From Acidobacteriota bacterium (GTDB taxonomy: Bacteria > Acidobacteriota > UBA6911 > RPQK01 > JAJDTT01), in contig JAPPLF010000061.1 in NCBI GenBank assembly GCA_028874215.1, positions 62,001-126,000 of the forward strand: 64,000 nucleotides of DNA. The letters are read 5' to 3'. Positions 1 through 64,000 of this stretch are shown here, in pieces. Below the pieces are notes generated by a model. The model had not been told where the DNA came from. It saw only the letters and a program-made list of their open reading frames with translations, and did no database searches. How positions within the stretch are numbered: the stretch's first letter is position 1; every line of letters starts with the position of its first letter. A program made the translations under genes and the position numbers.

Positions 1-542
1 GCCCCGCCTACGCTGGTCACTCCGGCCTGGGTGAGCGCCAGTTGGGTCACGTTGCGGCCGTTCAGGGGAAGTTCCTTGACCTGCTCCCGGTTGAGGTTGG
101 TGTTGATTTCGGCGTTGACCTGGTTGATGACGGCCTGCGTCGCAGCCGCGCTCACCGTCACCTGTTCGTCAACCCCGCCGACCTCCAGCACCACGTCCAC
201 CGAGGCGGGAGTGTCCAACTCGACCCGGACCCCTTCGACGACCGCCGTCTTGAACCCGGGCAGTTGGGCCGTGATCCCGTAGATGCCGCGGGGCACCTGC
301 GGAAACACGTAGAGGCCGATGTCACTTGTGACCGCGTCCACGGCGGCATTGGTGCCGGCGTTGGTCAGCGTCACCGAAACCCCGGGCAGGACGGCGCCGG
401 TCTGGTCCCGCACCGTCCCGTCGACCCGGGAGGTGAGAACCTGCGCCGCCGCCGGGATGAACGCGGCCAGCAGGATCGGTATCAGCGCGATCCAGCTGTT
501 TCGTGATTTGTGACCTGGCGATTTGGCTCTTTCATGGCACAT
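1..542 (-). CDS. TonB-dependent receptor, N-terminal part (cut by window edge)
   Basis: Outer-membrane receptor of the type with an N-terminal carboxypeptidase-regulatory-like domain. About 180 codons are present before the window edge. An ATG at 542 follows a GGGGAGA ribosome site. A signal peptide (hydrophobic run ending A-A-A-Q) is followed by a beta-sandwich domain (DGTVRDQTGAVLPGV, then GLYVFPQVPRGIYGI and LPGFKT), which is the classic pattern of this family. Next comes the start of the plug region with the conserved ELPLNGRNVTQLALTQ segment. Such receptors are abundant in Acidobacteria and Bacteroidetes. The ligand cannot be told from this part. The barrel lies outside the window. Confidence 0.88.
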   Translation of the reverse strand, partial: MCHERAKSPGHKSRNSWIALIPILLAAFIPAAAQVLTSRVDGTVRDQTGAVLPGVSVTLTNAGTNAAVDAVTSDIGLYVFPQVPRGIYGITAQLPGFKTAVVEGVRVELDTPASVDVVLEVGGVDEQVTVSAAATQAVINQVNAEINTNLNREQVKELPLNGRNVTQLALTQAGVTSVGG

Positions 543-646
543 TGCACGTCTCCCCATTTGAGAGTGTTCCCGAGGATCTTGTCGAGAAATTTCGCTTTGG
601 TGGGCCGAAAATTGTCATTCTGCGGACCGATATAAATTCCATTTTT

Positions 647-674
647 ATTATATCTCACGATACCGGCGTGTCGA
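647..674 (-). promoter_or_regulatory. Predicted sigma70-type promoter for the TonB receptor
   Basis: On the minus strand TCGACA (674-669) and a perfect TATAAT (652-647) are separated by 16 nt. They lie in an AT-rich island (about 605-660) that contrasts with the GC-rich surroundings. Transcription would start near 640, leaving a leader of roughly 98 nt before the ATG at 542. The rest of the 543-833 spacer shows nothing else I can name, and I found no convincing promoter for the divergent gene. Confidence 0.5.
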
Positions 675-833
675 ATGAATATTGGACGGCGGCCGTTCTT
701 GCAACCGTCGGTGCCCCCCAATAGACTCGGCGAGCGATTCGAATGCCGCCTCCAACGCCTTCGCGGCTCGCAGTCGAGCAGACCGGTTCAACCGGATCTT
801 CCCCCGGATCAATGGATACATAGGAATAAAACG

Positions 834-2711
834 ATGTTCGACAGAAAAACGCCGGCGGCTTTGATTCTGACGGCAACTCTCCTGCTGGAGACGACCCTCC
901 CGTCCGGATCTCTCATGGGCGCGAAAGGCACTCGGACCGAGGCCCGGGGACTTCGGGGCGCGGTGGCGGCCGGGCATCCCCTGGTGGCCGGCATCGGAAT
1001 GGAGATCTTTCATCAGGGAGGCAACGCCGTGGACTCGGGCGTGGCCATGATCCTGGCGGCCTCCGTGGTGGAGTTCAATTCCTTCGGATTCGGGGGCGAG
1101 ATGCCCACCCTCATCTATTCCCCCCGGGAACGGCGGGTGGTGGCGGTCAACGGCAACACCCGCACCCCCCGGGCGGCCAGCATCGAATGGTTCCGCCAGC
1201 AAGGATACCGGCTGATTCCGGGAGACGGCTTCCTGCCGGCGGGAGTCTGCGCCGTACTGGCGGCGGTGGTCCTGAGCCTGGACCGGTACGGGACCCTCAG
1301 CTTCTCCCAGATCGTTCAGGGCGCCATCCGCCTGGCCGACGGGTTTCCGGTGGACGAACGCTGGCGCCGGGGCGTGGGCCGGAAGAAATCGGAAAAATAC
1401 CGGGGAGCCGAGACCTTCCGCCGGGAGTGGCCCAGTTCGGGCGAGGCTTTTCTTCACGACGGCCGGGTCCCCGAGGTGGGGGAGGTGACCCGTCTCCCCG
1501 ATCTGGCCCGCACCTTCCGCCGGTTGGCTGACGCCGAGAAGAGGGCGTTGAAGAAGGGAGCCGGCCGCAGCGAGGCGCTACGGGCCGTTCACGATTACTT
1601 CTACAAGGGCCCCATCGCCCGGCAACTGGTCCGATTCTCCCGGGAGTTCAAGGTTCGGGACAACGAAGGAGGCTATCACCACAGCCTTTTGACGGAGGAG
1701 GATTTCGCCGACTACGAAGCCCGGATCCAGGAGCCGTGGAGCTTCGACTACCGGGGATACCAGGTCTACAAGTGCGGACCCTGGACCCAGGGACCGGTCT
1801 TCCTGCAGCAGTTGGCGCTACTGGAAGGCTACGACCTGGCGGCGCTCAAGCACAATAGCGCCGACTACCTGCACCTCTGGTTGGAAACCGCCAAGCTGGC
1901 CCACGCCGACAAGGAGAAGTACTACGGGGATCCCGACTTCGTCTACGTTCCCCGGCAGGGCCTCCTCTCCCGCGCCTATGCCAAGCTGAGGCGGAAGCTC
2001 ATCGATTGGAAGACCGCTTCTCTGGAACTGCGCCCCGGCGACCCCTTTCCCTTCGACGCCCACCCCGAGAAGCGCCCCGCCAATCTGAGCCTGGCTCCGG
2101 TCCAACCGGGTTTGCGGGATGACGGGACCACCGGAGTTCGGGCCGTGGACTCCCACGGGACCATTTTCTCCTCCACTCCGAGCGGGGGCTGGCCCGCATC
2201 CTCTCCCATCGTGCCCGGCCTGGGATTCTGCCTGGGCAGCCGGGTGCAGATGTTTTACCTGGAGGAGGGTTTGGCCAAGTCTCTGGCCCCGGGCAAGCAG
2301 CCCTCCACCAGCCTGACTCCGACTTTGGTCACCAGGGACGGGCGCCCCTGGTTGGGATTCGGCATGCCGGGAGGAGACGTCCAGGACCAGGGGACGTTGC
2401 ACTTCTTCCTGAACGTGGTGGACTTCGGGATGGGTCTGCAGGACGCGTTGGACGCGCCCAAGGTCTGGACCCGCCATTTCCCCGGCCTCTTCTACCCCCA
2501 CCGCGCGTATCCCGGACGGGCCGTCCTGGAAGGTCGCCTGGCCAACCTGGAGGAAATCGCCGACGACCTCCGCGGGAGGGGGCACGACGTGCAGATCGCC
2601 AATCCCTGGAGCGGGGACAACACCATGGTGGTCATGATCGATCCCAAGACGGGGACCCTGGTGTCCGCCACCAATCCCCGCATGGAAGGGAGCACCGCCC
2701 TGGCCTGGTAA
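834..2711 (+). CDS. Gamma-glutamyltransferase family protein, secreted
   Basis: Ntn-hydrolase of the gamma-glutamyltranspeptidase family, predicted to act outside the cytoplasm on gamma-glutamyl amides such as glutathione. 625 aa. The ATG at 834 has AGGA upstream and opens a signal peptide (residues 1-30). The N-terminal half has GGNAVDSGVAM and the C-terminal half has MPGGDVQDQGTLHFFLN, both family hallmarks. The autoprocessing threonine is probably T432 of GTTGV. Canonical enzymes have T-T-H there, so the His after the Thr pair is replaced by Gly. Substrate and activity are therefore uncertain. The symporter gene follows 75 bp downstream in the same direction and may import the products (inference). 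Confidence 0.85.
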   Translation: MFDRKTPAALILTATLLLETTLPSGSLMGAKGTRTEARGLRGAVAAGHPLVAGIGMEIFHQGGNAVDSGVAMILAASVVEFNSFGFGGEMPTLIYSPRERRVVAVNGNTRTPRAASIEWFRQQGYRLIPGDGFLPAGVCAVLAAVVLSLDRYGTLSFSQIVQGAIRLADGFPVDERWRRGVGRKKSEKYRGAETFRREWPSSGEAFLHDGRVPEVGEVTRLPDLARTFRRLADAEKRALKKGAGRSEALRAVHDYFYKGPIARQLVRFSREFKVRDNEGGYHHSLLTEEDFADYEARIQEPWSFDYRGYQVYKCGPWTQGPVFLQQLALLEGYDLAALKHNSADYLHLWLETAKLAHADKEKYYGDPDFVYVPRQGLLSRAYAKLRRKLIDWKTASLELRPGDPFPFDAHPEKRPANLSLAPVQPGLRDDGTTGVRAVDSHGTIFSSTPSGGWPASSPIVPGLGFCLGSRVQMFYLEEGLAKSLAPGKQPSTSLTPTLVTRDGRPWLGFGMPGGDVQDQGTLHFFLNVVDFGMGLQDALDAPKVWTRHFPGLFYPHRAYPGRAVLEGRLANLEEIADDLRGRGHDVQIANPWSGDNTMVVMIDPKTGTLVSATNPRMEGSTALAW

Positions 2712-2786
2712 GCGGCCGCCTGCCGAGTCCAAGGCCGCTCATGTTCCCCGGTCCGGCGCCGGACAACTGAAACACGGGAGTTTGAA

Positions 2787-4415
2787 TTGGAACAGACGGG
2801 ACTCTCCTGGATCGACTGGACGGTGATCGTCGTCTACGCCAGCGCGACCATCGCCCTGGGCTGGTACTACAGCCGCAAGCAGAAGGACTCCAGGGAGTAC
2901 TTTATCGGGAGCGGCAGCCTGAATCCCATCCTGGTGGGCGTTTCCCTGTTCGCCACCCACTTGAGCACCATCTCCTATCTGTCGGTTCCGGGCGAGACGA
3001 TCTCCAAGGGTCCCATCATGATCCTGTTGATCATCCCCTGTTATCCGGTCTCCTACTTCATCGTGCGCCGGTACCTCCTTTCCGTCTACATGCGGCACCG
3101 CGTGACCAGCGCCTACGAGTTGCTGGAGAACCGGCTGGGGCTGGGCGTGCGCCTCCTGGGCGCCGGCATGTTCATCGTGGTGCGCCTGAGCTGGATGTGC
3201 CTGCTGGTCTTCGTGGCGGCCCGAGCCATGACGGTGATGCTGGGCGTCAGCGAGGAATGGATCCCTTGGATTGTCCTGGTCACCGGATTCGTCTCCATCA
3301 TCTACACCTCGCTGGGCGGTCTGGGAGCCGTCGTGATCACCGACTTCCTGCAGACGGCCCTGCTGTTGGGAGGAGCCCTGCTGGTCATCGTCCTGGTGAC
3401 CGTCGAGCTGGGCGACCTGAGCTGGATCCCCACTTCCTGGCAAGCCACCTGGGACAGTCAACCCGCCTTCAGCTTCGATCCCCGGGTCCGGGTCACCATG
3501 TTCGGAACCTTCATGTCGGTCCTGGTCTGGACCGTCTGCACGGCGGGTGGCGACCAGTTGAGCATTCAGCGGTTCATGTCCACCGGCGACGCCGAGGCCG
3601 CCAAGCGCGCCTATCTGGCCCAGGCCCTGGTCGCCTCCGCCGTCCTCTTCACCCTGCTCTTCGTCGGCTTCGCCCTCATGGGATACTTCCAGGCCCGGCC
3701 CCATGAGCTGCCGGCGGGGTTGAACCTGGCCACGGGGGGCGACCAGATCTTCCCCAGGTTCATCGCCTTCCACCTGCCCATCGGGGTCGCCGGGCTGGTC
3801 GTGTCCGCCATGTTCGCCGCGGCCATGTCGAGCCTCGACTCGGGCGTGAACTCGATTACCGCAGTGGTGACCACCGATTTCCTGGACCGGTTCGGCCTCA
3901 TGCCCAAGACCCGGAAGGGACACGTCCGGCTGGCCCAGTGCCTGGCCTTCGGCCTGGGAGCCATCGTGGTCATCGGCAGCTCATACATGGGGAACGTTCC
4001 GGGGAACATCACCGGCATGACGCAACGGACCACCAACCTGCTGGCGACCCCGGCCTTCAGCCTGTTCTTCTTCGCCCTCTTCTACCGTTACGGCAAGCCG
4101 GCCGGGGCGGTGGTGGGAGCCGTCTACGGAATTACGGTGGGAGCGTTGATCGCCTTCTCGGGGAACTTCTACAGCCTTATTCAAGACTCGGCCATGCTGG
4201 CTTCCAGCGCCGCCGTCGACCTCTCGCCCATCAGCTTTCAATGGATCAGCCCACTATCGCTGCTGGTCAACCTGGCCGCCGGCGCCGCCCTCAGCAAGGC
4301 CATCCGAGCCGGCGACTCCAGCGGACGGATCTGCGTTAAATCGGCTATCGCCCTGCTGCCCCTTCTCCCCGCGGCCGGGCTTATCCTGGGATGGCCCTGG
4401 CTCGCCGGAAGCTGA
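2787..4415 (+). CDS. Sodium:solute symporter (SSF family)
   Basis: Inner-membrane Na+-coupled transporter of the SSS family, 542 aa, with about 13 hydrophobic segments along its length. The segment GGLGAVVITDFLQ (about residues 176-188) corresponds to the family signature around TM5. The N-terminal YYSRKQKDSREYFIGSG after TM1 is also typical. The start is TTG at 2787 with GGGAG six bases upstream, and no better ATG exists nearby. The substrate is unknown. The position directly behind a gamma-glutamyltransferase-like gene suggests amino acid or peptide-derived solutes, but that is context only. Confidence 0.9.
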   Translation: MEQTGLSWIDWTVIVVYASATIALGWYYSRKQKDSREYFIGSGSLNPILVGVSLFATHLSTISYLSVPGETISKGPIMILLIIPCYPVSYFIVRRYLLSVYMRHRVTSAYELLENRLGLGVRLLGAGMFIVVRLSWMCLLVFVAARAMTVMLGVSEEWIPWIVLVTGFVSIIYTSLGGLGAVVITDFLQTALLLGGALLVIVLVTVELGDLSWIPTSWQATWDSQPAFSFDPRVRVTMFGTFMSVLVWTVCTAGGDQLSIQRFMSTGDAEAAKRAYLAQALVASAVLFTLLFVGFALMGYFQARPHELPAGLNLATGGDQIFPRFIAFHLPIGVAGLVVSAMFAAAMSSLDSGVNSITAVVTTDFLDRFGLMPKTRKGHVRLAQCLAFGLGAIVVIGSSYMGNVPGNITGMTQRTTNLLATPAFSLFFFALFYRYGKPAGAVVGAVYGITVGALIAFSGNFYSLIQDSAMLASSAAVDLSPISFQWISPLSLLVNLAAGAALSKAIRAGDSSGRICVKSAIALLPLLPAAGLILGWPWLAGS

Positions 4416-4620
4416 TCCGGGAGAAAAACGTTCTATGCAATTGAACTGATGATGGATCACCCGGATGCCGGCTGGGGCCCGCCCTACTACCCGGTCGTGG
4501 ATTGAAGCGCTAACTTGTTCCATCGGGTCGCAATCCTTTGACGCACAACGGGAAGAATCCACGCCTGGAACCGGTTGCATCCGCCAGCCTCGATTCACAT
4601 ACTTGCGGCGCCGTTCTCCG

Positions 4621-4760
4621 AAGCTTCCTCACCGGCCCGGTCCGGCGGACGCCCGATAGAAAAAGGAAAGGAGCGGCGGTTTCCTAACCGCCGAACACGA
4701 GTGTGACAAACTTGGCGACGAAGACTGGGCGATTGGAAATCGCCCCTCCTGTGAAGGAGC
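4621..4760. repeat. R1 dispersed palindromic element, copy a
   Basis: Holds two strong hairpins: CGGCGGTTTCCTAACCGCCG at 4674-4693 (8-bp stem, TCCT loop) and GGGCGATTGGAAATCGCCC at 4727-4745. A third, CTCCT-GTGA-AGGAG, lies at 4746-4759. The order of blocks (AGCTTCC, GTCCGGCGGACGCCCG, TAGAAAAAGGA, palindrome, TGACAAACTTGGC, GAAGACTGGGCGATTGG) recurs in the copy at 57881-58030 and partly at 56668-56778, so this is a mobile or amplified repeat rather than a local hairpin. Confidence 0.85.
4746..4759 (+). promoter_or_regulatory. Hairpin that sequesters the ribosome site of the YbjQ gene
   Basis: CTCCT-GTGA-AGGAG forms a 5-bp stem closed by a GUGA (GNRA-type) tetraloop. Its 3' arm is the AGGAG ribosome site lying 8 nt before the ATG at 4768. 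The hairpin is the terminal part of repeat copy R1a. Folding would hide the ribosome site, so it could damp or thermally tune translation. The stem is short and no experiment supports this. Confidence 0.4.
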
Positions 4761-4767
4761 TCAGACC

Positions 4768-5088
4768 ATGATCCTGACCACTACGAACAACATCGAAGGC
4801 AAGACCATCCGCGAATACTGCGGAGTCGTCACCGGCGAGGCGATCGTCGGCGCCAATATCTTCCGGGACTTCTTCGCCGGCATTCGAGACATCGTGGGCG
4901 GACGGTCGCACGCCTATGAGAAGGAACTGCAACGGGCCCGCGAGATCGCCCTCGACGAGATGGCGGACACGGCCCGCCGGAGAGGCGGAGACGCCGTGGT
5001 CGGCATCGATCTCGACTACGAGGTCGTGGGGAAGGGAGGCAGCATGCTCATGGTCACCGCCAGCGGCACGGCGGTAAGGGTTCGCTGA
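4768..5088 (+). CDS. YbjQ/UPF0145 family protein
   Basis: Small cytoplasmic protein of 106 aa, full length for the YbjQ (UPF0145, 'heavy-metal-binding domain') family. It starts [14 protein letters not shown] and carries the family-typical [29 protein letters not shown] and, near the end, [16 protein letters not shown]. The family forms compact oligomers of unresolved function. The AGGAG ribosome site lies inside a hairpin contributed by the upstream repeat. It is a single-gene unit convergent with the M24 gene. Confidence 0.92.
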
Positions 5089-5145
5089 CCGGTTTGCTGC
5101 CGGCGCCCGGTTGACGGCAGGATTCCCCGTCCAAGACCGCTCTCG

Positions 5146-6366
5146 TTATCCGGATCCCGCCAGAAACAGGTCCCGGGTGAAGTCCATCAGAAACTCGGGT
5201 CCGTTCCCGGTCACGTGGCAGACGTCGCCCAGCGGCACGAACATCTTTCCGGACCCGGGCAGCGTGTAGGCCGCGTGGATCACGCAGGTCATGCCCTCTT
5301 GCAGCGGCTCCGGGTTGGCTTCGGTGAGGGGCGCCGGCTGTTCGCTGTAGTCCATGCCGATCCCGTGGCCGATGCGGCCTCCCATCAGCGGCATCCCGCG
5401 GCGGGCGGCCAGGTCGCCGATGGTCTTGGCGATCCGGGCGATGGGCACGCCGGCTCGCAGATGTTCCAGGCCGGCGTCCTGGCACTGGCGCGCGGTCCGG
5501 AAGATCTCCTCCAGATGCTCCGAGGGACGGACCAGGGTCCCGGTCCGCTGGCCATGGCACCAGTAACCCTTGTAGACCACGTAGGAACAGGAGGCCATCA
5601 GGTCTCCCTCTCCCAGCACCCGCTGGTGGGGCTTGATGTCCAACCGGGTCTCGCTCCATTCGGTGGGCGGCCCCGACGCCATCCAGTACTTGGCGTGGTC
5701 GGCTCCCTCGCGCCGGACCACCCGCTCCATCTCGGCCAGGATTTCGATGCCACGCATACCGGGCCGCGCCACTTCGAGCATGGTCCGGAACCCCAGATCG
5801 CTCAATTCGGCGGCCCGTTTCATCAGTCCCACTTCGGCCGGCGACTTGACGCCGCGCAGCCGGGCGACCACGTCGTCCGCCCGGCGCAGCTTGGACCCGA
5901 GCCCGGCCGCCAGCGCCTCGTAAAAGGCCAGCGGCATGTTCTGAATCCCGACGACACCCACGTCCTTGTCCCCGACTCCGTTCTCCTCCAGGATGGCGAT
6001 CGTCTCGGTGGCGAAGTCGCGAGGTCCCTTGCCCCGTCCCCGGGCGACGGCCACCGCGTGAGGATCGACAGCCTGGACCAGGCGGATGTCTTCCAGAGGA
6101 GACACCTCCTCCGCCTGCTCCTGCATGTATTGAATACCGGCGAACAGGAGTGCCGGCCGGCCGGAGACCGGGACCACGACCACCGAGTCCACGATGCGGT
6201 CGTGGCTGGCCCAGCCCGAGAGATAGGCCACGTGGGCGGTCTGGCCCCATTTGTGCTCCGCCGGAGGCGAATAGACGAAGAGAGCGCCCAGGTCCCGTTC
6301 CCGCAGGAACTCCCGGACCCCCTCGTGCCGGGATTCATACTCGTGGGCGGAGATGGTTCCGTTCAT
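5146..6366 (-). CDS. Creatinase-like M24 family protein
   Basis: Pita-bread fold protein of the Xaa-Pro peptidase/creatinase group, 406 aa. An N-terminal creatinase_N-type domain (about residues 1-165) precedes the C-terminal catalytic domain. The ATG at 6366 has AGGGAGA upstream. The central His is kept (RIGHGIGMDYSE). The usual first metal Asp pair is missing: where peptidases have D-x-G...D-x-T-R this protein reads SCSYVVYKGYWCHGQRTGT. The later Glu of the M-x-x-T-x-E-P-G motif is replaced (MTCVIHAAY). Loss of metal ligands is known for creatinase, so it may be a metal-independent C-N hydrolase rather than a peptidase. Substrate unknown. Confidence 0.82.
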   Translation of the reverse strand: MNGTISAHEYESRHEGVREFLRERDLGALFVYSPPAEHKWGQTAHVAYLSGWASHDRIVDSVVVVPVSGRPALLFAGIQYMQEQAEEVSPLEDIRLVQAVDPHAVAVARGRGKGPRDFATETIAILEENGVGDKDVGVVGIQNMPLAFYEALAAGLGSKLRRADDVVARLRGVKSPAEVGLMKRAAELSDLGFRTMLEVARPGMRGIEILAEMERVVRREGADHAKYWMASGPPTEWSETRLDIKPHQRVLGEGDLMASCSYVVYKGYWCHGQRTGTLVRPSEHLEEIFRTARQCQDAGLEHLRAGVPIARIAKTIGDLAARRGMPLMGGRIGHGIGMDYSEQPAPLTEANPEPLQEGMTCVIHAAYTLPGSGKMFVPLGDVCHVTGNGPEFLMDFTRDLFLAGSG

Positions 6367-6407
6367 AATGTCTCCCTTTCTACTGGAGGCAGCCCCTTGC
6401 CGGCTGG

Positions 6408-6434
6408 GGAGTCGGCGGTTGAAAACCGCCGTCC
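6408..6434. repeat. Short R1-type palindrome, copy d
   Basis: CGGCGGTTGAAAACCGCCG at 6413-6431 has a perfect 8-bp stem with a GAA loop. Stem and flanks resemble the first hairpin of the R1 family. It lies between two minus-strand genes (stop at 6452, start at 6366) and is followed by A-rich sequence on the plus strand. On the minus strand, reading past the GH-like gene, it is preceded by a T-run, so it is not a standard terminator for that gene. Confidence 0.65.
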
Positions 6435-6451
6435 CAAAAAACCGGGCATGC

Positions 6452-8368
6452 CTAACGCCGCGCCGACAGGACCGGCTCCAGATGGATTCGCGCCATGCCG
6501 TAGACCAGGAATTCCGGCATGGCGAAACGGAGCCGGCCGGCTTCCACCTGATATTCAACCGGTTGCGCATCAGGCCGCTCCGGCGACAGCGAATCGACCT
6601 TCACTACCCGGGAACCGGACGGAACGACGAAGTCGACGCCGACACCGTCGACGGCGATGGGATTCTCGTCGGCGATACCGGTTCCCGCATACCCCTCCGG
6701 GCCGGGCTCCCGGCCGTAGTTCACGAAGTGAAGCGTCACCTCGCCTCCTCCGGCCGGCCGGCTGGCCGAGACCCGCACGGTCGTCGGCGCATCGAACCGG
6801 CTCAAGTCCGAGAAGGTTTCCGTCTCCAATTCCCCGGCGGAATCGATCTCGTAGATTCGGCGGTAGGCGTTCCTCTGCTCCGGCCGGATGATCTCGTCCG
6901 GAATCACGTCGAAGAGAACGTGACGGTCCATCAGGTGATGTCCGATTTCCTGGAACGCCGTCATGGCCGGGATCAGCCGGCCCTGGTGGTTGTGGCTGCG
7001 GGGATGCGCCAGCAGGACCTCGCCGTAGGGCCGATTGGCGCGGAAGACCGATTCGTACCGCTTCAGGAACCGGTAATAGCGGACGAACTCCCTCCGGGCC
7101 GCCGGATCGGTGAAATCGATGTAACGGGCCATGGGCGCTCCGCCGTTGGCCATGAGCTCAGCCATGGAGGCCCGGATCTTGACCCTCTCGTAGTGGCAGA
7201 CGGTGTAGGGCTTGTCATCGAACGCGCCCCGGATGTAGCGCAGTTGCAGGGTCGGCTCCTGCCGGCCCAGGCAGTACCAGAGGTAGCTCTCGTCCTTCCC
7301 CCAGAGTTCGGAGGGAAGCATCATCCGCTCGTCGTTGTTCCCGGTGGGGGGATTCCCGAAATCCTGGGAGCTGTGGCCCCAGACGGAGGTGATCAGGTCC
7401 GGTTTGAGGGAGCGGCCGTATTGGTGAAAGACCTCGTCGAAGGCCTCCTTGTTGACCAGATCCGAGAAGAGCTGCATCTCCAGGCGCAGCGGGGTGGTCT
7501 CGCTGGGAGGATGCCGGGAGACGATCTCGCTGAATCGGTGAGCCTCCAGGTCCTGGATCCCGAACCGGCCGCGCAGTTCCTCCGGATCGTAACGGGACGC
7601 CAGGTGAGCCTTGAAGCCCCGCACGCAATACCGGCAGTGGCAGTCGACCCGGTAGAAGTAGTTGATCTGAAAACCGTCCAGGCCCCGCTCGATCCCCCGC
7701 TTGACCCAGGCCTTCAGAACCCGGCGCCAGCCGGGGTTGGAAAGGCAACCCCAATAGACGGCGTATGGAGCCGCGTCCCCGTCGAAACTGACGTAAGGAG
7801 TGCCGTCCCGGTTCTTGGACAACAGGTCCAAGGGGTCCGCCACCGGTTTCGGACCCAGCTCGTTCTCGTCCCAGAGTTCGTTGTAGAACTTGAAGAAACC
7901 GTCTCCGGGCCGGCCCTCCGCGTCCGGCCTCCCCAACAGGTACTTGGCGACGGAAAAGTGGCCGATGGGCCTCACGCCCCGTTGCTTGAGCTCACGATTG
8001 ATCTCTTCGAAGTAGTCGGCGCTGAGCCGGATCCGTTCGGCGGGGTCCTGTGCCTGGACCACTCCGGCGTGGATGGGCAACAGGGGGCCGGTGACGCCCT
8101 TGTTCTTGTCCGGGAGATGGGCGATGGACCAGAAGTCCGCGCCGTAGAAGCCGACCTGGGCGATCTCCGGCTCGGCCTCCTGGACGAAATCCAGGTAGCC
8201 GGGTTCCACGTACCGGGTCCAGTGGACGATCATCCGGGTGAACTCGAGGCGTTGGGGATCGCTCCCGGAGTCTTCCGGGGGCGGGGTTCCGGTTCGGCAG
8301 CCGGACGAGGCCAAGATTGTCAAACCGATGAACGAGATCAGGGAACAGAATTTGGAACGAGCGGTCAT
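6452..8368 (-). CDS. Putative secreted TIM-barrel glycosidase-like lipoprotein
   Basis: 638 aa from the ATG at 8368. The N-terminus has a hydrophobic run ending ILASSGC, a likely though imperfect lipobox. The body looks like an uncharacterised glycoside-hydrolase-type (beta/alpha) barrel: VGFYGADFWS, a cysteine cluster CHCRYCVRGFK, and GLDGFQINYF. A C-terminal beta-rich part follows (about residues 530-638) resembling beta-sandwich domains of such enzymes. I cannot assign a GH family or catalytic residues with certainty. It is divergent from the LamG-protein gene (91 bp spacer), so the two may share regulation with the sulfatase that follows. Confidence 0.6.
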   Translation of the reverse strand: MTARSKFCSLISFIGLTILASSGCRTGTPPPEDSGSDPQRLEFTRMIVHWTRYVEPGYLDFVQEAEPEIAQVGFYGADFWSIAHLPDKNKGVTGPLLPIHAGVVQAQDPAERIRLSADYFEEINRELKQRGVRPIGHFSVAKYLLGRPDAEGRPGDGFFKFYNELWDENELGPKPVADPLDLLSKNRDGTPYVSFDGDAAPYAVYWGCLSNPGWRRVLKAWVKRGIERGLDGFQINYFYRVDCHCRYCVRGFKAHLASRYDPEELRGRFGIQDLEAHRFSEIVSRHPPSETTPLRLEMQLFSDLVNKEAFDEVFHQYGRSLKPDLITSVWGHSSQDFGNPPTGNNDERMMLPSELWGKDESYLWYCLGRQEPTLQLRYIRGAFDDKPYTVCHYERVKIRASMAELMANGGAPMARYIDFTDPAARREFVRYYRFLKRYESVFRANRPYGEVLLAHPRSHNHQGRLIPAMTAFQEIGHHLMDRHVLFDVIPDEIIRPEQRNAYRRIYEIDSAGELETETFSDLSRFDAPTTVRVSASRPAGGGEVTLHFVNYGREPGPEGYAGTGIADENPIAVDGVGVDFVVPSGSRVVKVDSLSPERPDAQPVEYQVEAGRLRFAMPEFLVYGMARIHLEPVLSARR

Positions 8369-8459
8369 CGTTGGATCCCCGAGGCTATTGGATTCAGGGT
8401 ATACGATCCCCTTCAGTCTCGCACGGGTGTTGTTGACATCGTTTCGCCCGGCTTTTTGA

Positions 8460-10745
8460 ATGTCCGTCATGCATCTTGAAAGTGACCGGCCGTTTCTGAG
8501 GAGATTCCTGACCGGGGTGGGTTGGATCAGCACGGCAGTGTTGCTGGGAACCTGGGCCGTTTCCACCCCTGCCTCCCATCACCTGCTGTCCTCGTTGCGG
8601 GAACCCTTTCGCCCGGACTCCCACACCGTGGTGCTGTACCATTTCGATGAAGGACAGGGGGAGGAAGCCCACGACGCCATGGGCGACCCGGCCCTGACTC
8701 TGAAGGCCCACAAGAAGGCCTTGTGGGGAACCCGTCCCGGATTCGGCTCCACGGCCCGGTTCACGGTCCGCGAGGACGACGCCAACCTCCGGATCGGACC
8801 GGTGAACAACGACAAGCTGGAGTTGCGCACCTGCACCGAGGCCTGGACGGTAGAGGCCTGGGTGCGCTATGACGGATTCGCCCTGAGCGGAATCCGCTTG
8901 AACCATCCGGCTTCCTACCGGCCGCGCGGGTCGGGCACCGCGGGACCCTTCGCCAAGATCTGCGGGACCGACGACGAGGGCTTCAGCCTGCCGCCGGGGG
9001 TCCGCGGCGGATGGGATTTCAGCCTGCATTCCTGGTTGGACGAATGGCCGGTGAGCCCCGGACTGCTGCCGGGGGCCCGGTTCATGGGTTCGCAGAAGCG
9101 GGCGCCCCACAGCGACACCGGCGGATTCGCCTATGCGGGACGCAAGGCCGGATACGGCACGCAGGTCCATGCCGACGCCATCCAGAAGCCGGAATGGCGC
9201 CACGTGGCGTGGCAGTTCCGTTACGAAGACCAGACCCACTACATGTTCCTGGACGGGAAGCTGATCTGGAAGGCCACCCCCAGCCGGCGGGTGATCAACG
9301 ACGCAAAACACAACGACATTCCCTTCACGGTCGGCGGGATCGTCAACTCGCTGGACCCGCCCTACCACGTCAAGACCTACGATTTCGAAGGGGAGGTGGA
9401 CGAGCTCCGCATCTCCGACGTCATGCGCTACCCGGTGGCCGAGAAATTGGCCATCGTCCGGCGGCTGCTTCCGGAAGCCGGAATGCACGCTCCGTATTTT
9501 GTGAGATTCTCCGCCGACGCAGCCCGGGGAGACGTCCGCTGGGAGCATGTTGGAGGAAGGCTGCCGGAGGGATTGACCTTCAACGAGGCTGCCGGGACCT
9601 TGGAGGGCCGGCCGGCGGAACCGGTCCGGGAACGTTCCTTCACGCTGCGGGCGACGGATTCGGCGGGGAATGAAGACGAGCACACCTTCGCCGTCACCGT
9701 CGCCGCGGCCGAGGTGGTCACCGCCTCCCTCCCCGTCGGTTTCATCGGAGTCCCCTACCGCCACACCCTCGAGACTCGTCACATGGTGGAGCCGGTGACC
9801 TGGAGCCTGAAGGAGGGAAGCTTGCCGGAAGGGATCTCCCTCGACGCGAGGCAGGGTGAGCTCATCGGCAACCCGTCGGCGCTCGAACTCGAGAGGGTTC
9901 GGCTCCAGGCCACCGACGCGGCGGGCCAGAGTGCGTCGAGAGGGTTCGAATTGAAGGTCGCTCCGGGGCAGCTCCGCAGCATCGGCCCCGACGACCGGAC
10001 CGTGGCCCTCTGGGACTGGCAGGGACCCGGCGGCAGGTACATTCCGGACGTGATGGGAGATGCCGAATTGACTCTGACCTGGGTCAACACCAAAGGCGAT
10101 ACCCGGTTGCCCCGGCCGGGCTGGGGACAATATCCCCATTTCATCGGAGGCGGAGAAGGAGGCTTCGTGGGGCCTCAGTGGAACCGGAAGGTGGACCTCC
10201 AGACCATCGAGGACGAGTGGACGTTGGAGGCCTGGGTCCGCCGGGCCGGACCCATCGACGGCTATTTTCGAGAGTTTCACTTCGGTCATGTCTGCGGCAC
10301 CTACGACAACACCGAACGGGGGGTCTGGGAACTCTATCTCTCCGATCAGGGTTCATCCGACGGCAGCATGGCGCCGGGGGTCCATTTTTTCGGCGCCGAG
10401 CCGGATCAGGCCCTGAGGGACCTTCATCCCTACAGCCGTCCCGAGGGCACGGTGGCGGATCCGAAGTGGGTGGGAATCCGCGATACCGCGTGGCACCACA
10501 TCGCCTGGCAGTACTCCTACGCCGAGGACCTCCACCAACTCTTCCTGGACGGCCGGTTGATCTGGGAGATGAAGAGCCCGGACGGCCGCAAGCTGGTCAA
10601 CAACCGCAGGCACCTGGCCCAGTTCTCGGTGGGAAGCCGTCTGGACGGACGCGCCCGCTACGGCGGGAAATTCAACTGGCTGGGGTACGGGAACTTCTTC
10701 GGACAGATCGGCGAGATCCGGATTTCCCGCGTCCGGCGATACTGA
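8460..10745 (+). CDS. Secreted protein with two LamG-like domains and Ig-like repeats
   Basis: 761 aa with an N-terminal membrane anchor or signal (about residues 15-40). Two concanavalin/LamG-like domains (about 55-320 and 510-755) each contain the phrase W-T-V/L-E-A-W-V-R and the RHVAWQ/HHIAWQ...LFLDGRLIW strand pair typical of LamG 3 folds. Between them lie two putative Ig-type (He_PIG-like) repeats with LPEGLTFNEAAGTLEGRP and LPEGISLDARQGELIGNP. Probably a surface glycan-binding or adhesive protein. The start could also be the ATG at 8469. Neither has a clear ribosome site. The sulfatase gene starts 21 bp downstream. Confidence 0.8.
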   Translation: MSVMHLESDRPFLRRFLTGVGWISTAVLLGTWAVSTPASHHLLSSLREPFRPDSHTVVLYHFDEGQGEEAHDAMGDPALTLKAHKKALWGTRPGFGSTARFTVREDDANLRIGPVNNDKLELRTCTEAWTVEAWVRYDGFALSGIRLNHPASYRPRGSGTAGPFAKICGTDDEGFSLPPGVRGGWDFSLHSWLDEWPVSPGLLPGARFMGSQKRAPHSDTGGFAYAGRKAGYGTQVHADAIQKPEWRHVAWQFRYEDQTHYMFLDGKLIWKATPSRRVINDAKHNDIPFTVGGIVNSLDPPYHVKTYDFEGEVDELRISDVMRYPVAEKLAIVRRLLPEAGMHAPYFVRFSADAARGDVRWEHVGGRLPEGLTFNEAAGTLEGRPAEPVRERSFTLRATDSAGNEDEHTFAVTVAAAEVVTASLPVGFIGVPYRHTLETRHMVEPVTWSLKEGSLPEGISLDARQGELIGNPSALELERVRLQATDAAGQSASRGFELKVAPGQLRSIGPDDRTVALWDWQGPGGRYIPDVMGDAELTLTWVNTKGDTRLPRPGWGQYPHFIGGGEGGFVGPQWNRKVDLQTIEDEWTLEAWVRRAGPIDGYFREFHFGHVCGTYDNTERGVWELYLSDQGSSDGSMAPGVHFFGAEPDQALRDLHPYSRPEGTVADPKWVGIRDTAWHHIAWQYSYAEDLHQLFLDGRLIWEMKSPDGRKLVNNRRHLAQFSVGSRLDGRARYGGKFNWLGYGNFFGQIGEIRISRVRRY

Positions 10746-10766
10746 TTGCGGCTGGGGAGGCTGACC

Positions 10767-12224
10767 ATGGCGAATCGCAATTCACTGTTCAGCATCGGTG
10801 CGGCGCGGCGACCCGGCCGTCCCCATTGGACGCCCGCTTCGCTCCTGGTCCTCACGCTTTCGCTTCTCTCCTGCCAGACACCTACTGACGCGCTCCGGCC
10901 CAACCTGATCGTCATCTTTTGCGACGACCTGGGCTACGGCGACCTGGGAAGCTTCGGCCATCCCACCATCCGGACCCCGAATCTGGACCGCATGGCCCGG
11001 GAAGGGCAGAAGTGGACCCATTTTTACTCCGCCGCCAGCGTCTGCACTCCCAGCCGCGCCGCCCTCCTCACCGGACGGTTGCCGGTGCGCAACGGCATGA
11101 TGAGTCCGAAGCACCGGGTGCTGTTCCCCGATTCCGCAAGCGGAATTCCCGAAGCGGAGGTGACGCTGGCGGAGGCGCTTCGGGATGCCGGTTACGCCAC
11201 GGCCTGCGTCGGGAAGTGGCACCTTGGACATCTGCCCCGATACCTGCCCACCAACAACGGCTTCGATTCCTACTTCGGCATCCCCTATTCCAACGACATG
11301 GACCAGACCCGGAAAGAATCGACCCGGGACCTGGTGAAGGAAGCCCGAATCGAGTACTGGAACGTCCCCCTGCTTCGGGACCGGGAGGTCGTGGAGCGTC
11401 CGGCCGACCAGCGGACTATCACAAAACGTTACTCGGAAGAGGCGGTCCGGTTCATTGGGGAAAACCGGGAGCGGCCTTTCTTCCTCTACCTGGCCCACAG
11501 CCTTCCCCACGTGCCGCTATTCGCGTCGGAGGACTTTCTGGGAACCAGCAGGCGCGGCCTGTACGGCGACGTGGTGGAGGAGATCGACCACGGCGTGGGG
11601 CAGATCATGCAGGCCCTGACCGAGCTGGGCATTGCCGAACGCACGCTGGTGGTCTTCACCTCGGACAACGGCCCCTGGCTGCCTTACCGGGAGCATGGAG
11701 GCTCCGCGGGGCTGTTGCGCGAGGGAAAGGGATCGACCTGGGAAGGGGGCATGCGGGAACCCACGATTTTCTGGTGGCCGGGCCGCCTCGATTCGGGAGT
11801 GGTGATGGAGCTGGGCTCCACCCTCGACCTGTTCTCCACCTTCTGCGGGATCGCCGGCGCCGAGGTGCCGTCCGACCGAATCATGGACAGCTACGACCTG
11901 TCACCTGTGTTGTTCGGCAGCGGAGAGAGTCCGCGCAAGAACATGTTCTTCTACCGAGAGTCGAAGCTCTACGCCGTTCGGCAGGGCGAATTCAAGGCTC
12001 ACTTCATCTCCAAGCCGGTCTACACCAGACGGACCGAAACCGAGACGCACCACGACCCGCCGTTGCTGTATCACTTGGGCCGGGATCCGGGCGAGCAGTA
12101 CGACGTGGCCCACCTGTATCCGGACGTGATTCAAGACATCGAAAAGCTGGTGGCCGGCCACCGGTCGGAGATGGTCTTCGGTGAGGACAGGCTCGCCCAG
12201 CGCAGTCCGGACGCCCTGCGGTGA
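10767..12224 (+). CDS. Sulfatase (formylglycine-dependent), lipoprotein
   Basis: Arylsulfatase-family hydrolase of 485 aa removing sulfate esters, exported. The ATG at 10767 follows GGGGAGG by six bases. An upstream TTG at 10746 has no such site. The signal ends in the lipobox LLSC (C36). The active-site motif C93-T-P-S-R with AALLTGR marks a Cys-type sulfatase needing conversion to formylglycine. Metal ligands are visible in FCDDLGYGD and FTSDNGPW, and the conserved GKWHLGH is present. No maturase (FGE or anSME) is in the window. Substrate unknown. A glycan sulfate is likely from the LamG and GH-like neighbours. Confidence 0.93.
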   Translation: MANRNSLFSIGAARRPGRPHWTPASLLVLTLSLLSCQTPTDALRPNLIVIFCDDLGYGDLGSFGHPTIRTPNLDRMAREGQKWTHFYSAASVCTPSRAALLTGRLPVRNGMMSPKHRVLFPDSASGIPEAEVTLAEALRDAGYATACVGKWHLGHLPRYLPTNNGFDSYFGIPYSNDMDQTRKESTRDLVKEARIEYWNVPLLRDREVVERPADQRTITKRYSEEAVRFIGENRERPFFLYLAHSLPHVPLFASEDFLGTSRRGLYGDVVEEIDHGVGQIMQALTELGIAERTLVVFTSDNGPWLPYREHGGSAGLLREGKGSTWEGGMREPTIFWWPGRLDSGVVMELGSTLDLFSTFCGIAGAEVPSDRIMDSYDLSPVLFGSGESPRKNMFFYRESKLYAVRQGEFKAHFISKPVYTRRTETETHHDPPLLYHLGRDPGEQYDVAHLYPDVIQDIEKLVAGHRSEMVFGEDRLAQRSPDALR

Positions 12225-12257
12225 CGCAGAACCGGGAGCCGGGTTGGCCGACGGCCG

Positions 12258-13055
12258 TCACATGTGAGGCTTGTCGAGCTGGTCGGTGCTGATCTCGTCG
12301 CGGGAAATCTTGTGGACGCTCTTGGGGTTGAAGGTCTGCCGAGTGCCGGACCGAAGGGCGACCTCGATTCTGCCGCCGGTGAGGACGAAGAACTGGAGCA
12401 GGAATCCGCCTCCCTGCATGGTCTCGATCTGGTAGTCCTCTTCCGTCAGGTCTCCGATCCACCCGGGAAGCCGGCGTTCCAACTCCGGCTTTTCCGCGAT
12501 CTCCCGTGGGAGGGCCATGATCAGAGTGCCCGGCTCTGAAGCCAGCAAGCCCGGGATCCGGGTCCGGATCTGCGCCATGAAGGAGATGATGCGGCCGGCC
12601 CGCTCCAGAGGCGCTTCCCGGCCATCCGAAGGCGGCGGCTCGATGCCCCAGGTGATGTGATGGATGAACGGGTTGCCCTGTCCCTGCCGGAGCATTTGAT
12701 CCCGGGCCGACTCGTCGACGGGATGGACCACCGCGACGTAGTCGAACCAGCCCTGGTCCCTGGCGGCGCTGTTTCCCACCAGGCCCGACGGGACGTTGAT
12801 GTAGTCGTGGCCGTCCACCGGCGAGGGGTAGCAGCGGGCGTCCCAACCGGCCACGTAGCCCAGTTCCCTCAACGGTCCGGCGACCAGGTGCGGAGGGTCG
12901 CTGAAGATGGCCGCATGGTCCGGATTGGGCAGAAGTGGAATCCCGGCTCCGGCCATCTTCTCTCCCACTTCCAGGGCCTCTTCCAAGCGGGCCCCGGCGT
13001 TGGGAATGGTCAGGTAACGATCGAAATTCCCGGGAAGTCGAATCGGATCACGCAT
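12258..13055 (-). CDS. Conserved-looking protein of unknown function
   Basis: 265 aa from the ATG at 13055. No signal peptide or membrane segment is visible. A TTG at 13076 overlaps the stop of the preceding lipoprotein gene (TTGA) and would add seven residues with translational coupling. Notable segments are FDYVAVVHPVDESARDQM, GNPFIHHITWGIEPP and MQGGGFLLQFFVLTGGRIEVALRSG. The His-His-x-x-W in an alternating beta pattern faintly recalls VOC-type metal-binding folds, but I cannot assign a family. It forms a probable operon with the small lipoprotein and arsenate reductase genes upstream. Confidence 0.7.
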   Translation of the reverse strand: MRDPIRLPGNFDRYLTIPNAGARLEEALEVGEKMAGAGIPLLPNPDHAAIFSDPPHLVAGPLRELGYVAGWDARCYPSPVDGHDYINVPSGLVGNSAARDQGWFDYVAVVHPVDESARDQMLRQGQGNPFIHHITWGIEPPPSDGREAPLERAGRIISFMAQIRTRIPGLLASEPGTLIMALPREIAEKPELERRLPGWIGDLTEEDYQIETMQGGGFLLQFFVLTGGRIEVALRSGTRQTFNPKSVHKISRDEISTDQLDKPHM

Positions 13056-13072
13056 GGTTCCAAGGGACGCGG

Positions 13073-13363
13073 TCAATCGATCTTCTCAACGACCATGGTC
13101 ACCTCTTTCACGTCCCCCTTGAGCTTGTAGTAGGTGTGGACGTAGGCGCCGGGTCCGAAGTCCCCCCCCTTGATGGAGGCGTCGGTCATGGAGAAGGTGA
13201 GACGGCCCTTCTTGCGGGCGCTGATGACCAGCTCGTCCGGACCGATGGACTCCACCGTGCCGTAGACGTCGAAGACCCTTTCTTCGATGGGTTTCTTCCG
13301 CCAGAAACAGGCAGGCTGCAATAGGGTCAGCAACAAGACGGCGCAGAGAAAAGACCGGAACAT
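13073..13363 (-). CDS. Small predicted lipoprotein
   Basis: 96 aa. An N-terminal hydrophobic stretch ends in LLQPAC, a plausible lipobox, and is followed by a small beta-rich domain (VFDVYGTVESIGPDELVISARK, LTFSMTDAS, YVHTYYKLKG). This pattern resembles small periplasmic OB-like proteins of unknown role. I chose the ATG at 13363 because an extended -10 (TGCTAGAAT) ends 7 nt before it. The alternative ATG at 13390 would have GGAGG 11 nt upstream and give 105 aa. No specific family is assigned. Confidence 0.65.
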   Translation of the reverse strand: MFRSFLCAVLLLTLLQPACFWRKKPIEERVFDVYGTVESIGPDELVISARKKGRLTFSMTDASIKGGDFGPGAYVHTYYKLKGDVKEVTMVVEKID

Positions 13364-13370
13364 GGCTTGA

Positions 13371-13379
13371 ATTCTAGCA
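13371..13379 (-). promoter_or_regulatory. Extended -10 box for a possible leaderless transcript
   Basis: On the minus strand TGC-TAGAAT, with TAGAAT at 13376-13371, ends 7 nt before the ATG at 13363, so transcription would begin at or next to the start codon. No clear -35 is visible, as expected for an extended -10 promoter. The box sits in the short gap after the arsenate reductase gene. Confidence 0.4.
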
Positions 13380-13408
13380 GTCTCCAACATCCCCCGTCAC
13401 ATCCTCCT

Positions 13409-13837
13409 TCACCGGGCGAGCCGATTCAGCAACTCCATGACCCGCTGCTCGATCAGATACCGGACCACGCGGAAGCCGCCCATCCTTTCCTCGGGCGTCC
13501 CCCAGGTCCCCGCCGGGTCGGGAAGGTCCCAATGTTCCGATCGAAGCTCAGCCGGCAGCACCGGACACGAGTCCCGGGCGTTCCCGCACAGGGTGATGAA
13601 ATGGTCGTAGCGCCGAAGGTCCTTGTCTCCCAGCGCGTCGGAGGTCTGTTGCGAGATGTCGATGCCCACCTCGTTCATGGCCCAGACGGCATATGGGTTG
13701 AGACCGGCCGGACGCACACCCGCACTGTCCACCCGGAGCCACTTGGAACCATGGCGACGAGCGAAGCCCTCGGCCATCTGGCTACGGGCGGAGTTGCCGG
13801 TGCACACGAAAAGAACCGAGGGCATCTTCATCACCAT
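13409..13837 (-). CDS. arsC: Arsenate reductase, low-molecular-weight phosphatase type
   Basis: 142 aa cytoplasmic enzyme of the thioredoxin-coupled ArsC family, reducing arsenate to arsenite. The P-loop is C12-T-G-N-S-A-R18. The redox pair C84 and C91 lies in LCGNARDSCPVLP, with the same seven-residue spacing as Cys82/Cys89 of Gram-positive ArsC. The Asp of the phosphatase fold is in DLPDPAG. Several ATG codons cluster at 13837, 13831 and 13825, and the exact start is unsure. There is no ars regulator or arsenite pump nearby. A plain tyrosine phosphatase is less likely because of the cysteine pair. Confidence 0.9.
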   Translation of the reverse strand: MVMKMPSVLFVCTGNSARSQMAEGFARRHGSKWLRVDSAGVRPAGLNPYAVWAMNEVGIDISQQTSDALGDKDLRRYDHFITLCGNARDSCPVLPAELRSEHWDLPDPAGTWGTPEERMGGFRVVRYLIEQRVMELLNRLAR

Positions 13838-14009
13838 TGTGTCCGCCGGGCTGATCCCGGCTACCGGCAGAGAGTACGCTTCAAAAGGACTGTCTGACAA
13901 CCCCGGCAGAAGGGGGCTGACCTCTTTTCCCGTGCCGGATTGGGCGCGCCGGTGCTACAATACGGACGCTCCTGAAGACTCTGACCGAATCAACGGAGGA
14001 CTGACGGCC

Positions 14010-14738
14010 TTGACCTGGAGCCATACCGGAATACCGTCCAAGCCGGCATCAATGATTCTCTCGGCCTGTCTCGTACTGGGCGCGGTTTCGGTTCGGGCGC
14101 AGCAGCGTTGGGAGATTCCTCAACGGGAGAGGCATATCCAGATCGACGGGTTCACGGACGAGTGGCAGGGAGTGCCCTGGGTGAAGCTCTCTCCTTCAGC
14201 CGGCGACGAAGGGTTCAAGGAGGGAGATGTCGAACTTCGGATTCAGGGCCTCTGGGACAAGGAGAACCTCTACCTGGCGTTGCAGTGGACCGACGACGTC
14301 TGGGATATCGAGCGGGTCCGGAGGCGGGACGCGGTCTGGATGACGCCCGATCGGAGGCGCCGGGACCGCACACTGTTTTACGACTACCTGAAATTCCACA
14401 TTCGGCGGTCCGACTACGACTACACCTTCTGGATGACGCCTCGAATCGAGAGCCGGGGACCCTTTGGATGGCACCGCCTGCTGAAGGGTTACCGGGGGAT
14501 GGAGACCGCCACGTCCGCACCCATCGTCACCGCCAGGCAGAAACAGGAGACGGCCACGGTGGAAGTTCTCTTCGCCTGGAAGGAAATGAGCATCAAACCC
14601 AAGTCCGGCAGGGCCATTCCCCTGCTATTGACCCTGGCGGACAGCGACCTGCCCGGCACCTCCCTCGAGATAAAGCTGGAGCAACTCAAGTCGATCCGCT
14701 GGAGAGGTGCAATGAGTCTGGCCAAGACTCGACGATGA
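14010..14738 (+). CDS. Secreted protein with CBM9-like domain
   Basis: 242 aa from TTG 14010, chosen because GGAGG (13995-13999) precedes it and it supplies a Lys-containing n-region. The ATG at 14052 has no ribosome site. The signal peptide ends VRAQQ. The rest is a carbohydrate-binding family 9-like sandwich: IQIDGFTDEWQGVPWVKL, then LRIQGLWDKENLYLALQWTDD, the typical 'ligand-plus-aspartate' start of such domains, and later TVEVLFAWKEM. No catalytic domain is attached. Likely a periplasmic or surface binding protein. A TACAAT box at about 13959 could serve as its promoter. Confidence 0.72.
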   Translation: MTWSHTGIPSKPASMILSACLVLGAVSVRAQQRWEIPQRERHIQIDGFTDEWQGVPWVKLSPSAGDEGFKEGDVELRIQGLWDKENLYLALQWTDDVWDIERVRRRDAVWMTPDRRRRDRTLFYDYLKFHIRRSDYDYTFWMTPRIESRGPFGWHRLLKGYRGMETATSAPIVTARQKQETATVEVLFAWKEMSIKPKSGRAIPLLLTLADSDLPGTSLEIKLEQLKSIRWRGAMSLAKTRR

Positions 14739-14828
14739 ACCACCCGGGACCTGGCGGAATCGACTCGTCACGGCGTCCGAAGATCGATCCTGGCCGCTGA
14801 GTAAAATTCGGCGGCTCATCGCGGATCC

Positions 14829-15629
14829 ATGCAGCAGAAGAAGGTTCTCATCACCGGTGCATCGGCCGGAATCGGTGAAGCCACTGCCTACGCCTTTGCG
14901 GCGAAAGAGTGCGAGCTCTTTCTGGTGGCCCGCCGAAGCGAACGGTTGGAGCAGGTGGCTCATGAGTGCCGCCGCAGAGGCGCGCCCCAAGCCGTCTGGG
15001 CTTCCCACGATCTGAGCCGCCCTGGACGTGGAGCAGCAATCGTCCGCGAGTGCCGCGAGCAGCTCCAGGGTCTGGACGTTGTCGTTTCCAATGCCGGTTA
15101 CGGTGTCGTGGGTCCGGTGACCGAGATTCCCCCGGAGGCCGTGAATCGTATCTGGCAGGTCAACTTCCAGTCCGGATACGAGACCATCCACGCCGCTCTG
15201 CCCGGGCTGCTCCGGCAGCGAAGCGGACACATCGTCCTGGTCAGCAGCGTCATCGGGAAAAGGGCCATGCCCTTCAATTCGGCGTACTGCGTGACCAAGT
15301 TCGCGCAGGTGGCCCTGGCCGAATCGCTTTGGGGCGAGCTCAGAGGGAGCGGCGTGGGAATCAGCCTCATCTGCCCCGGTTATACGGCAACCGAGTTTCA
15401 GGAGGCGGCCACTCGCACCGAGAGCGCCCAAGCCGCCAGCCGGCCATTCCGTCCGGATACCTCGGAATCGGTGGCGCGCGCCATCGTCGGAGCGGTCCGG
15501 CGGCGGCGGCGGGAAGTGCACATGACGGGACTCGGAAAACTGCTCATCGGCCTGAACCGCCTGTCGCCGGCCCTGACCGCCCACGTCACAGCCTGGGTGG
15601 GCCGCCGTCAGCTCAAGAAGATCGTGTAA
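14829..15629 (+). CDS. SDR family NAD(P)-dependent oxidoreductase
   Basis: 266 aa classical short-chain dehydrogenase with a Rossmann fold. Visible motifs are TGASAGIG (residues 9-16) for the nucleotide, NAGYG after beta4, catalytic Ser in VSSVIGKR and the Tyr/Lys pair in YCVTK. The Arg after beta2 (VARRSERL) suggests NADP preference. A basic C-terminal tail (VGRRQLKKIV) follows. Substrate unknown. It ends one base away from the convergent DUF971 gene, so no room exists for a normal terminator. Confidence 0.9.
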   Translation: MQQKKVLITGASAGIGEATAYAFAAKECELFLVARRSERLEQVAHECRRRGAPQAVWASHDLSRPGRGAAIVRECREQLQGLDVVVSNAGYGVVGPVTEIPPEAVNRIWQVNFQSGYETIHAALPGLLRQRSGHIVLVSSVIGKRAMPFNSAYCVTKFAQVALAESLWGELRGSGVGISLICPGYTATEFQEAATRTESAQAASRPFRPDTSESVARAIVGAVRRRRREVHMTGLGKLLIGLNRLSPALTAHVTAWVGRRQLKKIV

Positions 15630-15630
15630 A

Positions 15631-15939
15631 TCAACCCCGGCATTCGCTGCAGGCGCAGAGCTCCCTCAGGTAGTCGAAGGTGTAGATGCCGCTGGAGTGC
15701 CCGTCCTGCCACCAGATCCGGATCGCGTAACGCCCCACCAGTTCCAGAGACGCTGGAGCGACGCCCTCGCCGATCTGGCCCGGCTGCAGGATGCGGAGAC
15801 CCGTCATCTCGTCGACGCAGGAGGCGCAGGGGCAGGCCAGCCTGAGATCCCGGGCCAGATAGAGGCACTCGTGCCCGTCGCTCCAGGTGATGGCGACATC
15901 GTGCTGATTGGCCCGGATGATCCGGCGAGGAATGTTCAA
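15631..15939 (-). CDS. DUF971 (GBBH-like N-terminal domain) protein
   Basis: 102 aa single-domain protein of the DUF971 family, the small domain also found at the N-terminus of gamma-butyrobetaine hydroxylase. Typical residues are visible: ITWSDGHECLY, LRLACPCASCVDE, and YAIRIWWQDGHSSGIYTFDYLRELC. Cysteines in CPCASC and CACSEC could bind a metal or cluster. The start is TTG at 15939 with no strong ribosome site. It lies 21 bp behind mrp in the same direction, a common pairing that suggests a role in Fe-S biology (inference). Confidence 0.85.
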   Translation of the reverse strand: MNIPRRIIRANQHDVAITWSDGHECLYLARDLRLACPCASCVDEMTGLRILQPGQIGEGVAPASLELVGRYAIRIWWQDGHSSGIYTFDYLRELCACSECRG

Positions 15940-15960
15940 CGAGCTGCTTGAGCCTCGGAG

Positions 15961-17040
15961 CTAGAAGGCGATCTGGATCTCCTGATTCAGCTCGCTGGAC
16001 ATGTTGCGGATGCTGATCTGCGCCGCAAGGTTCTCGGCGACGCTCACGAATGATTGGGCGGCCAGCGACTCGGGAGCGTCCAGAACGATGGGGCGTCCCC
16101 GGTCGGACTGGACTCGAATGTCGGTGGAGAGAGGGATGTCCCCCAACATCGGAAGCTCCAACTGCTCGCTGACCCGCTGCGCGCCTCCATCACCGAAGAT
16201 GGCTTCGCGCGCGCCGCAGCATTTGCAGACGTAATAGCTCATGTTCTCCACCATCCCCAGGACGGGGCAGTTCAACTGGTTGAACATGATGATGGCTTTC
16301 TGGGCCACGTTCAGGGCCACGTCCTGCGGGGTGGAGACCACCACCGCTCCGGTCAGGGAGATCTTCTGGCAGAGGCTCAGTTGAACGTCCCCCGTTCCCG
16401 GCGGCAGATCGATTACCAGGTAGTCCAGCGCTCCCCACTGGACCCCGCCCAGGAACTGGCCGATCATCTTGTCCAGCATGGGCCCCCTCCAGATGACGGC
16501 CTTGTCTTTGGGGAGGAAGAAACCCATGGAGATGACGCCCACGCCGTATTGCCGGAACGGGAGGATGCGGTTCCCGGGCGCCATGTCCGGCCTGCCGGAG
16601 ATCCCCATGAGAGTGGGAATGCTGGGCCCATAGACGTCGGCGTCCAACAGGCCGACGCTGGCGCCGCTCCGGGCCAGGGCCAGGGCCAGGTTGGCGCTGA
16701 CGGTCGACTTCCCCACCCCGCCTTTTCCGCTGGCCACCGGGATGACGTTCTTCACGTCGGGCAGGAGGGCGGCCCCGCGCGATCCCATCGACGATCGGAC
16801 CTGCGCCGTCATGGTGACGTGGGCCTCTTCGATTCCCGGCAGCGACAATATGGCTTGCCGCGCCTGCTCCTGCATCAGGTCCTTCACCGGACAGGCCGGC
16901 GTGGTCAATTCGATGGTGACGGCGGCCGCCGGACCACAGAGCTTGACCTCTTTGACGAACCCCAGCGAGACGATGTCCCGCCGGAGGTCCGGGTCCTGAA
17001 CCTTTCTCAGCGCGTCCAGAATCGCCTGCTTGTCACTCAT
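15961..17040 (-). CDS. mrp: Mrp/NBP35-family Fe-S cluster carrier ATPase
   Basis: 359 aa cytoplasmic P-loop ATPase that carries and transfers [4Fe-4S] clusters. An N-terminal MIP18/DUF59 domain (about residues 1-85, DPDLRRDIVSLGFVKEV) is followed by the deviant Walker A ASGKGGVGKST (about 103-113), DADVYGPSIP, and DLPPGTGDV. Cysteines of YVCKCCG (about residue 268) are the expected CxxC cluster ligands. Full length for the bacterial family. The upstream sequence TGTAGAAT near 17096-17089 on the minus strand could be its -10 box. Operon with DUF971. Confidence 0.95.
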   Translation of the reverse strand: MSDKQAILDALRKVQDPDLRRDIVSLGFVKEVKLCGPAAAVTIELTTPACPVKDLMQEQARQAILSLPGIEEAHVTMTAQVRSSMGSRGAALLPDVKNVIPVASGKGGVGKSTVSANLALALARSGASVGLLDADVYGPSIPTLMGISGRPDMAPGNRILPFRQYGVGVISMGFFLPKDKAVIWRGPMLDKMIGQFLGGVQWGALDYLVIDLPPGTGDVQLSLCQKISLTGAVVVSTPQDVALNVAQKAIIMFNQLNCPVLGMVENMSYYVCKCCGAREAIFGDGGAQRVSEQLELPMLGDIPLSTDIRVQSDRGRPIVLDAPESLAAQSFVSVAENLAAQISIRNMSSELNQEIQIAF

Positions 17041-17128
17041 CTCTCACATCCAGTCGTTATGGGTCGTTGGCCAGCCGAAACATCGCACCCACATTCTACA
17101 CGCCTCATCCATTTGGCAGCGCAGCCGG

Positions 17129-18106
17129 TCACTGACTGAACTCGACGAAGATCCTTCCTGCAACCCGCCGGGTGAACATCCGGACTTCGTGCGCCCCGTC
17201 CTCATCGCGGCCGTCCGACTGGTAGTACAGGACGTAGCGGCTCTTCATCTCCTCGATGATGTCCCGGTAGATCTGTCTCAGATCGAGGAAGGCGTCCGAG
17301 AAGATGGTCCGTCCTCCATAGCGCCGAGTCTGGTCCAGAAACCGGTTCTGGGACACGACGAACCGGTGAAAGGCGCGGCTGATGTTGCTCCGGACCGGCG
17401 CCTCCCGGTCCCCCAGTTCCCGGCGATAGTTCTGGATGAACTGGTTGGTGTAGATGATGGGGTAGACGGTGATTCCCTCTTGCCGCGAGATTCGGATCAT
17501 CTCGCGGAAACTGGACCGGCTGGCGGTGTCGATTCCATCGCTGATCAGGACGACCACCTTCTTGCCCGATCGCGAACTGAGGACATTTCGGCAGACCCAG
17601 ATCACCGAATCGTAGAGAGCCGTCTTGCCGTCGCTGGAGACACGCGCCATCAGCGACCGGATATCCTGCGGCCTCTCGTCCCAGTCCAGGATCAACTCCG
17701 GAGTCCGGGAGAACCGGACGACGGCTGCGCTCTCGTTCTCCAACCCGCGGAAAAAGTCGATGGCCGTCTCCACGGCATTCTTCAGCAGATCCTGGAGGCT
17801 CCAACTGGTATCCACCATGACCGCCACGTTGATGGGAACCTCCTGCTCTTCCAGCAGGGTGACGTTCTGGGGCCGGCCGTTTTCCATCACGACAAAGTCG
17901 TCTTTGGAAAGATTGCGGATCAGGTGACCACGGTCGTCGCGAACCAGGAAGGTGACCCGGATGTGCTCCACCGCCATCTCGACTTCGACTCTCGAGGTGC
18001 CGGCGCCGTCAACTTTTTCTTTCGGAGCGGCATCTTGCGCTGTAGCGGGGAAAGGAACACTCAGAGCCAAAAGACTGGTCAAGATCCAGGGGGTGCGCCT
18101 GAGCAT
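17129..18106 (-). CDS. VWFA-related Acidobacterial-type secreted protein
   Basis: 325 aa with a signal peptide (cleavage after FPATAQ). A von Willebrand factor A fold is clear: MVDTSWSLQDLL gives the MIDAS D-x-S-x-S, and LISDGIDTAS provides the later Asp. Before it sits the small beta-domain VRDDRGHLIRNLSKDDFVVMENGRPQ. This combination defines the VWFA-related family that is expanded in Acidobacteria, which is one reason for the taxonomic guess. Role unknown, probably protein-protein contacts in the periplasm. The ATG at 18106 has GAGG 7 nt upstream. Confidence 0.9.
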   Translation of the reverse strand: MLRRTPWILTSLLALSVPFPATAQDAAPKEKVDGAGTSRVEVEMAVEHIRVTFLVRDDRGHLIRNLSKDDFVVMENGRPQNVTLLEEQEVPINVAVMVDTSWSLQDLLKNAVETAIDFFRGLENESAAVVRFSRTPELILDWDERPQDIRSLMARVSSDGKTALYDSVIWVCRNVLSSRSGKKVVVLISDGIDTASRSSFREMIRISRQEGITVYPIIYTNQFIQNYRRELGDREAPVRSNISRAFHRFVVSQNRFLDQTRRYGGRTIFSDAFLDLRQIYRDIIEEMKSRYVLYYQSDGRDEDGAHEVRMFTRRVAGRIFVEFSQ

Positions 18107-18190
18107 TGGGAAACCTCAAGATAGCCTACCAGCGGTTCAAATGCGAACCGAAAACCGGTGGCCGCGGCCCCGGCCCGGGTGCGGCGTGGG

Positions 18191-18211
18191 AGTTTCACCA
18201 CGGACTGGTAA
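18191..18211. repeat. R2 element, single arm, copy A
   Basis: TTTCACCACGGACTGGTAA-type arm between the VWFA gene and the following ORF. It shares the core CCACGGACTG with three other intergenic copies in this window. A weakly similar inverted arm (CTACCAGCGG near 18124) may pair with it, but the match is poor. Confidence 0.55.
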
Positions 18212-18244
18212 GCTATCCAGGTCAACGGGAGCAAGTCACCCGCC

Positions 18245-18805
18245 GTGAAATACGCCAATCAGATCAACACCGCCCTGGTCGCCGCTTCGGCCCTGTTCGT
18301 CGTCTACATTCTGACTCAGACCTATTGGAGCACCGATCCGGCCGAGGAGATCGCGCGTCCCATCCGCCAGGAGGGAAGCCCGGGCGAGAGCCTCTCGCCC
18401 GAGGTGTCGATGCCGGGCCCGGAACGCCGGAGTCCGGCGCCCGGAAGGCTTCCTCGGCCCGGATCGGAGACGGCCCCGGTCGAGTCGCCGGCCACGAGTT
18501 CGACCACGCCGCCGCCGGCCGCGGTCGTTGGAAGTCCGGTCCGGCGGCTGGGAGGCCGGCCCCAGACGGCGGCGCCTCGCGGATTGACGCCAACTCCATC
18601 CCGGACGACGCCGTTGAGCCGGTCCCCGGCTTCGCGGACGTCCCGGGTTCCTCCCGTCACGCCTCCCTCCGGCAGTCGTCCGGCTCGACCCTTGATGCGG
18701 CCTCCCCGGAATATCGTCCCCGAAGAGAAACGGCAGACCGGCGACCCGGCGCCCACCCCGCCCGTGCGATCATCCGCCCCGGAGCAACGCCTGCCTGGTC
18801 CATAA
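18245..18805 (+). CDS. Proline/serine/arginine-rich protein with one membrane anchor
   Basis: 186 aa from a GTG at 18245. Residues 8-27 form one hydrophobic segment (ALVAASALFVVYILTQTYW). The remaining 155 residues are low-complexity, rich in P, S, R and T, and likely disordered. Codon use matches neighbouring genes, which argues that it is real, but the ribosome site is weak (GGGAG 14 nt away). Its stop codon at 18803-18805 lies within the left arm of the R2 element, so the repeat may have trimmed or supplied the end of the gene. No function is assigned. Confidence 0.5.
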   Translation: MKYANQINTALVAASALFVVYILTQTYWSTDPAEEIARPIRQEGSPGESLSPEVSMPGPERRSPAPGRLPRPGSETAPVESPATSSTTPPPAAVVGSPVRRLGGRPQTAAPRGLTPTPSRTTPLSRSPASRTSRVPPVTPPSGSRPARPLMRPPRNIVPEEKRQTGDPAPTPPVRSSAPEQRLPGP

Positions 18806-18966
18806 CAGCCCGTGGCAAAAGTCGTCACGGCATTCGACCGTCCCTGCACAGGCGCGGACTGCGTTGCGATTCGGGCACATACTCCCGGTATGCGCGCCGT
18901 AAGCGCCTTGTCCGGCGGGCGCAGGAACGGTCTCGGTGCTCGCGGGACTTTCACCACGGACTGTCA
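18803..18966. repeat. R2 element, complete inverted-repeat copy B (164 bp)
   Basis: Left arm 18803-18823 (TAACAGCCCGTGGCAAAAGTC) and right arm 18946-18966 are inverted copies matching at 17 of 21 positions. The interior has a further palindrome CATACTCCCGGTATG and no ORF of note. The arm sequence recurs at 40743-40813 as an inverted pair and at 32271-32302 and 18191-18211 as single arms. This fits a REP/MITE-like non-autonomous element. There is no transposase in view. Confidence 0.7.
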
Positions 18967-18998
18967 ACCCGCATTTCTCACTGGGAGGCCATCTCGAT

Positions 18999-20348
18999 TC
19001 AGCCTTGCCGGAGGGCCTGGACCGGATCGACCCGGCTGGCGCGATTGGCCGGGATGACTCCCGAAAGCAGGCTCAAGCCCACCGCAAAACCGATGGCGCC
19101 CGCAACCAGCCAAAGTGGATAGGCGAAGAGGTCGGGGGGATTCAGAATTTCGTGACTCTGGAAGTAGCGGTCGATGAACACCGTCGCGATTCGAGTCAGT
19201 GTCCAGCCCGCGAGGAGGCCCACAACGCCGCCTGAAAACCCGATCAGACCCGCCTCCGCCAGGAAAATGCGGCGCACGTCCCGGTCGGTTCCTCCGATGG
19301 CCTTCATGATTCCGATGACTTGGCGGCGCTCCATGACCGAAATGATCAGGACGTTGGCAATGCCCAAGGAAGCCACGAGCATGGCGATTCCGCCCAGGAC
19401 GCCAAGGACCACCTCCAGCACCAGAAAGGCCTCCTGGATTCGTTTCATCTGGTCGACGATGGCGAACGTCGCCGCTCCCCACGACCGGACTTCCTCCCGA
19501 ACCCGCTCCAGACTCACCAGATCCGCCACTCGCACGTCGACGCTGTCGTATTCCCGTCCCCGCCCTTCTTCCAAAGAGGTCAGACCGGACAGGGAAGCCA
19601 TCCCGCTCGCATTCTCCTTCCAGAGCCGGCGTGCCTCGTCCAGGGGGACGACCACACCCCGGAAAAACGGATTGGTCTGATTGGGGAGGAGGCGCGGCAG
19701 GACGCCGACGACCTGAAAGTCGAGTCGAACCGTCTCGAACGGGAGGTCCCCCTCGGTGACCTCCGGCTTGAGACGATCGGTCAGGAGCTGGATGGTCTCC
19801 CCCACCGCCTGTCCTGGGGGCTCGAAGCCCAGCCTGCGGGCCACCCGGCCGGTGAGGACGATCTCGGCGCCGTTGGTGCCGGAGAGAAACCGGCCGTCAG
19901 TAATCTTGGAATAGGGCGACAGGGGGGCCACGTGTGGACCGGCGCCGCGAACCCGGGTCAGGTGAACCTTGTCCCCGTGTTCCAGACGAGCCGCGAAGCG
20001 TATGTCCGGTTGGACGCTCACGACGCCATCCAGGGCGGCGACTTTCCGGACCAGGTCCTCGTCCAGAACCGGGCGGGCGCGGGAGCCGCCCGTACTCGGA
20101 TCCGGATCGGGATCGCGAAATCGCCGGAAACTCTGGGCCCGGCCGGGCCCCAGGATCTGGAAGGAGGTGAAGACCTCCCGAACCTCCAGGTTCTCGACCG
20201 TCTGCTGGCGCAGCCCGGCCCCGAAACTCACCAGGGCCACCAGGGTGGAGATGGCGATCAGAACTCCCAGACAGGTCAGAACGAAGCGGAGGCGCGCCTG
20301 CCCGATGTTGCGCCACGCCATCTGCAAGACGTCTCTCCAGGGCATCAT
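18999..20348 (-). CDS. ABC transporter permease, MacB/FtsX type
   Basis: 449 aa inner-membrane permease with the MacB topology: TM1 near residues 16-42, a large periplasmic domain (about 45-300), then three TM segments in the FtsX region (IANVLIISVMERRQVIGIMKAIGG is the conserved cytoplasmic coupling loop). It ends NRASRVDPVQALRQG, the usual family C-terminus. The ATG at 20348 overlaps the stop of the ATPase gene (ATGA) and sits beside GGGAGAAGG, so the two are translationally coupled. Probably exports or extracts a lipid, lipoprotein or peptide substrate. Confidence 0.92.
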   Translation of the reverse strand: MMPWRDVLQMAWRNIGQARLRFVLTCLGVLIAISTLVALVSFGAGLRQQTVENLEVREVFTSFQILGPGRAQSFRRFRDPDPDPSTGGSRARPVLDEDLVRKVAALDGVVSVQPDIRFAARLEHGDKVHLTRVRGAGPHVAPLSPYSKITDGRFLSGTNGAEIVLTGRVARRLGFEPPGQAVGETIQLLTDRLKPEVTEGDLPFETVRLDFQVVGVLPRLLPNQTNPFFRGVVVPLDEARRLWKENASGMASLSGLTSLEEGRGREYDSVDVRVADLVSLERVREEVRSWGAATFAIVDQMKRIQEAFLVLEVVLGVLGGIAMLVASLGIANVLIISVMERRQVIGIMKAIGGTDRDVRRIFLAEAGLIGFSGGVVGLLAGWTLTRIATVFIDRYFQSHEILNPPDLFAYPLWLVAGAIGFAVGLSLLSGVIPANRASRVDPVQALRQG

Positions 20349-21070
20349 CCTTCTCCCGGGTTTCCGTTGCCGGCGGCGTGGCTCGACCCCGGCCGTTCCT
20401 CCCGAAACAGGCGGCCGTCCCTCAACTCGATCACGCGGTCCAGGCACTCCATCCAGAGGTCCTGCTCGTGCGTCACGCAGATCACGGTGCGTCCCTCCTG
20501 GTGGAGCCGCTTGAAGATCTCCAGGATCTCGCTGCCGGTGGCGCTGTCCAGGTTGCCGGTGGGCTCGTCGGCGAGCAGAAACTGGGGGTCGTTGGCAAGA
20601 GAACGGGCGATGGAAACCCGTTGCTGCTCGCCGCCGGAGAGCTGGGAGGGAACGTGGTCCAGCCGGTGGGAGAGTCCCACGTTACCCAGCAGTGACTTGG
20701 CCTTATCCGAACGCGCGCCGGGGGCCAGTCCGGTGAACGCCATGGGAAGTTCCACGTTCTGGAGAGCGGTCAGGGTCGGAACCAGGTGAAAGAACTGAAA
20801 CACCATTCCCACGGTGTGCTGGCGATGATGAGCCAATTGGCCGGGACTCATTTGCGCAAGGTCCCGGTCGCCGATCCAGAGCGAGCCGGAGCTGGGGCGG
20901 TCCAGGCCGGCCAGCAGGTTGAGCAGGGTCGACTTCCCGGAACCGGAGCGGCCGACCACCCCCAGAAACTCGCCCGGCACGACCTCCAACGAGATTCCGT
21001 CCAGGGCCCGGACCACCCGCTCTCCCATGGGGTAGTCCTTGGTGAGGTTCTCGACTCTCAATGACTCCAC
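20345..21070 (-). CDS. ABC transporter ATP-binding protein, MacB/LolD type
   Basis: About 241 aa ATPase partner of the FtsX-type permease. Walker A is GRSGSGKST, the signature is LSGGEQQR, Walker B leads into LLADEPTGNLDS and the H-loop is CVTHEQD. No ATG exists in a suitable place. GTG at 21070 gives VESLRVENLTKDY, while TTG at 21061 has GTGGAG four bases upstream and is also plausible. It begins a two-gene operon divergent from the esterase gene, with a 136-bp spacer that probably holds both promoters. Confidence 0.9.
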   Translation of the reverse strand: MESLRVENLTKDYPMGERVVRALDGISLEVVPGEFLGVVGRSGSGKSTLLNLLAGLDRPSSGSLWIGDRDLAQMSPGQLAHHRQHTVGMVFQFFHLVPTLTALQNVELPMAFTGLAPGARSDKAKSLLGNVGLSHRLDHVPSQLSGGEQQRVSIARSLANDPQFLLADEPTGNLDSATGSEILEIFKRLHQEGRTVICVTHEQDLWMECLDRVIELRDGRLFREERPGSSHAAGNGNPGEG

Positions 21071-21206
21071 GACGCGCGTATTGTGACCGATTTTGGTTTT
21101 TGGTGCCCGAAGATTCGTCCCGGACAATCCGGCTGAGTCGGAGCAGGCCCGGCTTCCCGGCCGCGTGCTTGCAAGATCCCCGCCGGTGGTCCAGCATCGT
21201 ATCCCC

Positions 21207-22067
21207 ATGAAGCATGCTTGTGCCGCGCTGTCGCTCTGGGCGGCGATCGCCTTCGTTTTCCCATCCGGGACGGATCAACCCCGGGAGTTGAGGAACCTCG
21301 CCTACTACGAAGGGCCGGGCGCGCACCCCCGCAAGCACCTTTTGAACCTCTTCCTGCCGTCCGCAAGCGCGGGTCATCCGGTTTTGGTGTTCGTCCACGG
21401 CGGTTCCTGGAAACGGGGCGACAAGGACGCCTACGGGGGGGCCTACGGCGCCATGGGCCGGAGCCTGGCCGCCGAGGGACTCGCCGTCGCGGTGATCAAC
21501 TACCGCCTCACGCCGGAGGTGCGCCACCCCGAGCACGCCCGGGACGTGGCGCGAGCCGTCAGTTGGGTCCACAGAAACGCCTCACTGTACGGATGGAACG
21601 CCCGCAAGATCGTTCTCGTGGGGCACTCGGCCGGCGCGCACCTCTGCTCCCTGACCGCGCTGGACGCTATGTATCTGAAGGAGCACGGACTGACCCCGGA
21701 CATCATCGGCGGAGTGGTGGGCGTCAGCGGCATTTACGATCTGACCCGGCTCGGCGTGACCGGGCAGCTCCTGTTCCAGGATGTCTTCGGAGTCCGGGAC
21801 GAGCAGCTCCAGTCCGCTTCTCCGGCCCTCCGCGTGCAGGGCAAACCGGCGCCTTTCCTCCTGCTCTATGCCGACAGGGACTTGCCCACGTTCGACTATC
21901 AAACCCGGCGTCTCGAGGGCGCCCTCGGCGACGCGGGAGGAACGGTTCGGAGCGTGGAGATACCGGACCGCAACCACGGGAACATCATCGCCGGACTGGG
22001 TCGCAAGGGCGATCCGGTCCGGGATGAAGTCCTCCGCTTCCTGAAGGAACTCTTCCCTTCCGGATAG
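21207..22067 (+). CDS. Secreted alpha/beta hydrolase (esterase/lipase-like)
   Basis: 286 aa with a signal peptide (residues 1-24). The alpha/beta-hydrolase fold shows the oxyanion segment VFVHGGSWKRGD, the nucleophile elbow GHSAG, an Asp in YADRDLPTF and a His in RNHGNI. It resembles the BD-FAE/carboxylesterase group of small secreted esterases. Substrate unknown. No ribosome site is visible before the ATG at 21207. It lies 11 bp before an unknown gene with which it is likely co-transcribed. Confidence 0.87.
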   Translation: MKHACAALSLWAAIAFVFPSGTDQPRELRNLAYYEGPGAHPRKHLLNLFLPSASAGHPVLVFVHGGSWKRGDKDAYGGAYGAMGRSLAAEGLAVAVINYRLTPEVRHPEHARDVARAVSWVHRNASLYGWNARKIVLVGHSAGAHLCSLTALDAMYLKEHGLTPDIIGGVVGVSGIYDLTRLGVTGQLLFQDVFGVRDEQLQSASPALRVQGKPAPFLLLYADRDLPTFDYQTRRLEGALGDAGGTVRSVEIPDRNHGNIIAGLGRKGDPVRDEVLRFLKELFPSG

Positions 22068-22078
22068 CCGCCGGCACC

Positions 22079-22672
22079 ATGGCCGCAAAAAATCCGATCG
22101 TGCCCGGCCGCCTCCTCTGGTCGGGAGAACACTGGATCTGCTTCCTGCGTGCGCCCGGAACCTGCAAGGACAAGGCTCGAGTGAGCCTCTACCGGTCCCA
22201 CTACAGCCCCGCAGGCGAGGGGCACGTGGCGTTCGTGGCCGTTCCCGGCCGGTTCCAGGCTGTCCTGACTGACAACCCTGCCTTTCTGGAGTTCGTCCGG
22301 GAGACCATGTTTCGAGGGAAGGCGCCGCCCTTCGCCCCCTGCCTTCCGGTCGTGGATGCCGTTTTTCGCCGGGGCGGCGAATTGAGCGAGTCGCCGTCAT
22401 GGAATTTGGAGACTCGCGACCATCATCTGAGCGTGACCTGGACCCGGCTGGAGCCTCCCGCGGTGGCTTATCGGGATGATCCGGAACTCCAGAGCCGGAG
22501 ACCCGTCTTTACGGTTCTCTTCTTTTGCCGGGGCGCGTGCGTCCTGCTGGATGGACGCCGCGTTGACGGAGCCCCCTACCCGCGAAGCATCTGGCGGGAA
22601 GCGCTGGGAGGCGGAGACCGGAGTTCCTGCGTCTTCGCCATCGCCGAAACCATGATCCGGCCCCCCGATTGA
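22079..22672 (+). CDS. Protein of unknown function
   Basis: 197 aa, no signal peptide or membrane segment. The start MAAKNPIVPGRLLWSGEHWICFLRA lies 11 bp after the esterase stop, so the two probably form an operon. A mostly beta pattern is visible (HVAFVAVPGRFQAVLTD, HHLSVTWTRLEPPAVAYR, FTVLFFCRGACVLLDGRR). Five cysteines are scattered. I recognise no family or catalytic motif. Confidence 0.7.
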   Translation: MAAKNPIVPGRLLWSGEHWICFLRAPGTCKDKARVSLYRSHYSPAGEGHVAFVAVPGRFQAVLTDNPAFLEFVRETMFRGKAPPFAPCLPVVDAVFRRGGELSESPSWNLETRDHHLSVTWTRLEPPAVAYRDDPELQSRRPVFTVLFFCRGACVLLDGRRVDGAPYPRSIWREALGGGDRSSCVFAIAETMIRPPD

Positions 22673-22770
22673 ACGGATCGCCAGTTGTTCACGGACAATG
22701 AACCATTTCGATCCGGTGACGGTCTAAACCATTAAGAGCCCCATGGTATAGACTAACGGGAAACCTGATC

Positions 22771-23298
22771 ATGATACTTAGACTAGTCCTCATTGCCCTC
22801 TTTCTCCTCCACCCCCTGGCTGCCGAGAAGAAAGCCGACGCCGGGGCGTCCAAAGGGGCCGCAACCGTCGAAAAGACCGGACTCTTCAAGTTGCACGGGT
22901 TTTCTCTGGGAGCCGGAGCCAGCTACAGCCGGTTTCGCTATTACCCCCCGTTCGGTTACTTCCCCTACTACTCCTACTGGGGCAGGTACCCGTTCCACCA
23001 CTTGACCGGCGCCTGGGCCTATCCCGATTTCTACCATCCCGCTTACTTCGCGGGCTACGGACGAACCGCCCGGGGTGGCCGCATCAAGTTGAAGACGAAA
23101 CACAAGGAGGCGAGCGTCTACCTGGACGGCGCCTTCGCCGGCTTGGCCAAGGACCTCAAGGATATCTGGCTGGAACCGGGCGTCTACCAGTTGAAGGTGG
23201 AACCCGATCGGCTCGCGCCCTTCGAGATCCGGGTCTATGTGCTGACGGGCAAGACCGTACGGATTGAACCCAATTTCCAGGAAAGATCCCAGGAGTAG
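22771..23298 (+). CDS. Secreted PEGA-domain protein
   Basis: 175 aa with a signal peptide (cleavage near PLAAEKK). The middle (about residues 50-105) is dominated by Y, F, G and P, such as YYPPFGYFPYYSYWGRYPFHH, and suggests an exposed extended region. The C-terminal 70 residues are a PEGA-type beta-domain: IKLKTKHKEASVYLDGAFAG, then WLEPGVYQLKVE. It is the first of three genes in one direction. AGGAG of the next gene overlaps its end. Probably a cell-envelope protein. No enzymatic role is visible. Confidence 0.82.
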   Translation: MILRLVLIALFLLHPLAAEKKADAGASKGAATVEKTGLFKLHGFSLGAGASYSRFRYYPPFGYFPYYSYWGRYPFHHLTGAWAYPDFYHPAYFAGYGRTARGGRIKLKTKHKEASVYLDGAFAGLAKDLKDIWLEPGVYQLKVEPDRLAPFEIRVYVLTGKTVRIEPNFQERSQE

Positions 23299-23301
23299 AC
23301 T

Positions 23302-24057
23302 ATGAAGAAGTCGATTCAATTCCTTTCCGTTGCACTGCTCTCCGTAAACCTCGTCGTCCCCAATTCGACGGGCACTCGTCCGTTGAGCAATGTCAGGAAA
23401 TATCCCGTCTCCGTCGAGAAGGACGCCTACAGCCTGGGCGCCCGGCTGCTCAGCGAGAAGGAGGTCCTGCAGAACTTCGTCACTCCCCTGAAGGACCAAT
23501 ACGTCGTGGTGGAAGTGGGAATGTACCCCGGCATCAACGACATCGAGGTGGACAACAGGGACTTCGTACTCCGGATTGACGGTTTCGACCGGTCGTTCCG
23601 TCCCCAGGAGCCAAGCCGGATCGCCATCGGCCAGCAGCGGACGACGACCAAGCCCAAGAGGCAGGTCGGCATCGTCCCGTACGGCAACATCGAATACGAG
23701 AGGGGTCGAGGCCACTACCCCGATCACCGGCGTTTCCCCAGGCGCAGTGACCGGCGCGACGTCGACGACCCCGACTGGGATCGCCGCGATCGCGATCGGA
23801 ACCGCGGCTACGGCGGCCTCCGGACGGTCGTGGGGGTCGGCGTCGTGCTCGACCGTCAGCCCCAGCCCTCCAGCGACCAGGATCGGTACGTCATGGAGAC
23901 GGAACTGCACGACAAGAGTCTTCCTCAGGGGTTCGTGGGATCGCCGGTCGCCGGCCACCTCTACTTCGCAGTCGGGGAGTACAAGAAGAAGGCGAAGCAC
24001 CGGCTGGAATACCGCGGAAACGGGGAATCCGTCACCGTGGTCCTTCCCGCGAAATAG
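23302..24057 (+). CDS. Secreted protein of unknown family, paralog 1
   Basis: 251 aa with a signal peptide (MKKSIQFLSVALLSVNLVVP). Two conserved blocks are separated by an Arg/Asp-rich linker (RRSDRRDVDDPDWDRRDRDR, about residues 150-170). Block 1 holds LGARLLSEKEVLQNFVTPL and VVVEVGMYP. Block 2 holds LPQGFVGSPVAGHLYFAV and HRLEYRGNG. The pattern suggests a beta-sandwich with a flexible insert. The start follows AGGAG by six bases and lies 3 bp from the PEGA gene. The next gene is a tandem paralog. Confidence 0.78.
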   Translation: MKKSIQFLSVALLSVNLVVPNSTGTRPLSNVRKYPVSVEKDAYSLGARLLSEKEVLQNFVTPLKDQYVVVEVGMYPGINDIEVDNRDFVLRIDGFDRSFRPQEPSRIAIGQQRTTTKPKRQVGIVPYGNIEYERGRGHYPDHRRFPRRSDRRDVDDPDWDRRDRDRNRGYGGLRTVVGVGVVLDRQPQPSSDQDRYVMETELHDKSLPQGFVGSPVAGHLYFAVGEYKKKAKHRLEYRGNGESVTVVLPAK

Positions 24058-24101
24058 AACCAGCCTTTGCCGGTGTGGCCGACGACCTCAAGTGCATGAC
24101 C

Positions 24102-24809
24102 ATGAAACCGTTGATTCGATACCTTTCCGTTACTCTGCTCTGCGGCGTCTTCGGCTGGGCAAGCACGGACGGAACTCGTCCTCGGAGCACGGTCGACAAG
24201 TATCCCGCCGCCATTGAGAAGCAGGGTTACCGTCTGGGCGCCCGGCTGCTCAGCGAATTGGAAGTCCTGCAGGCCTTCGCGACTCCCCTGAAGGGGAAAT
24301 ACGCTGTCGTGGAAGTGGCTCTCTACCCCGGCAAGTCCGGCATTTCGGTGGACAACGGCGACTTCGTTCTGCAGGTTTCCGGCAAGAAGCAGGTCTTCCG
24401 CCCCCGGGAACCGGGGATGATCGCAGCCGGCATACAACGGAAAGCGTCGTCAACCAGGCGGACCGGTGTGGTTTCTTCGGGAACCATCGGATACGAATCG
24501 CGCCGGGAACGCTATCCGGAAGCCTATCCCGGCCGCCGGGGCCGCAATGACGACATCAGGTCCGGCGGCCCCCGCACCACGATCGGGATCGGAGTACTGC
24601 GCGACCGAACCCCCCGGCCCTCCACCGGCCGGGACCGGCAGGTCATGAAGACGGAGTTGGAGGACAAGGGCCTCCCCGAGGGCTTCACCGGGTCGCCGGT
24701 CGCCGGCTACCTCTACTTCGCAGTCGGCAAGTTCCGCAGGAAGGCGGAGCACCGGCTCGAATACCGTGGAAACGGCGAAGCCACCGTCCTGGTCCTTCCC
24801 GGGAAATAG
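24102..24809 (+). CDS. Secreted protein of unknown family, paralog 2
   Basis: 235 aa, a tandem copy of the preceding protein. Shared blocks are LGARLLSE-EVLQ-F-TPLK, VVEV-YPG, GFTGSPVAGYLYFAVG and HRLEYRGNGE, all in the same order. The Arg/Asp linker of paralog 1 is shorter here. The ATG at 24102 aligns with the start of paralog 1; ATG 24096 and an upstream codon at 24075 are less likely. The two copies are diverged well beyond a recent duplication, so both have probably been kept under selection. Confidence 0.76.
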   Translation: MKPLIRYLSVTLLCGVFGWASTDGTRPRSTVDKYPAAIEKQGYRLGARLLSELEVLQAFATPLKGKYAVVEVALYPGKSGISVDNGDFVLQVSGKKQVFRPREPGMIAAGIQRKASSTRRTGVVSSGTIGYESRRERYPEAYPGRRGRNDDIRSGGPRTTIGIGVLRDRTPRPSTGRDRQVMKTELEDKGLPEGFTGSPVAGYLYFAVGKFRRKAEHRLEYRGNGEATVLVLPGK

Positions 24810-24906
24810 AACGACCCGGCCGCTCGACAGTCCGGCGGCCCACTTGCGCCCAACGCGGGCGTCCCCTTCTCAAATTCATCTTCATACCGGATTTCGTTTT
24901 TCTTGC

Positions 24907-24915
24907 TGGTAGGAT
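24907..24915 (+). promoter_or_regulatory. Possible extended -10 next to the start of the PHP phosphatase gene
   Basis: TGG-TAGGAT at 24907-24915 resembles an extended -10 (TGnTATAAT) and ends 6 nt before the ATG at 24922. An AGGA lies in the same segment and could alternatively be a ribosome site, so the promoter reading is weak. Confidence 0.25.
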
Positions 24916-24921
24916 TGTGCA

Positions 24922-25806
24922 ATGGAATCCGTGCCCTGGAAGGTTTCCCTTCACGGCGGACACAGCGGCGCCTTCTGCGATCACGCCGAAGGGACCCTCC
25001 AGCAGATTCTGGAAGCCGCGGTGGCGCAGCAGATGTCGGTATTCGGGATCTCGGAGCACGCTCCCCGCCTGGGAGAACGCTTCCTCTATACCCGGGAAAT
25101 CGAATTGGGATGGGACGTCCCCAAGCTGGAACGGGACTTTCAAGCCTACCGATTGGCGCTGGACCCCCTGGTTCACGAGTTCAGTCCCCGTCTGCAGGTC
25201 CTGAGAGGTTTCGAAGCCGAGGTCGTCCCCAGCGCGACCTATGCCGACGTCATGCGCCGTTACCGGTCGGACATGGACTTCGACTACATGGTGGGTTCCG
25301 TCCACTTCGTGGGGGAAATCATTATCGACGGCGAGCCCGAAGACTTCGAACGCGCCCTGAACCGGGCCGGCGGGCTGGAAAACCTGGCGATCCGTTACTA
25401 CGAGGGAGTCGCTCGAATGGTCGAGGCACTCCGGCCCGAGGTGGTGGGGCATCTCGACCTGATTCGAAAGAACGGCCGGAACTACGGCCGGCTGGATACA
25501 CCGGCCATCCGGCGGTCGGCGCGCCAGGCTCTGGAGGTGATCCGGAGCCACGGCTGCATTCTGGATCTCAACACGGCCGGATACCGCAAGGGTTTGGGAT
25601 GCCCCTACCCCGAGCCCTGGTTGTTGCGGCAAGCCCATGAGATGGGCATCGGCGTCTGTTTCGGCGACGACAGTCACGGCCCCCACCAAGTGGGCGCCGG
25701 CATCGAGGAGGCCCGCCTCTACCTGCTGGACAACGGCGTTTCCGAGATCCGGACGCTGGCCAGGGAAGGGGACCGGGTGGTCCGCAGATCCATCCCGCTT
25801 CGCTGA
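24922..25806 (+). CDS. Histidinol-phosphatase, PHP (HisK) type
   Basis: 294 aa PHP-domain phosphoesterase, the HisK-type histidinol phosphate phosphatase of histidine synthesis. Metal-binding residues are visible in SLHGGHSGAFCDHAEGT (residues 9-25), the Glu of RGFEAEVVP, VGSVHFV, VVGHLDLI and the C-terminal GDDSHGPHQVG. Length is normal. The first His pair is H-G-G-H rather than the usual H-x-H, a small deviation. No other his genes are near, so another phosphatase role cannot be excluded. Confidence 0.85.
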   Translation: MESVPWKVSLHGGHSGAFCDHAEGTLQQILEAAVAQQMSVFGISEHAPRLGERFLYTREIELGWDVPKLERDFQAYRLALDPLVHEFSPRLQVLRGFEAEVVPSATYADVMRRYRSDMDFDYMVGSVHFVGEIIIDGEPEDFERALNRAGGLENLAIRYYEGVARMVEALRPEVVGHLDLIRKNGRNYGRLDTPAIRRSARQALEVIRSHGCILDLNTAGYRKGLGCPYPEPWLLRQAHEMGIGVCFGDDSHGPHQVGAGIEEARLYLLDNGVSEIRTLAREGDRVVRRSIPLR

Positions 25807-25811
25807 ATCCA

Positions 25812-25977
25812 CTAGGAGTCTGCGCCGTAGAAATGATCGTAGCGAGAAAGTGGAGAATCGAGGACAGATTTTCACGATTTTGAGGTGCATAGTTGTTCTA
25901 TTCGCCGAGAAATCGGGGAAATATGGACCGATTCGCCGCTTTCGCAGTAGATTGATTTCTGCGGCGCAGGCTCCTAG
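25812..25977. mobile_element. MITE-like element with inverted repeats and flanking CTAG
   Basis: GGAGTCTGCGCCGTAGAAAT at 25815-25834 is repeated inverted at 25955-25974 with two differences (18 of 20 identical). Weaker similarity continues inward for about 20 bp. The ends are bordered by CTAG at 25812-25815 and 25974-25977, which fits a TA or CTAG target duplication. The interior is AT-richer than its surroundings and has no transposase ORF. This is the signature of a miniature inverted-repeat element mobilised by a transposase elsewhere in the genome. Confidence 0.75.
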
Positions 25978-25998
25978 GTCGAAGTTACGGAGTTACCC

Positions 25999-27063
25999 AT
26001 GAGCCATTCCGCAGAAGAGCCAGGAACACCTCGAATCGAAATCGGCGGCCGAGTGCTGGTGTGCCCGGGAGGACACGCACCCAAAGTGGTCCGGCTCGGA
26101 GACGATCATCTCCTGGTTGCCGCCCGCACCGGACTGACCGGAGTCGCCGATAACAGCTCGGTCTCCCTGGTGGAGTCCCGCGATGGAGGCGGGACCTGGA
26201 CCCGACCCCGCACCATCATCGATTCGCGGGACGACGAGCGGGTGCAGATGATGAGCCGTCTTCCCGGCGGGGCCCTCCTGCTGGGTTTCACCCGGCGGTC
26301 CAACGGCGCCTGCAAGGGCATGCTCATGACCTCACCCGACGAAGGCAGGAACTGGGACCATCCCTTCCAGTTGGGGCCGGGACCGTTCGACTACGTCTAT
26401 CCATTCGGGGGCGTGACGGCGCTTCCCGACGGCGAACTCCTGCTCACCGCCTACGGCGGCTACTACCCGGTCTACGAACATGGGGACAAGCCGCGGGAAC
26501 GGAAGGGCGATTTCACTTGCTTCTTCCGCTCCCGCGACGGCGATCGATGGGAGTACGGCGGCCTGATCGCCCGCTTCACCACCCAGCCCCATCTCTTGCG
26601 CCTCTCCTCCGGCGTGCTCCTGGCGTCGCTTCGCAGCGCGGAGCTGGCGGAGGCCATGACCTATGAGGAGTCCCTCAAAACGCCGCTGGCGCGCACTCTG
26701 GTGAGCGAGTCCCGGGACGAAGGCAGAATCTGGTCCCGTCCCCGGCAGGTGACGGACGCCGCCGAGATGCAGGGTTTTCTGCTGGAGTCCTCATGGGGCG
26801 AACTGGTCATGACCTACAGCGTGCGGCACAAGCCCTACGGCGTGGCCATCCGGACCAGCCGCGACCAGGGAAAGAGCTGGGGACCGCCCGCGGCCCTGGC
26901 AGACGACGCTCCGGCGACCGACGTGGGGCTGTCCCAGACCCTGGAAATGGAGCCGGGACAGTTTCTCACCCTCTACCACTGGGAGGATCGGAGCACTCCC
27001 CGTCGGGAGGCCAACCTGTTCGGGATCTTTTGGCGGATGAATCCGCCCTCCGGCTGTTCGTAA
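25999..27063 (+). CDS. Sialidase-fold (BNR/Asp-box) protein
   Basis: 354 aa six-bladed propeller protein of the exo-alpha-sialidase superfamily. Asp-box repeats are SRDGGGTW (residues 60-67), SPDEGRNW, SRDGDRW (one short), SRDEGRIW and SRDQGKSW. No signal peptide is visible, so it may act in the cytoplasm or be exported in another way. A true sialidase is one option. Many Asp-box proteins with this layout are uncharacterised hydrolases. The ATG at 25999 has GGAG upstream, beside the MITE-like element. Confidence 0.83.
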   Translation: MSHSAEEPGTPRIEIGGRVLVCPGGHAPKVVRLGDDHLLVAARTGLTGVADNSSVSLVESRDGGGTWTRPRTIIDSRDDERVQMMSRLPGGALLLGFTRRSNGACKGMLMTSPDEGRNWDHPFQLGPGPFDYVYPFGGVTALPDGELLLTAYGGYYPVYEHGDKPRERKGDFTCFFRSRDGDRWEYGGLIARFTTQPHLLRLSSGVLLASLRSAELAEAMTYEESLKTPLARTLVSESRDEGRIWSRPRQVTDAAEMQGFLLESSWGELVMTYSVRHKPYGVAIRTSRDQGKSWGPPAALADDAPATDVGLSQTLEMEPGQFLTLYHWEDRSTPRREANLFGIFWRMNPPSGCS

Positions 27064-27087
27064 GTACCTGGGGATCCGCCGCAATAT

Positions 27088-28386
27088 TCAGGCGCAGTAC
27101 TCGTTCAGCTTGACGCCCAACCGATCGATCTCTTCCCAGGTGTTGAAGAAGTGGACACAGACGCGGATGTCCCGGGGGTCCTCCAAGGGCGCCACCACGA
27201 TCCCCTCCTTCTCGGCCAGGCGTTCGTAGAAGTCCATCCCCAGAAACCCCTCCGGCAGCTTCAGGCTCACCACACCGCTTCGGCTTCCGTCTTCAAGGGG
27301 AGATATCAGCTGGAAGCGCCTCGAATCGCGGACCCATTCCGAGAATCTCTTGGAAAGATCGGCGGTCCGGGCATGGATCCGATCCCAGCCCACCTTGTCG
27401 AGCCAACGCAGGGTCTCGGCGAATCCTCCGAAGACAGGCAGGGCCCGGGTTCCGAATTCATACCGGCGGCCGTCGGGATGCCATTCGTATTCCCCGTCGT
27501 CCTCAATGACGGCCTGGCTGTGGGCGCCGGTCCACGAGACCGGTGTGGTGGCCAGGATCTCCTTGCGGGTCAGGAGTCCGCCCGTCCCCTTGGGACCCAG
27601 GAGCCACTTGTGGCCGCAGAACGAATAGTAGTCGCAGCCCAGATCGTGGAAGTCCAGCGGGATGTTTCCAGCAGCCTGAGCGCCGTCCAGCAAGAGCCGC
27701 ACGCCACGCTTGTGCAGCTCCCGCGCCAGCTTCCGCGCCGGAAGGACCCGGCCGTTGCGGCGGGAGACATGGCTCATGGCCACCAATCGGGTGCGCGGCG
27801 AGATCTGGCCCAGAACGCTGCCCAGGACGTCCTCTCCCACGTCCATGGGAGCGCGGCGATAGACGACGCCGAAACGGTCGTGGAGGTTGTAGGACGGCTG
27901 CAACAGAGCGGGGTGCTCATGGTTGCTGATGAGGATCTCGTCTCCCGCCTTCCAGTCGATGGACCAGATGACGATGTTGAGCCCCTCGGTCGTATTGTGG
28001 GTCAGCGTCACCTCTTCTTCATCGGCGCCCAGGACGGCGGCGGCCAGGGCGCGGCACTCTTCCTCCACCACGGCGATCCGTGGGTTGATTCGGGGATCTC
28101 CGGGTCCAAGGTTCTGCAGGTCCAGAAGCTCCTTGACCTTTTCGATGACGGGAGTGGGCGAGGGACCTATGCCTCCGGTCAGGAAATAGGCGGATTCCGA
28201 GGTGGTCGGAATTTCATTGCGAACCCGGTTCACCCACGCGGGAATTGTGGCTTGACTGGCGGTAGCGACGGCTTGTTCCATACTTTTTATCCAGGTTGGC
28301 CCCGCCGCTGCGGCCAGCGACGCGGATTTCAAGAAGGTTCTTCTCGGCGGTCTGCGGCTCTTGGACCGGGGCCGGTTCTTTCTCAT
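27088..28386 (-). CDS. PLP-dependent class V aminotransferase, Tat-exported
   Basis: 432 aa fold-type I enzyme of the class V group (cysteine desulfurase / isopenicillin-N epimerase-like). The N-terminus has twin arginines (RRPPRRTFLKSASLAAAAG), a Tat signal, so the folded holoenzyme is probably periplasmic. The PLP lysine is in CGHKWLLGPKG, the Asp binding the ring in LLLDGAQAAG, and the phosphate-binding segment is HNTTEGLN. Which substrate it acts on cannot be told. Exported members of this kind are frequent in Acidobacteria and Planctomycetes. Confidence 0.88.
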   Translation of the reverse strand: MRKNRPRSKSRRPPRRTFLKSASLAAAAGPTWIKSMEQAVATASQATIPAWVNRVRNEIPTTSESAYFLTGGIGPSPTPVIEKVKELLDLQNLGPGDPRINPRIAVVEEECRALAAAVLGADEEEVTLTHNTTEGLNIVIWSIDWKAGDEILISNHEHPALLQPSYNLHDRFGVVYRRAPMDVGEDVLGSVLGQISPRTRLVAMSHVSRRNGRVLPARKLARELHKRGVRLLLDGAQAAGNIPLDFHDLGCDYYSFCGHKWLLGPKGTGGLLTRKEILATTPVSWTGAHSQAVIEDDGEYEWHPDGRRYEFGTRALPVFGGFAETLRWLDKVGWDRIHARTADLSKRFSEWVRDSRRFQLISPLEDGSRSGVVSLKLPEGFLGMDFYERLAEKEGIVVAPLEDPRDIRVCVHFFNTWEEIDRLGVKLNEYCA

Positions 28387-28421
28387 GGGAATTCCGCAAA
28401 AAACCGCGACAGTCTCTCAGC

Positions 28422-29003
28422 TCAGTTGAGGCGCCGCAACAGGTATCCCGGACGGAAGGATCGCCGGGCGCGGATCCGGACCGAAAAACGCTCCCGCGGA
28501 TCTTCGACCCGGTCCAGGCTGAAGACGCCACGACCCAGAATTCGGGACAGCGCCTGGGTCAACTCGGGCCTGAGCTGCTCGAACGTCTCCGGGCTGTTGG
28601 GCGTATGGAGGCGATCATTGGCCAGCAGCAGCATCTCCCGGGTATGGAAGCGGACCCGGCCGCCCAGTATGGGGTCCGCTTCCAGCCGGCTGCAGGCCAG
28701 AAGCGTTTGTCTGAAGACATCCCGGATACACTCCTCGCGGTTCCCGTCCGGATCCTGCTTGCGATAGTAGAGAAGTCCGGGCCGGTCATCGGCCTGGTCC
28801 AGGCTGAAGTTGCCCTCGTGGGCCACCAGCAGTATGCCGGGTCCCCTGTGGACGTGACTGTAGTCATGGACGTCGATGAGCAGGTGTCCATCGACGTCCT
28901 GGTTCTGGATCCAGGAGTGGAAGACGGGAATGAACTCCTGCGTCTCGGCCCTGAGGGGCTCCTCCAGGAAGATCTTGAAACCGAGCTTCTGCCAGCCGCT
29001 CAT
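28422..29003 (-). CDS. Unknown protein, partner of the nitrite/sulfite reductase gene
   Basis: 193 aa, soluble. It starts 8 bp after the reductase stop, so the two are almost surely co-transcribed. Features are HLLIDVHDYSHVHRGPGILLVAHEGNFSLD in the first half and a helical second half (ECIRDVFRQTLLACSRLEADPIL). The His/Asp-rich VHDYSHVH could bind a metal, but this is a guess. I recognise no family. The tight linkage suggests a role in reductase assembly, electron supply or the same assimilation pathway. Confidence 0.75.
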   Translation of the reverse strand: MSGWQKLGFKIFLEEPLRAETQEFIPVFHSWIQNQDVDGHLLIDVHDYSHVHRGPGILLVAHEGNFSLDQADDRPGLLYYRKQDPDGNREECIRDVFRQTLLACSRLEADPILGGRVRFHTREMLLLANDRLHTPNSPETFEQLRPELTQALSRILGRGVFSLDRVEDPRERFSVRIRARRSFRPGYLLRRLN

Positions 29004-29011
29004 ACGCCAGC

Positions 29012-31264
29012 CTAGTGGACTCCCGAAATCTCCCGGGCCATGCGCTCGTAGCAGGCATGCGCCGCCTCGATGAAAAGCTGGCTCTCTTCCACCGACTGAT
29101 GGGCCGTGTCCCGCGTGGGGCTCTGCGGAGGCGATTTGTGACGGCGGAACAGGTAATTGGCGAACTTGCCGCCGGCGTACTTGTCGTAAAACAGTTCGGT
29201 ATCGTAGAAGCGGCGCCGGAATTCCGACACGACCGTGTCGGGAGCACCCGGAACGTCCAGGAACTCGGTCTTGACCAGGGCTCTGGCGGCCTCCACCATG
29301 GCTCGGTAGCTCAAAGCGTCGGCGCCGGCATAATCCGTTTCATCCAGCCTGATCTGGGCTTCGAAGACCAGTTGCTCGGCGGAAGCCAGATTGAACTGGG
29401 TCAGGGTGACCACCTCGCCTGCGCATTCTCCCGTCCCCAGGTCTCCCATCGAGAACTCTCTCGGATCGCCCCAATCGCTGTAGAAGGAGGAGTCGACCTC
29501 ATAGGCCGGAACCAGCAACAGGTCCTGCAGCATGGTCCGAAGGTCCTTCTTGCCGACGCTCCGGACGAATTGCTGAAAGCTCTCGCCGTTGCTCCGATGC
29601 TCCAGGTATCGGCCCGTGATCCGCTCCAGAACCTCCGGAACGTTCCGCGCCGGCGCCGACCCCATGGCCAGTCCGTAAGAGCCGGCGTTCTCGGTCCACT
29701 TCCCCCCCAGCACGACCTGGAAGTGAGGCACCTTGTGGCCCTTGATGGTCCGGCTGGTTCCGTAGAATCCAATGTCCGCAACGTGGTGCTGACCGCAGGA
29801 GTTGAAACAGCCGCTGATCTTGATGCGCAGGTTCTTGATCGAATCGTCAAGTTGGAAGAACTTGGCGCCGAGCGTCCTCCGGAGTTCGGCGGCCAGTCCC
29901 CGCGACGAGGCGATTCCCAACTTGCAGGTGTCGGTACCCGGGCAGGCCGTCACGTCCATGATCGTTCCGGCGCCGTGGGCGCCCAGACCGATCCGGTCCA
30001 ATTCACCGTAGAGCTCCGGCAGGTCCGCTTCGCTGACCCAACGCAGCACCATGTTCTGCTCGACGGTGGTCCGGATGTTTTCACCGGAGAAGCGCCGGGC
30101 GATCTGAGCCAGTTCCCGGGCCTGCCAACTCGACAAATCTCCCAAGGGAAGGGTCAGGGTGGCGACGGCGTAACCCGCCTGCCGCTGACGGTAGACGTTG
30201 GTCCGGAACCAGTCCTCGAATCCCGGAGGCGGCTGATGTCCGTTCAATGCGGCCGCCGGCCGGACCGCGGTTTCCTGGAATTCCGGAACCTCGGGCAAAA
30301 ACGCGGTCCACCGCCCGTCGGGAGGCATGATCTCGCGTTCCTTCAGGACCTCCTTGCGAAACTCGTCGATCCCCAGTTTCGCCACCAGGAACTTGATGCG
30401 GGCCCGGGCCCGGTTCTTCTTCTCTCCCAAGCGGGCGAACACCCTGGAGATGGCCTGCGCCGTGGGCAGCAACTCTTCTTCAGGCAGAAAGGAATCGAAG
30501 AGCTTGGCCTGGTGAGGCACCGCTCCCAGACCTCCGCCGACATACAGCTCGAACCCGCGCCTGATCCGGCCGCCCTCGCGCCGCACCACCGCAATGGCTC
30601 CCATGTCATGCATGCTGGCCAGCCCGCAGGCCTCTTCCCGGCATCCCGAGAATGAGATCTTGAACTTGCGGCCGAAGTCCTGGGCGTCGGGATGCCCCAG
30701 CAGGAAAGCGCTGCACGCCTTGGCGTAGGGACTGACGTCGAAAGCCTCGGTGTGGCAGACACCGGCCAGGGGGCAGGCCGTGACGTTCCGCACCGAATTC
30801 CCGCAGGCCTCCCGGGTCGTGATCCCCACCGATGCCAGTCTCCGCATCAGGTTGGGAGTGTCGTCGATGTGAACGAAATGGAGTTGATAGTCCTGTCTCG
30901 TGGTGACGTGGAGCACTCCATCCGAATACTCCTCCGCCGTATCCGCCAGCACCTCGAGCTGGCGGGGATTGACCCCCCCGTACGGGATCTTGATGCGCAT
31001 CATCCCGGGAGCGTCCCAAAGGGTCTCAGGCCCCTTGATGACGTCACCGGAGGGATAGGGGAGCTGCTGCGACCGGATCCCGTCGTGGCGGAAACCGTTG
31101 TCGTATCGCTGGCCGTAGATGCCGCGCCGCAACCGTGTCTCGGCGAAGATCTTCTCATCCAGCTTTCCCTGACGCCTCAGCTCCATCTGCATCTCGAAGA
31201 TGTCGATTTCGCGGCCCAGATCGTCCGGGATATCCGTGCCCAAATGCTCCTTCCAAGTAGTCAT
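29012..31264 (-). CDS. Siroheme nitrite/sulfite reductase with C-terminal helical extension
   Basis: 750 aa. Ferredoxin-type assimilatory reductase with two pseudo-symmetric halves. The siroheme/[4Fe-4S] ligands are in TACPGTDTCKLG (C-x5-C) and SGCFNSCGQHH (C-x3-C). A matching TACPLAGVC lies in the first half. Nitrite and sulfite reductases share these motifs and cannot be separated here. After about residue 620 there is an extra 130-residue, mostly helical tail (AEQLVFEAQIRLDETDYAGA) that resembles a HEPN-type bundle and is absent from standard enzymes. The ATG at 31264 follows GGAGGAG. Confidence 0.9.
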   Translation of the reverse strand: MTTWKEHLGTDIPDDLGREIDIFEMQMELRRQGKLDEKIFAETRLRRGIYGQRYDNGFRHDGIRSQQLPYPSGDVIKGPETLWDAPGMMRIKIPYGGVNPRQLEVLADTAEEYSDGVLHVTTRQDYQLHFVHIDDTPNLMRRLASVGITTREACGNSVRNVTACPLAGVCHTEAFDVSPYAKACSAFLLGHPDAQDFGRKFKISFSGCREEACGLASMHDMGAIAVVRREGGRIRRGFELYVGGGLGAVPHQAKLFDSFLPEEELLPTAQAISRVFARLGEKKNRARARIKFLVAKLGIDEFRKEVLKEREIMPPDGRWTAFLPEVPEFQETAVRPAAALNGHQPPPGFEDWFRTNVYRQRQAGYAVATLTLPLGDLSSWQARELAQIARRFSGENIRTTVEQNMVLRWVSEADLPELYGELDRIGLGAHGAGTIMDVTACPGTDTCKLGIASSRGLAAELRRTLGAKFFQLDDSIKNLRIKISGCFNSCGQHHVADIGFYGTSRTIKGHKVPHFQVVLGGKWTENAGSYGLAMGSAPARNVPEVLERITGRYLEHRSNGESFQQFVRSVGKKDLRTMLQDLLLVPAYEVDSSFYSDWGDPREFSMGDLGTGECAGEVVTLTQFNLASAEQLVFEAQIRLDETDYAGADALSYRAMVEAARALVKTEFLDVPGAPDTVVSEFRRRFYDTELFYDKYAGGKFANYLFRRHKSPPQSPTRDTAHQSVEESQLFIEAAHACYERMAREISGVH

Positions 31265-31307
31265 GATCCGTCTCCTCCAAGGCTTTTCGGCCTGTGAGAT
31301 GAAACCA

Positions 31308-31335
31308 AGTTTACTCAATTGATCGGATTTATCAA
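31308..31335 (-). promoter_or_regulatory. Predicted promoter of the nitrite/sulfite reductase operon
   Basis: Minus-strand TTGATA (31335-31330) and TAAACT (31313-31308) with a 16-nt spacer lie in an AT-rich patch. The start would be near 31302, giving a leader of about 38 nt with the GGAGGAG ribosome site. The spacer contains ATCAATTGA, a short palindrome that could be an operator half, but no regulator can be named. Confidence 0.45.
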
Positions 31336-31341
31336 AATGGC

Positions 31342-32193
31342 CTAATCAAGTCCCAGCAACGGACCGGCGTCGCGATGGATCATCGCCTCCATCTGGTCCG
31401 GATCCAACCGCGGCAGGGACGTGCCTTCCAACTGATCGTTGATGGACCGCAGCCCGGCCAGGGACTCGTCGACGTTGGTGATGGGGTAGTCGGTCCCGAA
31501 CAGGAGCTTGTTCCAGACACCGTACTCCTGCACCAGCATCAGGCTCTGGTAGAGCTGGAAGGGCCGGTAGTGAATAGCCGAAACGTCGGAGTAGACGTGG
31601 GGATGCTTCCGGATCACCGCCACCGTCTCAGCCTCGTAGGGATGACCCAGGTGCGCCAGAATGATCCGGCACTCCGGATACTTGATGGCGACGGGGTCCA
31701 GGTGCCGGGGCAAAGTGGTGTCCAGAGGAGCCCGGTCGATGAAGGTCGTTCCCGTGTGGAGCAGGACGGGCAGTTGGTGGCGGACCGCATATTGCCACAG
31801 GTGATCCAGCTCCGGGGCCTGGGGATAGAATCCGGCATACATGGGCATCAATTTGATGCCCCTCATCTTCAGATCCTGGTGGCTCTCCTCCAGTTCCTCC
31901 CGCCAGCCCGGTTGGGTCGGATCGAGGGAGAGAAACGGGATCAGGTTTTCGGGGTCCTGGGAGCAGTATTCGACGATGAACTTATCGGGAACCCAAAGGC
32001 CCGAGAGCCTGGCCTTCCCGCCGAAGACGACGGTCTTGACTCGATCCGGAACCGTCCGGCAGTGGGCGCGATAGTCCTCCAGAATGCTTTCCAAAGGGAT
32101 CTCGTAGCCCCTCATTCGGATCGCCTGTTGGCGAAACCGGTCCGAGAAATGGTCCGGATATTTCCAGCCATGAGTGTGCACGTCAAAAATCAC
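31342..32193 (-). CDS. Amidohydrolase 2 family protein
   Basis: 283 aa TIM-barrel metal hydrolase or decarboxylase (ACMSD/amidohydrolase-2 group). Metal motifs are DVHTHGW at residues 4-10, LLHTGT in the middle, LAHLGHP and the late Asp in FGTDYP. The start is GTG at 32193 with AGGAGG 7 nt upstream. Substrate unknown. It may be a cyclic amide or lactone hydrolase, or a decarboxylase. It is oriented toward the reductase operon but is separated from it by the predicted promoter. Confidence 0.87.
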   Translation of the reverse strand: MIFDVHTHGWKYPDHFSDRFRQQAIRMRGYEIPLESILEDYRAHCRTVPDRVKTVVFGGKARLSGLWVPDKFIVEYCSQDPENLIPFLSLDPTQPGWREELEESHQDLKMRGIKLMPMYAGFYPQAPELDHLWQYAVRHQLPVLLHTGTTFIDRAPLDTTLPRHLDPVAIKYPECRIILAHLGHPYEAETVAVIRKHPHVYSDVSAIHYRPFQLYQSLMLVQEYGVWNKLLFGTDYPITNVDESLAGLRSINDQLEGTSLPRLDPDQMEAMIHRDAGPLLGLD

Positions 32194-32270
32194 ATCTCAC
32201 CTCCTGAACATGGGCCAGAGCAGGGTAGCGCGTTCCCGAAGCAACTTCCAGGATCGGATCACCCCCTCTT

Positions 32271-32302
32271 GACTGTGACGGCCTCTGCCACGGACTGCTA
32301 AC
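32271..32302. repeat. R2 element, single arm, copy C
   Basis: GACTGTGACGGCCTCTGCCACGG followed by ACTGCTAA, sharing the core GCCACGGACTG with the other R2 copies. No convincing opposite arm is visible, so it may be a remnant. It lies in the divergent spacer between the amidohydrolase and PmoA-like genes (32194-32356), which otherwise shows nothing recognisable. Confidence 0.5.
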
Positions 32303-32356
32303 ATGTTGCCGAATTCGGCGACACCTTTTTCAGGCGTAGGAGGCACTGCAGTTCCC

Positions 32357-33367
32357 ATGAAATTCCTATCCAATCGGGTCCGTACAGATACGACACTCCG
32401 CCGCTCCGGCATCGTGGCCGCGGCGCTCCTGGTCTTCTGTCTGACCTATCCCGCCTTCGGGGAGTCTCACCATGCGGTCCGGCTGGTCAAGACCGAACCG
32501 GCTCGGGTGGACATCTACGTCGGCAAGGACCTGTTCGCCTCGTACCAATACGGCATCGGCTTTCACAAGCCGATCTTCCATCCCATGCTCAGCCCCAAGG
32601 GCCACCGGCTCCTGCGCGCGTTCCCCATGGAATTCGGGATACCCGACGAGCATTCCGACCATTGGCATCACGAAGGAATCTCGTTCACCTACGGGAACGT
32701 CAATGGTGTGGACTTCTGGTCGAAGCTGTCCGGCGGCCGGGACAAGCCCGGCAGCGGCCGCATCCGCCACACCGGCTTCACCCGGCTGGAAGACGGGGAG
32801 AAGGGAGTCATGGAAACCACGTCGGACTGGATCGCGCCCTCGGGGGAGGTGGTGTTGAAACAGGACTCCCGAATGACCATCGGGGCGGGCTCCGGGTGGC
32901 GGACCCTGGACCTGAGGTTCAAGCTGACGGCCCAGGAGAATGCGGTGACTTTCAACGATACCAAGGAGGGGATGATGGCCATCCGCGTCGCCCCCAACCT
33001 GCGGGAAGACCGGACCGGCCGCTACCTGAACGCGCAAGGTCTGGAGCTGTCGAAGGCCGTCTGGGGCAAGAGGTCTTCATGGGTGGCATTGCGGGGATCG
33101 GTCCAGGGAGAGGACCTGACGCTGGCCATCATGAATCACCCCAAGAGCATCGAATTCCCCACCTTCTGGCACGCCCGGGGCTATGGGCTCTTCTCTGCCA
33201 ACCCCTTCGGGAAAAAGGATTTCCAGAAGGGTTCCCCACCTCTGAACGTCTCCCTGGAACCGGGCGAATCGGCCCTCTTCCTCTACCGGATACTGGTGCA
33301 CTCGGGGCACCTCTCCCAGTCCCGGATGGCGGCTCGATACGAGGAATATCAAGCAACGAAACCGTGA
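32357..33367 (+). CDS. PmoA-like (DUF6807) secreted protein
   Basis: 336 aa with a signal peptide ending near YPAFGES. It matches the 'PmoA family'/DUF6807 pattern common in Planctomycetes, Verrucomicrobia and Acidobacteria: KPIFHPMLSPKGHRLLRAFP, DHWHHEGISFTYGNVNGVDFW (the H-W-H-H is a hallmark) and NHPKSIEFPTFWHARGYGLF. Despite the name it is unrelated in function to methane monooxygenase. It is probably a beta-sandwich sugar-related protein. The ATG at 32357 is preferred over an upstream codon at 32303 because it directly begins the signal peptide. Confidence 0.82.
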   Translation: MKFLSNRVRTDTTLRRSGIVAAALLVFCLTYPAFGESHHAVRLVKTEPARVDIYVGKDLFASYQYGIGFHKPIFHPMLSPKGHRLLRAFPMEFGIPDEHSDHWHHEGISFTYGNVNGVDFWSKLSGGRDKPGSGRIRHTGFTRLEDGEKGVMETTSDWIAPSGEVVLKQDSRMTIGAGSGWRTLDLRFKLTAQENAVTFNDTKEGMMAIRVAPNLREDRTGRYLNAQGLELSKAVWGKRSSWVALRGSVQGEDLTLAIMNHPKSIEFPTFWHARGYGLFSANPFGKKDFQKGSPPLNVSLEPGESALFLYRILVHSGHLSQSRMAARYEEYQATKP

Positions 33368-33412
33368 CGGGCGGGCGCCCCCGCACACGGCAGCTCAGGC
33401 GGCCGGGTCTTC

Positions 33413-33441
33413 TTGTCCTGCTCCAGAGGGGCCGTTATAAT
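33413..33441 (+). promoter_or_regulatory. Predicted promoter of the branched-chain 2-oxoacid dehydrogenase operon
   Basis: TTGTCC (33413-33418), a 17-nt spacer and a perfect TATAAT (33436-33441). The -10 ends 9 nt before the ATG at 33451, so the mRNA would begin about 3 nt before the start codon. No ribosome site exists in that gap. This suggests a leaderless transcript. If the second ATG (33463) is used instead, the leader would be about 15 nt. Confidence 0.55.
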
Positions 33442-33450
33442 TCCTGACGC

Positions 33451-34551
33451 ATGCCCGGGACCATGTTCTCTATCCTTTCTCCCGACGGCGAAGTCAATTC
33501 GGAGGCCGACATTCCGGCCCTCGGATTAGATCAGCAGCTCCATCTCTATCGGTTGATGTGCTTGAATCGGATGGTCGACGACCAGATGATCCGGCTTCAG
33601 CGGCAGGGACGGCTGGCCTTCTACGTCGGGGCACGAGGCGAGGAGGCGGCCATCATCGGGAGCGCGTTCGCCCTGGAGCAGCGGGACTGGGCGGTCCCCT
33701 GCTACCGGGAGATGGGCGCCGCTCTGGTCAAGGGCTTTCCCCTGATCGATCTATTCTCCCAGTTTTTCGGAACTTCCCGGGACTTGACCAAGGGCCGGCA
33801 GATGCCGAACCACTACGCCAGCTATGACTTGAGGGTAACGTCGATTTCGAGCCCTGTGGGGAGCCAGATCCCCCATGCCATCGGTCTGGCCATGGGCGCC
33901 CGTCTGGCGGGCAGGGACGACGTGGCGCTGGTCTACTTCGGCGATGGCGCCACCTCCCAAGGGGACTTTCATGTCGCCACCAACTTCGCGGGAGTCTTCA
34001 AGACTCCGACCGTCCTTTTCTGCCGGAACAACCAGTGGGCGATTTCGGTTCCCGTAGAATCCCAGACCGCCTCCCGCAATATGGCCGTCAAGGCGGTCGC
34101 ATACGGTATCGAAGGGGTCCGGGTCGACGGAAACGATGTCTTCGCCGTCTACGACGTCACCTCGAAAGCGGTGGCGAAGGCAAGAAGGGGCGATGGTCCG
34201 ACGCTCATCGAAGCGGTGACCTACCGCCGGGGAGGCCACTCCACCTCCGACGATCCCAATGCCTATCGGGACATCGCCGAGGTCGAGCCCTGGGTCGAAC
34301 GCGATCCGATACTGCGGTTCCGGCTGTACTTGACCCGCCAGGGACATTGGGACGACGACAAGGAGCAGGCGCAGGAGGAGGAGATCCGCGCGCATATTCG
34401 CAGCACGCTGGAGGAGGCCTACAGTTCCGGACCCCCTTCCCTGGACACCATCTTCGACGACGTCTACGACGAGATGCCCTGGCATCTCCGGGAGCAAATG
34501 GAGTCGGTCTGCCTGCCTGAGGAGTTTCAGCCCGTCGAGCAGGGAACCTGA
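33451..34551 (+). CDS. bkdA1: Branched-chain 2-oxoacid dehydrogenase E1, alpha subunit
   Basis: 366 aa ThDP-dependent E1-alpha of the 2-oxoisovalerate dehydrogenase complex, decarboxylating 2-oxo acids from Val, Leu and Ile. The ThDP motif runs from YFGDGATSQGDFHVATNF to CRNNQW. The long N-terminus (to about residue 60) and PCYREMGAALVKGFP are typical of BCKDH rather than pyruvate dehydrogenase E1-alpha. The phospho-loop region is RRGGHSTSDDPNAYR. It heads the operon E1a-E1b-E2 with gaps of 21 and 10 bp. Confidence 0.93.
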   Translation: MPGTMFSILSPDGEVNSEADIPALGLDQQLHLYRLMCLNRMVDDQMIRLQRQGRLAFYVGARGEEAAIIGSAFALEQRDWAVPCYREMGAALVKGFPLIDLFSQFFGTSRDLTKGRQMPNHYASYDLRVTSISSPVGSQIPHAIGLAMGARLAGRDDVALVYFGDGATSQGDFHVATNFAGVFKTPTVLFCRNNQWAISVPVESQTASRNMAVKAVAYGIEGVRVDGNDVFAVYDVTSKAVAKARRGDGPTLIEAVTYRRGGHSTSDDPNAYRDIAEVEPWVERDPILRFRLYLTRQGHWDDDKEQAQEEEIRAHIRSTLEEAYSSGPPSLDTIFDDVYDEMPWHLREQMESVCLPEEFQPVEQGT

Positions 34552-34572
34552 CCCACTTCCGCGAAAAACCAG

Positions 34573-35550
34573 ATGCCGATTCGGAACATCATCCAGGCAG
34601 TCAACGACGGTCTGCGCACCGAGATGCGGCGCGACCCCAGCGTGGTGGTTCTGGGTGAAGACGTTGGGCATTTCGGCGGGGTCTTCCGCGCCACCCAGGG
34701 CCTCCAGAAAGAGTTCGGGGATCAACGGGTATTCGACACGCCGCTGGCCGAGTCGGGCATCATCGGGACCGCCATCGGCATGGCCATGTACGGTTTTCGG
34801 CCGGTTCCCGAGGTTCAATTCGCGGACTTCATCTACCCCGCCTTCGACCAGATCGTCAACGAATTGGCCAAGATGCGGTACCGTTCCGGCGGCCAGTACA
34901 CGTGTCCCATGGTGATCCGTACTCCCTATGGCGGAGGCATCCGGGGAGGGCACTACCACTCCCAGAGTCCGGAAGCCTATTTCGTCCATACTCCCGGTCT
35001 CAAGGTGGTGGTGCCGGCGACTCCCTACGATGCCAAGGGACTTCTGATTTCGGCGATCCGGGATGACAATCCGGTCATCTTCCTGGAACCGAAGCGAGTC
35101 TATCGGGCGGCCCGGGGCGAAGTTCCGGACGGCGACTACACCGTGGAACTGGGCCAGGCCAGCGTCGTTCGGGAGGGTCTGGACGTGACTGTCGCGGCCT
35201 ACGGCGCCATGCTCCACAACTGCCTTGAGGCGGCGGAACAATCGGAGGAGGAAGAGGGGATCTCCTGCGAAGTGGTGGACCTGAGAACCCTGATGCCCTT
35301 CGACGTCGAGACGGTCTTGAGTTCGGTCCGGAAGACGGGCCGCCTGGTCATTGTCCACGAGGCCCCCCGGACCTGTGGGTTCGGCGCGGAGCTGGCGGCG
35401 ACGGTCGGGGAGAAGGCGTTGCTGCACCTGCAGGCCCCGGTGACGCGGATCACCGGTTTCGACACCCCCTTCCCTTATGCTCGCGAAGAAGACTACCTGC
35501 CTGGGATCGAAAGAATCCGAAATGGCTTCCGCGAGATCGTCGAATTCTGA
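34573..35550 (+). CDS. bkdA2: Branched-chain 2-oxoacid dehydrogenase E1, beta subunit
   Basis: 325 aa E1-beta. Starts MPIRNIIQAVNDGLRTEM and contains VVLGEDVGHFGGVFRAT, the Glu-containing segment that activates ThDP, and PVPEVQFADFIYPAFDQIVNELAKM-type sequence found in all E1-beta chains. The C-terminal transketolase domain has VIVHEAPRTCGFGAEL. It forms an alpha2beta2 E1 with the preceding protein. The ribosome site is weak, so translation may depend on coupling. Confidence 0.94.
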   Translation: MPIRNIIQAVNDGLRTEMRRDPSVVVLGEDVGHFGGVFRATQGLQKEFGDQRVFDTPLAESGIIGTAIGMAMYGFRPVPEVQFADFIYPAFDQIVNELAKMRYRSGGQYTCPMVIRTPYGGGIRGGHYHSQSPEAYFVHTPGLKVVVPATPYDAKGLLISAIRDDNPVIFLEPKRVYRAARGEVPDGDYTVELGQASVVREGLDVTVAAYGAMLHNCLEAAEQSEEEEGISCEVVDLRTLMPFDVETVLSSVRKTGRLVIVHEAPRTCGFGAELAATVGEKALLHLQAPVTRITGFDTPFPYAREEDYLPGIERIRNGFREIVEF

Positions 35551-35560
35551 GTAGAGCCCT

Positions 35561-36736
35561 ATGCCGTACCAATTCAGGCTGCCCGATATCGGCGAAGGCA
35601 TCGTGGAAGGCGAGGTGGTTCGCTGGCTGGTTCGGATCGGGGACGAGATCGAAGAGGATCAGCCCATGGTGGAGGTCATGACCGACAAGGCCACCGTCGA
35701 GATCCCGTCACCCGTCAAGGGCCGCGTCGTGGAGCAGGGAGGCAATGAAGGAGACGTGGTCCAGGTCGGATCCGTGCTGGTGGTGATCGAGACCGGCAAG
35801 GAGGAAGCCGAGTCTCAGCCGGTCCACACCAAGTCTCATACACCCACTCGCAGGCCACCGATCCGGCGTCGGCGAAAAACGGCTCGGATCCTGGCAACCC
35901 CGGCCATCCGGCGCCTGGCCAAACAGATGAAGATCGACCTGGAAGGGGTCAAAGGCACCGGTCCGGGCGGACGGATCACGAGGGAGGACCTGACCCGGGC
36001 CCAGGCGCCTGCGCCGGTCTCTCCGGCCGTGCCGACCGCAGCCGGGCCCACCGAACGGATTCCCTACCGGGGGATCCGGCGGCGGATCGGCGACCATATG
36101 CTCCAGGCCTCCAACCACGCCCCCCATTTCACCTATGTGGAAGAGGTGGACGTGACCGAGTTGGTCCGGATGCGCCAAAGGGCGCAAGGCAGCGAGGAAT
36201 TCCAGGGAGTCCGTCTCACCTTTCTGCCCTATATCCTGAAAGCGTTGGCCCACGAGCTGAAACGGCATCCCGATCTGAACGCCCGTCTGGACCTGGATGC
36301 GGGGGAGATCGAACTCCGGAAGTATTACAACATCGGCGTCGCCACCCAGACGGAAGAAGGGCTCATGGTTCCGGTGATCCGGAACGTGGACCGGAAGAGC
36401 CTGCCGGAACTGGCCCGGGAGATCTCCCGGATCTCGCAACTGGCCCGTGAAGGGAACCTGAAGCTGGAGCACCTGCAGGGAAGCACCTTCACCGTGACCA
36501 GCCTGGGCGCCCTGGGAGGCATTGTCGCAACGCCCATCGTCAACTATCCCGAAGTGGCCATCCTGGGGGTTCACAAGATCGCGCCCCGGCCGGTCGTGCG
36601 CTCGGGCCGGATCGTGATTCGGGAAATCATGCATCTCAGCCTGTCCCAGGACCACCGGGTCGTGGACGGCGCCGTCGGCGCCCGGTTTCTGCAAGATGTG
36701 ATCGCCCGCCTGGAATCCCCCGAGACCGGCCTTTGA
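35561..36736 (+). CDS. bkdB: Dihydrolipoamide acyltransferase E2 of the branched-chain complex
   Basis: 391 aa core acyltransferase. One lipoyl domain (residues 1-78, lipoyl-lysine in MTDKATVEIPSP), a basic linker, an E3-binding domain (ATPAIRRLAKQMKIDL with GTGPGGRITREDL) and the catalytic domain with the active-site His in SQDHRVVDGAVGA. A single lipoyl domain is usual for BCKDH E2. No E3 (dihydrolipoamide dehydrogenase) gene follows, so the complex must borrow one encoded elsewhere. Confidence 0.94.
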   Translation: MPYQFRLPDIGEGIVEGEVVRWLVRIGDEIEEDQPMVEVMTDKATVEIPSPVKGRVVEQGGNEGDVVQVGSVLVVIETGKEEAESQPVHTKSHTPTRRPPIRRRRKTARILATPAIRRLAKQMKIDLEGVKGTGPGGRITREDLTRAQAPAPVSPAVPTAAGPTERIPYRGIRRRIGDHMLQASNHAPHFTYVEEVDVTELVRMRQRAQGSEEFQGVRLTFLPYILKALAHELKRHPDLNARLDLDAGEIELRKYYNIGVATQTEEGLMVPVIRNVDRKSLPELAREISRISQLAREGNLKLEHLQGSTFTVTSLGALGGIVATPIVNYPEVAILGVHKIAPRPVVRSGRIVIREIMHLSLSQDHRVVDGAVGARFLQDVIARLESPETGL

Positions 36737-36756
36737 CCCGGAGCCTCCATCGCCCT

Positions 36757-37923
36757 ATGGACGAACTGACGAGACGTTCCCTGCTCCAATACGCATGCGG
36801 CGCGACGGCCGCGGGCGTGGTGGCCGGACCCTCCCTGGCCGAGGCGCAGGGCCATGCCGTTGGATTGACGGGGGGGTCGCTTTCAGCTCTTGGCGCCGCT
36901 GCGGATTCCTATCGGGTGGTTCCGGAAGAAGAGGGCAGCCGGCGATACGGAATGGTGGACGACCTGTTCCACCACATCCGGGACCGCTCCGACGTCAAAC
37001 GGGAAATCCTCTACTGGCTCACCGACGGCCGGTCCTCATTCCTGGGCGCGACCAACCGGTTCCAGTTCGTGGAGCCCATCATCCGGCCCCTGTACCGGCA
37101 GGCGGGCATTCCGCTGGAGTTCGGATACGGACTGGGATTGCAGGAGAGCCTCTACCGCAACTACAGCGTCTCCTACGCCAACGCCAAGGGCATCTGGCAG
37201 ATGCAGTGGGCGGGCCGCCGATACGGTCTGAGGGGAGGAGACTATTTCGACGTCGTCAAATCCACTCAGAAGCAGTTGGAGTACCTCCGCGACCTGGTGA
37301 AGGTCTTCTCCTGGAACCTGGAGCTGGTGCTGGTGGACTACAACTATGGACCCGGCCACAAGTTTGCCCGCTACAGCTCCAACCCCAATGCGTTTCGCAG
37401 GATCGCCAGCCGGCTCCCACGCGAGACCCGCCGCTACGTCCCGCGAGTCCTGGCCGCCACGGCCATGGGCATGGCACCCGAGCGATTCGGACTCGACATT
37501 CCCCGGCTGGACCCGCGAACGGTGACGATCCCGCTGGAACGCAGCCTCCACCATCTGGAGTTGGGGCTGCTGCTGGGCACCGACCATTGGAACCTGGGCA
37601 ACCTGAATCCCCGGGACAGTATCCGGGTCTGGTTCAAGGAGGGGGAGGAGGTGACCATTCCCCGGATCTTCCAGGAAACCTACCCGGAGCGCATCGAGAA
37701 ACACCCGCTCCGCGAGGAATTCCACGGCTTCGTAGCCAACGTCTATCCGGCCCCGGGACAGGCCATCGAGTACCGGGTCCAGAGTGGCGACTCCCTCTTC
37801 AGAATCTCCAGGCGCTTCAAGCATTGCGGAGTGGAAGGGCCGAATCAGATCATGCTCTACAACGGCCTGAACAGCACCGTGATCCGTCCCGGCCAGAAGC
37901 TGCTCATTCCCTGCGCAGACTGA
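36757..37923 (+). CDS. LysM-containing lytic transglycosylase (MltD-like), exported
   Basis: 388 aa. An N-terminal Tat-like or Sec signal (TRRSLLQYACGATAAG) leads into an SLT domain in which FGYGLGLQESLYRN carries the catalytic Glu, followed by NAKGIWQMQWAGRRYGL. The C-terminal 50 residues are a LysM module (YRVQSGDSLFRISRRF, IRPGQKLLIPC). It should cleave peptidoglycan glycan strands in the periplasm. The ATG at 36757 is 20 bp after the E2 gene. A TTG at 36733 would overlap the E2 stop and is less likely. Confidence 0.85.
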   Translation: MDELTRRSLLQYACGATAAGVVAGPSLAEAQGHAVGLTGGSLSALGAAADSYRVVPEEEGSRRYGMVDDLFHHIRDRSDVKREILYWLTDGRSSFLGATNRFQFVEPIIRPLYRQAGIPLEFGYGLGLQESLYRNYSVSYANAKGIWQMQWAGRRYGLRGGDYFDVVKSTQKQLEYLRDLVKVFSWNLELVLVDYNYGPGHKFARYSSNPNAFRRIASRLPRETRRYVPRVLAATAMGMAPERFGLDIPRLDPRTVTIPLERSLHHLELGLLLGTDHWNLGNLNPRDSIRVWFKEGEEVTIPRIFQETYPERIEKHPLREEFHGFVANVYPAPGQAIEYRVQSGDSLFRISRRFKHCGVEGPNQIMLYNGLNSTVIRPGQKLLIPCAD

Positions 37924-37933
37924 AGCGGCAGGA

Positions 37934-40702
37934 TCACGGCCGCCGGCTCCAGTTCATCTCCACCTTCACCCGGGCACCCTGAGGAGCGCCCGAACCCGGT
38001 CTCACCAGTCGAAATCCGAATCCTGCAGTGGGAACCCGGGCGCTGCCGAAGGGGAGGTGCGGGTTCAGATAGCGGGCGGGATCGGAGTCGCTGAACTCGT
38101 GGAGGGCCGGAAAGTCGACGCCGTCGAAGGGGACCATCTGCCCCTTTTCCTCCCGATAGAGGACGATCCCATCCCGGAACGGCTCCAGGGCGAAGGGCGC
38201 GTCCGCCGAGTGATTGTGGCGGAGCAACCGGTCGTAGAGCCGGTAGGTCAGACGGTTCTTCCGTAGACGAATATCGACCAGGTTGGTGGTTCCACGGTAA
38301 GGGCTCCGGTCCGGTCCCGGCAACAACTCGTTGTAGAGCGTGTAGCCGTAGATCAGTTTCTTGTCCCCGAACCGGAGACGTTCCAGAGGCGGCCCGTCCT
38401 CCGCCTGGCGGCACGCTTCCCGGTCGATCGCGGGCAGGTCGGGGGGAAAGTACTCCGGACGGCGCTGGAAACAGAGCACATCCAGGTAGTTTCGGCGCAG
38501 CCACTCCTGGGCCTTTTCGTCGAACTCATAGTAGCTTCGATCCTTCTCCCGCTTGAAATACCGCTCCGGCACGGCCGGATAACGGTACTCCTGGGGAATC
38601 GAGTCCACGACCAACAGAAAACCCTGGCCGGGACCCTGCATGGAGGGTTCGTTCTGGCTCCAGAGAAAAGAGCCGTTGGCATACCAGAGCACCACCCCGG
38701 ACCGGTAGCGGACATCGAAGGCCCGGAACTCGCCGCTTTGCGGATCCCGATAAAATATCTGCGACTCGCGGCGCAATGTGCTGTCGTAGTTGAAAGCCGA
38801 TTCGAAGTCCTGCCACGGGTCCCGGTACTCCAGCACGTAGAAATGGGGGACCGGGAGCCGGTGGACGCCTCCCGAAAGACTGAATCCTTCCACCTCCCAT
38901 CCGGTCAGGCCTGAACTTTCGAAATCTTCGGAGAAACCCACGGCCTCGAGCTTGAGGTTGTCGATGAGGGCTCCCGCCTCCACCGCGGCCATGTCGGTGA
39001 AGTAGTGGAAGCGGATCTCGACCTTCTTGCCCCGGTAGGCCGACAGGTCGAAGCGGGCGCGTATCCATTGCCCGATCTCGCACGGGTCTTTCTCTCCCCC
39101 CACCCGGTCCTCGGCCAACTGCTTGGGACGGGACGGATCGCACCCGGGCGCCGATTCCACCTTGCCGTCGGCGTCCAGATCGCCGCTGCGGCCCGTGAAA
39201 CCGGGGAGGGTGCCGTCGCCGTCATGACCCTTTCGGGACGGCATGATGCTCTGGGAGTCCTCCGCCGAGTCCTTGTCCGTAGGCAGAAGGCGCCGGTAGT
39301 TCAACCCGTCGGTGGAAGCCTCCACGTAGAGATAGTCGTAGTCTCCTTCGATCTCGAACCAGAGGTCGAACTCCAGGATGGGCTTTTCCCCGACCCCGGT
39401 CAGATCGAACGTCCGGGAGAGGTATCGATTCATCTCGTTTCCCTGCCCCGTGTAGACGGCCTGCCGCTGATGGCGGGAGGTCAGAGGCCCCAGGTCCAAC
39501 GACCGGACCTTGGGGGGAAGGATCACCATGACGGCGTCGCACAGCCCTGGGGGACGGCTCCCGCCAGGCGTGCCGGACCAGTCGTTCATGGTCTTGAGGT
39601 GAAACGAGCGGCTCCCGGCTCCCCCGAACTCCGGGGGCCGAAGCACGCAGGGCTCCAGCCACCCCAGCATCATCCGGGACCAGGCGCTCAGCTCCTGCGG
39701 ATACCTTCCCGCCGTGCTGCTCATGGCGTCCCAGGCCGCGGTGGAGTTGTTGGTCCGGCGGGCGTAGATGTCCGGCAGTCCAAGTGAATGGCCGAATTCG
39801 TGGATGAAGGTGGAGACGGAGGTGTACTCGGACTGCATGTTGTAGTCGTAGACCCAGAGCCCCTCGCGAACCGGAATCCCGCCGCGGTCGTTGGTGATGC
39901 CCTCCAACGCCGGACCCCGGCCCAGGTTCTTGCTCAGGGCGTAACGGTGGGGCCAGATCCGGTCGGCGCACTCCCGCTCCCGGGGGCTGAGCCGGTTCAC
40001 CAGGTCGGCGGGCGCGTTTGGGGTGAATTTCTCCGAGAGCTTGTAGAGGCCCTGGCACGAGGACTGGCCCTTCCCGGCGTAGACCAGGACGAAGTGGTCG
40101 ATGTAGCCGTCCGGTTCTTCCGAGACCCCGTCGCCGTCGTAGTCGGTGGGGTCCCAGACGTCGAAGTCCCCCCAGGGGAAGTCGGGACGGGCCGCGTAGG
40201 CGGCGCGGAAGGCGTCTTCCACAAGGCTCTCGGGCGAGTTGTCGTTCCGCCATTCCCCGTCCGAGAGGCGGGAGGGACGGCCGTAGTGGGAGAGCGGTTT
40301 GTCCACGGTGACCAGGGAAAAGACCGTCCCGGTCACGAAATACCTCCCGCGCGACTGGTGATGGTAGTAATGGGTCAGGGTCTTGGTCCGAGGCTGCCGG
40401 AGGTTTTCCGAGAAGAGCAGCTCCTGCAGGTAACGGCGGTTCTTCTCCTCGGCATCCGCTTCTCCCCGGAAGCGCTCGAAACGGAGGTCGGAGAACTGGA
40501 CCGGGATGATGAGCAGCCGGTGCGGGCGATCGGGACTGCTGCGCACGGGACGCACCGAATCGGATTGAATCTGGGGATGTCCCAGCTCATCGAACCGCAG
40601 ATGGGCCAGGGACTCGACGATGGCCGCCGGGTCCTTGTCGGCTCCCCGCAGCGGCGAGCCCGTGAGGACCAGGTACAGCCCGAACAGCAGGATCAACGGC
40701 AT
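37934..40702 (-). CDS. M6-family secreted metalloprotease (immune inhibitor A-like)
   Basis: 922 aa. The ATG at 40702 has GGGAGG four bases upstream and begins a signal peptide. The catalytic zinc motif HEFGHSLGLPD lies near residue 300, preceded by DYDGDGVSEEPDGYIDHFVLVYAG, typical of M6 peptidases. After it comes a sandwich region with a predicted MAM/Ig-like character (about 390-620) and a C-terminal part with no clear family. It is probably secreted to degrade extracellular proteins. It is convergent with the transglycosylase gene (10 bp apart). Confidence 0.9.
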   Translation of the reverse strand: MPLILLFGLYLVLTGSPLRGADKDPAAIVESLAHLRFDELGHPQIQSDSVRPVRSSPDRPHRLLIIPVQFSDLRFERFRGEADAEEKNRRYLQELLFSENLRQPRTKTLTHYYHHQSRGRYFVTGTVFSLVTVDKPLSHYGRPSRLSDGEWRNDNSPESLVEDAFRAAYAARPDFPWGDFDVWDPTDYDGDGVSEEPDGYIDHFVLVYAGKGQSSCQGLYKLSEKFTPNAPADLVNRLSPRERECADRIWPHRYALSKNLGRGPALEGITNDRGGIPVREGLWVYDYNMQSEYTSVSTFIHEFGHSLGLPDIYARRTNNSTAAWDAMSSTAGRYPQELSAWSRMMLGWLEPCVLRPPEFGGAGSRSFHLKTMNDWSGTPGGSRPPGLCDAVMVILPPKVRSLDLGPLTSRHQRQAVYTGQGNEMNRYLSRTFDLTGVGEKPILEFDLWFEIEGDYDYLYVEASTDGLNYRRLLPTDKDSAEDSQSIMPSRKGHDGDGTLPGFTGRSGDLDADGKVESAPGCDPSRPKQLAEDRVGGEKDPCEIGQWIRARFDLSAYRGKKVEIRFHYFTDMAAVEAGALIDNLKLEAVGFSEDFESSGLTGWEVEGFSLSGGVHRLPVPHFYVLEYRDPWQDFESAFNYDSTLRRESQIFYRDPQSGEFRAFDVRYRSGVVLWYANGSFLWSQNEPSMQGPGQGFLLVVDSIPQEYRYPAVPERYFKREKDRSYYEFDEKAQEWLRRNYLDVLCFQRRPEYFPPDLPAIDREACRQAEDGPPLERLRFGDKKLIYGYTLYNELLPGPDRSPYRGTTNLVDIRLRKNRLTYRLYDRLLRHNHSADAPFALEPFRDGIVLYREEKGQMVPFDGVDFPALHEFSDSDPARYLNPHLPFGSARVPTAGFGFRLVRPGSGAPQGARVKVEMNWSRRP

Positions 40703-40742
40703 GGCGCCTCCCAAATGGTGTCGGTCGGTTGAAAGGGGGAGT

Positions 40743-40813
40743 TTAGCAGTCCGGGTGAAATGCCGTCACGGCATCCCCCGGCGCCGCGTGCGACTTTCGC
40801 CACGGACTGTTAA
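40743..40813. repeat. R2 element, short inverted pair, copy D
   Basis: Left arm 40743-40760 (TTAGCAGTCCGGGTGAAA) and right arm 40792-40813, whose complement begins TTAACAGTCCGTGGCGAAAG, face each other over a 31-bp interior that itself holds the palindrome TGCCGTCACGGCA. Same arm family as the 164-bp copy at 18803-18966, but with a shorter centre. It sits in the divergent spacer 40703-40865. Confidence 0.68.
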
Positions 40814-40865
40814 TCTCGGCGGATATCGTAGCGCCGTAAACGGAATCCGGGTGGAGGACCCTGCC

Positions 40866-42767
40866 ATGAAGAAGGTTCGTATTCTCTGTTGCCTGCTTTG
40901 GATCTCCTGGCACGGCCAGGGGCAGGCCGGGACCCGCATCGAGATCTCGACTCCCATGCCGCCGCCGGCCTGGGCGTTGCTGGAACGGCAGCTTCTGGAC
41001 GCCAACGCCGCGGCCGTCGAGGAGTTCTACACGACCTACCACGACGACCGGGGCTACCTGCTGCACACACCGCGCTGGGGAACTCTGGACGGCACCGACG
41101 ATGCCATCGAGTGCTACGCCAACTGGACGCTGTTGCACATGCTGGGCGCGTCCGACCTGGTGCTGAACCGCTACAAGCAGGGTCTTGAAGGGCACCTCCT
41201 CCAATACAAGGAGCTGAAGACCGTCAAGACGACGGTCGCCGCCGAGGGAGCCTACTACAAGGAGTTCCTGCCCATGTCCGACTGGCACCACACCGGCGAG
41301 GGCATGCAGGGCTTCATGAACCAGGGCTTGTCCGACCCCAACGACCGCTCCTTCCAGGCGCGGATGCGCCGGTTCGCGGGCATGTACATGGGCGAGGATC
41401 CGGATGCTCCCAACTACGACCCCGAACACAAGGTCATTCGCAGCATCTGGAACGGCAGCCGGGGAGCCATGATCCGGCGTGCGACCCGCTACGACTGGGT
41501 GGGCGACCCCTTCAAGGGGCGGTACCACATCCTGCACAGCGCGGGCGGACGCGAGCAGATGCTGGACGCCGAAGAGTCCTACCCCGAGATGCTGGCCCAC
41601 TGCGCCGAGTACCTGCACAGCGCCGGCGACCACCCCTTGAACCTGATCGCGACTCAACTGCACCTGAACGCCTACGCCATCGCCCACGAAGACAAGTACA
41701 AAAAATGGCTGGTGGAATACGTGGACGCGTGGAAGGAGCGGACGGAGAAGAACGGGGGCAACATTCCCTCCAACATCGGTCTGGACGGGAGCATCGGAGG
41801 AGAGACGGACGGCCAATGGTTCGGCGGAACCTACGGCTGGGACTTCTCTCCCTGGTCTCCCGAGCACAAGGTGGTGGCGCATCGGAACATGTTCGCCAAG
41901 GGCATGTGGCCGGGGTTCGGAAACGCCCTGATGATCACAGGGGACCAGAAATACGTGGACGTCCTGCGCCGTCAGATGGACAACATCTACCGCCAGAAGA
42001 AGGTGGTGGACGGCAAGATTCAGGTTCCCAACAACTACGGCGTCAAGGGACCCAAGACCCAGCCGCCCATCTTCACGACCGTCGACGGCAAGCTCTATTG
42101 GGAGGAGCGGGAAACCAGCGAACCGGGTTGGTACAACTGGAGCTCGCACCGTTTCGTGGACGAGCTCATCGACATCTACCTCTGGTCCATGAACCGGGAC
42201 GACCTGGAACACATTCCCATGACCGGCTGGATCGCGTTCCTGGAAGGCAAGGACCCGGACTATCCGGAAAAAGCGCTCCGCCGGGAGCTGTCCTTCATCC
42301 GGGAGAAGATCCAGGGTATTCGCAGCGATCTCACCACACCCGACACCCGGTTGGCCGACTGGCCGCTGGGGTTCAATCCGGCTGCTCCCTTCGAGTTGAC
42401 CCGGCTCATGCTGGGCGGCCACCTGTACGGCAAGATCTACGTTCCACACACCCGGGTCCGCTATTTCGATCCGGAGCGAAGACGGGCCGGGATTCCTCCC
42501 GACGTGGGCTCCCTGGTGACGCAACTGAAGCCGGACAGCGTTCGGCTGGTGCTGGTCAACCTGAACCCGGTCCACGGGCGCGAGTTGATCCTACAGACCG
42601 GGGCCTACGGGGAGCACGAGTGTGTGGGAGTCCGGATCGGCGACCAGGAATGGACGGTGGGAGGCCGGTATTTTCACGTCAGCCTGGCTCCGGGAGCGGG
42701 GGCGGAGCTGACCATCAGCATGCGCCGTTACGCCAATCCGCCGACTCTGAGCTTTCCCTGGCATTGA
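40866..42767 (+). CDS. Large secreted protein of unknown function
   Basis: 633 aa. The ATG at 40866 has GGAGG 8 nt upstream and begins a signal peptide (cleavage near GQGQAGT). It is rich in Trp and Tyr with many helix-like segments (YANWTLLHMLGASDLVLNRYK, ESYPEMLAHCAEYLHSAGDHP, NLIATQLHLNAYAIAHEDKY), which suggests an (alpha/alpha)6 toroid as in several polysaccharide-active enzymes. A C-terminal beta-sandwich (about 540-633) follows. Possible acid residues occur in GLDGSIGGETDGQWFGG, but no catalytic site can be named. Family unrecognised. Confidence 0.78.
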   Translation: MKKVRILCCLLWISWHGQGQAGTRIEISTPMPPPAWALLERQLLDANAAAVEEFYTTYHDDRGYLLHTPRWGTLDGTDDAIECYANWTLLHMLGASDLVLNRYKQGLEGHLLQYKELKTVKTTVAAEGAYYKEFLPMSDWHHTGEGMQGFMNQGLSDPNDRSFQARMRRFAGMYMGEDPDAPNYDPEHKVIRSIWNGSRGAMIRRATRYDWVGDPFKGRYHILHSAGGREQMLDAEESYPEMLAHCAEYLHSAGDHPLNLIATQLHLNAYAIAHEDKYKKWLVEYVDAWKERTEKNGGNIPSNIGLDGSIGGETDGQWFGGTYGWDFSPWSPEHKVVAHRNMFAKGMWPGFGNALMITGDQKYVDVLRRQMDNIYRQKKVVDGKIQVPNNYGVKGPKTQPPIFTTVDGKLYWEERETSEPGWYNWSSHRFVDELIDIYLWSMNRDDLEHIPMTGWIAFLEGKDPDYPEKALRRELSFIREKIQGIRSDLTTPDTRLADWPLGFNPAAPFELTRLMLGGHLYGKIYVPHTRVRYFDPERRRAGIPPDVGSLVTQLKPDSVRLVLVNLNPVHGRELILQTGAYGEHECVGVRIGDQEWTVGGRYFHVSLAPGAGAELTISMRRYANPPTLSFPWH

Positions 42768-42804
42768 AGCCGACGGTCCGTTTCCGCGGAATCCGCTTCG
42801 CCGC

Positions 42805-45606
42805 CTATTGGCGTCCGACGTCGATGGCGACCTCCTGAAGCACCGGCGTGCTGCCGCCGTCCGGAGTCGTCAGAATCGCGCGATACTGGAGCCAGCCCTC
42901 TCCCGGGGGCAACCGCAACGCCGTTCCCGATTGCCGGAAATAGCTGGCAGGTCCCTCCGGCCCTCTCCATGGACTCGATTCCAGCGCCGCCTGGGACGAA
43001 GCGCTTCGAACCTGGAATCGGACACCGGTCCCATGGGGGGTCAGGGCCTTCCACCGGAGCCGCCCGGGGCTCTTGCCGGCGGGCGCCTCCAGGGCTGCGG
43101 AGACGTACTCCTCCCGCAGTCTGCGGTCGTAGATGTTCCCCACGTCCCGGAGCCGTCCGAAGTGGGGTCCGAAGGTCTGGAACCAATGCCGGCGATCGTA
43201 GGAGTAGCCGTCCGCGCCTCCCCAATAGATGTTGCTGCCCACCGAATGGTCCCCCCGTTCCAAGTGGTTGAAGACCACCAGATCCAGCCACGAGTCCTGA
43301 TTCATGTCGGCGACGGTCAAGGCGCTGGAGGATTCCGCCGGCAGGCTGGTGCGGCGCGATTCGCTGTAGGAGCCCCCGTCCGCACCCCAGTAGATGAAGG
43401 CGGGCAGGGTCCGCGTGTGGTAGGCGTGGTAGTTGGTCATGACGATGTCCAGATGCCCGTCTCGATTCAAATCCGCCACCGCCTGCTCCAAGGAGTCGAA
43501 GGCCTCGAGCTCGGTGATCCGGTCCGAATGGAAGCCGTCCCTTCCTCCCCAGACCAGAATCGCCTGGCGTGTGGGGCGTCCGAACCGCTCGGGATCCCAA
43601 CCCCCTCCGAAGATCAGATCCAGCCAGCCGTCGCCGTTCAGGTCGGCGATCTCGGGACTGGACGTGGGTTGGATCTTCAGGACCGTATGGTTGTCCTGGC
43701 TGTACCCTGACACGAGGTTCCCCCAAAAGAGATCCACGTGTCCCGAATCCACGTCGGTGAAGATGAGATCCAGGGCCCCATCCTTGTTGAAATCGGCGAC
43801 CCGGCCCGCCTGTCCGATGCGGATTCCCAGCTTCAGGTCGGTTCGGCGCGACGGATCGTAGCCGTTCTTGGCGCCCCAGAGGATTCGAGCCGTCGGAGCC
43901 AGGTCCCGATAGACGCCTCCGACGATGTAGATCAGGTCCAGGTAGCCGTCCCGGTTCAGATCGCCGACGATGACACCGTTGGACGGCTCCATCTCCAGTT
44001 TCGTCTGCAAGCGGAAGCCGTTGGAGCCGCCGCCGAAGATGGAGCCGTCGGGAAAGATGAGATCCACCCAGCCATCCTGGTCCAGGTCGGCCGTGGTCGC
44101 CAACCCCCCCTTGGAGGGAATGATGCTGGCCGCGGCGGGAGAGTAATGGTGCCTGGGGTTGCCCCAGTAGACCACCGAGTCGATGGGGCCTTGGGACCCG
44201 CTGTTCTGGTTGATGAGGGCCAGGTCCTGGTGCCCGTCCAGGTCCATGTCGGCGGCGGCCAGGCTCACGGCGCCGAAGCCCTGGAGCTCACGGCGATAGG
44301 CGGCGTGGAATCCATCGGGACCGTTCCAGTAGAGATAGGAGGCAACGTCGCGGGTCGCGCCGTCGTGATTGTTGGAAAAAGCCAGATCGACCCAACCGTC
44401 TTCGTTGTAGTCGGCCAGCACGGCGTCGGTGGCGGCCAGCGTGGGAAGTTCCTGGCGTCTGTCCGGAGAGTATCCATCCTGTCCTCCCCAGTAGATGTAG
44501 GACGCTTCTCCACTCTCGTTGGGCAGGATCAGGTCGGGTCGTCCGTCCCGGTTCAGGTCCCCGACTCGACTGTCTTTCGCGCCCAGCGACGGGACCTCGA
44601 CCCAGGTCTCGCGGGAGATTCCCTGGCCGGTACCCTTGTGAATCGTCACCCGGTCGTCCTTGTGGGCCAGGATCAGGTCCGGATTCCGGTCGCCGGAAAC
44701 CTCTGCCAAGGTCGCTCCGACGGCGTCTCCTCCCTGCCATTGTTCCCCGGGCGCCTGGAACCCTTCGGGCCCGCCCCGGTACAGGACAAGGCTCTGGTGC
44801 TTCGAATTGTTGTTGGCGAAGAGGAGATCGGAGTAGCCGTCCCGGTTCACGTCCGCCGCCGCCACGTCGGCCGCGCTGGTGGTGGCCAGCACGGCGCGGT
44901 CCTCATTCCGAAAACCCCGGGGCCCGTTCCAGTAGACGTAGGACTCCAGGTGGAGGTCGAACCCAAAACGTTCGCCCCCCTCGATCCCCCGGTTGGAGAA
45001 GGCCAGATCGATCCAGCCGTCCCCGTTGAAGTCGCCCGCCGCCAATCCCCCGGCCAGAAGCGTGGGAAGCTCGGTGCGACGGCCCCGTTGGTAGCCGTCC
45101 GGGCTGCCCCAATAGATGAGGGCCATCATGTGAACCGAGTAGTTGTGAATGAAGTTGCAGAAGACCAGCTCCGGATAGCCGTCGTGATTCAGGTCCACCA
45201 CCAGGGAACGGCCGCCTCCGTCACTGGGCAAACGGGTGACTCCCCGGTCGCGAATCCGGATCTGCCTCAACAGCCGGGCCAGCGGCTGATGGCCGGGCAA
45301 CGGAGGCAGTATCGATTCCGGTCCCCCCTTCCTGCCCCAATAGACCAGGGCGTCGGTGTTTTCCAAGGGGTTGTGGTCCTGGATCACCAGGAGGTCCAGG
45401 TAGCCGTCGTTGTTCAGGTCCCAACGGTAGGTCATCTCCAGTTGTCCCGAACGGGCGATGTAGAGATTGGTCCCGCCGTCGGCGATCCGCCCGGAGGCGA
45501 AGTCCTCGAAGCTGGAGTGGGTGATCCAACTCTCGTAGTCGTCCCGGCCCAGAGCCGGTCCGGCCAGCGCCGTCAGGAACACCACTACCGTCAGCGATTT
45601 GTGCAT
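42805..45606 (-). CDS. FG-GAP/VCBS-repeat secreted beta-propeller protein
   Basis: 933 aa with a signal peptide (ALAGPALGRDD). I count 13 calcium-binding loops of the D-x-N-x-D-G-x-x-D form, for example DLNNDGYLDLL, DFNGDGWIDLAF, DVNRDGYSDLLF, DYNEDGWVDLAF, DLNRDGYLDLIY and DMNQDSWLDLVV, each followed by a 'YWGG..G' strand. This implies two seven-bladed propellers. A C-terminal 100-residue beta-domain follows. Such proteins are surface adhesins or ligand-binding partners of outer-membrane systems. GGAG lies 7 nt before the ATG at 45606. Confidence 0.9.
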   Translation of the reverse strand: MHKSLTVVVFLTALAGPALGRDDYESWITHSSFEDFASGRIADGGTNLYIARSGQLEMTYRWDLNNDGYLDLLVIQDHNPLENTDALVYWGRKGGPESILPPLPGHQPLARLLRQIRIRDRGVTRLPSDGGGRSLVVDLNHDGYPELVFCNFIHNYSVHMMALIYWGSPDGYQRGRRTELPTLLAGGLAAGDFNGDGWIDLAFSNRGIEGGERFGFDLHLESYVYWNGPRGFRNEDRAVLATTSAADVAAADVNRDGYSDLLFANNNSKHQSLVLYRGGPEGFQAPGEQWQGGDAVGATLAEVSGDRNPDLILAHKDDRVTIHKGTGQGISRETWVEVPSLGAKDSRVGDLNRDGRPDLILPNESGEASYIYWGGQDGYSPDRRQELPTLAATDAVLADYNEDGWVDLAFSNNHDGATRDVASYLYWNGPDGFHAAYRRELQGFGAVSLAAADMDLDGHQDLALINQNSGSQGPIDSVVYWGNPRHHYSPAAASIIPSKGGLATTADLDQDGWVDLIFPDGSIFGGGSNGFRLQTKLEMEPSNGVIVGDLNRDGYLDLIYIVGGVYRDLAPTARILWGAKNGYDPSRRTDLKLGIRIGQAGRVADFNKDGALDLIFTDVDSGHVDLFWGNLVSGYSQDNHTVLKIQPTSSPEIADLNGDGWLDLIFGGGWDPERFGRPTRQAILVWGGRDGFHSDRITELEAFDSLEQAVADLNRDGHLDIVMTNYHAYHTRTLPAFIYWGADGGSYSESRRTSLPAESSSALTVADMNQDSWLDLVVFNHLERGDHSVGSNIYWGGADGYSYDRRHWFQTFGPHFGRLRDVGNIYDRRLREEYVSAALEAPAGKSPGRLRWKALTPHGTGVRFQVRSASSQAALESSPWRGPEGPASYFRQSGTALRLPPGEGWLQYRAILTTPDGGSTPVLQEVAIDVGRQ

Positions 45607-45650
45607 TTCACGACTCCATCGATGTTGCGGTCAGGACAGCGGAGTCTATC

Positions 45651-45814
45651 AGCCTGTACGACGCAGGGGCACCCCCTGTGAGTCAGGACTTTCCCGATTC
45701 ATTTGTTCGGAGAACCAGCAGGGGTACCCCTTCTGAGTGCCCTCTTCGTTTCAAACCGGTTCATGCCGCCGGGAAGAGGGCGACCACACGTCGCCCCTAC
45801 GGAAGTCAGTTGAT
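45651..45814. repeat. Cluster of short palindromes upstream of the HPF-like gene
   Basis: Three hairpins follow one another: CAGGGGCACCCCCTG near 45653, CAGGGGTACCCCTTCTG near 45720, and GGGCGACCACACGTCGCCC near 45778-45796 (7-bp stem). The first two are direct repeats of a 21-bp unit sharing GCAGGGG, an ACCCC arm and TGAGT. The third is of the same build as the hairpin near 56621. The rest of the 45607-45852 spacer is the promoter of the next gene. Confidence 0.6.
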
Positions 45815-45839
45815 GCTCGTCGAGCGTTGCTAGTATAAT
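45810..45839 (+). promoter_or_regulatory. Predicted promoter of the HPF-like gene
   Basis: TTGATG (45810-45815) and a perfect TATAAT (45834-45839) with an 18-nt spacer. Transcription would start near 45846, about 7 nt before the ATG at 45853. No Shine-Dalgarno sequence fits in between, so the message would be nearly leaderless. Confidence 0.55.
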
Positions 45840-45852
45840 TTTTTTGGATATC

Positions 45853-46158
45853 ATGAAGATCGAGGTTCAAGGCCGCCGACTGCGGCTGGATCCCAGCCTA
45901 CAGAGTCTGATCGGCAGACAGAGCGCCAAGGTCCGCAAGCTTCTGCCCAGCTTCAAGCCTCACGATCTGGATCTGCGAGTCGTGGTCGAGATGCTGCCTC
46001 GGGGACGGCAGTGTGAAACGGTGCTGGTATTGATGGTTCCGCAGACGGCCATCCGGGTCCGGGAAACCGCCAACAACCCTGCCACCAGCATCACCCATGC
46101 GTTTCACGAGTTGGTGCGGCGGGTTCAGAAATTCAAGAGCCGGCTGGCGGCGCGTTAA
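45853..46158 (+). CDS. Short HPF/RaiA-like ribosome-associated protein
   Basis: 101 aa. The pattern VQGRRLRLDPSLQSLIGRQSAKVRKLL, LRVVVEMLPRG, and the late helix ITHAFHELVRRVQKFKSRL follows the beta-alpha-beta-beta-beta-alpha plan of the HPF/RaiA (S30EA) domain. It lacks the C-terminal dimerisation domain of long HPF. The usual 'DMYAAID' segment is here NPATSIT, so ribosome binding is uncertain. Start at ATG 45853, since the upstream TTG at 45844 lies in the promoter. Confidence 0.65.
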   Translation: MKIEVQGRRLRLDPSLQSLIGRQSAKVRKLLPSFKPHDLDLRVVVEMLPRGRQCETVLVLMVPQTAIRVRETANNPATSITHAFHELVRRVQKFKSRLAAR

Positions 46159-46212
46159 CGGCGGACAGATCACCTCCGTTCCACATTGGCCCCCGCATCC
46201 CGTCACGGTCCG

Positions 46213-46974
46213 TCACGGTTTGCGCACCTGATCGGCTGGAAGCCGGTCTCCTTGCCGCTCGTACCATTCCACTTGGCTGAAGATGCCTCTCAGGATCCGG
46301 ACGTCCCGTTCGGACAGGTCCGCTCGCCCCAGGAACCGGCGAATGGCCTTCATGACGTGGTCCGGATTCGACGAGCTCAGGAAGCCGATACGGATCAGCA
46401 CCCGCTCCATGTGACGGAACATTCGCTCCCGTTGGCCGTGGGTGACGAGGTCGGGTTGGACGTCGCGATCCGCTTCCCCGCAGGTGTTGATCTCGTACGC
46501 GAGGACCATGACGGCCTGAGCCAGGTTCAACACCGGGAAAGCGTCGTTGGAAGGCACCGTCACCAGGTACCGGCAGCGGGAGAGCTGAAGGTCGGTGAGT
46601 CCCCGGTTCTCGGGACCGAAGAGAAGCGCCACCTCCTGGGTTCGGGCATGCCGCTTCAGAAGCGGGGCGATCCGGCGCGGCGTGTAGACCGGCTGATGGG
46701 TTCTTCTCTCCCGGCCGGAGGTGGTGCCCACCAGAACCTGAACTCCCGCCACCGATTCATCGAACGAGGTGTGCACCTGGATCGGGTCCATCCGATCCAG
46801 GGCTCCCGAGGCCATCATCCTGGCCTCCTCCCCCCACTCCGCCACCGGGCGGACCAGCTTGAGGCGGCAAAGGCCCATGTTGACCATGGCGCGGGCCGCC
46901 GAACCGATGTTGCCGGGGTTTCGGGTTCCGACCAGGACGACCGACAGGCGCCGGGCCAACTCGGTTTCGATCAT
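46213..46974 (-). CDS. TrmJ-like SPOUT RNA methyltransferase
   Basis: 253 aa. SPOUT-class SAM-dependent 2'-O-methyltransferase of the TrmH/TrmJ group acting on tRNA (or rRNA). Motif 1 is LVGTRNPGNIGSAARAM, motif 2 FGPENRGLTDLQL and motif 3 LNLAQAVMVLAYE, forming the trefoil knot. The C-terminal 80 residues form a helical extension as in TrmJ. The ATG at 46974 has GGAG five bases upstream. Confidence 0.92.
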   Translation of the reverse strand: MIETELARRLSVVLVGTRNPGNIGSAARAMVNMGLCRLKLVRPVAEWGEEARMMASGALDRMDPIQVHTSFDESVAGVQVLVGTTSGRERRTHQPVYTPRRIAPLLKRHARTQEVALLFGPENRGLTDLQLSRCRYLVTVPSNDAFPVLNLAQAVMVLAYEINTCGEADRDVQPDLVTHGQRERMFRHMERVLIRIGFLSSSNPDHVMKAIRRFLGRADLSERDVRILRGIFSQVEWYERQGDRLPADQVRKP

Positions 46975-47049
46975 GGCGTCTCCGGCGGGAAATGCGGGCA
47001 GGCTCCTTGCCGGAACGAGCATCCGGCCCATCGGCGAAACCGGAGCGGG

Positions 47050-48336
47050 CTACTCCGGCCCCTTCGCCATCTCCATCTTCATCAGGGCCAGTCCGGTCAA
47101 CAGCTTGGGATAGAAGTCGGTGGATTTCTGAGGCATTTTCTGGCCCAGATCGGAGATTTCCCTCACCTGTCCCAAGCGAGTCGCGTTCAACAGGAATCCG
47201 GCCTGAAGCTCGCCCTTTCGGACCTTTGCCGTCAGCTCCCCGGGATCCCGGAAATATTCGACGTAGTTCTGGCTGGAGAGTTCCTCGGCGCCGATCCCCA
47301 GAAGCGGGTCGAGAATGCCCTCGTGAAGAATGTTCACGTCCAATGAACGAGCCGGTCCCTGGATGCCCGGCATGAAGGACGGGTCGGAAGCGGAACGCTC
47401 CCGGAGCCGCAGCAGAAAGGCCTGGTCCGACCCATTGAGGACAAGACCCGCCCGGTGGCCTTGACCCTCCAGGAGCGTGGCCGGATCTTCCGCGGAGGAA
47501 ACGCTGTCCACCTGGAAGAACGGCTCCAGACCGGCCCGGAGGCGGCCGATCCGGGATTCGTCCACGTTCTTGATTCCGCGATGCGTCGCCAGGACCTTGA
47601 GTCCGGGACTCTCCATGTTGAAGAGCCCGATCATCCGTTTGTCGAAGCTCTCCGGACCCGAGGTTCGCCAGCCTTGGGCGAGACACTCGTTGCGGTATTC
47701 GACCGAGGTCTGGAAACGGTGATGACCGTCGGCGATGTAGAGGCGGTGCCTCATGAGCGCGGCGGCCATGTCCGTTTGGAGGTCCGACTGGGTGAGCTGC
47801 CACAACTCGTGCCGCACCCCGTACTCGTCCCGGACCTGGATCACGGGTTCCGTGGACTCGGTGAATCGGGCGAGCAACCGGTCCACGGACAGTTCAGGGT
47901 CCGAATAGAGCATGAAGATGAGCCCCTCGTTGGCCTCGGTGTGGCGAATCAGGTTGAGACGGTCCTCAAGTGGCCCGCGAAGCACCCTTTCGTGTCCGCG
48001 GACGGCCAGGTCCGCCTCGTCCAGAGAGATCAGGCCGATGAAACCCAACCGGGCGTGGGATTGCCCCTGGATCTCGAAGACCTGCCGGTAGGGGTAGAAC
48101 GACGGGGCCCCGTCGCGCAGCATGACCCCCGATTCGATCCAATCGGCGAGATTTCGCGCCGCGTCGGCGTAGTCCCGATTCTTGATGACCCGGGCGATGT
48201 TCCGGGGGTCCTTCCGGAGGTAGCGCCGGAGCATGCCGGGAGTGATCTTGTCGTAGGGCTGGGTGACAACATCGTCCAATCGCGGGACCAGACGGGAGTC
48301 GTAGCGGTAGCCTCGAAAGGGAAATAGTCTTGCCAT
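47050..48336 (-). CDS. DUF1015 family protein
   Basis: 428 aa, normal length for DUF1015. It opens MARLFPFRGYRYDSRLV, the near-invariant family start, followed by VVTQPYDKITP. The most conserved motif, YIADGHHRFQTS, is in the middle. The family is believed to include kinases or enzymes near the serine pathway, but its function is unsettled. The start has no ribosome site but lies 6 nt from a TAGAAT box. Confidence 0.93.
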   Translation of the reverse strand: MARLFPFRGYRYDSRLVPRLDDVVTQPYDKITPGMLRRYLRKDPRNIARVIKNRDYADAARNLADWIESGVMLRDGAPSFYPYRQVFEIQGQSHARLGFIGLISLDEADLAVRGHERVLRGPLEDRLNLIRHTEANEGLIFMLYSDPELSVDRLLARFTESTEPVIQVRDEYGVRHELWQLTQSDLQTDMAAALMRHRLYIADGHHRFQTSVEYRNECLAQGWRTSGPESFDKRMIGLFNMESPGLKVLATHRGIKNVDESRIGRLRAGLEPFFQVDSVSSAEDPATLLEGQGHRAGLVLNGSDQAFLLRLRERSASDPSFMPGIQGPARSLDVNILHEGILDPLLGIGAEELSSQNYVEYFRDPGELTAKVRKGELQAGFLLNATRLGQVREISDLGQKMPQKSTDFYPKLLTGLALMKMEMAKGPE

Positions 48337-48342
48337 GGCGCA

Positions 48343-48348
48343 ATTCTA
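48343..48348 (-). promoter_or_regulatory. -10 box adjacent to the DUF1015 start codon
   Basis: TAGAAT on the minus strand (48348-48343) ends 6 nt before the ATG at 48336. A start at +1 = A of the ATG is possible. No clear -35 is visible within 15-19 nt. Confidence 0.4.
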
Positions 48349-48425
48349 TCAGTCCGGCGTGAATCTGAGGTGGATTGGGCTGCAGTCTTGGATCGGGACT
48401 CGGGTGGAAACTCGCTCCTGGCCTG

Positions 48426-49202
48426 CTACACCTTCTGAGCGTCCAGACTTGCCTTGTAGAGCCCCGTCCGGGCGTCGTGTCCGCGCACATCGACGACTTC
48501 GCACATCTCCATGATCCGGGAGTAGAGCGGAGCGCCGATCCTCTCGGCCAGGTTCTGCTCCCTTGCCAGGTTTTCGGGGTAGCCCCCGCCGGTCGACTTC
48601 AAGGGCAGGTTGGTGGTGAGCACGATTTGCTTCCGGCGAGTGTACCGGTAGTTCAGAATCGTCCGGATGGTCTCCGCGACCCACTCCGTCGGCCGGCCGG
48701 CACCCAGATCATCCCAGACCAGAAGGTCCGCGGAATAGAGAGGACGCAGCACTTCCCGCTCGGTTTCGGGGGAGTCCGGCCCGTACGAATACTGGAGCCT
48801 GCGGAGAAGTTCGGTTTCGTCCACGAACCGGGCGCTGACATGCTTCTCCAGGACCAGGTGCTTGAGGACGGCGACGGCCAAGTGCGTCTTGCCGACGCCG
48901 CAAGGCCCGCTGAAGAGGAGTCCCCGGTGAACCTGCGGGTAGTTTTCCGCGAATCGGATGGAACTCGTGAGCGCCTCCAGTTGGGTGGAAAATTTCGGAT
49001 CCGGATGGTAGGCGCGAAAATCCTTGGAAATATAGCGATCGGGGATGCTCGCCCGCCGAAGCAATTGAGCCCGGCGATCCTCAGATCCGCAGGTGGGGCA
49101 GGAAACCACGGTCTCGGTCCCGTCTCTCTCCACCAGGGACCAGCCCGAGCCCCGGCAATCGGGACATTCCGAGTCCCATGTCCTCAATTCTTCGGTCTCC
49201 AA
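48426..49202 (-). CDS. DnaC/IstB-like AAA+ ATPase with N-terminal zinc ribbon
   Basis: 258 aa. Residues 13-45 hold two cysteine pairs (CPDC and CPTC) forming a zinc ribbon, then a DnaC-type AAA+ core: Walker A SGPCGVGKTHL, Walker B LLVWDDLGAG, sensor 1 VLTTNLPL, arginine finger near GAPLYSRIMEM. This layout matches DnaI/DnaC helicase loaders rather than the IstB of insertion sequences, and no transposase is nearby. The start TTG at 49202 overlaps the end of the adenosyltransferase gene by 19 bp. Confidence 0.87.
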   Translation of the reverse strand: METEELRTWDSECPDCRGSGWSLVERDGTETVVSCPTCGSEDRRAQLLRRASIPDRYISKDFRAYHPDPKFSTQLEALTSSIRFAENYPQVHRGLLFSGPCGVGKTHLAVAVLKHLVLEKHVSARFVDETELLRRLQYSYGPDSPETEREVLRPLYSADLLVWDDLGAGRPTEWVAETIRTILNYRYTRRKQIVLTTNLPLKSTGGGYPENLAREQNLAERIGAPLYSRIMEMCEVVDVRGHDARTGLYKASLDAQKV

Positions 49203-49729
49203 GGAGTTTCTTCCGCGCCGGCCTGGAAATTCTCGTAGCGCGCCAGCACGAAGAGCAGATCCGACAACCGGTTCAGGTATACCAGAAGGTGTTCGTTGAC
49301 GTCCGGTTCAGTCCGCATCAGGCGAACCAGCAGGCGTTCTCCCCTGCGGCAGACCGATCGGGCCAGATGGATGACGGAGGCTGCGGTGGAACCGCCGGGG
49401 AGCACGAAATTCCTCAAGGGCGGCAGCTTCCCGTCCAGTTCATCGATCAGCGATTCCAGCCGCCTCCAGTCATCCTCGTCCAGGCGGCGAACCCGGCGGC
49501 GGCGGCCCACCGTGGCGAGGTCCGCGCCGGCCTCGAAGAGTTCAGACTGCAAGGCGGTCAGAATCTCGGAGACTTCGGGGCAGCGAGTCTGTGCCCCACC
49601 CCAACCCAACAGGGAGTTGAGTTCATCCAGAGTGCCGTAGGCTTCCACCCGCCTGGCGTCCTTGCCGACCCTTTCACCACTGAACAGGGACGTCTGTCCG
49701 CCATCTCCTCTGCCCGTGTAGATCTTCAT
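49184..49729 (-). CDS. cobO/pduO-type: Cob(I)alamin adenosyltransferase, PduO type
   Basis: 181 aa. Transfers the adenosyl group of ATP to cob(I)alamin to make adenosylcobalamin. The ATP-binding N-terminus KIYTGRGDGGQTSLFSGERV is characteristic, followed by RRVEAYGTLDELNSLLG and the C-terminal helix VNEHLLVYLNRLSDLLFVLARYEN. The ATG at 49729 starts directly at the conserved sequence. It lies in a minus-strand run behind the glutaredoxin-like gene (22 bp). No B12-dependent mutase or riboswitch is in view. Confidence 0.94.
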   Translation of the reverse strand: MKIYTGRGDGGQTSLFSGERVGKDARRVEAYGTLDELNSLLGWGGAQTRCPEVSEILTALQSELFEAGADLATVGRRRRVRRLDEDDWRRLESLIDELDGKLPPLRNFVLPGGSTAASVIHLARSVCRRGERLLVRLMRTEPDVNEHLLVYLNRLSDLLFVLARYENFQAGAEETPWRPKN

Positions 49730-49751
49730 GACGATGGGGCGTCCGGCTCCA

Positions 49752-50018
49752 TCACGCCGGTCTTCGGATCTTGAGCCTCCCCCGAAGGATTTCCCGCATG
49801 GCGTGCTTGTCGACCCGGTGCCTGAAGATTTCCCGTCCCTCCATTTCACCGACCGGAATGTCTTGTCCGTACACGCCGAGGAGATGCGGCGAAGCGTCGA
49901 TGTCGACGAGGCGCACGCGGAACTTGAACTCCTTCTGAAGTTCCTGCAATACTGTCAGCGCCGTCTTGCAGAGGTGGCAGCCCTTACGCGTGTAGAATCT
50001 GATTTGCACAGGGTCCAT
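49752..50018 (-). CDS. Glutaredoxin-like thioredoxin-fold protein
   Basis: 88 aa, close in size to the small DUF836-type glutaredoxin-like family. The active site is GCHLC (C-x-x-C), followed by KTALTVLQELQKE, LVDIDASPHLLGVYGQDIPVGEM, where the cis-Pro of thioredoxin folds is IPV. Likely a disulfide or redox helper in the cytoplasm. The ATG at 50018 is preferred; a TTG at 50045 is possible. Confidence 0.85.
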   Translation of the reverse strand: MDPVQIRFYTRKGCHLCKTALTVLQELQKEFKFRVRLVDIDASPHLLGVYGQDIPVGEMEGREIFRHRVDKHAMREILRGRLKIRRPA

Positions 50019-50253
50019 GCCAAGGGCGGACGCCCTTTTTTCCAAGGTGTTTCAAAGGCTCACTGACATCGTTCCCGTCGGCTTCCGGGCTCCCGGCCCG
50101 ATTTCGATTCTCGGCGGGTCGACGAGCTGAACCGAATCAGGATGCTCCGGACGGGGCCAATGTAACCGCCGGCTGCTTCCAACTCAACTGGATTGATCTC
50201 ACGGACCGCTTGAGTCGCCGATACCGGCCCGAATTTTCGGCAGGAGTGCAACG

Positions 50254-50691
50254 ATGAGAAAATACCGCCAGCACGGCTATGACGACAACCGGGGACGGCG
50301 CGAAAGACCGCGAAGGTCGTCCGGTCGGCGCCCGTTCGGTCCACGCTCATCCCGCGGGGGACCCCGATCTCCCCGCATGACCAAGTTTCACCAGGTGATT
50401 CGGTGTTCCATCTGTGGAGTGACCCTCCCCCCCTCGTTCTCGGAAGTGGGCACAACCAGCCAGTGCCCCAAGTGCGCCACCGACCTGCACACCTGCAAGA
50501 ACTGCGTCTATTTCGATCCCGGCGCCCGCTTCGAATGCTCTGAGCCGATCCCTCAGCGGATCGGCAACAAGAACGACCGCAACGACTGCCGGTTCTTCGA
50601 GATTCAAACGGCAGTGGAGAAGGCCACGACTTCGGTCCGGGAGCGGCCGTTGGAGCCTCGGGAGATGTTCGAAAGACTGTTCCGGAAATGA
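50254..50691 (+). CDS. Zinc-ribbon protein with basic N-terminus
   Basis: 145 aa. The first 40 residues are very rich in Arg, Gly and Pro and probably disordered or nucleic-acid binding. Then come cysteine pairs CSICGVTLPP and CPKCATDLHTC, plus NCVYFDPGARFEC and DRNDCRFF, enough for two zinc sites. AGGAG precedes the ATG at 50254. Its stop overlaps the start of etfB (ATGA), so they are translationally coupled. Function unknown; the coupling suggests a regulator or partner of the flavoprotein. Confidence 0.78.
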   Translation: MRKYRQHGYDDNRGRRERPRRSSGRRPFGPRSSRGGPRSPRMTKFHQVIRCSICGVTLPPSFSEVGTTSQCPKCATDLHTCKNCVYFDPGARFECSEPIPQRIGNKNDRNDCRFFEIQTAVEKATTSVRERPLEPREMFERLFRK

Positions 50692-51470
50692 AGGTCTTCG
50701 CCTGCCTCAAGGAAACTCCGAGCCGGGATACCCGATACGAGCTGTCGTCCGATTCCTCCTGGATCGGGAACGCGGAAGTCACCCACGAGATCAGCGAGTG
50801 CGACGAGTACGCGCTCGAAGAAGCTCTGAAGCTCAAGGAGCGGCACCGGGGAGAGGTGGTCCTGCTGACGGCCGGACGGGCCGAAGCGGAGAAATCGATG
50901 CGCAAGGGTCTGGCCATGGGAGCCGATCGAGGCGTCCTGATACTGGACCGGGAACGTGAGCTTTCGAGTCCCCACCGGGTCGCCGCGGCTCTGGAGAAGG
51001 TTCTGCGGGACCAGGACTACGACCTGATCCTTGCCGGGACCCAATCGGACGACTACGGCTACGCCCAGACCGGGCCCATCCTGGCCCACCTTCTGGGCCT
51101 TCCCCACGCCACCATCGTCATGCAGATCCAGGTCCAGGAGGATCGGCGTAGCGTCAGGGCCCTCCGGGAGATGGAAAGCGGATGGTTCGAGTGGGTCGAG
51201 ATTCCCCTCCCTGCCGTCTTGACCGTCCAGGCCGGAATCTCTCAGATCCGCTATGCGACCTTGCGGGGAATCATGCAGGCCAGGCGCAAGGAAATCCGGA
51301 AGATCGAGTTGGGCGGGCTGGGGTTGGACCTTTCTTCCCTGCCTCACTTGGAGATCGAACGCCTCTATTTCCCGGAGCAGACCAGCAAGGCGGAGATGAT
51401 CGAGGGCACGCCGGATGAAATCGCCTCCACGCTGGTGGACAGGCTCAGGCGAGAGGCAAAGGTCCTGTAG
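50688..51470 (+). CDS. etfB: Electron transfer flavoprotein, beta subunit
   Basis: 260 aa. Small ETF subunit binding AMP. Typical segments are NEYDEYALEEAL-like CDEYALEEALKLKE, LTAGRAEAEKSMRKGLAMGADRGVLI, and AGTQSDDYGYAQTGPILAHLLG. The C-terminal arm SLPHLEIERLYFPEQ reaches into the alpha subunit. Starts within the ATGA overlap with the zinc-ribbon gene. It takes electrons from acyl-CoA dehydrogenases, one of which is at 62773-63951. Confidence 0.94.
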   Translation: MKVFACLKETPSRDTRYELSSDSSWIGNAEVTHEISECDEYALEEALKLKERHRGEVVLLTAGRAEAEKSMRKGLAMGADRGVLILDRERELSSPHRVAAALEKVLRDQDYDLILAGTQSDDYGYAQTGPILAHLLGLPHATIVMQIQVQEDRRSVRALREMESGWFEWVEIPLPAVLTVQAGISQIRYATLRGIMQARRKEIRKIELGGLGLDLSSLPHLEIERLYFPEQTSKAEMIEGTPDEIASTLVDRLRREAKVL

Positions 51471-51553
51471 GAGGGGGGACAGTCTTGTCCCCCCTCCCCG
51501 GCGCATACAAGCGTCAGAGGTTCTGCAACGCCCAGACGATCAGAGGAGAAACC

Positions 51554-52540
51554 ATGACGGGCGGGATCTACGTACTGCTGGACCACTCCGATGGGCGGGT
51601 GGACACCCTTTCCCGGGAAACCCTGGCCCTGGCGCAGCAGCTCGGCCGCTCGCACGGACTTGGAGTCAAAGCGCTTCTTCTCTGCGGACCGAATCGTTCC
51701 GTCGTGGAGAACGCGGCCGGATTGCAGGCCGACGCGGCCCTGGTCGTCTCTCACCATCGGTTGGACGGGTACGATCCGGACGCCCATTGCCTCGCCCTGA
51801 CCCGGATCCTGGAGCAGGACCGTCCCCTGGCCTTCCTGATGGGACACAGCTACCAGAACATCGACCTGGCTCCCAAGCTTGCCGCATCCCTGAAGTGCGG
51901 ACTGGTGACCGACTGCATCGGCTGCAGAATCGACGGCGAGAGCATGGTCTTCGTCCGCCAGATGTTTCGAAATCGAATCAACGCGGACGTCCGGGTCCGT
52001 TCTTCTCATCCCTGGATCGCCACCTTCCAGTCGGGAGCCGGCGCCGGCAACGACCTGCTGGAGGGCAGTTCCCCCGTAGTGGAGCGAACCGTCGATCTGT
52101 CGGGACTGGCGCATCGCCGCACCGTGGTGGAAACCGTCGGAGCGGTGAAGGAGAAAGTGGACCTGGCCAAGGCGGACATGATCGTGGCGGCGGGCCGCGG
52201 CATCAAGCGCAAGGAGAACCTGCGCCTCCTGGAGGAGCTGGCGGAGGTGCTGGGGGCCGAGCTTGGAGCCAGCCGGGCGGCCGTCGACAGCGAGTGGCTG
52301 GAGCGGGACCGCCAGATCGGCAGCTCCGGCCAGTCGGTGGCGCCCCGGCTCTACGTCGCCTGCGGCATCTCCGGCGCCATTCAACACGTGGTGGGCATGA
52401 GGAATTCGGCCAACATCGTGGCCATCAACACCGATCCGGACGCCCCCATCTTCAATCTGGCCAACTACGGAATCGTCGGGGACCTGATGGAGATCGTGCC
52501 GGCGCTCACCAGGAAGCTGCGCGAAGAACAGTCGCGTTAG
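51554..52540 (+). CDS. etfA: Electron transfer flavoprotein, alpha subunit
   Basis: 328 aa FAD-binding ETF subunit. The C-terminal FAD domain has the signature YVACGISGAIQHVVGMRNSA and DAPIFNLANYGIVGD. The ATG at 51554 has GAGGAG six bases upstream. It is 83 bp behind etfB in the same operon. No ETF-ubiquinone oxidoreductase or ferredoxin is adjacent, so the electron acceptor lies elsewhere. FixA/FixB-type bifurcation is not indicated by the context. Confidence 0.94.
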   Translation: MTGGIYVLLDHSDGRVDTLSRETLALAQQLGRSHGLGVKALLLCGPNRSVVENAAGLQADAALVVSHHRLDGYDPDAHCLALTRILEQDRPLAFLMGHSYQNIDLAPKLAASLKCGLVTDCIGCRIDGESMVFVRQMFRNRINADVRVRSSHPWIATFQSGAGAGNDLLEGSSPVVERTVDLSGLAHRRTVVETVGAVKEKVDLAKADMIVAAGRGIKRKENLRLLEELAEVLGAELGASRAAVDSEWLERDRQIGSSGQSVAPRLYVACGISGAIQHVVGMRNSANIVAINTDPDAPIFNLANYGIVGDLMEIVPALTRKLREEQSR

Positions 52541-52612
52541 CTCCTTGGCCACCCCGGCCCGAGTCTGAAGCCCGGACAACCGGAAGGGCCGCCCCCGCGG
52601 ATTTCATCCACC

Positions 52613-53728
52613 TCAATCCCGGCACGGGCAGGCCAGGGTACTCAGGCTCTGCGAGAGGTCGGGACTCATGGGGATGGGGACGACTCCGAATCCGGAAGTC
52701 TGCATTCGCGAGAAACGGGCGTCCCGCGCCAGCACCAGGACGCGGTCCGGTTCCGGTTTCACGTCGTAGAAGGTGAAGCGGCCGAAAGCCTTCATCACCC
52801 GCCCGGGACAAGTGTCCAGCGCCGCTTGGACGGCCTGGTGATCCAGGCGCCTCCGGTAGGCTTGGTGTCCCTCGAGCCGGCCGCCGTCCAGGGACGCTCT
52901 CCAGATGCGGACCCGTTTTCGATCCTGCCACAGGATCTCCCAACTCAAGGGATTGGCCAGACGGGGCAAAGCGGCCAGAGTTTCGGTTTGGACCTGCGGA
53001 TGTTCCCGAGCGATCTCCGGAGCCGCTCCCGTCAGGGTCACGGTTCGGGAGATGAGCAGCAAACCCCAATAGACCGCGACTCCACCCAAGGCCCAGAGAT
53101 TCAGTGAGCGGCTCCAAACCGTCCGCCGTTGCTTGAGAGCCAGGATCAACGCCAGAGCCGAAAAGAAAACAACCGCCACCACCGGACCGTCCGGGCGGGC
53201 CTCGGCGTTCCTTGCCACCAGGAAAGACATGAAGACCACAACCGCGATCCAGACCGGGCGCGTCACACGCGTCCTTTGGGCGGTCAGGAAGACGGCGCCG
53301 CCCAGGATCAACCAGAGGTAGGGATCCACGATGTAGACCAGATCGCCGTAATACCACTTCCCGGAAAAGGGCAGCCAGGGACGGAGGCCGTAGGAATTGG
53401 TCAAGTCCAGCAGCGGATGGCTGACCAGGGTCAGAGTGACGCTGGCCAGGAGCGGGCCGAATGGAAATGCCTTGTCTCCGGATCGGAACCGAGCCAGAAA
53501 CTTGAGCAGCAGGGAAAACAACAGGGCCAGCGCCAGGACGCCCAACACCGAATGGGTCACTCCCCGGTGGTGGTGAAGATAGTAGAGCGGCCCCCACCCG
53601 CTCACGACGATATCGGCGTCCGGCAGGTTGGCGGCCACGACTAGGGAGACGGTGCCGTAGGGAGTCATTCGTCCCAGCCCCGCCCGGGAAAGAGCCACTC
53701 CGACGAGGGAATGAGTCAAGTTTTCCAT
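52613..53728 (-). CDS. YdjM-like membrane-bound metal-dependent hydrolase
   Basis: 371 aa inner-membrane protein with about six hydrophobic segments. The conserved N-terminus MENLTHSLVGVALSRAGLG, ANLPDADIV and HHHRGVTHSVLGV together with SHPLLDLTNSYGLRPWLPF are the histidine/aspartate motifs of the YdjM (LexA-regulated, putative hydrolase) superfamily. The C-terminal 110 residues form a soluble domain. Substrate unknown. The ATG at 53728 is preceded 9 nt upstream by a TAGAAT box without a ribosome site. Confidence 0.87.
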   Translation of the reverse strand: MENLTHSLVGVALSRAGLGRMTPYGTVSLVVAANLPDADIVVSGWGPLYYLHHHRGVTHSVLGVLALALLFSLLLKFLARFRSGDKAFPFGPLLASVTLTLVSHPLLDLTNSYGLRPWLPFSGKWYYGDLVYIVDPYLWLILGGAVFLTAQRTRVTRPVWIAVVVFMSFLVARNAEARPDGPVVAVVFFSALALILALKQRRTVWSRSLNLWALGGVAVYWGLLLISRTVTLTGAAPEIAREHPQVQTETLAALPRLANPLSWEILWQDRKRVRIWRASLDGGRLEGHQAYRRRLDHQAVQAALDTCPGRVMKAFGRFTFYDVKPEPDRVLVLARDARFSRMQTSGFGVVPIPMSPDLSQSLSTLACPCRD

Positions 53729-53737
53729 GCCGCGCCT

Positions 53738-53743
53738 ATTCTA
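53738..53743 (-). promoter_or_regulatory. -10 box adjacent to the YdjM-like start codon
   Basis: TAGAAT on the minus strand (53743-53738) ends 9 nt before the ATG at 53728, giving a predicted leader of about 3 nt. No -35 is recognised. Confidence 0.38.
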
Positions 53744-53881
53744 ACCGCGTAATCGACTCGGACTAGCCTCGAAGCCGGGGAAATGGAAGGGTCGCAGGTG
53801 TTAGAATCCGGCCGTTGGAGGCGCCCCGGCGGTGACCATGGCCAGAATCCTGTTCCCCACCCAGACTGGAGAATTGCCGGA

Positions 53882-54708
53882 ATGACCCCTGAAGAGACCT
53901 ACCTCTTTGACCTGAACGGCTACCTCATATTGCGGAATGTTCTCCCCCCGAGTCTCGTGAATGATTTGAACCGGGAGCTGGACAAGCTGGAAGCCCTGTC
54001 CGACAGCGAGATCGGCGCCAAGGGGCTGACCCGGAGCTACTATCCCGACGAACCGGACGGTTCGACCGGGTGCCGCGATTATTCCTGCACCCTGCTCAAA
54101 TACGGGGGAGTCTTCGAGCAGCTCATCGATTGGCCCGCGGTGCTGCCCTACATGGAGGCCATGATCTCGGTCCCGATCCGGATTGACGCTCTCCACCTCC
54201 TGTCCCGTTGCCCCGGCCGGGCCACCGTCTTTCACCACGGTTACTCGGAGCTCCTCTCCTACAGCGAATTCGCCTGCAACCGGGACCGCTTCGAATGCGT
54301 GAGCGTCAAGGTGGGTTACGCCCTGACGGACGTGGACGTGCACGAGGGGGCGTTTGCCGTGATTCCGGGAAGCCACAAGGGCAACTATGCCAGCCCCCAA
54401 CACCTGGAGAACCCCGATGAGAACCACCCCTGGTGCAGACCTGTGCCTGCCGGGCGGGCGACGCGGTCATCTTCTCGGAGGACCTGACCCACGGCGCCGT
54501 GCAGAACCGGAGCCGAAAGATCCGGCGCACCATCTTCGCGTCCTACGCGCCCTCGTTTCAGGCGGCCTGGGACGATCAGATCGAGACCGCGTCCGGTTTC
54601 GAGGAGCGGGCTACGCCCCGGCAACTGGAACTGGTGCAGGGACCGCCGCCCTTCGATTCGGCGCCGGGTTTCAACCTGTCCCCTTTTCGGGCCTCCGAGT
54701 CCGGGTAG
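53882..54708 (+). pseudogene. Phytanoyl-CoA dioxygenase family protein, frameshifted
   Basis: Fe(II)/2-oxoglutarate oxygenase homolog. The first frame (ATG 53882) runs through VFHHGYSELLSYSEF and VIPGSHKGNYASP. After ENPDENHP the reading continues in another frame with VQTCACRAGDAVIFSEDLTH, which holds the distal iron-binding His and the 2-oxoglutarate Arg region, to a stop at 54706-54708. Adding one C to the run at about 54426-54430 (CACCCC) restores a continuous, sensible protein. Unrepaired, the product would stop at 54487 and lack the distal iron ligand. Sequencing error in a C-run is a real alternative. Confidence 0.8.
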
Positions 54709-54722
54709 CCGAACGGCAAGTC

Positions 54723-55550
54723 ATGGTCGAAAAGAGGCTCTATCAGCAGCGAGAGGAAGAGAAGGACATCCGGCCCTTTCAGACCGGGACCGGGATCGAG
54801 TATCTGACGGACGAAGACCGATACGTTTTCGACATCACCGGCTACCTGGTTTTGGAAGATTTTCTGACCGCTGCGCAGGTTGGTGAAGCCACACGGCAGC
54901 TCCAGGGAAGCCTCGCCAGCCCCCCGGAACACGTGACGCTGCGCCGCAACGGTCCCGAGGTCGAGTTGCTCAACGTCGTCGAGTGCGGCGGGATCCTGGA
55001 ACAGGCATTCGTCCAGGAGCGGCTGGTCGAGGCCATGCAGCAGCTCATCTGGGGAGATCAGATCCGCCTCGTCTCATCCCGCGCCATCGTTCGCGAACCC
55101 GGAATCTCGGGACACATTTCTCAGGGCGGCCTCGCCGACCCCCGGCGCTACACCCGTTACCGCTGTTTCATCGACGGAGAATTCCGCTGCCTGCTGGTCT
55201 CCTGCCTGATTGCCCTCAACGACACCGGGAGCGGGGACGGTTCCTTTTCCGTCATCCCCTCCAGCCACAAGAGCAACTTCCCCCACCCCTACGGGGGGCG
55301 TCCTCCTGAGAGCGTTGCGGCACTGAACGACCTCTCCCTGGCGGCGGGCTCCGCCGTGATCTTCAGCGAGAGCATTTCCCACTGCATGAAGAGGTCCCGA
55401 ACGGAATCCAAGCTCTGGCTTCTGTATCAGTACGGTCCCTCCTACATGGTGGACTGGCCGGGTTGCGAGGCCTCGCCCGAACTGATGCGGAGGGCGGCGG
55501 CCGACGAGACCAAGGCCCGTCTTCTGCGAAAACCGTACTATCACCCCTGA
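54723..55550 (+). CDS. Phytanoyl-CoA dioxygenase family protein, intact paralog
   Basis: 275 aa. Same plan as the neighbouring frameshifted gene: DRYVFDITGYLVLEDFLT at the start, a metal-region segment GHISQGGLADPRRYTRYR, VIPSSHKSNFPHP and the distal His in FSESISHCMKRSR. It lies 14 bp after the broken gene and 22 bp before the MDR dehydrogenase gene. Substrate unknown. Members of this family hydroxylate diverse small molecules, not only phytanoyl-CoA. Confidence 0.84.
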   Translation: MVEKRLYQQREEEKDIRPFQTGTGIEYLTDEDRYVFDITGYLVLEDFLTAAQVGEATRQLQGSLASPPEHVTLRRNGPEVELLNVVECGGILEQAFVQERLVEAMQQLIWGDQIRLVSSRAIVREPGISGHISQGGLADPRRYTRYRCFIDGEFRCLLVSCLIALNDTGSGDGSFSVIPSSHKSNFPHPYGGRPPESVAALNDLSLAAGSAVIFSESISHCMKRSRTESKLWLLYQYGPSYMVDWPGCEASPELMRRAAADETKARLLRKPYYHP

Positions 55551-55572
55551 CTCCTGCAGGAACATCGATCTC

Positions 55573-56613
55573 ATGAAAGCCGTCTTGATCCATCGACATG
55601 GAACCCTGGACCAGGTTCGCATCGACGAGGTCCCCACTCCCCGGGCCGGGAGAGGCGAGGTGCTGGTCCAGACCCGTGCCGCTGCCCTGAACCATCTGGA
55701 CCTGTTCGTCCTGGAGGGCATCCCGGGCATCAAGCAGAAGATGCCCCACGTGTTGGGCTCGGATGCCGCGGGAGTGGTCCGACAACTGGGCGCCGGCGTG
55801 GAGGGTCTTCAAGTTGGAGACCGGGTCATGCTCAACCCCGGGATCTGGTGTACGGAATGCGAGTTCTGCCAGGACGGCGAGCAGAGCCTCTGTGTGCGCT
55901 ACGGCCTGGTGGGAGAACATGGCCCCGGGGTCTATTCCGAGTATTTCGCGGCCCCGGCCCGCAACCTGGCGCGGATTCCCGATGGCGTGACCTTCGAGGA
56001 AGCGGCGGCGTTCTCGCTGGTGAACCTGACCGCATGGAGAATGGTCTGCACCCGGGGCCGGCTCCGGCCGGGGGAGGACGTCTTCATTCACGGGATCGGA
56101 GGAGGCGTCGCCACAGCCGCCCTGGCCATCGCCAAGTTGTCGGGGGCGCGCGTCTGGGTCAGTTCCTCGTCACAGGAAAAGCTCCACCTGGCTCGCAGCC
56201 TGGGGGCCGATTTCTGTTACGACTACACCCAATGCGACGTGGCCCGGGAGGTTTTCCGGGCTACGAATCGGCGCGGCATCGACCTGGTGGTGGAGGGCCC
56301 CGGCGCATCGACTTGGCTTCAGAGCCTCAAGATGGCCCGAAAGGGAGGCAGGATCGTGACCTGCGGGGCCACCACCGGACCCAACCCGGCCACCGAGATC
56401 CGTCTCATCTTCTGGAAGCAGATCGATATCCTCGGCTCCACCATGGGCAACCGGAACGAGTTTGCCGAGATCGTACGCTTGCTGGGCCGGAGAAGGCTCC
56501 TTCCCTGCATCGACCGGGTCTTCGACTTCGAAGACGCCGCCGCCGCCCTGGAGCGCCTGCAGTCCCAACGCCAGTTCGGCAAGGTGGTGCTTCGCTTCCG
56601 CGATCCGTCGTGA
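55573..56613 (+). CDS. Zinc-dependent MDR alcohol dehydrogenase-like protein
   Basis: 346 aa medium-chain dehydrogenase/reductase. The GroES-like half has VLGSDAAGVV with structural-zinc cysteines CTECEFCQDGEQSLC. The Rossmann half has FIHGIGGGVATAALAIAK (a slightly altered G-x-G-x-x-G/A) and ends FDFEDAAAALERLQSQRQFGKVVL. The catalytic zinc Cys is replaced (LNHLDLF, with no C), as in some quinone-oxidoreductase types. Probably acts with the upstream dioxygenases on one substrate (inference). Confidence 0.87.
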   Translation: MKAVLIHRHGTLDQVRIDEVPTPRAGRGEVLVQTRAAALNHLDLFVLEGIPGIKQKMPHVLGSDAAGVVRQLGAGVEGLQVGDRVMLNPGIWCTECEFCQDGEQSLCVRYGLVGEHGPGVYSEYFAAPARNLARIPDGVTFEEAAAFSLVNLTAWRMVCTRGRLRPGEDVFIHGIGGGVATAALAIAKLSGARVWVSSSSQEKLHLARSLGADFCYDYTQCDVAREVFRATNRRGIDLVVEGPGASTWLQSLKMARKGGRIVTCGATTGPNPATEIRLIFWKQIDILGSTMGNRNEFAEIVRLLGRRRLLPCIDRVFDFEDAAAALERLQSQRQFGKVVLRFRDPS

Positions 56614-56617
56614 CACT

Positions 56618-56665
56618 CGAAGAGGACACCCACAAGGGGTGTCCTTACGTTGGGTTCCTCTTCTC
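56618..56665. terminator. Nested hairpin between convergent genes
   Basis: AGGACACCC-ACAAG-GGGTGTCCT (56623-56645) forms a 9-bp stem, and GAAGAGGA/TCCTCTTC enclose it as an outer stem. It lies between the convergent MDR and esterase genes. No long U-run follows on either strand, so a rho-independent terminator is possible but not classical. The build equals the GGGCGAC hairpin near 45785. Confidence 0.4.
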
Positions 56666-56667
56666 AA

Positions 56668-56780
56668 AAGCTCCCCCACCGGCGGGGAGAAAAAGGAAAC
56701 GAGCCGCGGTTTCCAAACCGCCGAACTCCCGCGTAGCAAAGCGGCGACGGAAGAACGGGCGATTGGAAATCGCCCTTCCA
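56668..56780. repeat. R1 dispersed palindromic element, copy c
   Basis: AGCTCCCCCACCGG, GAGAAAAAGGAAACGAG, then CCGCGGTTTCCAAACCGCCG (56704-56723) and GGGCGATTGGAAATCGCCC (56758-56776). Same block order as copies a and b, but the middle linker differs (GTAGCAAAGCGGCGACGG instead of TGACAAACTTGGC). The element ends just before the esterase stop at 56786. Confidence 0.8.
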
Positions 56781-56785
56781 CATTC

Positions 56786-57784
56786 TCAAAAGGTCTGGGT
56801 GAGGAACGCGAGCGTCTCCTCCAGGTGGGCCGCCACCAGTTCCCAGCCGTGCGGCTCCCCCTCGAAGATCATGCACTGGTGGGAGACCCCACGCTGGTCC
56901 AGGATCCGCGCCAGCGACTTGATGCCATGCTCCATGGGGAAACGCCGGTTGTAGCGGTCGGCGGTGCCGTAGGAGAAGTAGAGATTCAATCCGGCCAGGG
57001 AGGCGCTTCGGGCCAGTTCTTCCAGGCTGTTCTGCTTCCAGTAGTCCTGGTCCATCGGATCGCCGAAGGCCTTTTCCACCAGACGCAGGAAATAGGTGGA
57101 ACTTCGGGAGGGGTTGGATCGGAGGACCTCGAAGGGGTCCTCGCCCAGAAAGACGATGGGCGAGACGCCGGCGGCCGAGGCATAGAGACCGGGGTGCTTC
57201 ATGGCGATCTTGAGAGCTCCGTAAGCTCCCATGGAGACGCCTCCGATGGCGCGTCCCCCGGCGTCGGTTCGAACCCTGTACCGCCCCTGAATCGCCTGTA
57301 AGAGATCGTTTCGAATGTAGGTCTCGTAGTTGCCGGTCCCGTCGGGAGAATCGGTGTAGAGGCTGTTCTGTCCGTCGGGATGGACCATGACGAAGTGGGG
57401 CAGTTTCCCCTGGCTCATGAGAAGGTCGATGCGGGCCGGAAGATCCCCGTAGCGCGGCGTCGCCCAACTCGTATGGTCGTTGTTCAATCCGTGAAGAAAG
57501 TAGACGATGGGAAATCTCCGGTCCGATTCCTCATCGTAGCTGGGCGGAAGCAGGACGCTGTAATCCGCATTCATCCCCAAGGCGGACGATGGAAAGCTTC
57601 GAAATTCCATCCTTGATTTGTTGGGGAGGGTGAGGTCGACCGGGTTTTCCAACCGCCGGGGAGGCCCCCTGCGCTGGGCTTCGAGCGCGATGCAGACCAG
57701 AAGGAAACCCATCGAGCAGAGCGCGCCCAGGAGGAACGGCCGCGATCGTGCGCCGATTCGAAAACAGGTCATTTGCACCGGCAT
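56786..57784 (-). CDS. Secreted esterase of the esterase D / feruloyl-esterase type
   Basis: 332 aa. The ATG at 57784 has GGGA 7 nt upstream and begins a long signal (FLLGALCSMGFLLVCIA). Alpha/beta hydrolase fold with FLHGLNNDHTSW, nucleophile motif GGVSMGAYGAL, Asp in YGTADRYNRR and His in GEPHGWELV. It resembles tributyrin or acetyl-xylan esterases of the S-formylglutathione hydrolase superfamily. An ATG at 57817 would add 11 residues. Confidence 0.86.
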   Translation of the reverse strand: MPVQMTCFRIGARSRPFLLGALCSMGFLLVCIALEAQRRGPPRRLENPVDLTLPNKSRMEFRSFPSSALGMNADYSVLLPPSYDEESDRRFPIVYFLHGLNNDHTSWATPRYGDLPARIDLLMSQGKLPHFVMVHPDGQNSLYTDSPDGTGNYETYIRNDLLQAIQGRYRVRTDAGGRAIGGVSMGAYGALKIAMKHPGLYASAAGVSPIVFLGEDPFEVLRSNPSRSSTYFLRLVEKAFGDPMDQDYWKQNSLEELARSASLAGLNLYFSYGTADRYNRRFPMEHGIKSLARILDQRGVSHQCMIFEGEPHGWELVAAHLEETLAFLTQTF

Positions 57785-57877
57785 CGATGTTCCCAGTCTG
57801 CAATCACGTTTCACCATCTTACCAGCCGGTCTGAAAATGGGGAGCCGATGCAGGGAAACTTGGACGGATCAAAATTC

Positions 57878-58030
57878 AGAAGCTCCCCCATCGGCCCAGT
57901 CCGGCGGACGCCCGGTAGAAAAAGGAGCGGTTTCCTAACCGCCGAACTGGAGCGGCGATTTCCAATCGCCGAACTCCTGACTGACAAACTTGGCAACGAA
58001 GACTGGGCGATTGGAAATCGCCCCCCCTTT
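57878..58030. repeat. R1 dispersed palindromic element, copy b
   Basis: Longest copy: AGCTCCCCCATCGGCCCAG, TCCGGCGGACGCCCGGTAGA, AAAAGGAGCGG, hairpin GCGGTTTCCTAACCGC, hairpin CGGCGATTTCCAATCGCCG (57952-57970), linker TGACTGACAAACTTGGCAAC, then GGGCGATTGGAAATCGCCC (58005-58023). The extra central hairpin is the complement-type version of the last one. It occupies most of the 57785-58033 spacer and abuts the stop of the DUF4143 ATPase gene. Confidence 0.85.
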
Positions 58031-58033
58031 TCC

Positions 58034-59287
58034 TTAGAAGAGCCTGTGAACCGGAACTGCCCAAAGGCCCGGTTCCAACTCCAACAGGTCCTCGCCCCGG
58101 TGGACGACCAGGCCGCCGAGCCACTCGTCTCCCAACGCCTCTCCCAACACGCGCAGCCCCGAGCAGTCGACCCTCCCAATCCGGGTGCGGTTCTTCACCT
58201 CGATACCGATGACGCCGGCGGAGGTCGTGACCAGCAGGTCGACTTCCCGTCCCGAGCGCGTCCGGTAGAACCACAGCATCGCGTCGCGCCCGAGGGTGTC
58301 GATCCACTTGCGAGCCTCCGCTACGACCAGCGTCTCGAACAGAGGTCCGGTGATCTCACCCCAGAATCCGGTCCCCTGGCGCAACAGGCCCAGGTCCATC
58401 CAGTAGAGCTTGGGGCTCTTCACCGTCGAACTGGTGAGGTTGCGCGCATACGGCTGCAGCAGCTCGACCTGGTATGACAGACGGAGGTACTCCAGGTATC
58501 GGCGGGCCGTGGCCGCGCTGACGGCGGCGTCCCGGCCCAGCTTCGCATAGTTGAGGAGTTGTCCGGTGCGGAGCATGGCCAGCCTCTGCAGTGAGCGAAA
58601 CGGCAACAGGTCGGCGACGCGGGTCAAATCGGCAAGGTCACGCTCGAGCCACGTCTGCTGGTAGGAGCGCAGCCATTCACGCCTGTCCTCATCGTCCAGC
58701 GACAGGAGCTCGGGCATCCCGCCCCAAGCCGCGAGGTGATCGATTGCCTCAACGCGCGCCGTCGCTTCGTCACCCAGCAGCCGCGGCGGCTCTTCACCCA
58801 GGATCGCCGAGAACGCGTCCGGCCGCGTGATGAGCCGATCAAACAGCGGGCGGGGCGGAGTGACTCCGACGGCGCGACGCAACTCGGAGGCAGTGAGCGG
58901 CCATAGATCGTAGACGAACGCCCGGCCGGCCAGCGACTCCCGGATGCGTTTCAGGAGCAGGAATCGAGACGAACCCAGCAGGACCGAGAACGACAGATGC
59001 CCTCCATCGAAGGCCAGCTTCACCTTGTCGAAGACGCCAGGTTCCTTCTGCGCCTCGTCGATCACGGCTGCGCCGACGACCCGGCCCCAACTGCCGCTGC
59101 GTATTGCGCGCACCGCCTCCCGTTCCTCGATCGCATCCAGGTTCAGGTACCGCAGATCGCGGTAGAGATCCCGGGCCAGTGTCGTTTTTCCGGTCTGGCG
59201 CGCTCCGGTCAGAACCACCAGGCGGCGCTTGTCCGCAATTGGCAGCCGAGTGGTGAGCCACCGGAATCTCTGTATTATCGTTCTCAC
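58034..59287 (-). CDS. AAA+ ATPase with DUF4143 domain
   Basis: 417 aa. Walker A TGARQTGKTTLARDLY (residues 28-43) and Walker B AAVIDEAQK are followed by LLGSSRFLLL. The C-terminal DUF4143 domain has LLNYAKLGRDAAVSAATARRYLEYL (a winged-helix) and the nuclease-like fold KSPKLYWMDLGLL...EVDLLV...IEVKNR. The E-V-D / I-E-V-K pair resembles a restriction-endonuclease core. Such genes are spread by lateral transfer and their role is unsettled. The start is GTG with TAATAT 8 nt away. Confidence 0.88.
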   Translation of the reverse strand: MRTIIQRFRWLTTRLPIADKRRLVVLTGARQTGKTTLARDLYRDLRYLNLDAIEEREAVRAIRSGSWGRVVGAAVIDEAQKEPGVFDKVKLAFDGGHLSFSVLLGSSRFLLLKRIRESLAGRAFVYDLWPLTASELRRAVGVTPPRPLFDRLITRPDAFSAILGEEPPRLLGDEATARVEAIDHLAAWGGMPELLSLDDEDRREWLRSYQQTWLERDLADLTRVADLLPFRSLQRLAMLRTGQLLNYAKLGRDAAVSAATARRYLEYLRLSYQVELLQPYARNLTSSTVKSPKLYWMDLGLLRQGTGFWGEITGPLFETLVVAEARKWIDTLGRDAMLWFYRTRSGREVDLLVTTSAGVIGIEVKNRTRIGRVDCSGLRVLGEALGDEWLGGLVVHRGEDLLELEPGLWAVPVHRLF

Positions 59288-59295
59288 TGATACCG

Positions 59296-59325
59296 ATATT
59301 ACAGGTTATTCAGCCTCATGATCAA
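59296..59325 (-). promoter_or_regulatory. Predicted promoter of the DUF4143 ATPase gene
   Basis: TTGATC (59325-59320) and TAATAT (59301-59296), 18 nt apart on the minus strand, lie in an AT-rich patch. The box ends 8 nt before GTG 59287, so the mRNA would start at or within about 2 nt of the codon. No ribosome site is visible. Confidence 0.35.
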
Positions 59326-59436
59326 TATATTTCCTGTGTTTTCATCGTTTCCAGGAGCAACCCTACAATATCTCCCGGCACCCGCCGCCGGCGTCCCGGG
59401 TGAAGCCGGGATCAACCCTGCGGTAGCATTACCCTG

Positions 59437-61587
59437 ATGCGGTTGGGAGGATCCCAGATTGGGATTGCCGCGGCACTGGTGTTGTTCACCTGGTGCTCGC
59501 GTTCGGAACCGGAAACGACCCAGGACGAGACGACGATTGCCATGCCACAGAATCCTTTTTTCACTGAGAGTTCCCTACCATTCAACTACCCGCGGTTCGA
59601 TCGGATCGACGAGCGGCACTTCCGGCCCGCCTTCGAGCAGGGCATGGCCCGGCACCTGGACCAGGTGAACGCCATCGCCAACCAGGCGGAGCCTCCCACG
59701 TTCGAAAACACTCTGGTTGCGCTCGAGCGTTCCGGCCGGATGCTCAGACGGGTCAGGAGCGTCTTCTTCAACCTGGTCCTCGCCCACACCAACGACAAGC
59801 TGGACGAGATCCGGAGCGAGATGGCTCCGAAACTTTCCGCCCACAGAGACCGCATTCTGCTGAACCGCAAGCTGTTCGAACGGGTCCGGGACCTGTACGG
59901 CCGCCGGGCGGCGCTGGGTATCGACGACGAGTCGCGGCGCCTGATCGAGGAGTATTTCACCGACTTCGTGCGGGCGGGCGCGCGGCTCTCGGAGTCGGGC
60001 CAGGCTCGGCTCCAGGAGATCAACGTCGATCTGGCCGGCCTGCAGACGCGCTTCAGCCAGAACCTGCTGTCCGAGGTCAACGATTCCGCTGTCGTCGTCG
60101 CCGACCGCGGACAACTGGAAGGATTGTCGGAAAACGAGATCCAGGCGGCGGCGGATGCGGCGGCGGCCCGGGACCTGAAGGGAAAGTTCCTGGTTGCGCT
60201 CCGGAACACCAGTGGCCAGCCGCCATTGACCTGGATCCGGGACCGCGCGATGCGGAAACGGATCATGGAGGCGTCCCAAGCCCGCGGCAGCCGGGGAGGC
60301 GAGTTCGACAATCGGGGCATCGTGGCCCGCTCCGCCAGGCTGCGGGCGGAACGGGCGGCGCTCCTCGGCTATCCCAACCATGCCGCCTACAGCCTGGAGC
60401 GGCAGACGGCGAAGACGGTGGAGGCGGTCAACCGCTTTCTCTCCCAACTGGCGGAGGCGGCGGCCGCCAACGCCGCGCGGGAGGCACGGGACCTGCAGGC
60501 CATGATTGACGGCGACGGCGGGAGCCATCCGCTGGCCTCGTGGGATTGGGCCTACTACGCGGAGCAGGTTCGCAGGAAACGGTATGACTTCGACGCGTCT
60601 CAGCTTCGACCCTACTTCGAAATCGACAACGTCTTGCAAAAGGGCGTCTTCTACGCGGCGAACCGGCTGTTCGGGATCAGCCTTCACGAGCGGACCGATC
60701 TCCCCACCCACCACCCGGACGTGAGGGTGTTCGACGTTCTCGACGCCGACTCCCGGCCGCTGGCCCTGTTTCTGGTCGACCTCTATGCCCGGTCCTCCAA
60801 ACAGGGGGGCGCCTGGATGAGCTCGTTCGTCTCCCAGTCGGAGCTGCTGGGGACCCGGGCGGTAATCGGAAACTACATGAATGTCCCGAAGCCCCCCGCC
60901 GGGGAGCCGACGCTGCTGAGCGTCGATGAGGTGGAGACGTTGTTTCACGAGTTCGGTCACGCGCTCCACGGCATCTTCTCTTCGGTGCGCTACCCCTATT
61001 TCTCGGGAACGTCCGTGGCTCGCGACTTCGTCGAATTCCCCTCCCAGATCAACGAAATGTGGGCCACCTGGCCGGAGGTGGTGGCGAACTACGCGGTCCA
61101 TTTCGAGACCGGGGAGCCCATGCCCATGGAATTGGTGGAAAAGATGTTGGCCGCCGAGAAATTCAACCAGGGATTCGCCACCACCGAGTACCTGGCCGCC
61201 TCGCTGCTGGACCAGGCGTGGCACCAGATCACGGTCGAGGAAGCGCCCGATGACGAGGGTGTGATCGATTTCGAGAAGGCGGTGCTGGCCGAGGCCGGCG
61301 TCGCCCTCGATGCGGTGCCGCCGCGCTACCGCAGCACCTACTTTTCACACATCTGGAGCAGCGGCTACTCGGCCGGGTACTACTCCTACATCTGGAGCGA
61401 GGTGCTGGACGCCGATACGGTGGAATGGTTCAAGGAGAACGGCGGGTTGACACGGGAGAACGGTGACCGATTCCGCAGGATGATCCTGTCGCAAGGAGGC
61501 AGCCGGGAGGCCATGGCTCTCTACCGGGCCTTCCGGGGCCGCGATCCGGACGCCGCCTCGTTGCTGGTCCGGCGCGGCCTGAACTGA
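59437..61587 (+). CDS. M3-family metallopeptidase (Dcp/oligopeptidase A-like)
   Basis: 716 aa with an N-terminal signal (IGIAAALVLFTWC), so probably periplasmic or lipid-anchored. The family zinc site is FHEFGHALHGI with the third ligand Glu in FVEFPSQINEMW. The length and the N-terminal half (NTLVALERSGRMLRRVRSVFFNLV) match peptidyl-dipeptidase Dcp. Cleaves oligopeptides, in line with the peptide-scavenging theme. A likely -10-like TAGCAT lies 8-9 nt before the ATG. Confidence 0.93.
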   Translation: MRLGGSQIGIAAALVLFTWCSRSEPETTQDETTIAMPQNPFFTESSLPFNYPRFDRIDERHFRPAFEQGMARHLDQVNAIANQAEPPTFENTLVALERSGRMLRRVRSVFFNLVLAHTNDKLDEIRSEMAPKLSAHRDRILLNRKLFERVRDLYGRRAALGIDDESRRLIEEYFTDFVRAGARLSESGQARLQEINVDLAGLQTRFSQNLLSEVNDSAVVVADRGQLEGLSENEIQAAADAAAARDLKGKFLVALRNTSGQPPLTWIRDRAMRKRIMEASQARGSRGGEFDNRGIVARSARLRAERAALLGYPNHAAYSLERQTAKTVEAVNRFLSQLAEAAAANAAREARDLQAMIDGDGGSHPLASWDWAYYAEQVRRKRYDFDASQLRPYFEIDNVLQKGVFYAANRLFGISLHERTDLPTHHPDVRVFDVLDADSRPLALFLVDLYARSSKQGGAWMSSFVSQSELLGTRAVIGNYMNVPKPPAGEPTLLSVDEVETLFHEFGHALHGIFSSVRYPYFSGTSVARDFVEFPSQINEMWATWPEVVANYAVHFETGEPMPMELVEKMLAAEKFNQGFATTEYLAASLLDQAWHQITVEEAPDDEGVIDFEKAVLAEAGVALDAVPPRYRSTYFSHIWSSGYSAGYYSYIWSEVLDADTVEWFKENGGLTRENGDRFRRMILSQGGSREAMALYRAFRGRDPDAASLLVRRGLN

Positions 61588-61642
61588 GCGTAATGGGGAA
61601 ACCTCCGGGACACCCTGGCATTCCCTCAGGTCGGGTCCGGAA

Positions 61643-62743
61643 TCAAGCCGGCCCGTGTTCCCGGGCGTAGAGTCTCGCAATCTTGCCCACATAGGCGGGG
61701 ACCGGATAGGAACGGTCCCCACCCGGATCGGCCCACACCAGTCCCGGGGGTGGGGCGGCCGTCCGGAGCGCGCCCACAACCGGATGAAGGGTGAGCCGCC
61801 GAAACGTGATCTGATGACGAACCGGTTTCAGCAAGCCGCCGATGTTGAGCGACAAGCCGAGCTTGCGATGAAAGGCCTTCTCCAGCGCATCGGCCGTCAG
61901 ATCCGGATCCGGATCCCTGACCCGAATCCGGGGAAATTCCCACATCCCTTTCAAGAATTCACCTTCCCGGTTCCGGGCCAGCAGGAATCGATCCCGGTGA
62001 CGGATCACGGCCACCGCGTAGCTCAACCGTCGCACGGCACGGCGCGCGCGGGGCAGGGGCAGCTTTTCCTGAACTCCGGCCCGAAGTCCGAGGCAACTCC
62101 CCTCCAGCGGACAGCGACCGCAACCCGGCGAGCGCGGCGTGCAGACCAGGGCCCCCAATTCCATGAGAGCCTGGTTCAGATCGGACACTTCCTCCCGGGC
62201 CGCGGCATAGCGGCTGATGCGGGTCAGCAGGTCCCACAGCGGCGGGGAATCGTCTCCGGCGGAGACGCCGTCCATCTTGAGGTAGCGGGCGAAGAGCCTG
62301 CGGATGTTGCCGTCCAGGATGGGCAGCGGTTGCCCATAGGCAATGGAGAGGACGGCTCCGGCCGTATACCGGCCGACTCCGGGCAACCGGATCATCTCTT
62401 GGTAGGTCCGTGGGAACTCACCCCCGTGGCGGTCGCGGATCTGCTGGGCTGCCCGGCGAAGATTGCGGGCCCGGCTGTAATATCCCAGCCCCGACCAGAG
62501 GGCAAGGACTTCGTCCTCGTCGCTTTCGGCCAGGTCTTCCAGCGTGGGATAACGCTTCAGAAACCTCCGGTAGTAGGGAACGACGGTCTTCACCTGGGTC
62601 TGCTGGAGCATCACCTCGGCCAGGAGGACCGGATAGGGCTCAAGCCGGCGGCGCCAGGGAAGATCGCGCCGGTGCCGCTGGTACCAGCGCAGCAGATCCC
62701 GGCAGAACGCGGCGACGGGAACCGGCAGTTCCAGCTTTTCCAT
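61643..62743 (-). CDS. mutY: A/G-specific adenine DNA glycosylase
   Basis: 366 aa. Removes adenine mispaired with 8-oxoguanine. Catalytic Glu in LLAEVMLQQTQV, helix-hairpin-helix LPGVGRYTAGAV with the Asp in ILDGNIRRLF, and the [4Fe-4S] motif C-x6-C-x2-C-x5-C in CTPRSPGCGRCPLEGSC. A C-terminal NUDIX-like domain (about 235-360) recognises the oxidised base. The ATG at 62743 is preferred over upstream codons that overlap the acyl-CoA dehydrogenase. 29 bp separates the two genes. Confidence 0.95.
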   Translation of the reverse strand: MEKLELPVPVAAFCRDLLRWYQRHRRDLPWRRRLEPYPVLLAEVMLQQTQVKTVVPYYRRFLKRYPTLEDLAESDEDEVLALWSGLGYYSRARNLRRAAQQIRDRHGGEFPRTYQEMIRLPGVGRYTAGAVLSIAYGQPLPILDGNIRRLFARYLKMDGVSAGDDSPPLWDLLTRISRYAAAREEVSDLNQALMELGALVCTPRSPGCGRCPLEGSCLGLRAGVQEKLPLPRARRAVRRLSYAVAVIRHRDRFLLARNREGEFLKGMWEFPRIRVRDPDPDLTADALEKAFHRKLGLSLNIGGLLKPVRHQITFRRLTLHPVVGALRTAAPPPGLVWADPGGDRSYPVPAYVGKIARLYAREHGPA

Positions 62744-62772
62744 GGAGTCGAAAACCAGGCCGGAGCAGGCCG

Positions 62773-63951
62773 CTACGGGCTGAGGACCTGCTTGGCGATG
62801 GTGGCGAGTTGCATGTGGGTCGTGCCCTCGTAGATGGACCCGATCTTGGAGTCCCGAAAATACTTCTCCACGGGATAGTCCCGGGTATAGCCGTAGCCTC
62901 CGAAAATCTCGATGGCGCGGGACGTGATCTTCTCGGCGACCCTGGAGCTGTAGTACTTGGCCATCGCCGCTTCCTTCAGAAAGGCCTTGCCCGCGTCCTT
63001 CAACCGCGCCGCGTTGTAGACCAGGAGTCTCGCCGCCTCCAACTCCGTCTCCATTTCCGCCACCGAGAACTGGACCCCCTGGAACTGGCCGATGGGCTTG
63101 CCGAACGCCTCCCGCTCTCGACAATAGGCGAGGGCATGGTCCAGGGCCCCCCGGGCCAGGCCGATCATCTGGGCGCCGATCCCGATTCTGCCCTCATTCA
63201 GAGTCTCGATGGCCACCTTGTAGCCGATGCCTTCGGCTCCCAGGACGTTCTCCGCAGGCACGGCGCAATCCTCCAGGATCAGCTCGCAGGTGGACGAGGC
63301 GCGAATGCCCAGCTTGTCCTCCTTCTTTCCGACGCGGAACCCGGTAAAGCTCCGTTCCACCAGGAAGGCGGTGATGCCCTTGTACCTCTTCTCGGGGGCC
63401 GCGTTGGCGAAGACGATGAAAAGATCGGCCTCCGCCGCGTTCGTGGTCCACAGCTTCCGGCCGTTGAGAACGTAATGGTCCCCCTGCCTGGAGGCCCGGG
63501 CCGCCATGGTGAACGCGTCGCTGCCGGAGGTCGCCTCCGAGAGGGCGTAGGCGCCCACCCACCGCGACGCCATGCGGGGCAGATACCGCTCCTTTTGGGA
63601 CCGTGTCCCCCATCGCAGCAGAGCGTTGTTGACCAGGGTGTTCTGGACGTCCACGACGACTCCGGCCGACGCATCCGCCGTGCTCAGCGCCTCCACCGCC
63701 AGAATGGACATGAAGAAACTGGCCCCGGCCCCACCCAATGACGCGGGGACCTCGATGCCCATCAGATCCAACTGGAAAAACTGCTGCAGGAGCTCGGGCC
63801 GGAAGACTCCGTCCCGGTCCATCTCCGCGGCCAGCGGCCGGACCTCGCTCCGGGCGAAGTCGTAGACGGCATCCCGAAACAGCGCCTCCTCTTCCGACAA
63901 TTCGGTGAGCGGCGACGGAGGCGAGCCGTAGTCGGACATGAGACGGATCAT
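62773..63951 (-). CDS. Acyl-CoA dehydrogenase (short/branched-chain type)
   Basis: 392 aa flavoprotein. N-terminal helical, middle beta and C-terminal helical domains are all present. FAD-binding ALSEATSGSDAF and WTTNAAEADLF in the middle; the catalytic Glu is in SIYEGTTHMQL near the end, position typical of short- and branched-chain enzymes. It delivers electrons to ETF, encoded at 50688-52540. The ATG at 63951 follows GGGGGTCTGTCT. ATG 63939 would also be possible. Confidence 0.92.
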   Translation of the reverse strand: MIRLMSDYGSPPSPLTELSEEEALFRDAVYDFARSEVRPLAAEMDRDGVFRPELLQQFFQLDLMGIEVPASLGGAGASFFMSILAVEALSTADASAGVVVDVQNTLVNNALLRWGTRSQKERYLPRMASRWVGAYALSEATSGSDAFTMAARASRQGDHYVLNGRKLWTTNAAEADLFIVFANAAPEKRYKGITAFLVERSFTGFRVGKKEDKLGIRASSTCELILEDCAVPAENVLGAEGIGYKVAIETLNEGRIGIGAQMIGLARGALDHALAYCREREAFGKPIGQFQGVQFSVAEMETELEAARLLVYNAARLKDAGKAFLKEAAMAKYYSSRVAEKITSRAIEIFGGYGYTRDYPVEKYFRDSKIGSIYEGTTHMQLATIAKQVLSP

Positions 63952-64000
63952 AGACAGACCCCCCTATCCTGACAAGGCCGGCACCAGCCCGGCCCGGCCG

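Follow-up and report, generated by a model that had tools for sequence, protein, structure and literature searches.

A siroheme reductase with a HEPN-type tail and its tightly linked partner protein in Acidobacteriota

Why does a siroheme reductase carry an additional C-terminal tail, and does the small protein encoded directly after it serve the same enzyme? This question is raised by a gene pair in a 64,000-nucleotide stretch of DNA from an Acidobacteriota bacterium; "the window" below means this whole stretch. The original prediction, made from the letters of the window, held that the reductase has an added HEPN-like helical tail and a tightly linked neighbour of no known family, and that the two may form a complex not described for assimilatory reductases. 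To our knowledge, the insertion of siroheme and cluster into sulfite reductases and the accessory needs of flavoprotein-free enzymes are poorly known.

The gene pair and the reductase

The pair has the following features (positions are those of the window).

29012..31264, (-) strand: siroheme/[4Fe-4S] reductase of the NirA type, probable assimilatory sulfite reductase, 750 aa (PF01077 and PF03460)
31004..31096, (-) strand: extra reductase loop of about 29 residues (57-87), found only in the partner-linked clade in an alignment of 18 reductases
30626..30775, (-) strand: second cysteine set in the N-half of the reductase, C164-X5-C170 ... C208-X4-C213, from the alignment
29795..29944, (-) strand: catalytic ligand set C441-X5-C447 ... 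C486-X3-C490, invariant in the aligned reductases
29417..29431, (-) strand: GECAG motif with the conserved C614, the fusion point at which untailed relatives end
29015..29419, (-) strand: C-terminal HEPN-type helical tail, residues 616-750, from profile matches
28422..29003, (-) strand: partner protein, 193 aa, of no known family, adjoining the tailed reductase
28797..28874, (-) strand: invariant D/H/Y patch of the partner (D44, Y48, H50, H62 and D69)
28599..28616, (-) strand: partner motif DRLxxP, residues 130-135

The layout is as first described: both genes lie on the (-) strand, they encode proteins of 750 and 193 aa, and the partner follows downstream of the reductase after a gap of 8 bp. 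The reductase matched PF01077 (NIR_SIR, 9.5e-56) and PF03460 (NIR_SIR_ferr, 1.8e-34), each in two stretches and above the gathering scores. Against the NCBIfam NirA equivalog PRK09567 its best score was 270.6 bits, with a cut-off of 523, and none of the curated NCBIfam equivalog cut-offs for reductases was reached. It is therefore a divergent family member. Its best relative in the PDB is NirA of M. tuberculosis (1zj8), with which it shares the two NIR_SIR/NIR_SIR_ferr halves, the catalytic cysteine quartet and a Tyr and a Cys position. Unlike NirA, the window reductase has a HEPN tail of 135 residues, a longer loop and a partner protein.

The alignment of 18 reductases comprised 8 partner-linked sequences and 10 without the partner. 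The siroheme/cluster motifs had been described as intact, and all four ligands, C441, C447, C486 and C490, are present in the window and invariant in 18 of 18 sequences. The second cysteine set (C164, C170, C208 and C213) is complete in all 8 partner-linked reductases and in 4 of the 10 others. The loop separates the two groups: between positions 55 and 87 there are 33 residues in 8/8 partner-linked reductases and 4-5 in 10/10 others. M. tuberculosis NirA has an insertion at the same loop, but a shorter one. Y50 is invariant in the alignment and C154 is kept in 16 of 18 sequences; their counterparts in the 1zj8 chain are Tyr80 and Cys172, and those in an aligned nitrite reductase from a plant are F and G. 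We take Tyr80 and Cys172 to be the site of the Tyr69-Cys161 bond of NirA, a numbering that would fit if there is an 11-residue tag on the 1zj8 chain.

In its own genome (5.7 Mb, 113 contigs) there are two NIR_SIR matches, both of which are halves of the window reductase, and no second siroheme reductase was found in the 113 contigs. On one contig (C3) the gene for CysH precedes that for a fused ATP sulfurylase/APS kinase, and another (C73) carries CobA. As the sole siroheme reductase in a genome with these genes, the protein most likely serves as the cell's assimilatory sulfite reductase. Siroheme reductases of the NirA-type family can also reduce nitrite. The sulfate-assimilation context, together with the Tyr and Cys at the NirA positions, makes sulfite the likely substrate.

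The HEPN-type tail

Five of the ten aligned reductases without partner (L037, L079, L080, L081 and L084) end two residues past GEC, where the tail of the window reductase begins; the partner-less L087, which is without GEC, ends at about the same point. C614 is kept in 17 of the 18 aligned sequences. The C-terminal addition foreseen by the original prediction is real, and its extent is now 135 residues (616-750) instead of about 130 after residue 620.

The HEPN-like character assigned to the tail was borne out at the level of sequence. The window tail searched alone had the AbiV (HEPN) model as its best match (E = 0.0028). A profile of 12 tails, of which 9 were partner-linked and 3 came from reductases without partner, matched three PDB chains of HEPN proteins almost from end to end (2hsb, 9e-7; 9xbd, 1.2e-6; 9xbc, 1.6e-6). 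The partner-linked tails alone also found 2hsb first, but weakly (0.0067; 9xbd, 0.29), and the three partner-less tails alone gave 2hsb at 0.011. The strong structure match requires the partner-less tails in the profile. The two sets of tails agree with each other (hhalign probability 96.9%, E 1.6e-10), and the Pfam HEPN model matched 4 of the 12 tails (best, 3.6e-4). An AlphaFold model of the tail, built from four near-identical rows, reached a pLDDT of 36.6. On these profile matches, the tail is assigned to the HEPN superfamily. The motif RX4-6H is the HEPN RNase motif, and no conserved RX4-6H was found in the 8 partner-linked tails of the reductase alignment. The likeness to the superfamily, including the UPF0332 protein AF0298 (2hsb) and AbiV, thus covers nearly the whole tail; unlike these proteins, the HEPN domain of the window is fused to a metabolic enzyme and is without the RNase motif. 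In the window and three close relatives dN/dS was 0.05-0.12 for the tail and 0.08-0.15 for the reductase core.

The tail is less special than was supposed. It falls into a known superfamily, and reductases of Persicobacter, Aureibacter and one Acidobacteriota genome, G180 (loci L035, L036 and L068), have a HEPN-type tail fused after GECAG as in the window. Unlike the window reductase, these have neither a partner gene nor the extra loop. The genes next to the Persicobacter and Aureibacter reductases are cobA and precorrin-2 dehydrogenase, and in G180 the next gene is CysH. Since the tail is present in reductases without partner, it is by itself not new and was not made solely for the partner. 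A HEPN-type domain would here serve as part of a biosynthetic enzyme and not in defence.

The partner protein and its linkage to the tailed reductase

The 193-aa protein had been described as a member of no known family, and the searches agree. Its best Pfam match (0.26) and its best match among PDB sequences (0.08) are at chance level, nothing convincing was found in Pfam across 24 homologues, and NCBIfam and PADLOC gave no match. By the libraries searched (Pfam, NCBIfam, PADLOC and PDB sequences) its sequence represents a new family. The His/Asp-rich patch noticed in the window is real and conserved, since all 24 aligned homologues have D44, H50, H62, D69 and D130 without exception. K10, W31, I32, L42, Y48, P55, L59, G76, F119 and L132 are likewise invariant, and R131 and P135, which complete the DRLxxP motif with D130 and L132, are kept in at least 90% of the 24. 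The dN/dS of the partner is 0.10-0.20 (window and three close relatives), which points to purifying selection.

In single-sequence searches the partner was found in 15 of 199 Acidobacteriota genomes. A separate search gave reductase matches in 80 of the 199 (E <= 0.001); 15 of these exceed 600 bits and cover the tail, and they come from the same 15 genomes as the partner. In a profile search of 396 Acidobacteriota genomes, the partner was found in 29 (E <= 1.8e-45) and the tail subfamily in the same 29 (E <= 3e-64), after one marginal match had been left out on each side (G156 for the partner, E 0.005; G364 for the tail, E 0.0028; 30 each before). The partner and the partner-linked tail subfamily were never found apart in the 396 genomes, with profiles that were both built from paired loci and favour the recovery of such loci. 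Because of this origin the tail profile misses more divergent tails, for example the one in G180. The 29 genomes span 12 genera and 8 families, and 13 of them belong to a single genus (g73); the linkage evidence comes from this one phylum. Proteins resembling the partner may exist in other phyla. A single-sequence search of wider genome contigs gave three loci that are 90-94% identical and were not counted as further cases, and partner searches of plasmids and of viral contigs found none.

The tight linkage claimed from one locus holds throughout. In 29 of 29 genomes the two genes are adjacent on the same strand with the partner directly downstream. A partner mostly found apart from the reductase, which had been named as speaking against the prediction, is therefore not what these genomes show. 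One genome, G306, was counted as adjacent by a tail fragment at a contig end; its contig breaks off within the tail, at a distance of 51 bases from the match to the partner. Of the 23 loci measured, 19 have a start codon at the chosen start, and in these stop and start lie -4 to +15 bp apart; in the other 4, with an uncertain start codon, the distance is 26-50. The linkage is stronger than the sequence of the window alone could show. A protein family unnamed in the searched libraries is tied to one reductase clade in all 29 genomes in which it was found. In a limited survey, literature on HEPN, sulfite/nitrite reductase, siroheme, accessory proteins and NirA did not name the pair.

The flanking genes differ between genomes while the pair persists. 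The order is reductase-partner-DUF2061-precorrin-2 dehydrogenase-CobA-CysH-CysD-CysN in L125, CysH-CysG-reductase-partner in L126, and CysH(DUF2061)-siroheme genes-reductase-partner in L025; in L024 a divergent CysH lies beside the pair. CysH is present in all 15 pair-bearing genomes, compared with 100 of the 199 overall. When 34 reductases (21 linked to the partner and 13 others) are placed in a tree, the tailed reductases form a clade with a support of 84, and the partner-linked reductases are nested inside it with a support of 100. The partner tree agrees with the reductase tree in the main groups. The simplest history suggested by these trees is one tail fusion followed by recruitment of the partner.

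Possible role of the partner

We propose that the partner is probably an obligate accessory subunit or a maturation factor of the HEPN-tailed assimilatory sulfite reductase. The reductase would turn sulfite to sulfide for cysteine, a HEPN-type helical domain would have been fused to its C-terminus in this clade, and the small alpha/beta protein encoded directly downstream would then have become its obligate accessory subunit. The partner would bind the reductase physically and may dock on the tail and on the additional loop at residues 57-87. As for its task, we tentatively suggest a maturation or stabilising role, in which it could aid the loading of siroheme and [4Fe-4S] or hold the reductase in its active form. 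Maturation is suggested rather than electron carriage because a conserved cysteine and other motifs for redox cofactors are absent from the partner.

An adaptor for electron delivery, which docks ferredoxin or flavodoxin on the reductase as CysJ serves CysI, is nevertheless conceivable: there is no CysJ-like gene among the annotated neighbours, and a Sinorhizobium locus of the DUF934 type also has a ferredoxin-NADP reductase. However, neither a conserved cysteine nor a redox-domain match was found in the 24 partner homologues, the annotated neighbours included no ferredoxin gene, and untailed relatives manage without the partner. We consider such an adaptor unlikely. The linkage could also reflect descent only, with a single ancestral pair passed on vertically or by transfer, and with a partner that has a separate role of its own in sulfur metabolism. 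It agrees with this that all paired reductases in the tree form one clade and that a single genus supplies 13 of the 29 genomes. But the pair has been kept in eight families amid different flanks, and its two members never separate in the 396 genomes, which makes descent without a common function quite improbable. A defence or toxin-antitoxin-style module, with HEPN paired to MNT, is suggested by the AbiV model as the best single-sequence match of the tail. This candidate was rejected, since RX4-6H is not conserved, the 24 partner homologues have no nucleotidyltransferase match at E <= 1, neither protein matches PADLOC and the setting is biosynthetic; we regard it as extremely improbable.

The predicted structure of the partner raises another reading, in which it would have a fold like coproheme decarboxylase or chlorite dismutase and would insert or protect siroheme. 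The AlphaFold model is alpha/beta with beta-alpha-beta units, at low confidence (pLDDT 60.7, and below 50 for residues 38-76, which bear most of the invariant patch). With this low-confidence model, the top 20 Foldseek matches are all coproheme decarboxylases (5.7e-4 to 8.8e-3; probability of the best, 0.96), and chlorite dismutases stand at ranks 33, 36, 41, 42 and 45. The beta-alpha-beta units and the siroheme genes that adjoin the pair in L125, L025 and L126 are consistent with such a fold. However, the coproheme decarboxylases superpose with a TM of 0.25-0.35 and an rmsd of about 14. VIA-align puts other alpha/beta folds first, such as glutamine synthetase, seryl-tRNA synthetase, cyclases and arginine kinase, with no HemQ/chlorite dismutase chain among its best 50 matches. 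As its Z values are all 5.1 or less, no fold is assigned to the partner. Homology to chlorite dismutase/HemQ by sequence was rejected after profile-profile comparison with a Chlor_dismutase profile of 13 sequences (probability 0.1, no relation), and a PF06778 (coproheme decarboxylase/chlorite dismutase) match was absent in the 24 partner homologues. We consider a siroheme-handling protein of this kind improbable, and keep the Foldseek matches as a lead to its fold. A broader form would be a two-part sulfite reductase, with a HEPN docking tail and a dedicated, possibly coproheme-decarboxylase-like subunit that loads or guards the cofactor, and with the second cysteine quartet of the N-half perhaps holding a second cluster. 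We think this form distinctly unlikely; if true, a sulfite reductase built in this way would be new.

An accessory subunit or maturation factor would have a parallel in DUF934, a small protein whose gene immediately follows that of such a reductase in Pseudomonas aeruginosa and in Sinorhizobium, as the gene of the partner does here. Homology to DUF934 was rejected on sequence: none of the 24 partner homologues matched PF06073, and hhalign gave a probability of 0.2, from only two DUF934 rows. DUF934 was found in none of the 199 Acidobacteriota genomes. Since the likeness is in position and not in sequence, the partner is not a member of this family, and the pair may, by analogy, work likewise. 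A small accessory protein downstream of such a reductase is already known in this other form. The DUF934 protein directly downstream of the sulfite reductase in P. stutzeri RCH2 is needed for sulfite reduction (PMC5554334). Its deletion caused a growth defect that sulfide and cysteine partly restored; thiosulfate restored growth, whereas sulfate and sulfite did not (PMC5554334).

A second cysteine quartet in the reductase

Window 30626-30775, minus strand: second cysteine quartet (C164, C170, C208 and C213) in the N-terminal half of the siroheme reductase

From the sequence, this quartet is a possible second cluster site. The spacing of its second pair is one residue longer than in the catalytic set (C441-X5-C447 and C486-X3-C490). 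In the alignment of reductases, the quartet is complete also in four of the ten relatives that lack the gene of the 193-aa partner protein.

Fusions and neighbors at related loci

L069:5103-7451, minus strand: reductase relative with a C-terminal TusA fusion (genome G010)
L025:13988-15082, minus strand: CysH-DUF2061 fusion (PF01507 and PF09834)

In the L069 protein, the TusA sulfur-carrier domain (PF01206, 4.9e-15) occupies residues 717-782 at the C-terminus and is separated from the reductase part by a degenerate helical stretch. DUF2061, a membrane protein, is fused to CysH in L025 and is encoded by a stand-alone gene adjoining the partner gene in L125. The reductase-partner pair of L018 (JAPOYZ010000062.1) is 94-97% identical to that of the window; the record is titled Candidatus Aminicenantes, a name that may be wrong, since L018 may belong to genome G290, which is placed in the window's own genus.

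Other genes in the window

Window 23302-24057 and 24075-24809, plus strand: two adjacent, similar predicted secreted proteins (by eye)
Window 33451-36736, plus strand: row of ORFs resembling pyruvate/2-oxoacid dehydrogenase E1 alpha, E1 beta and E2 (by eye)

The two predicted secreted proteins have, by eye, similar starts and similar endings, and their genes are apparently a tandem duplication, judging from sequence.
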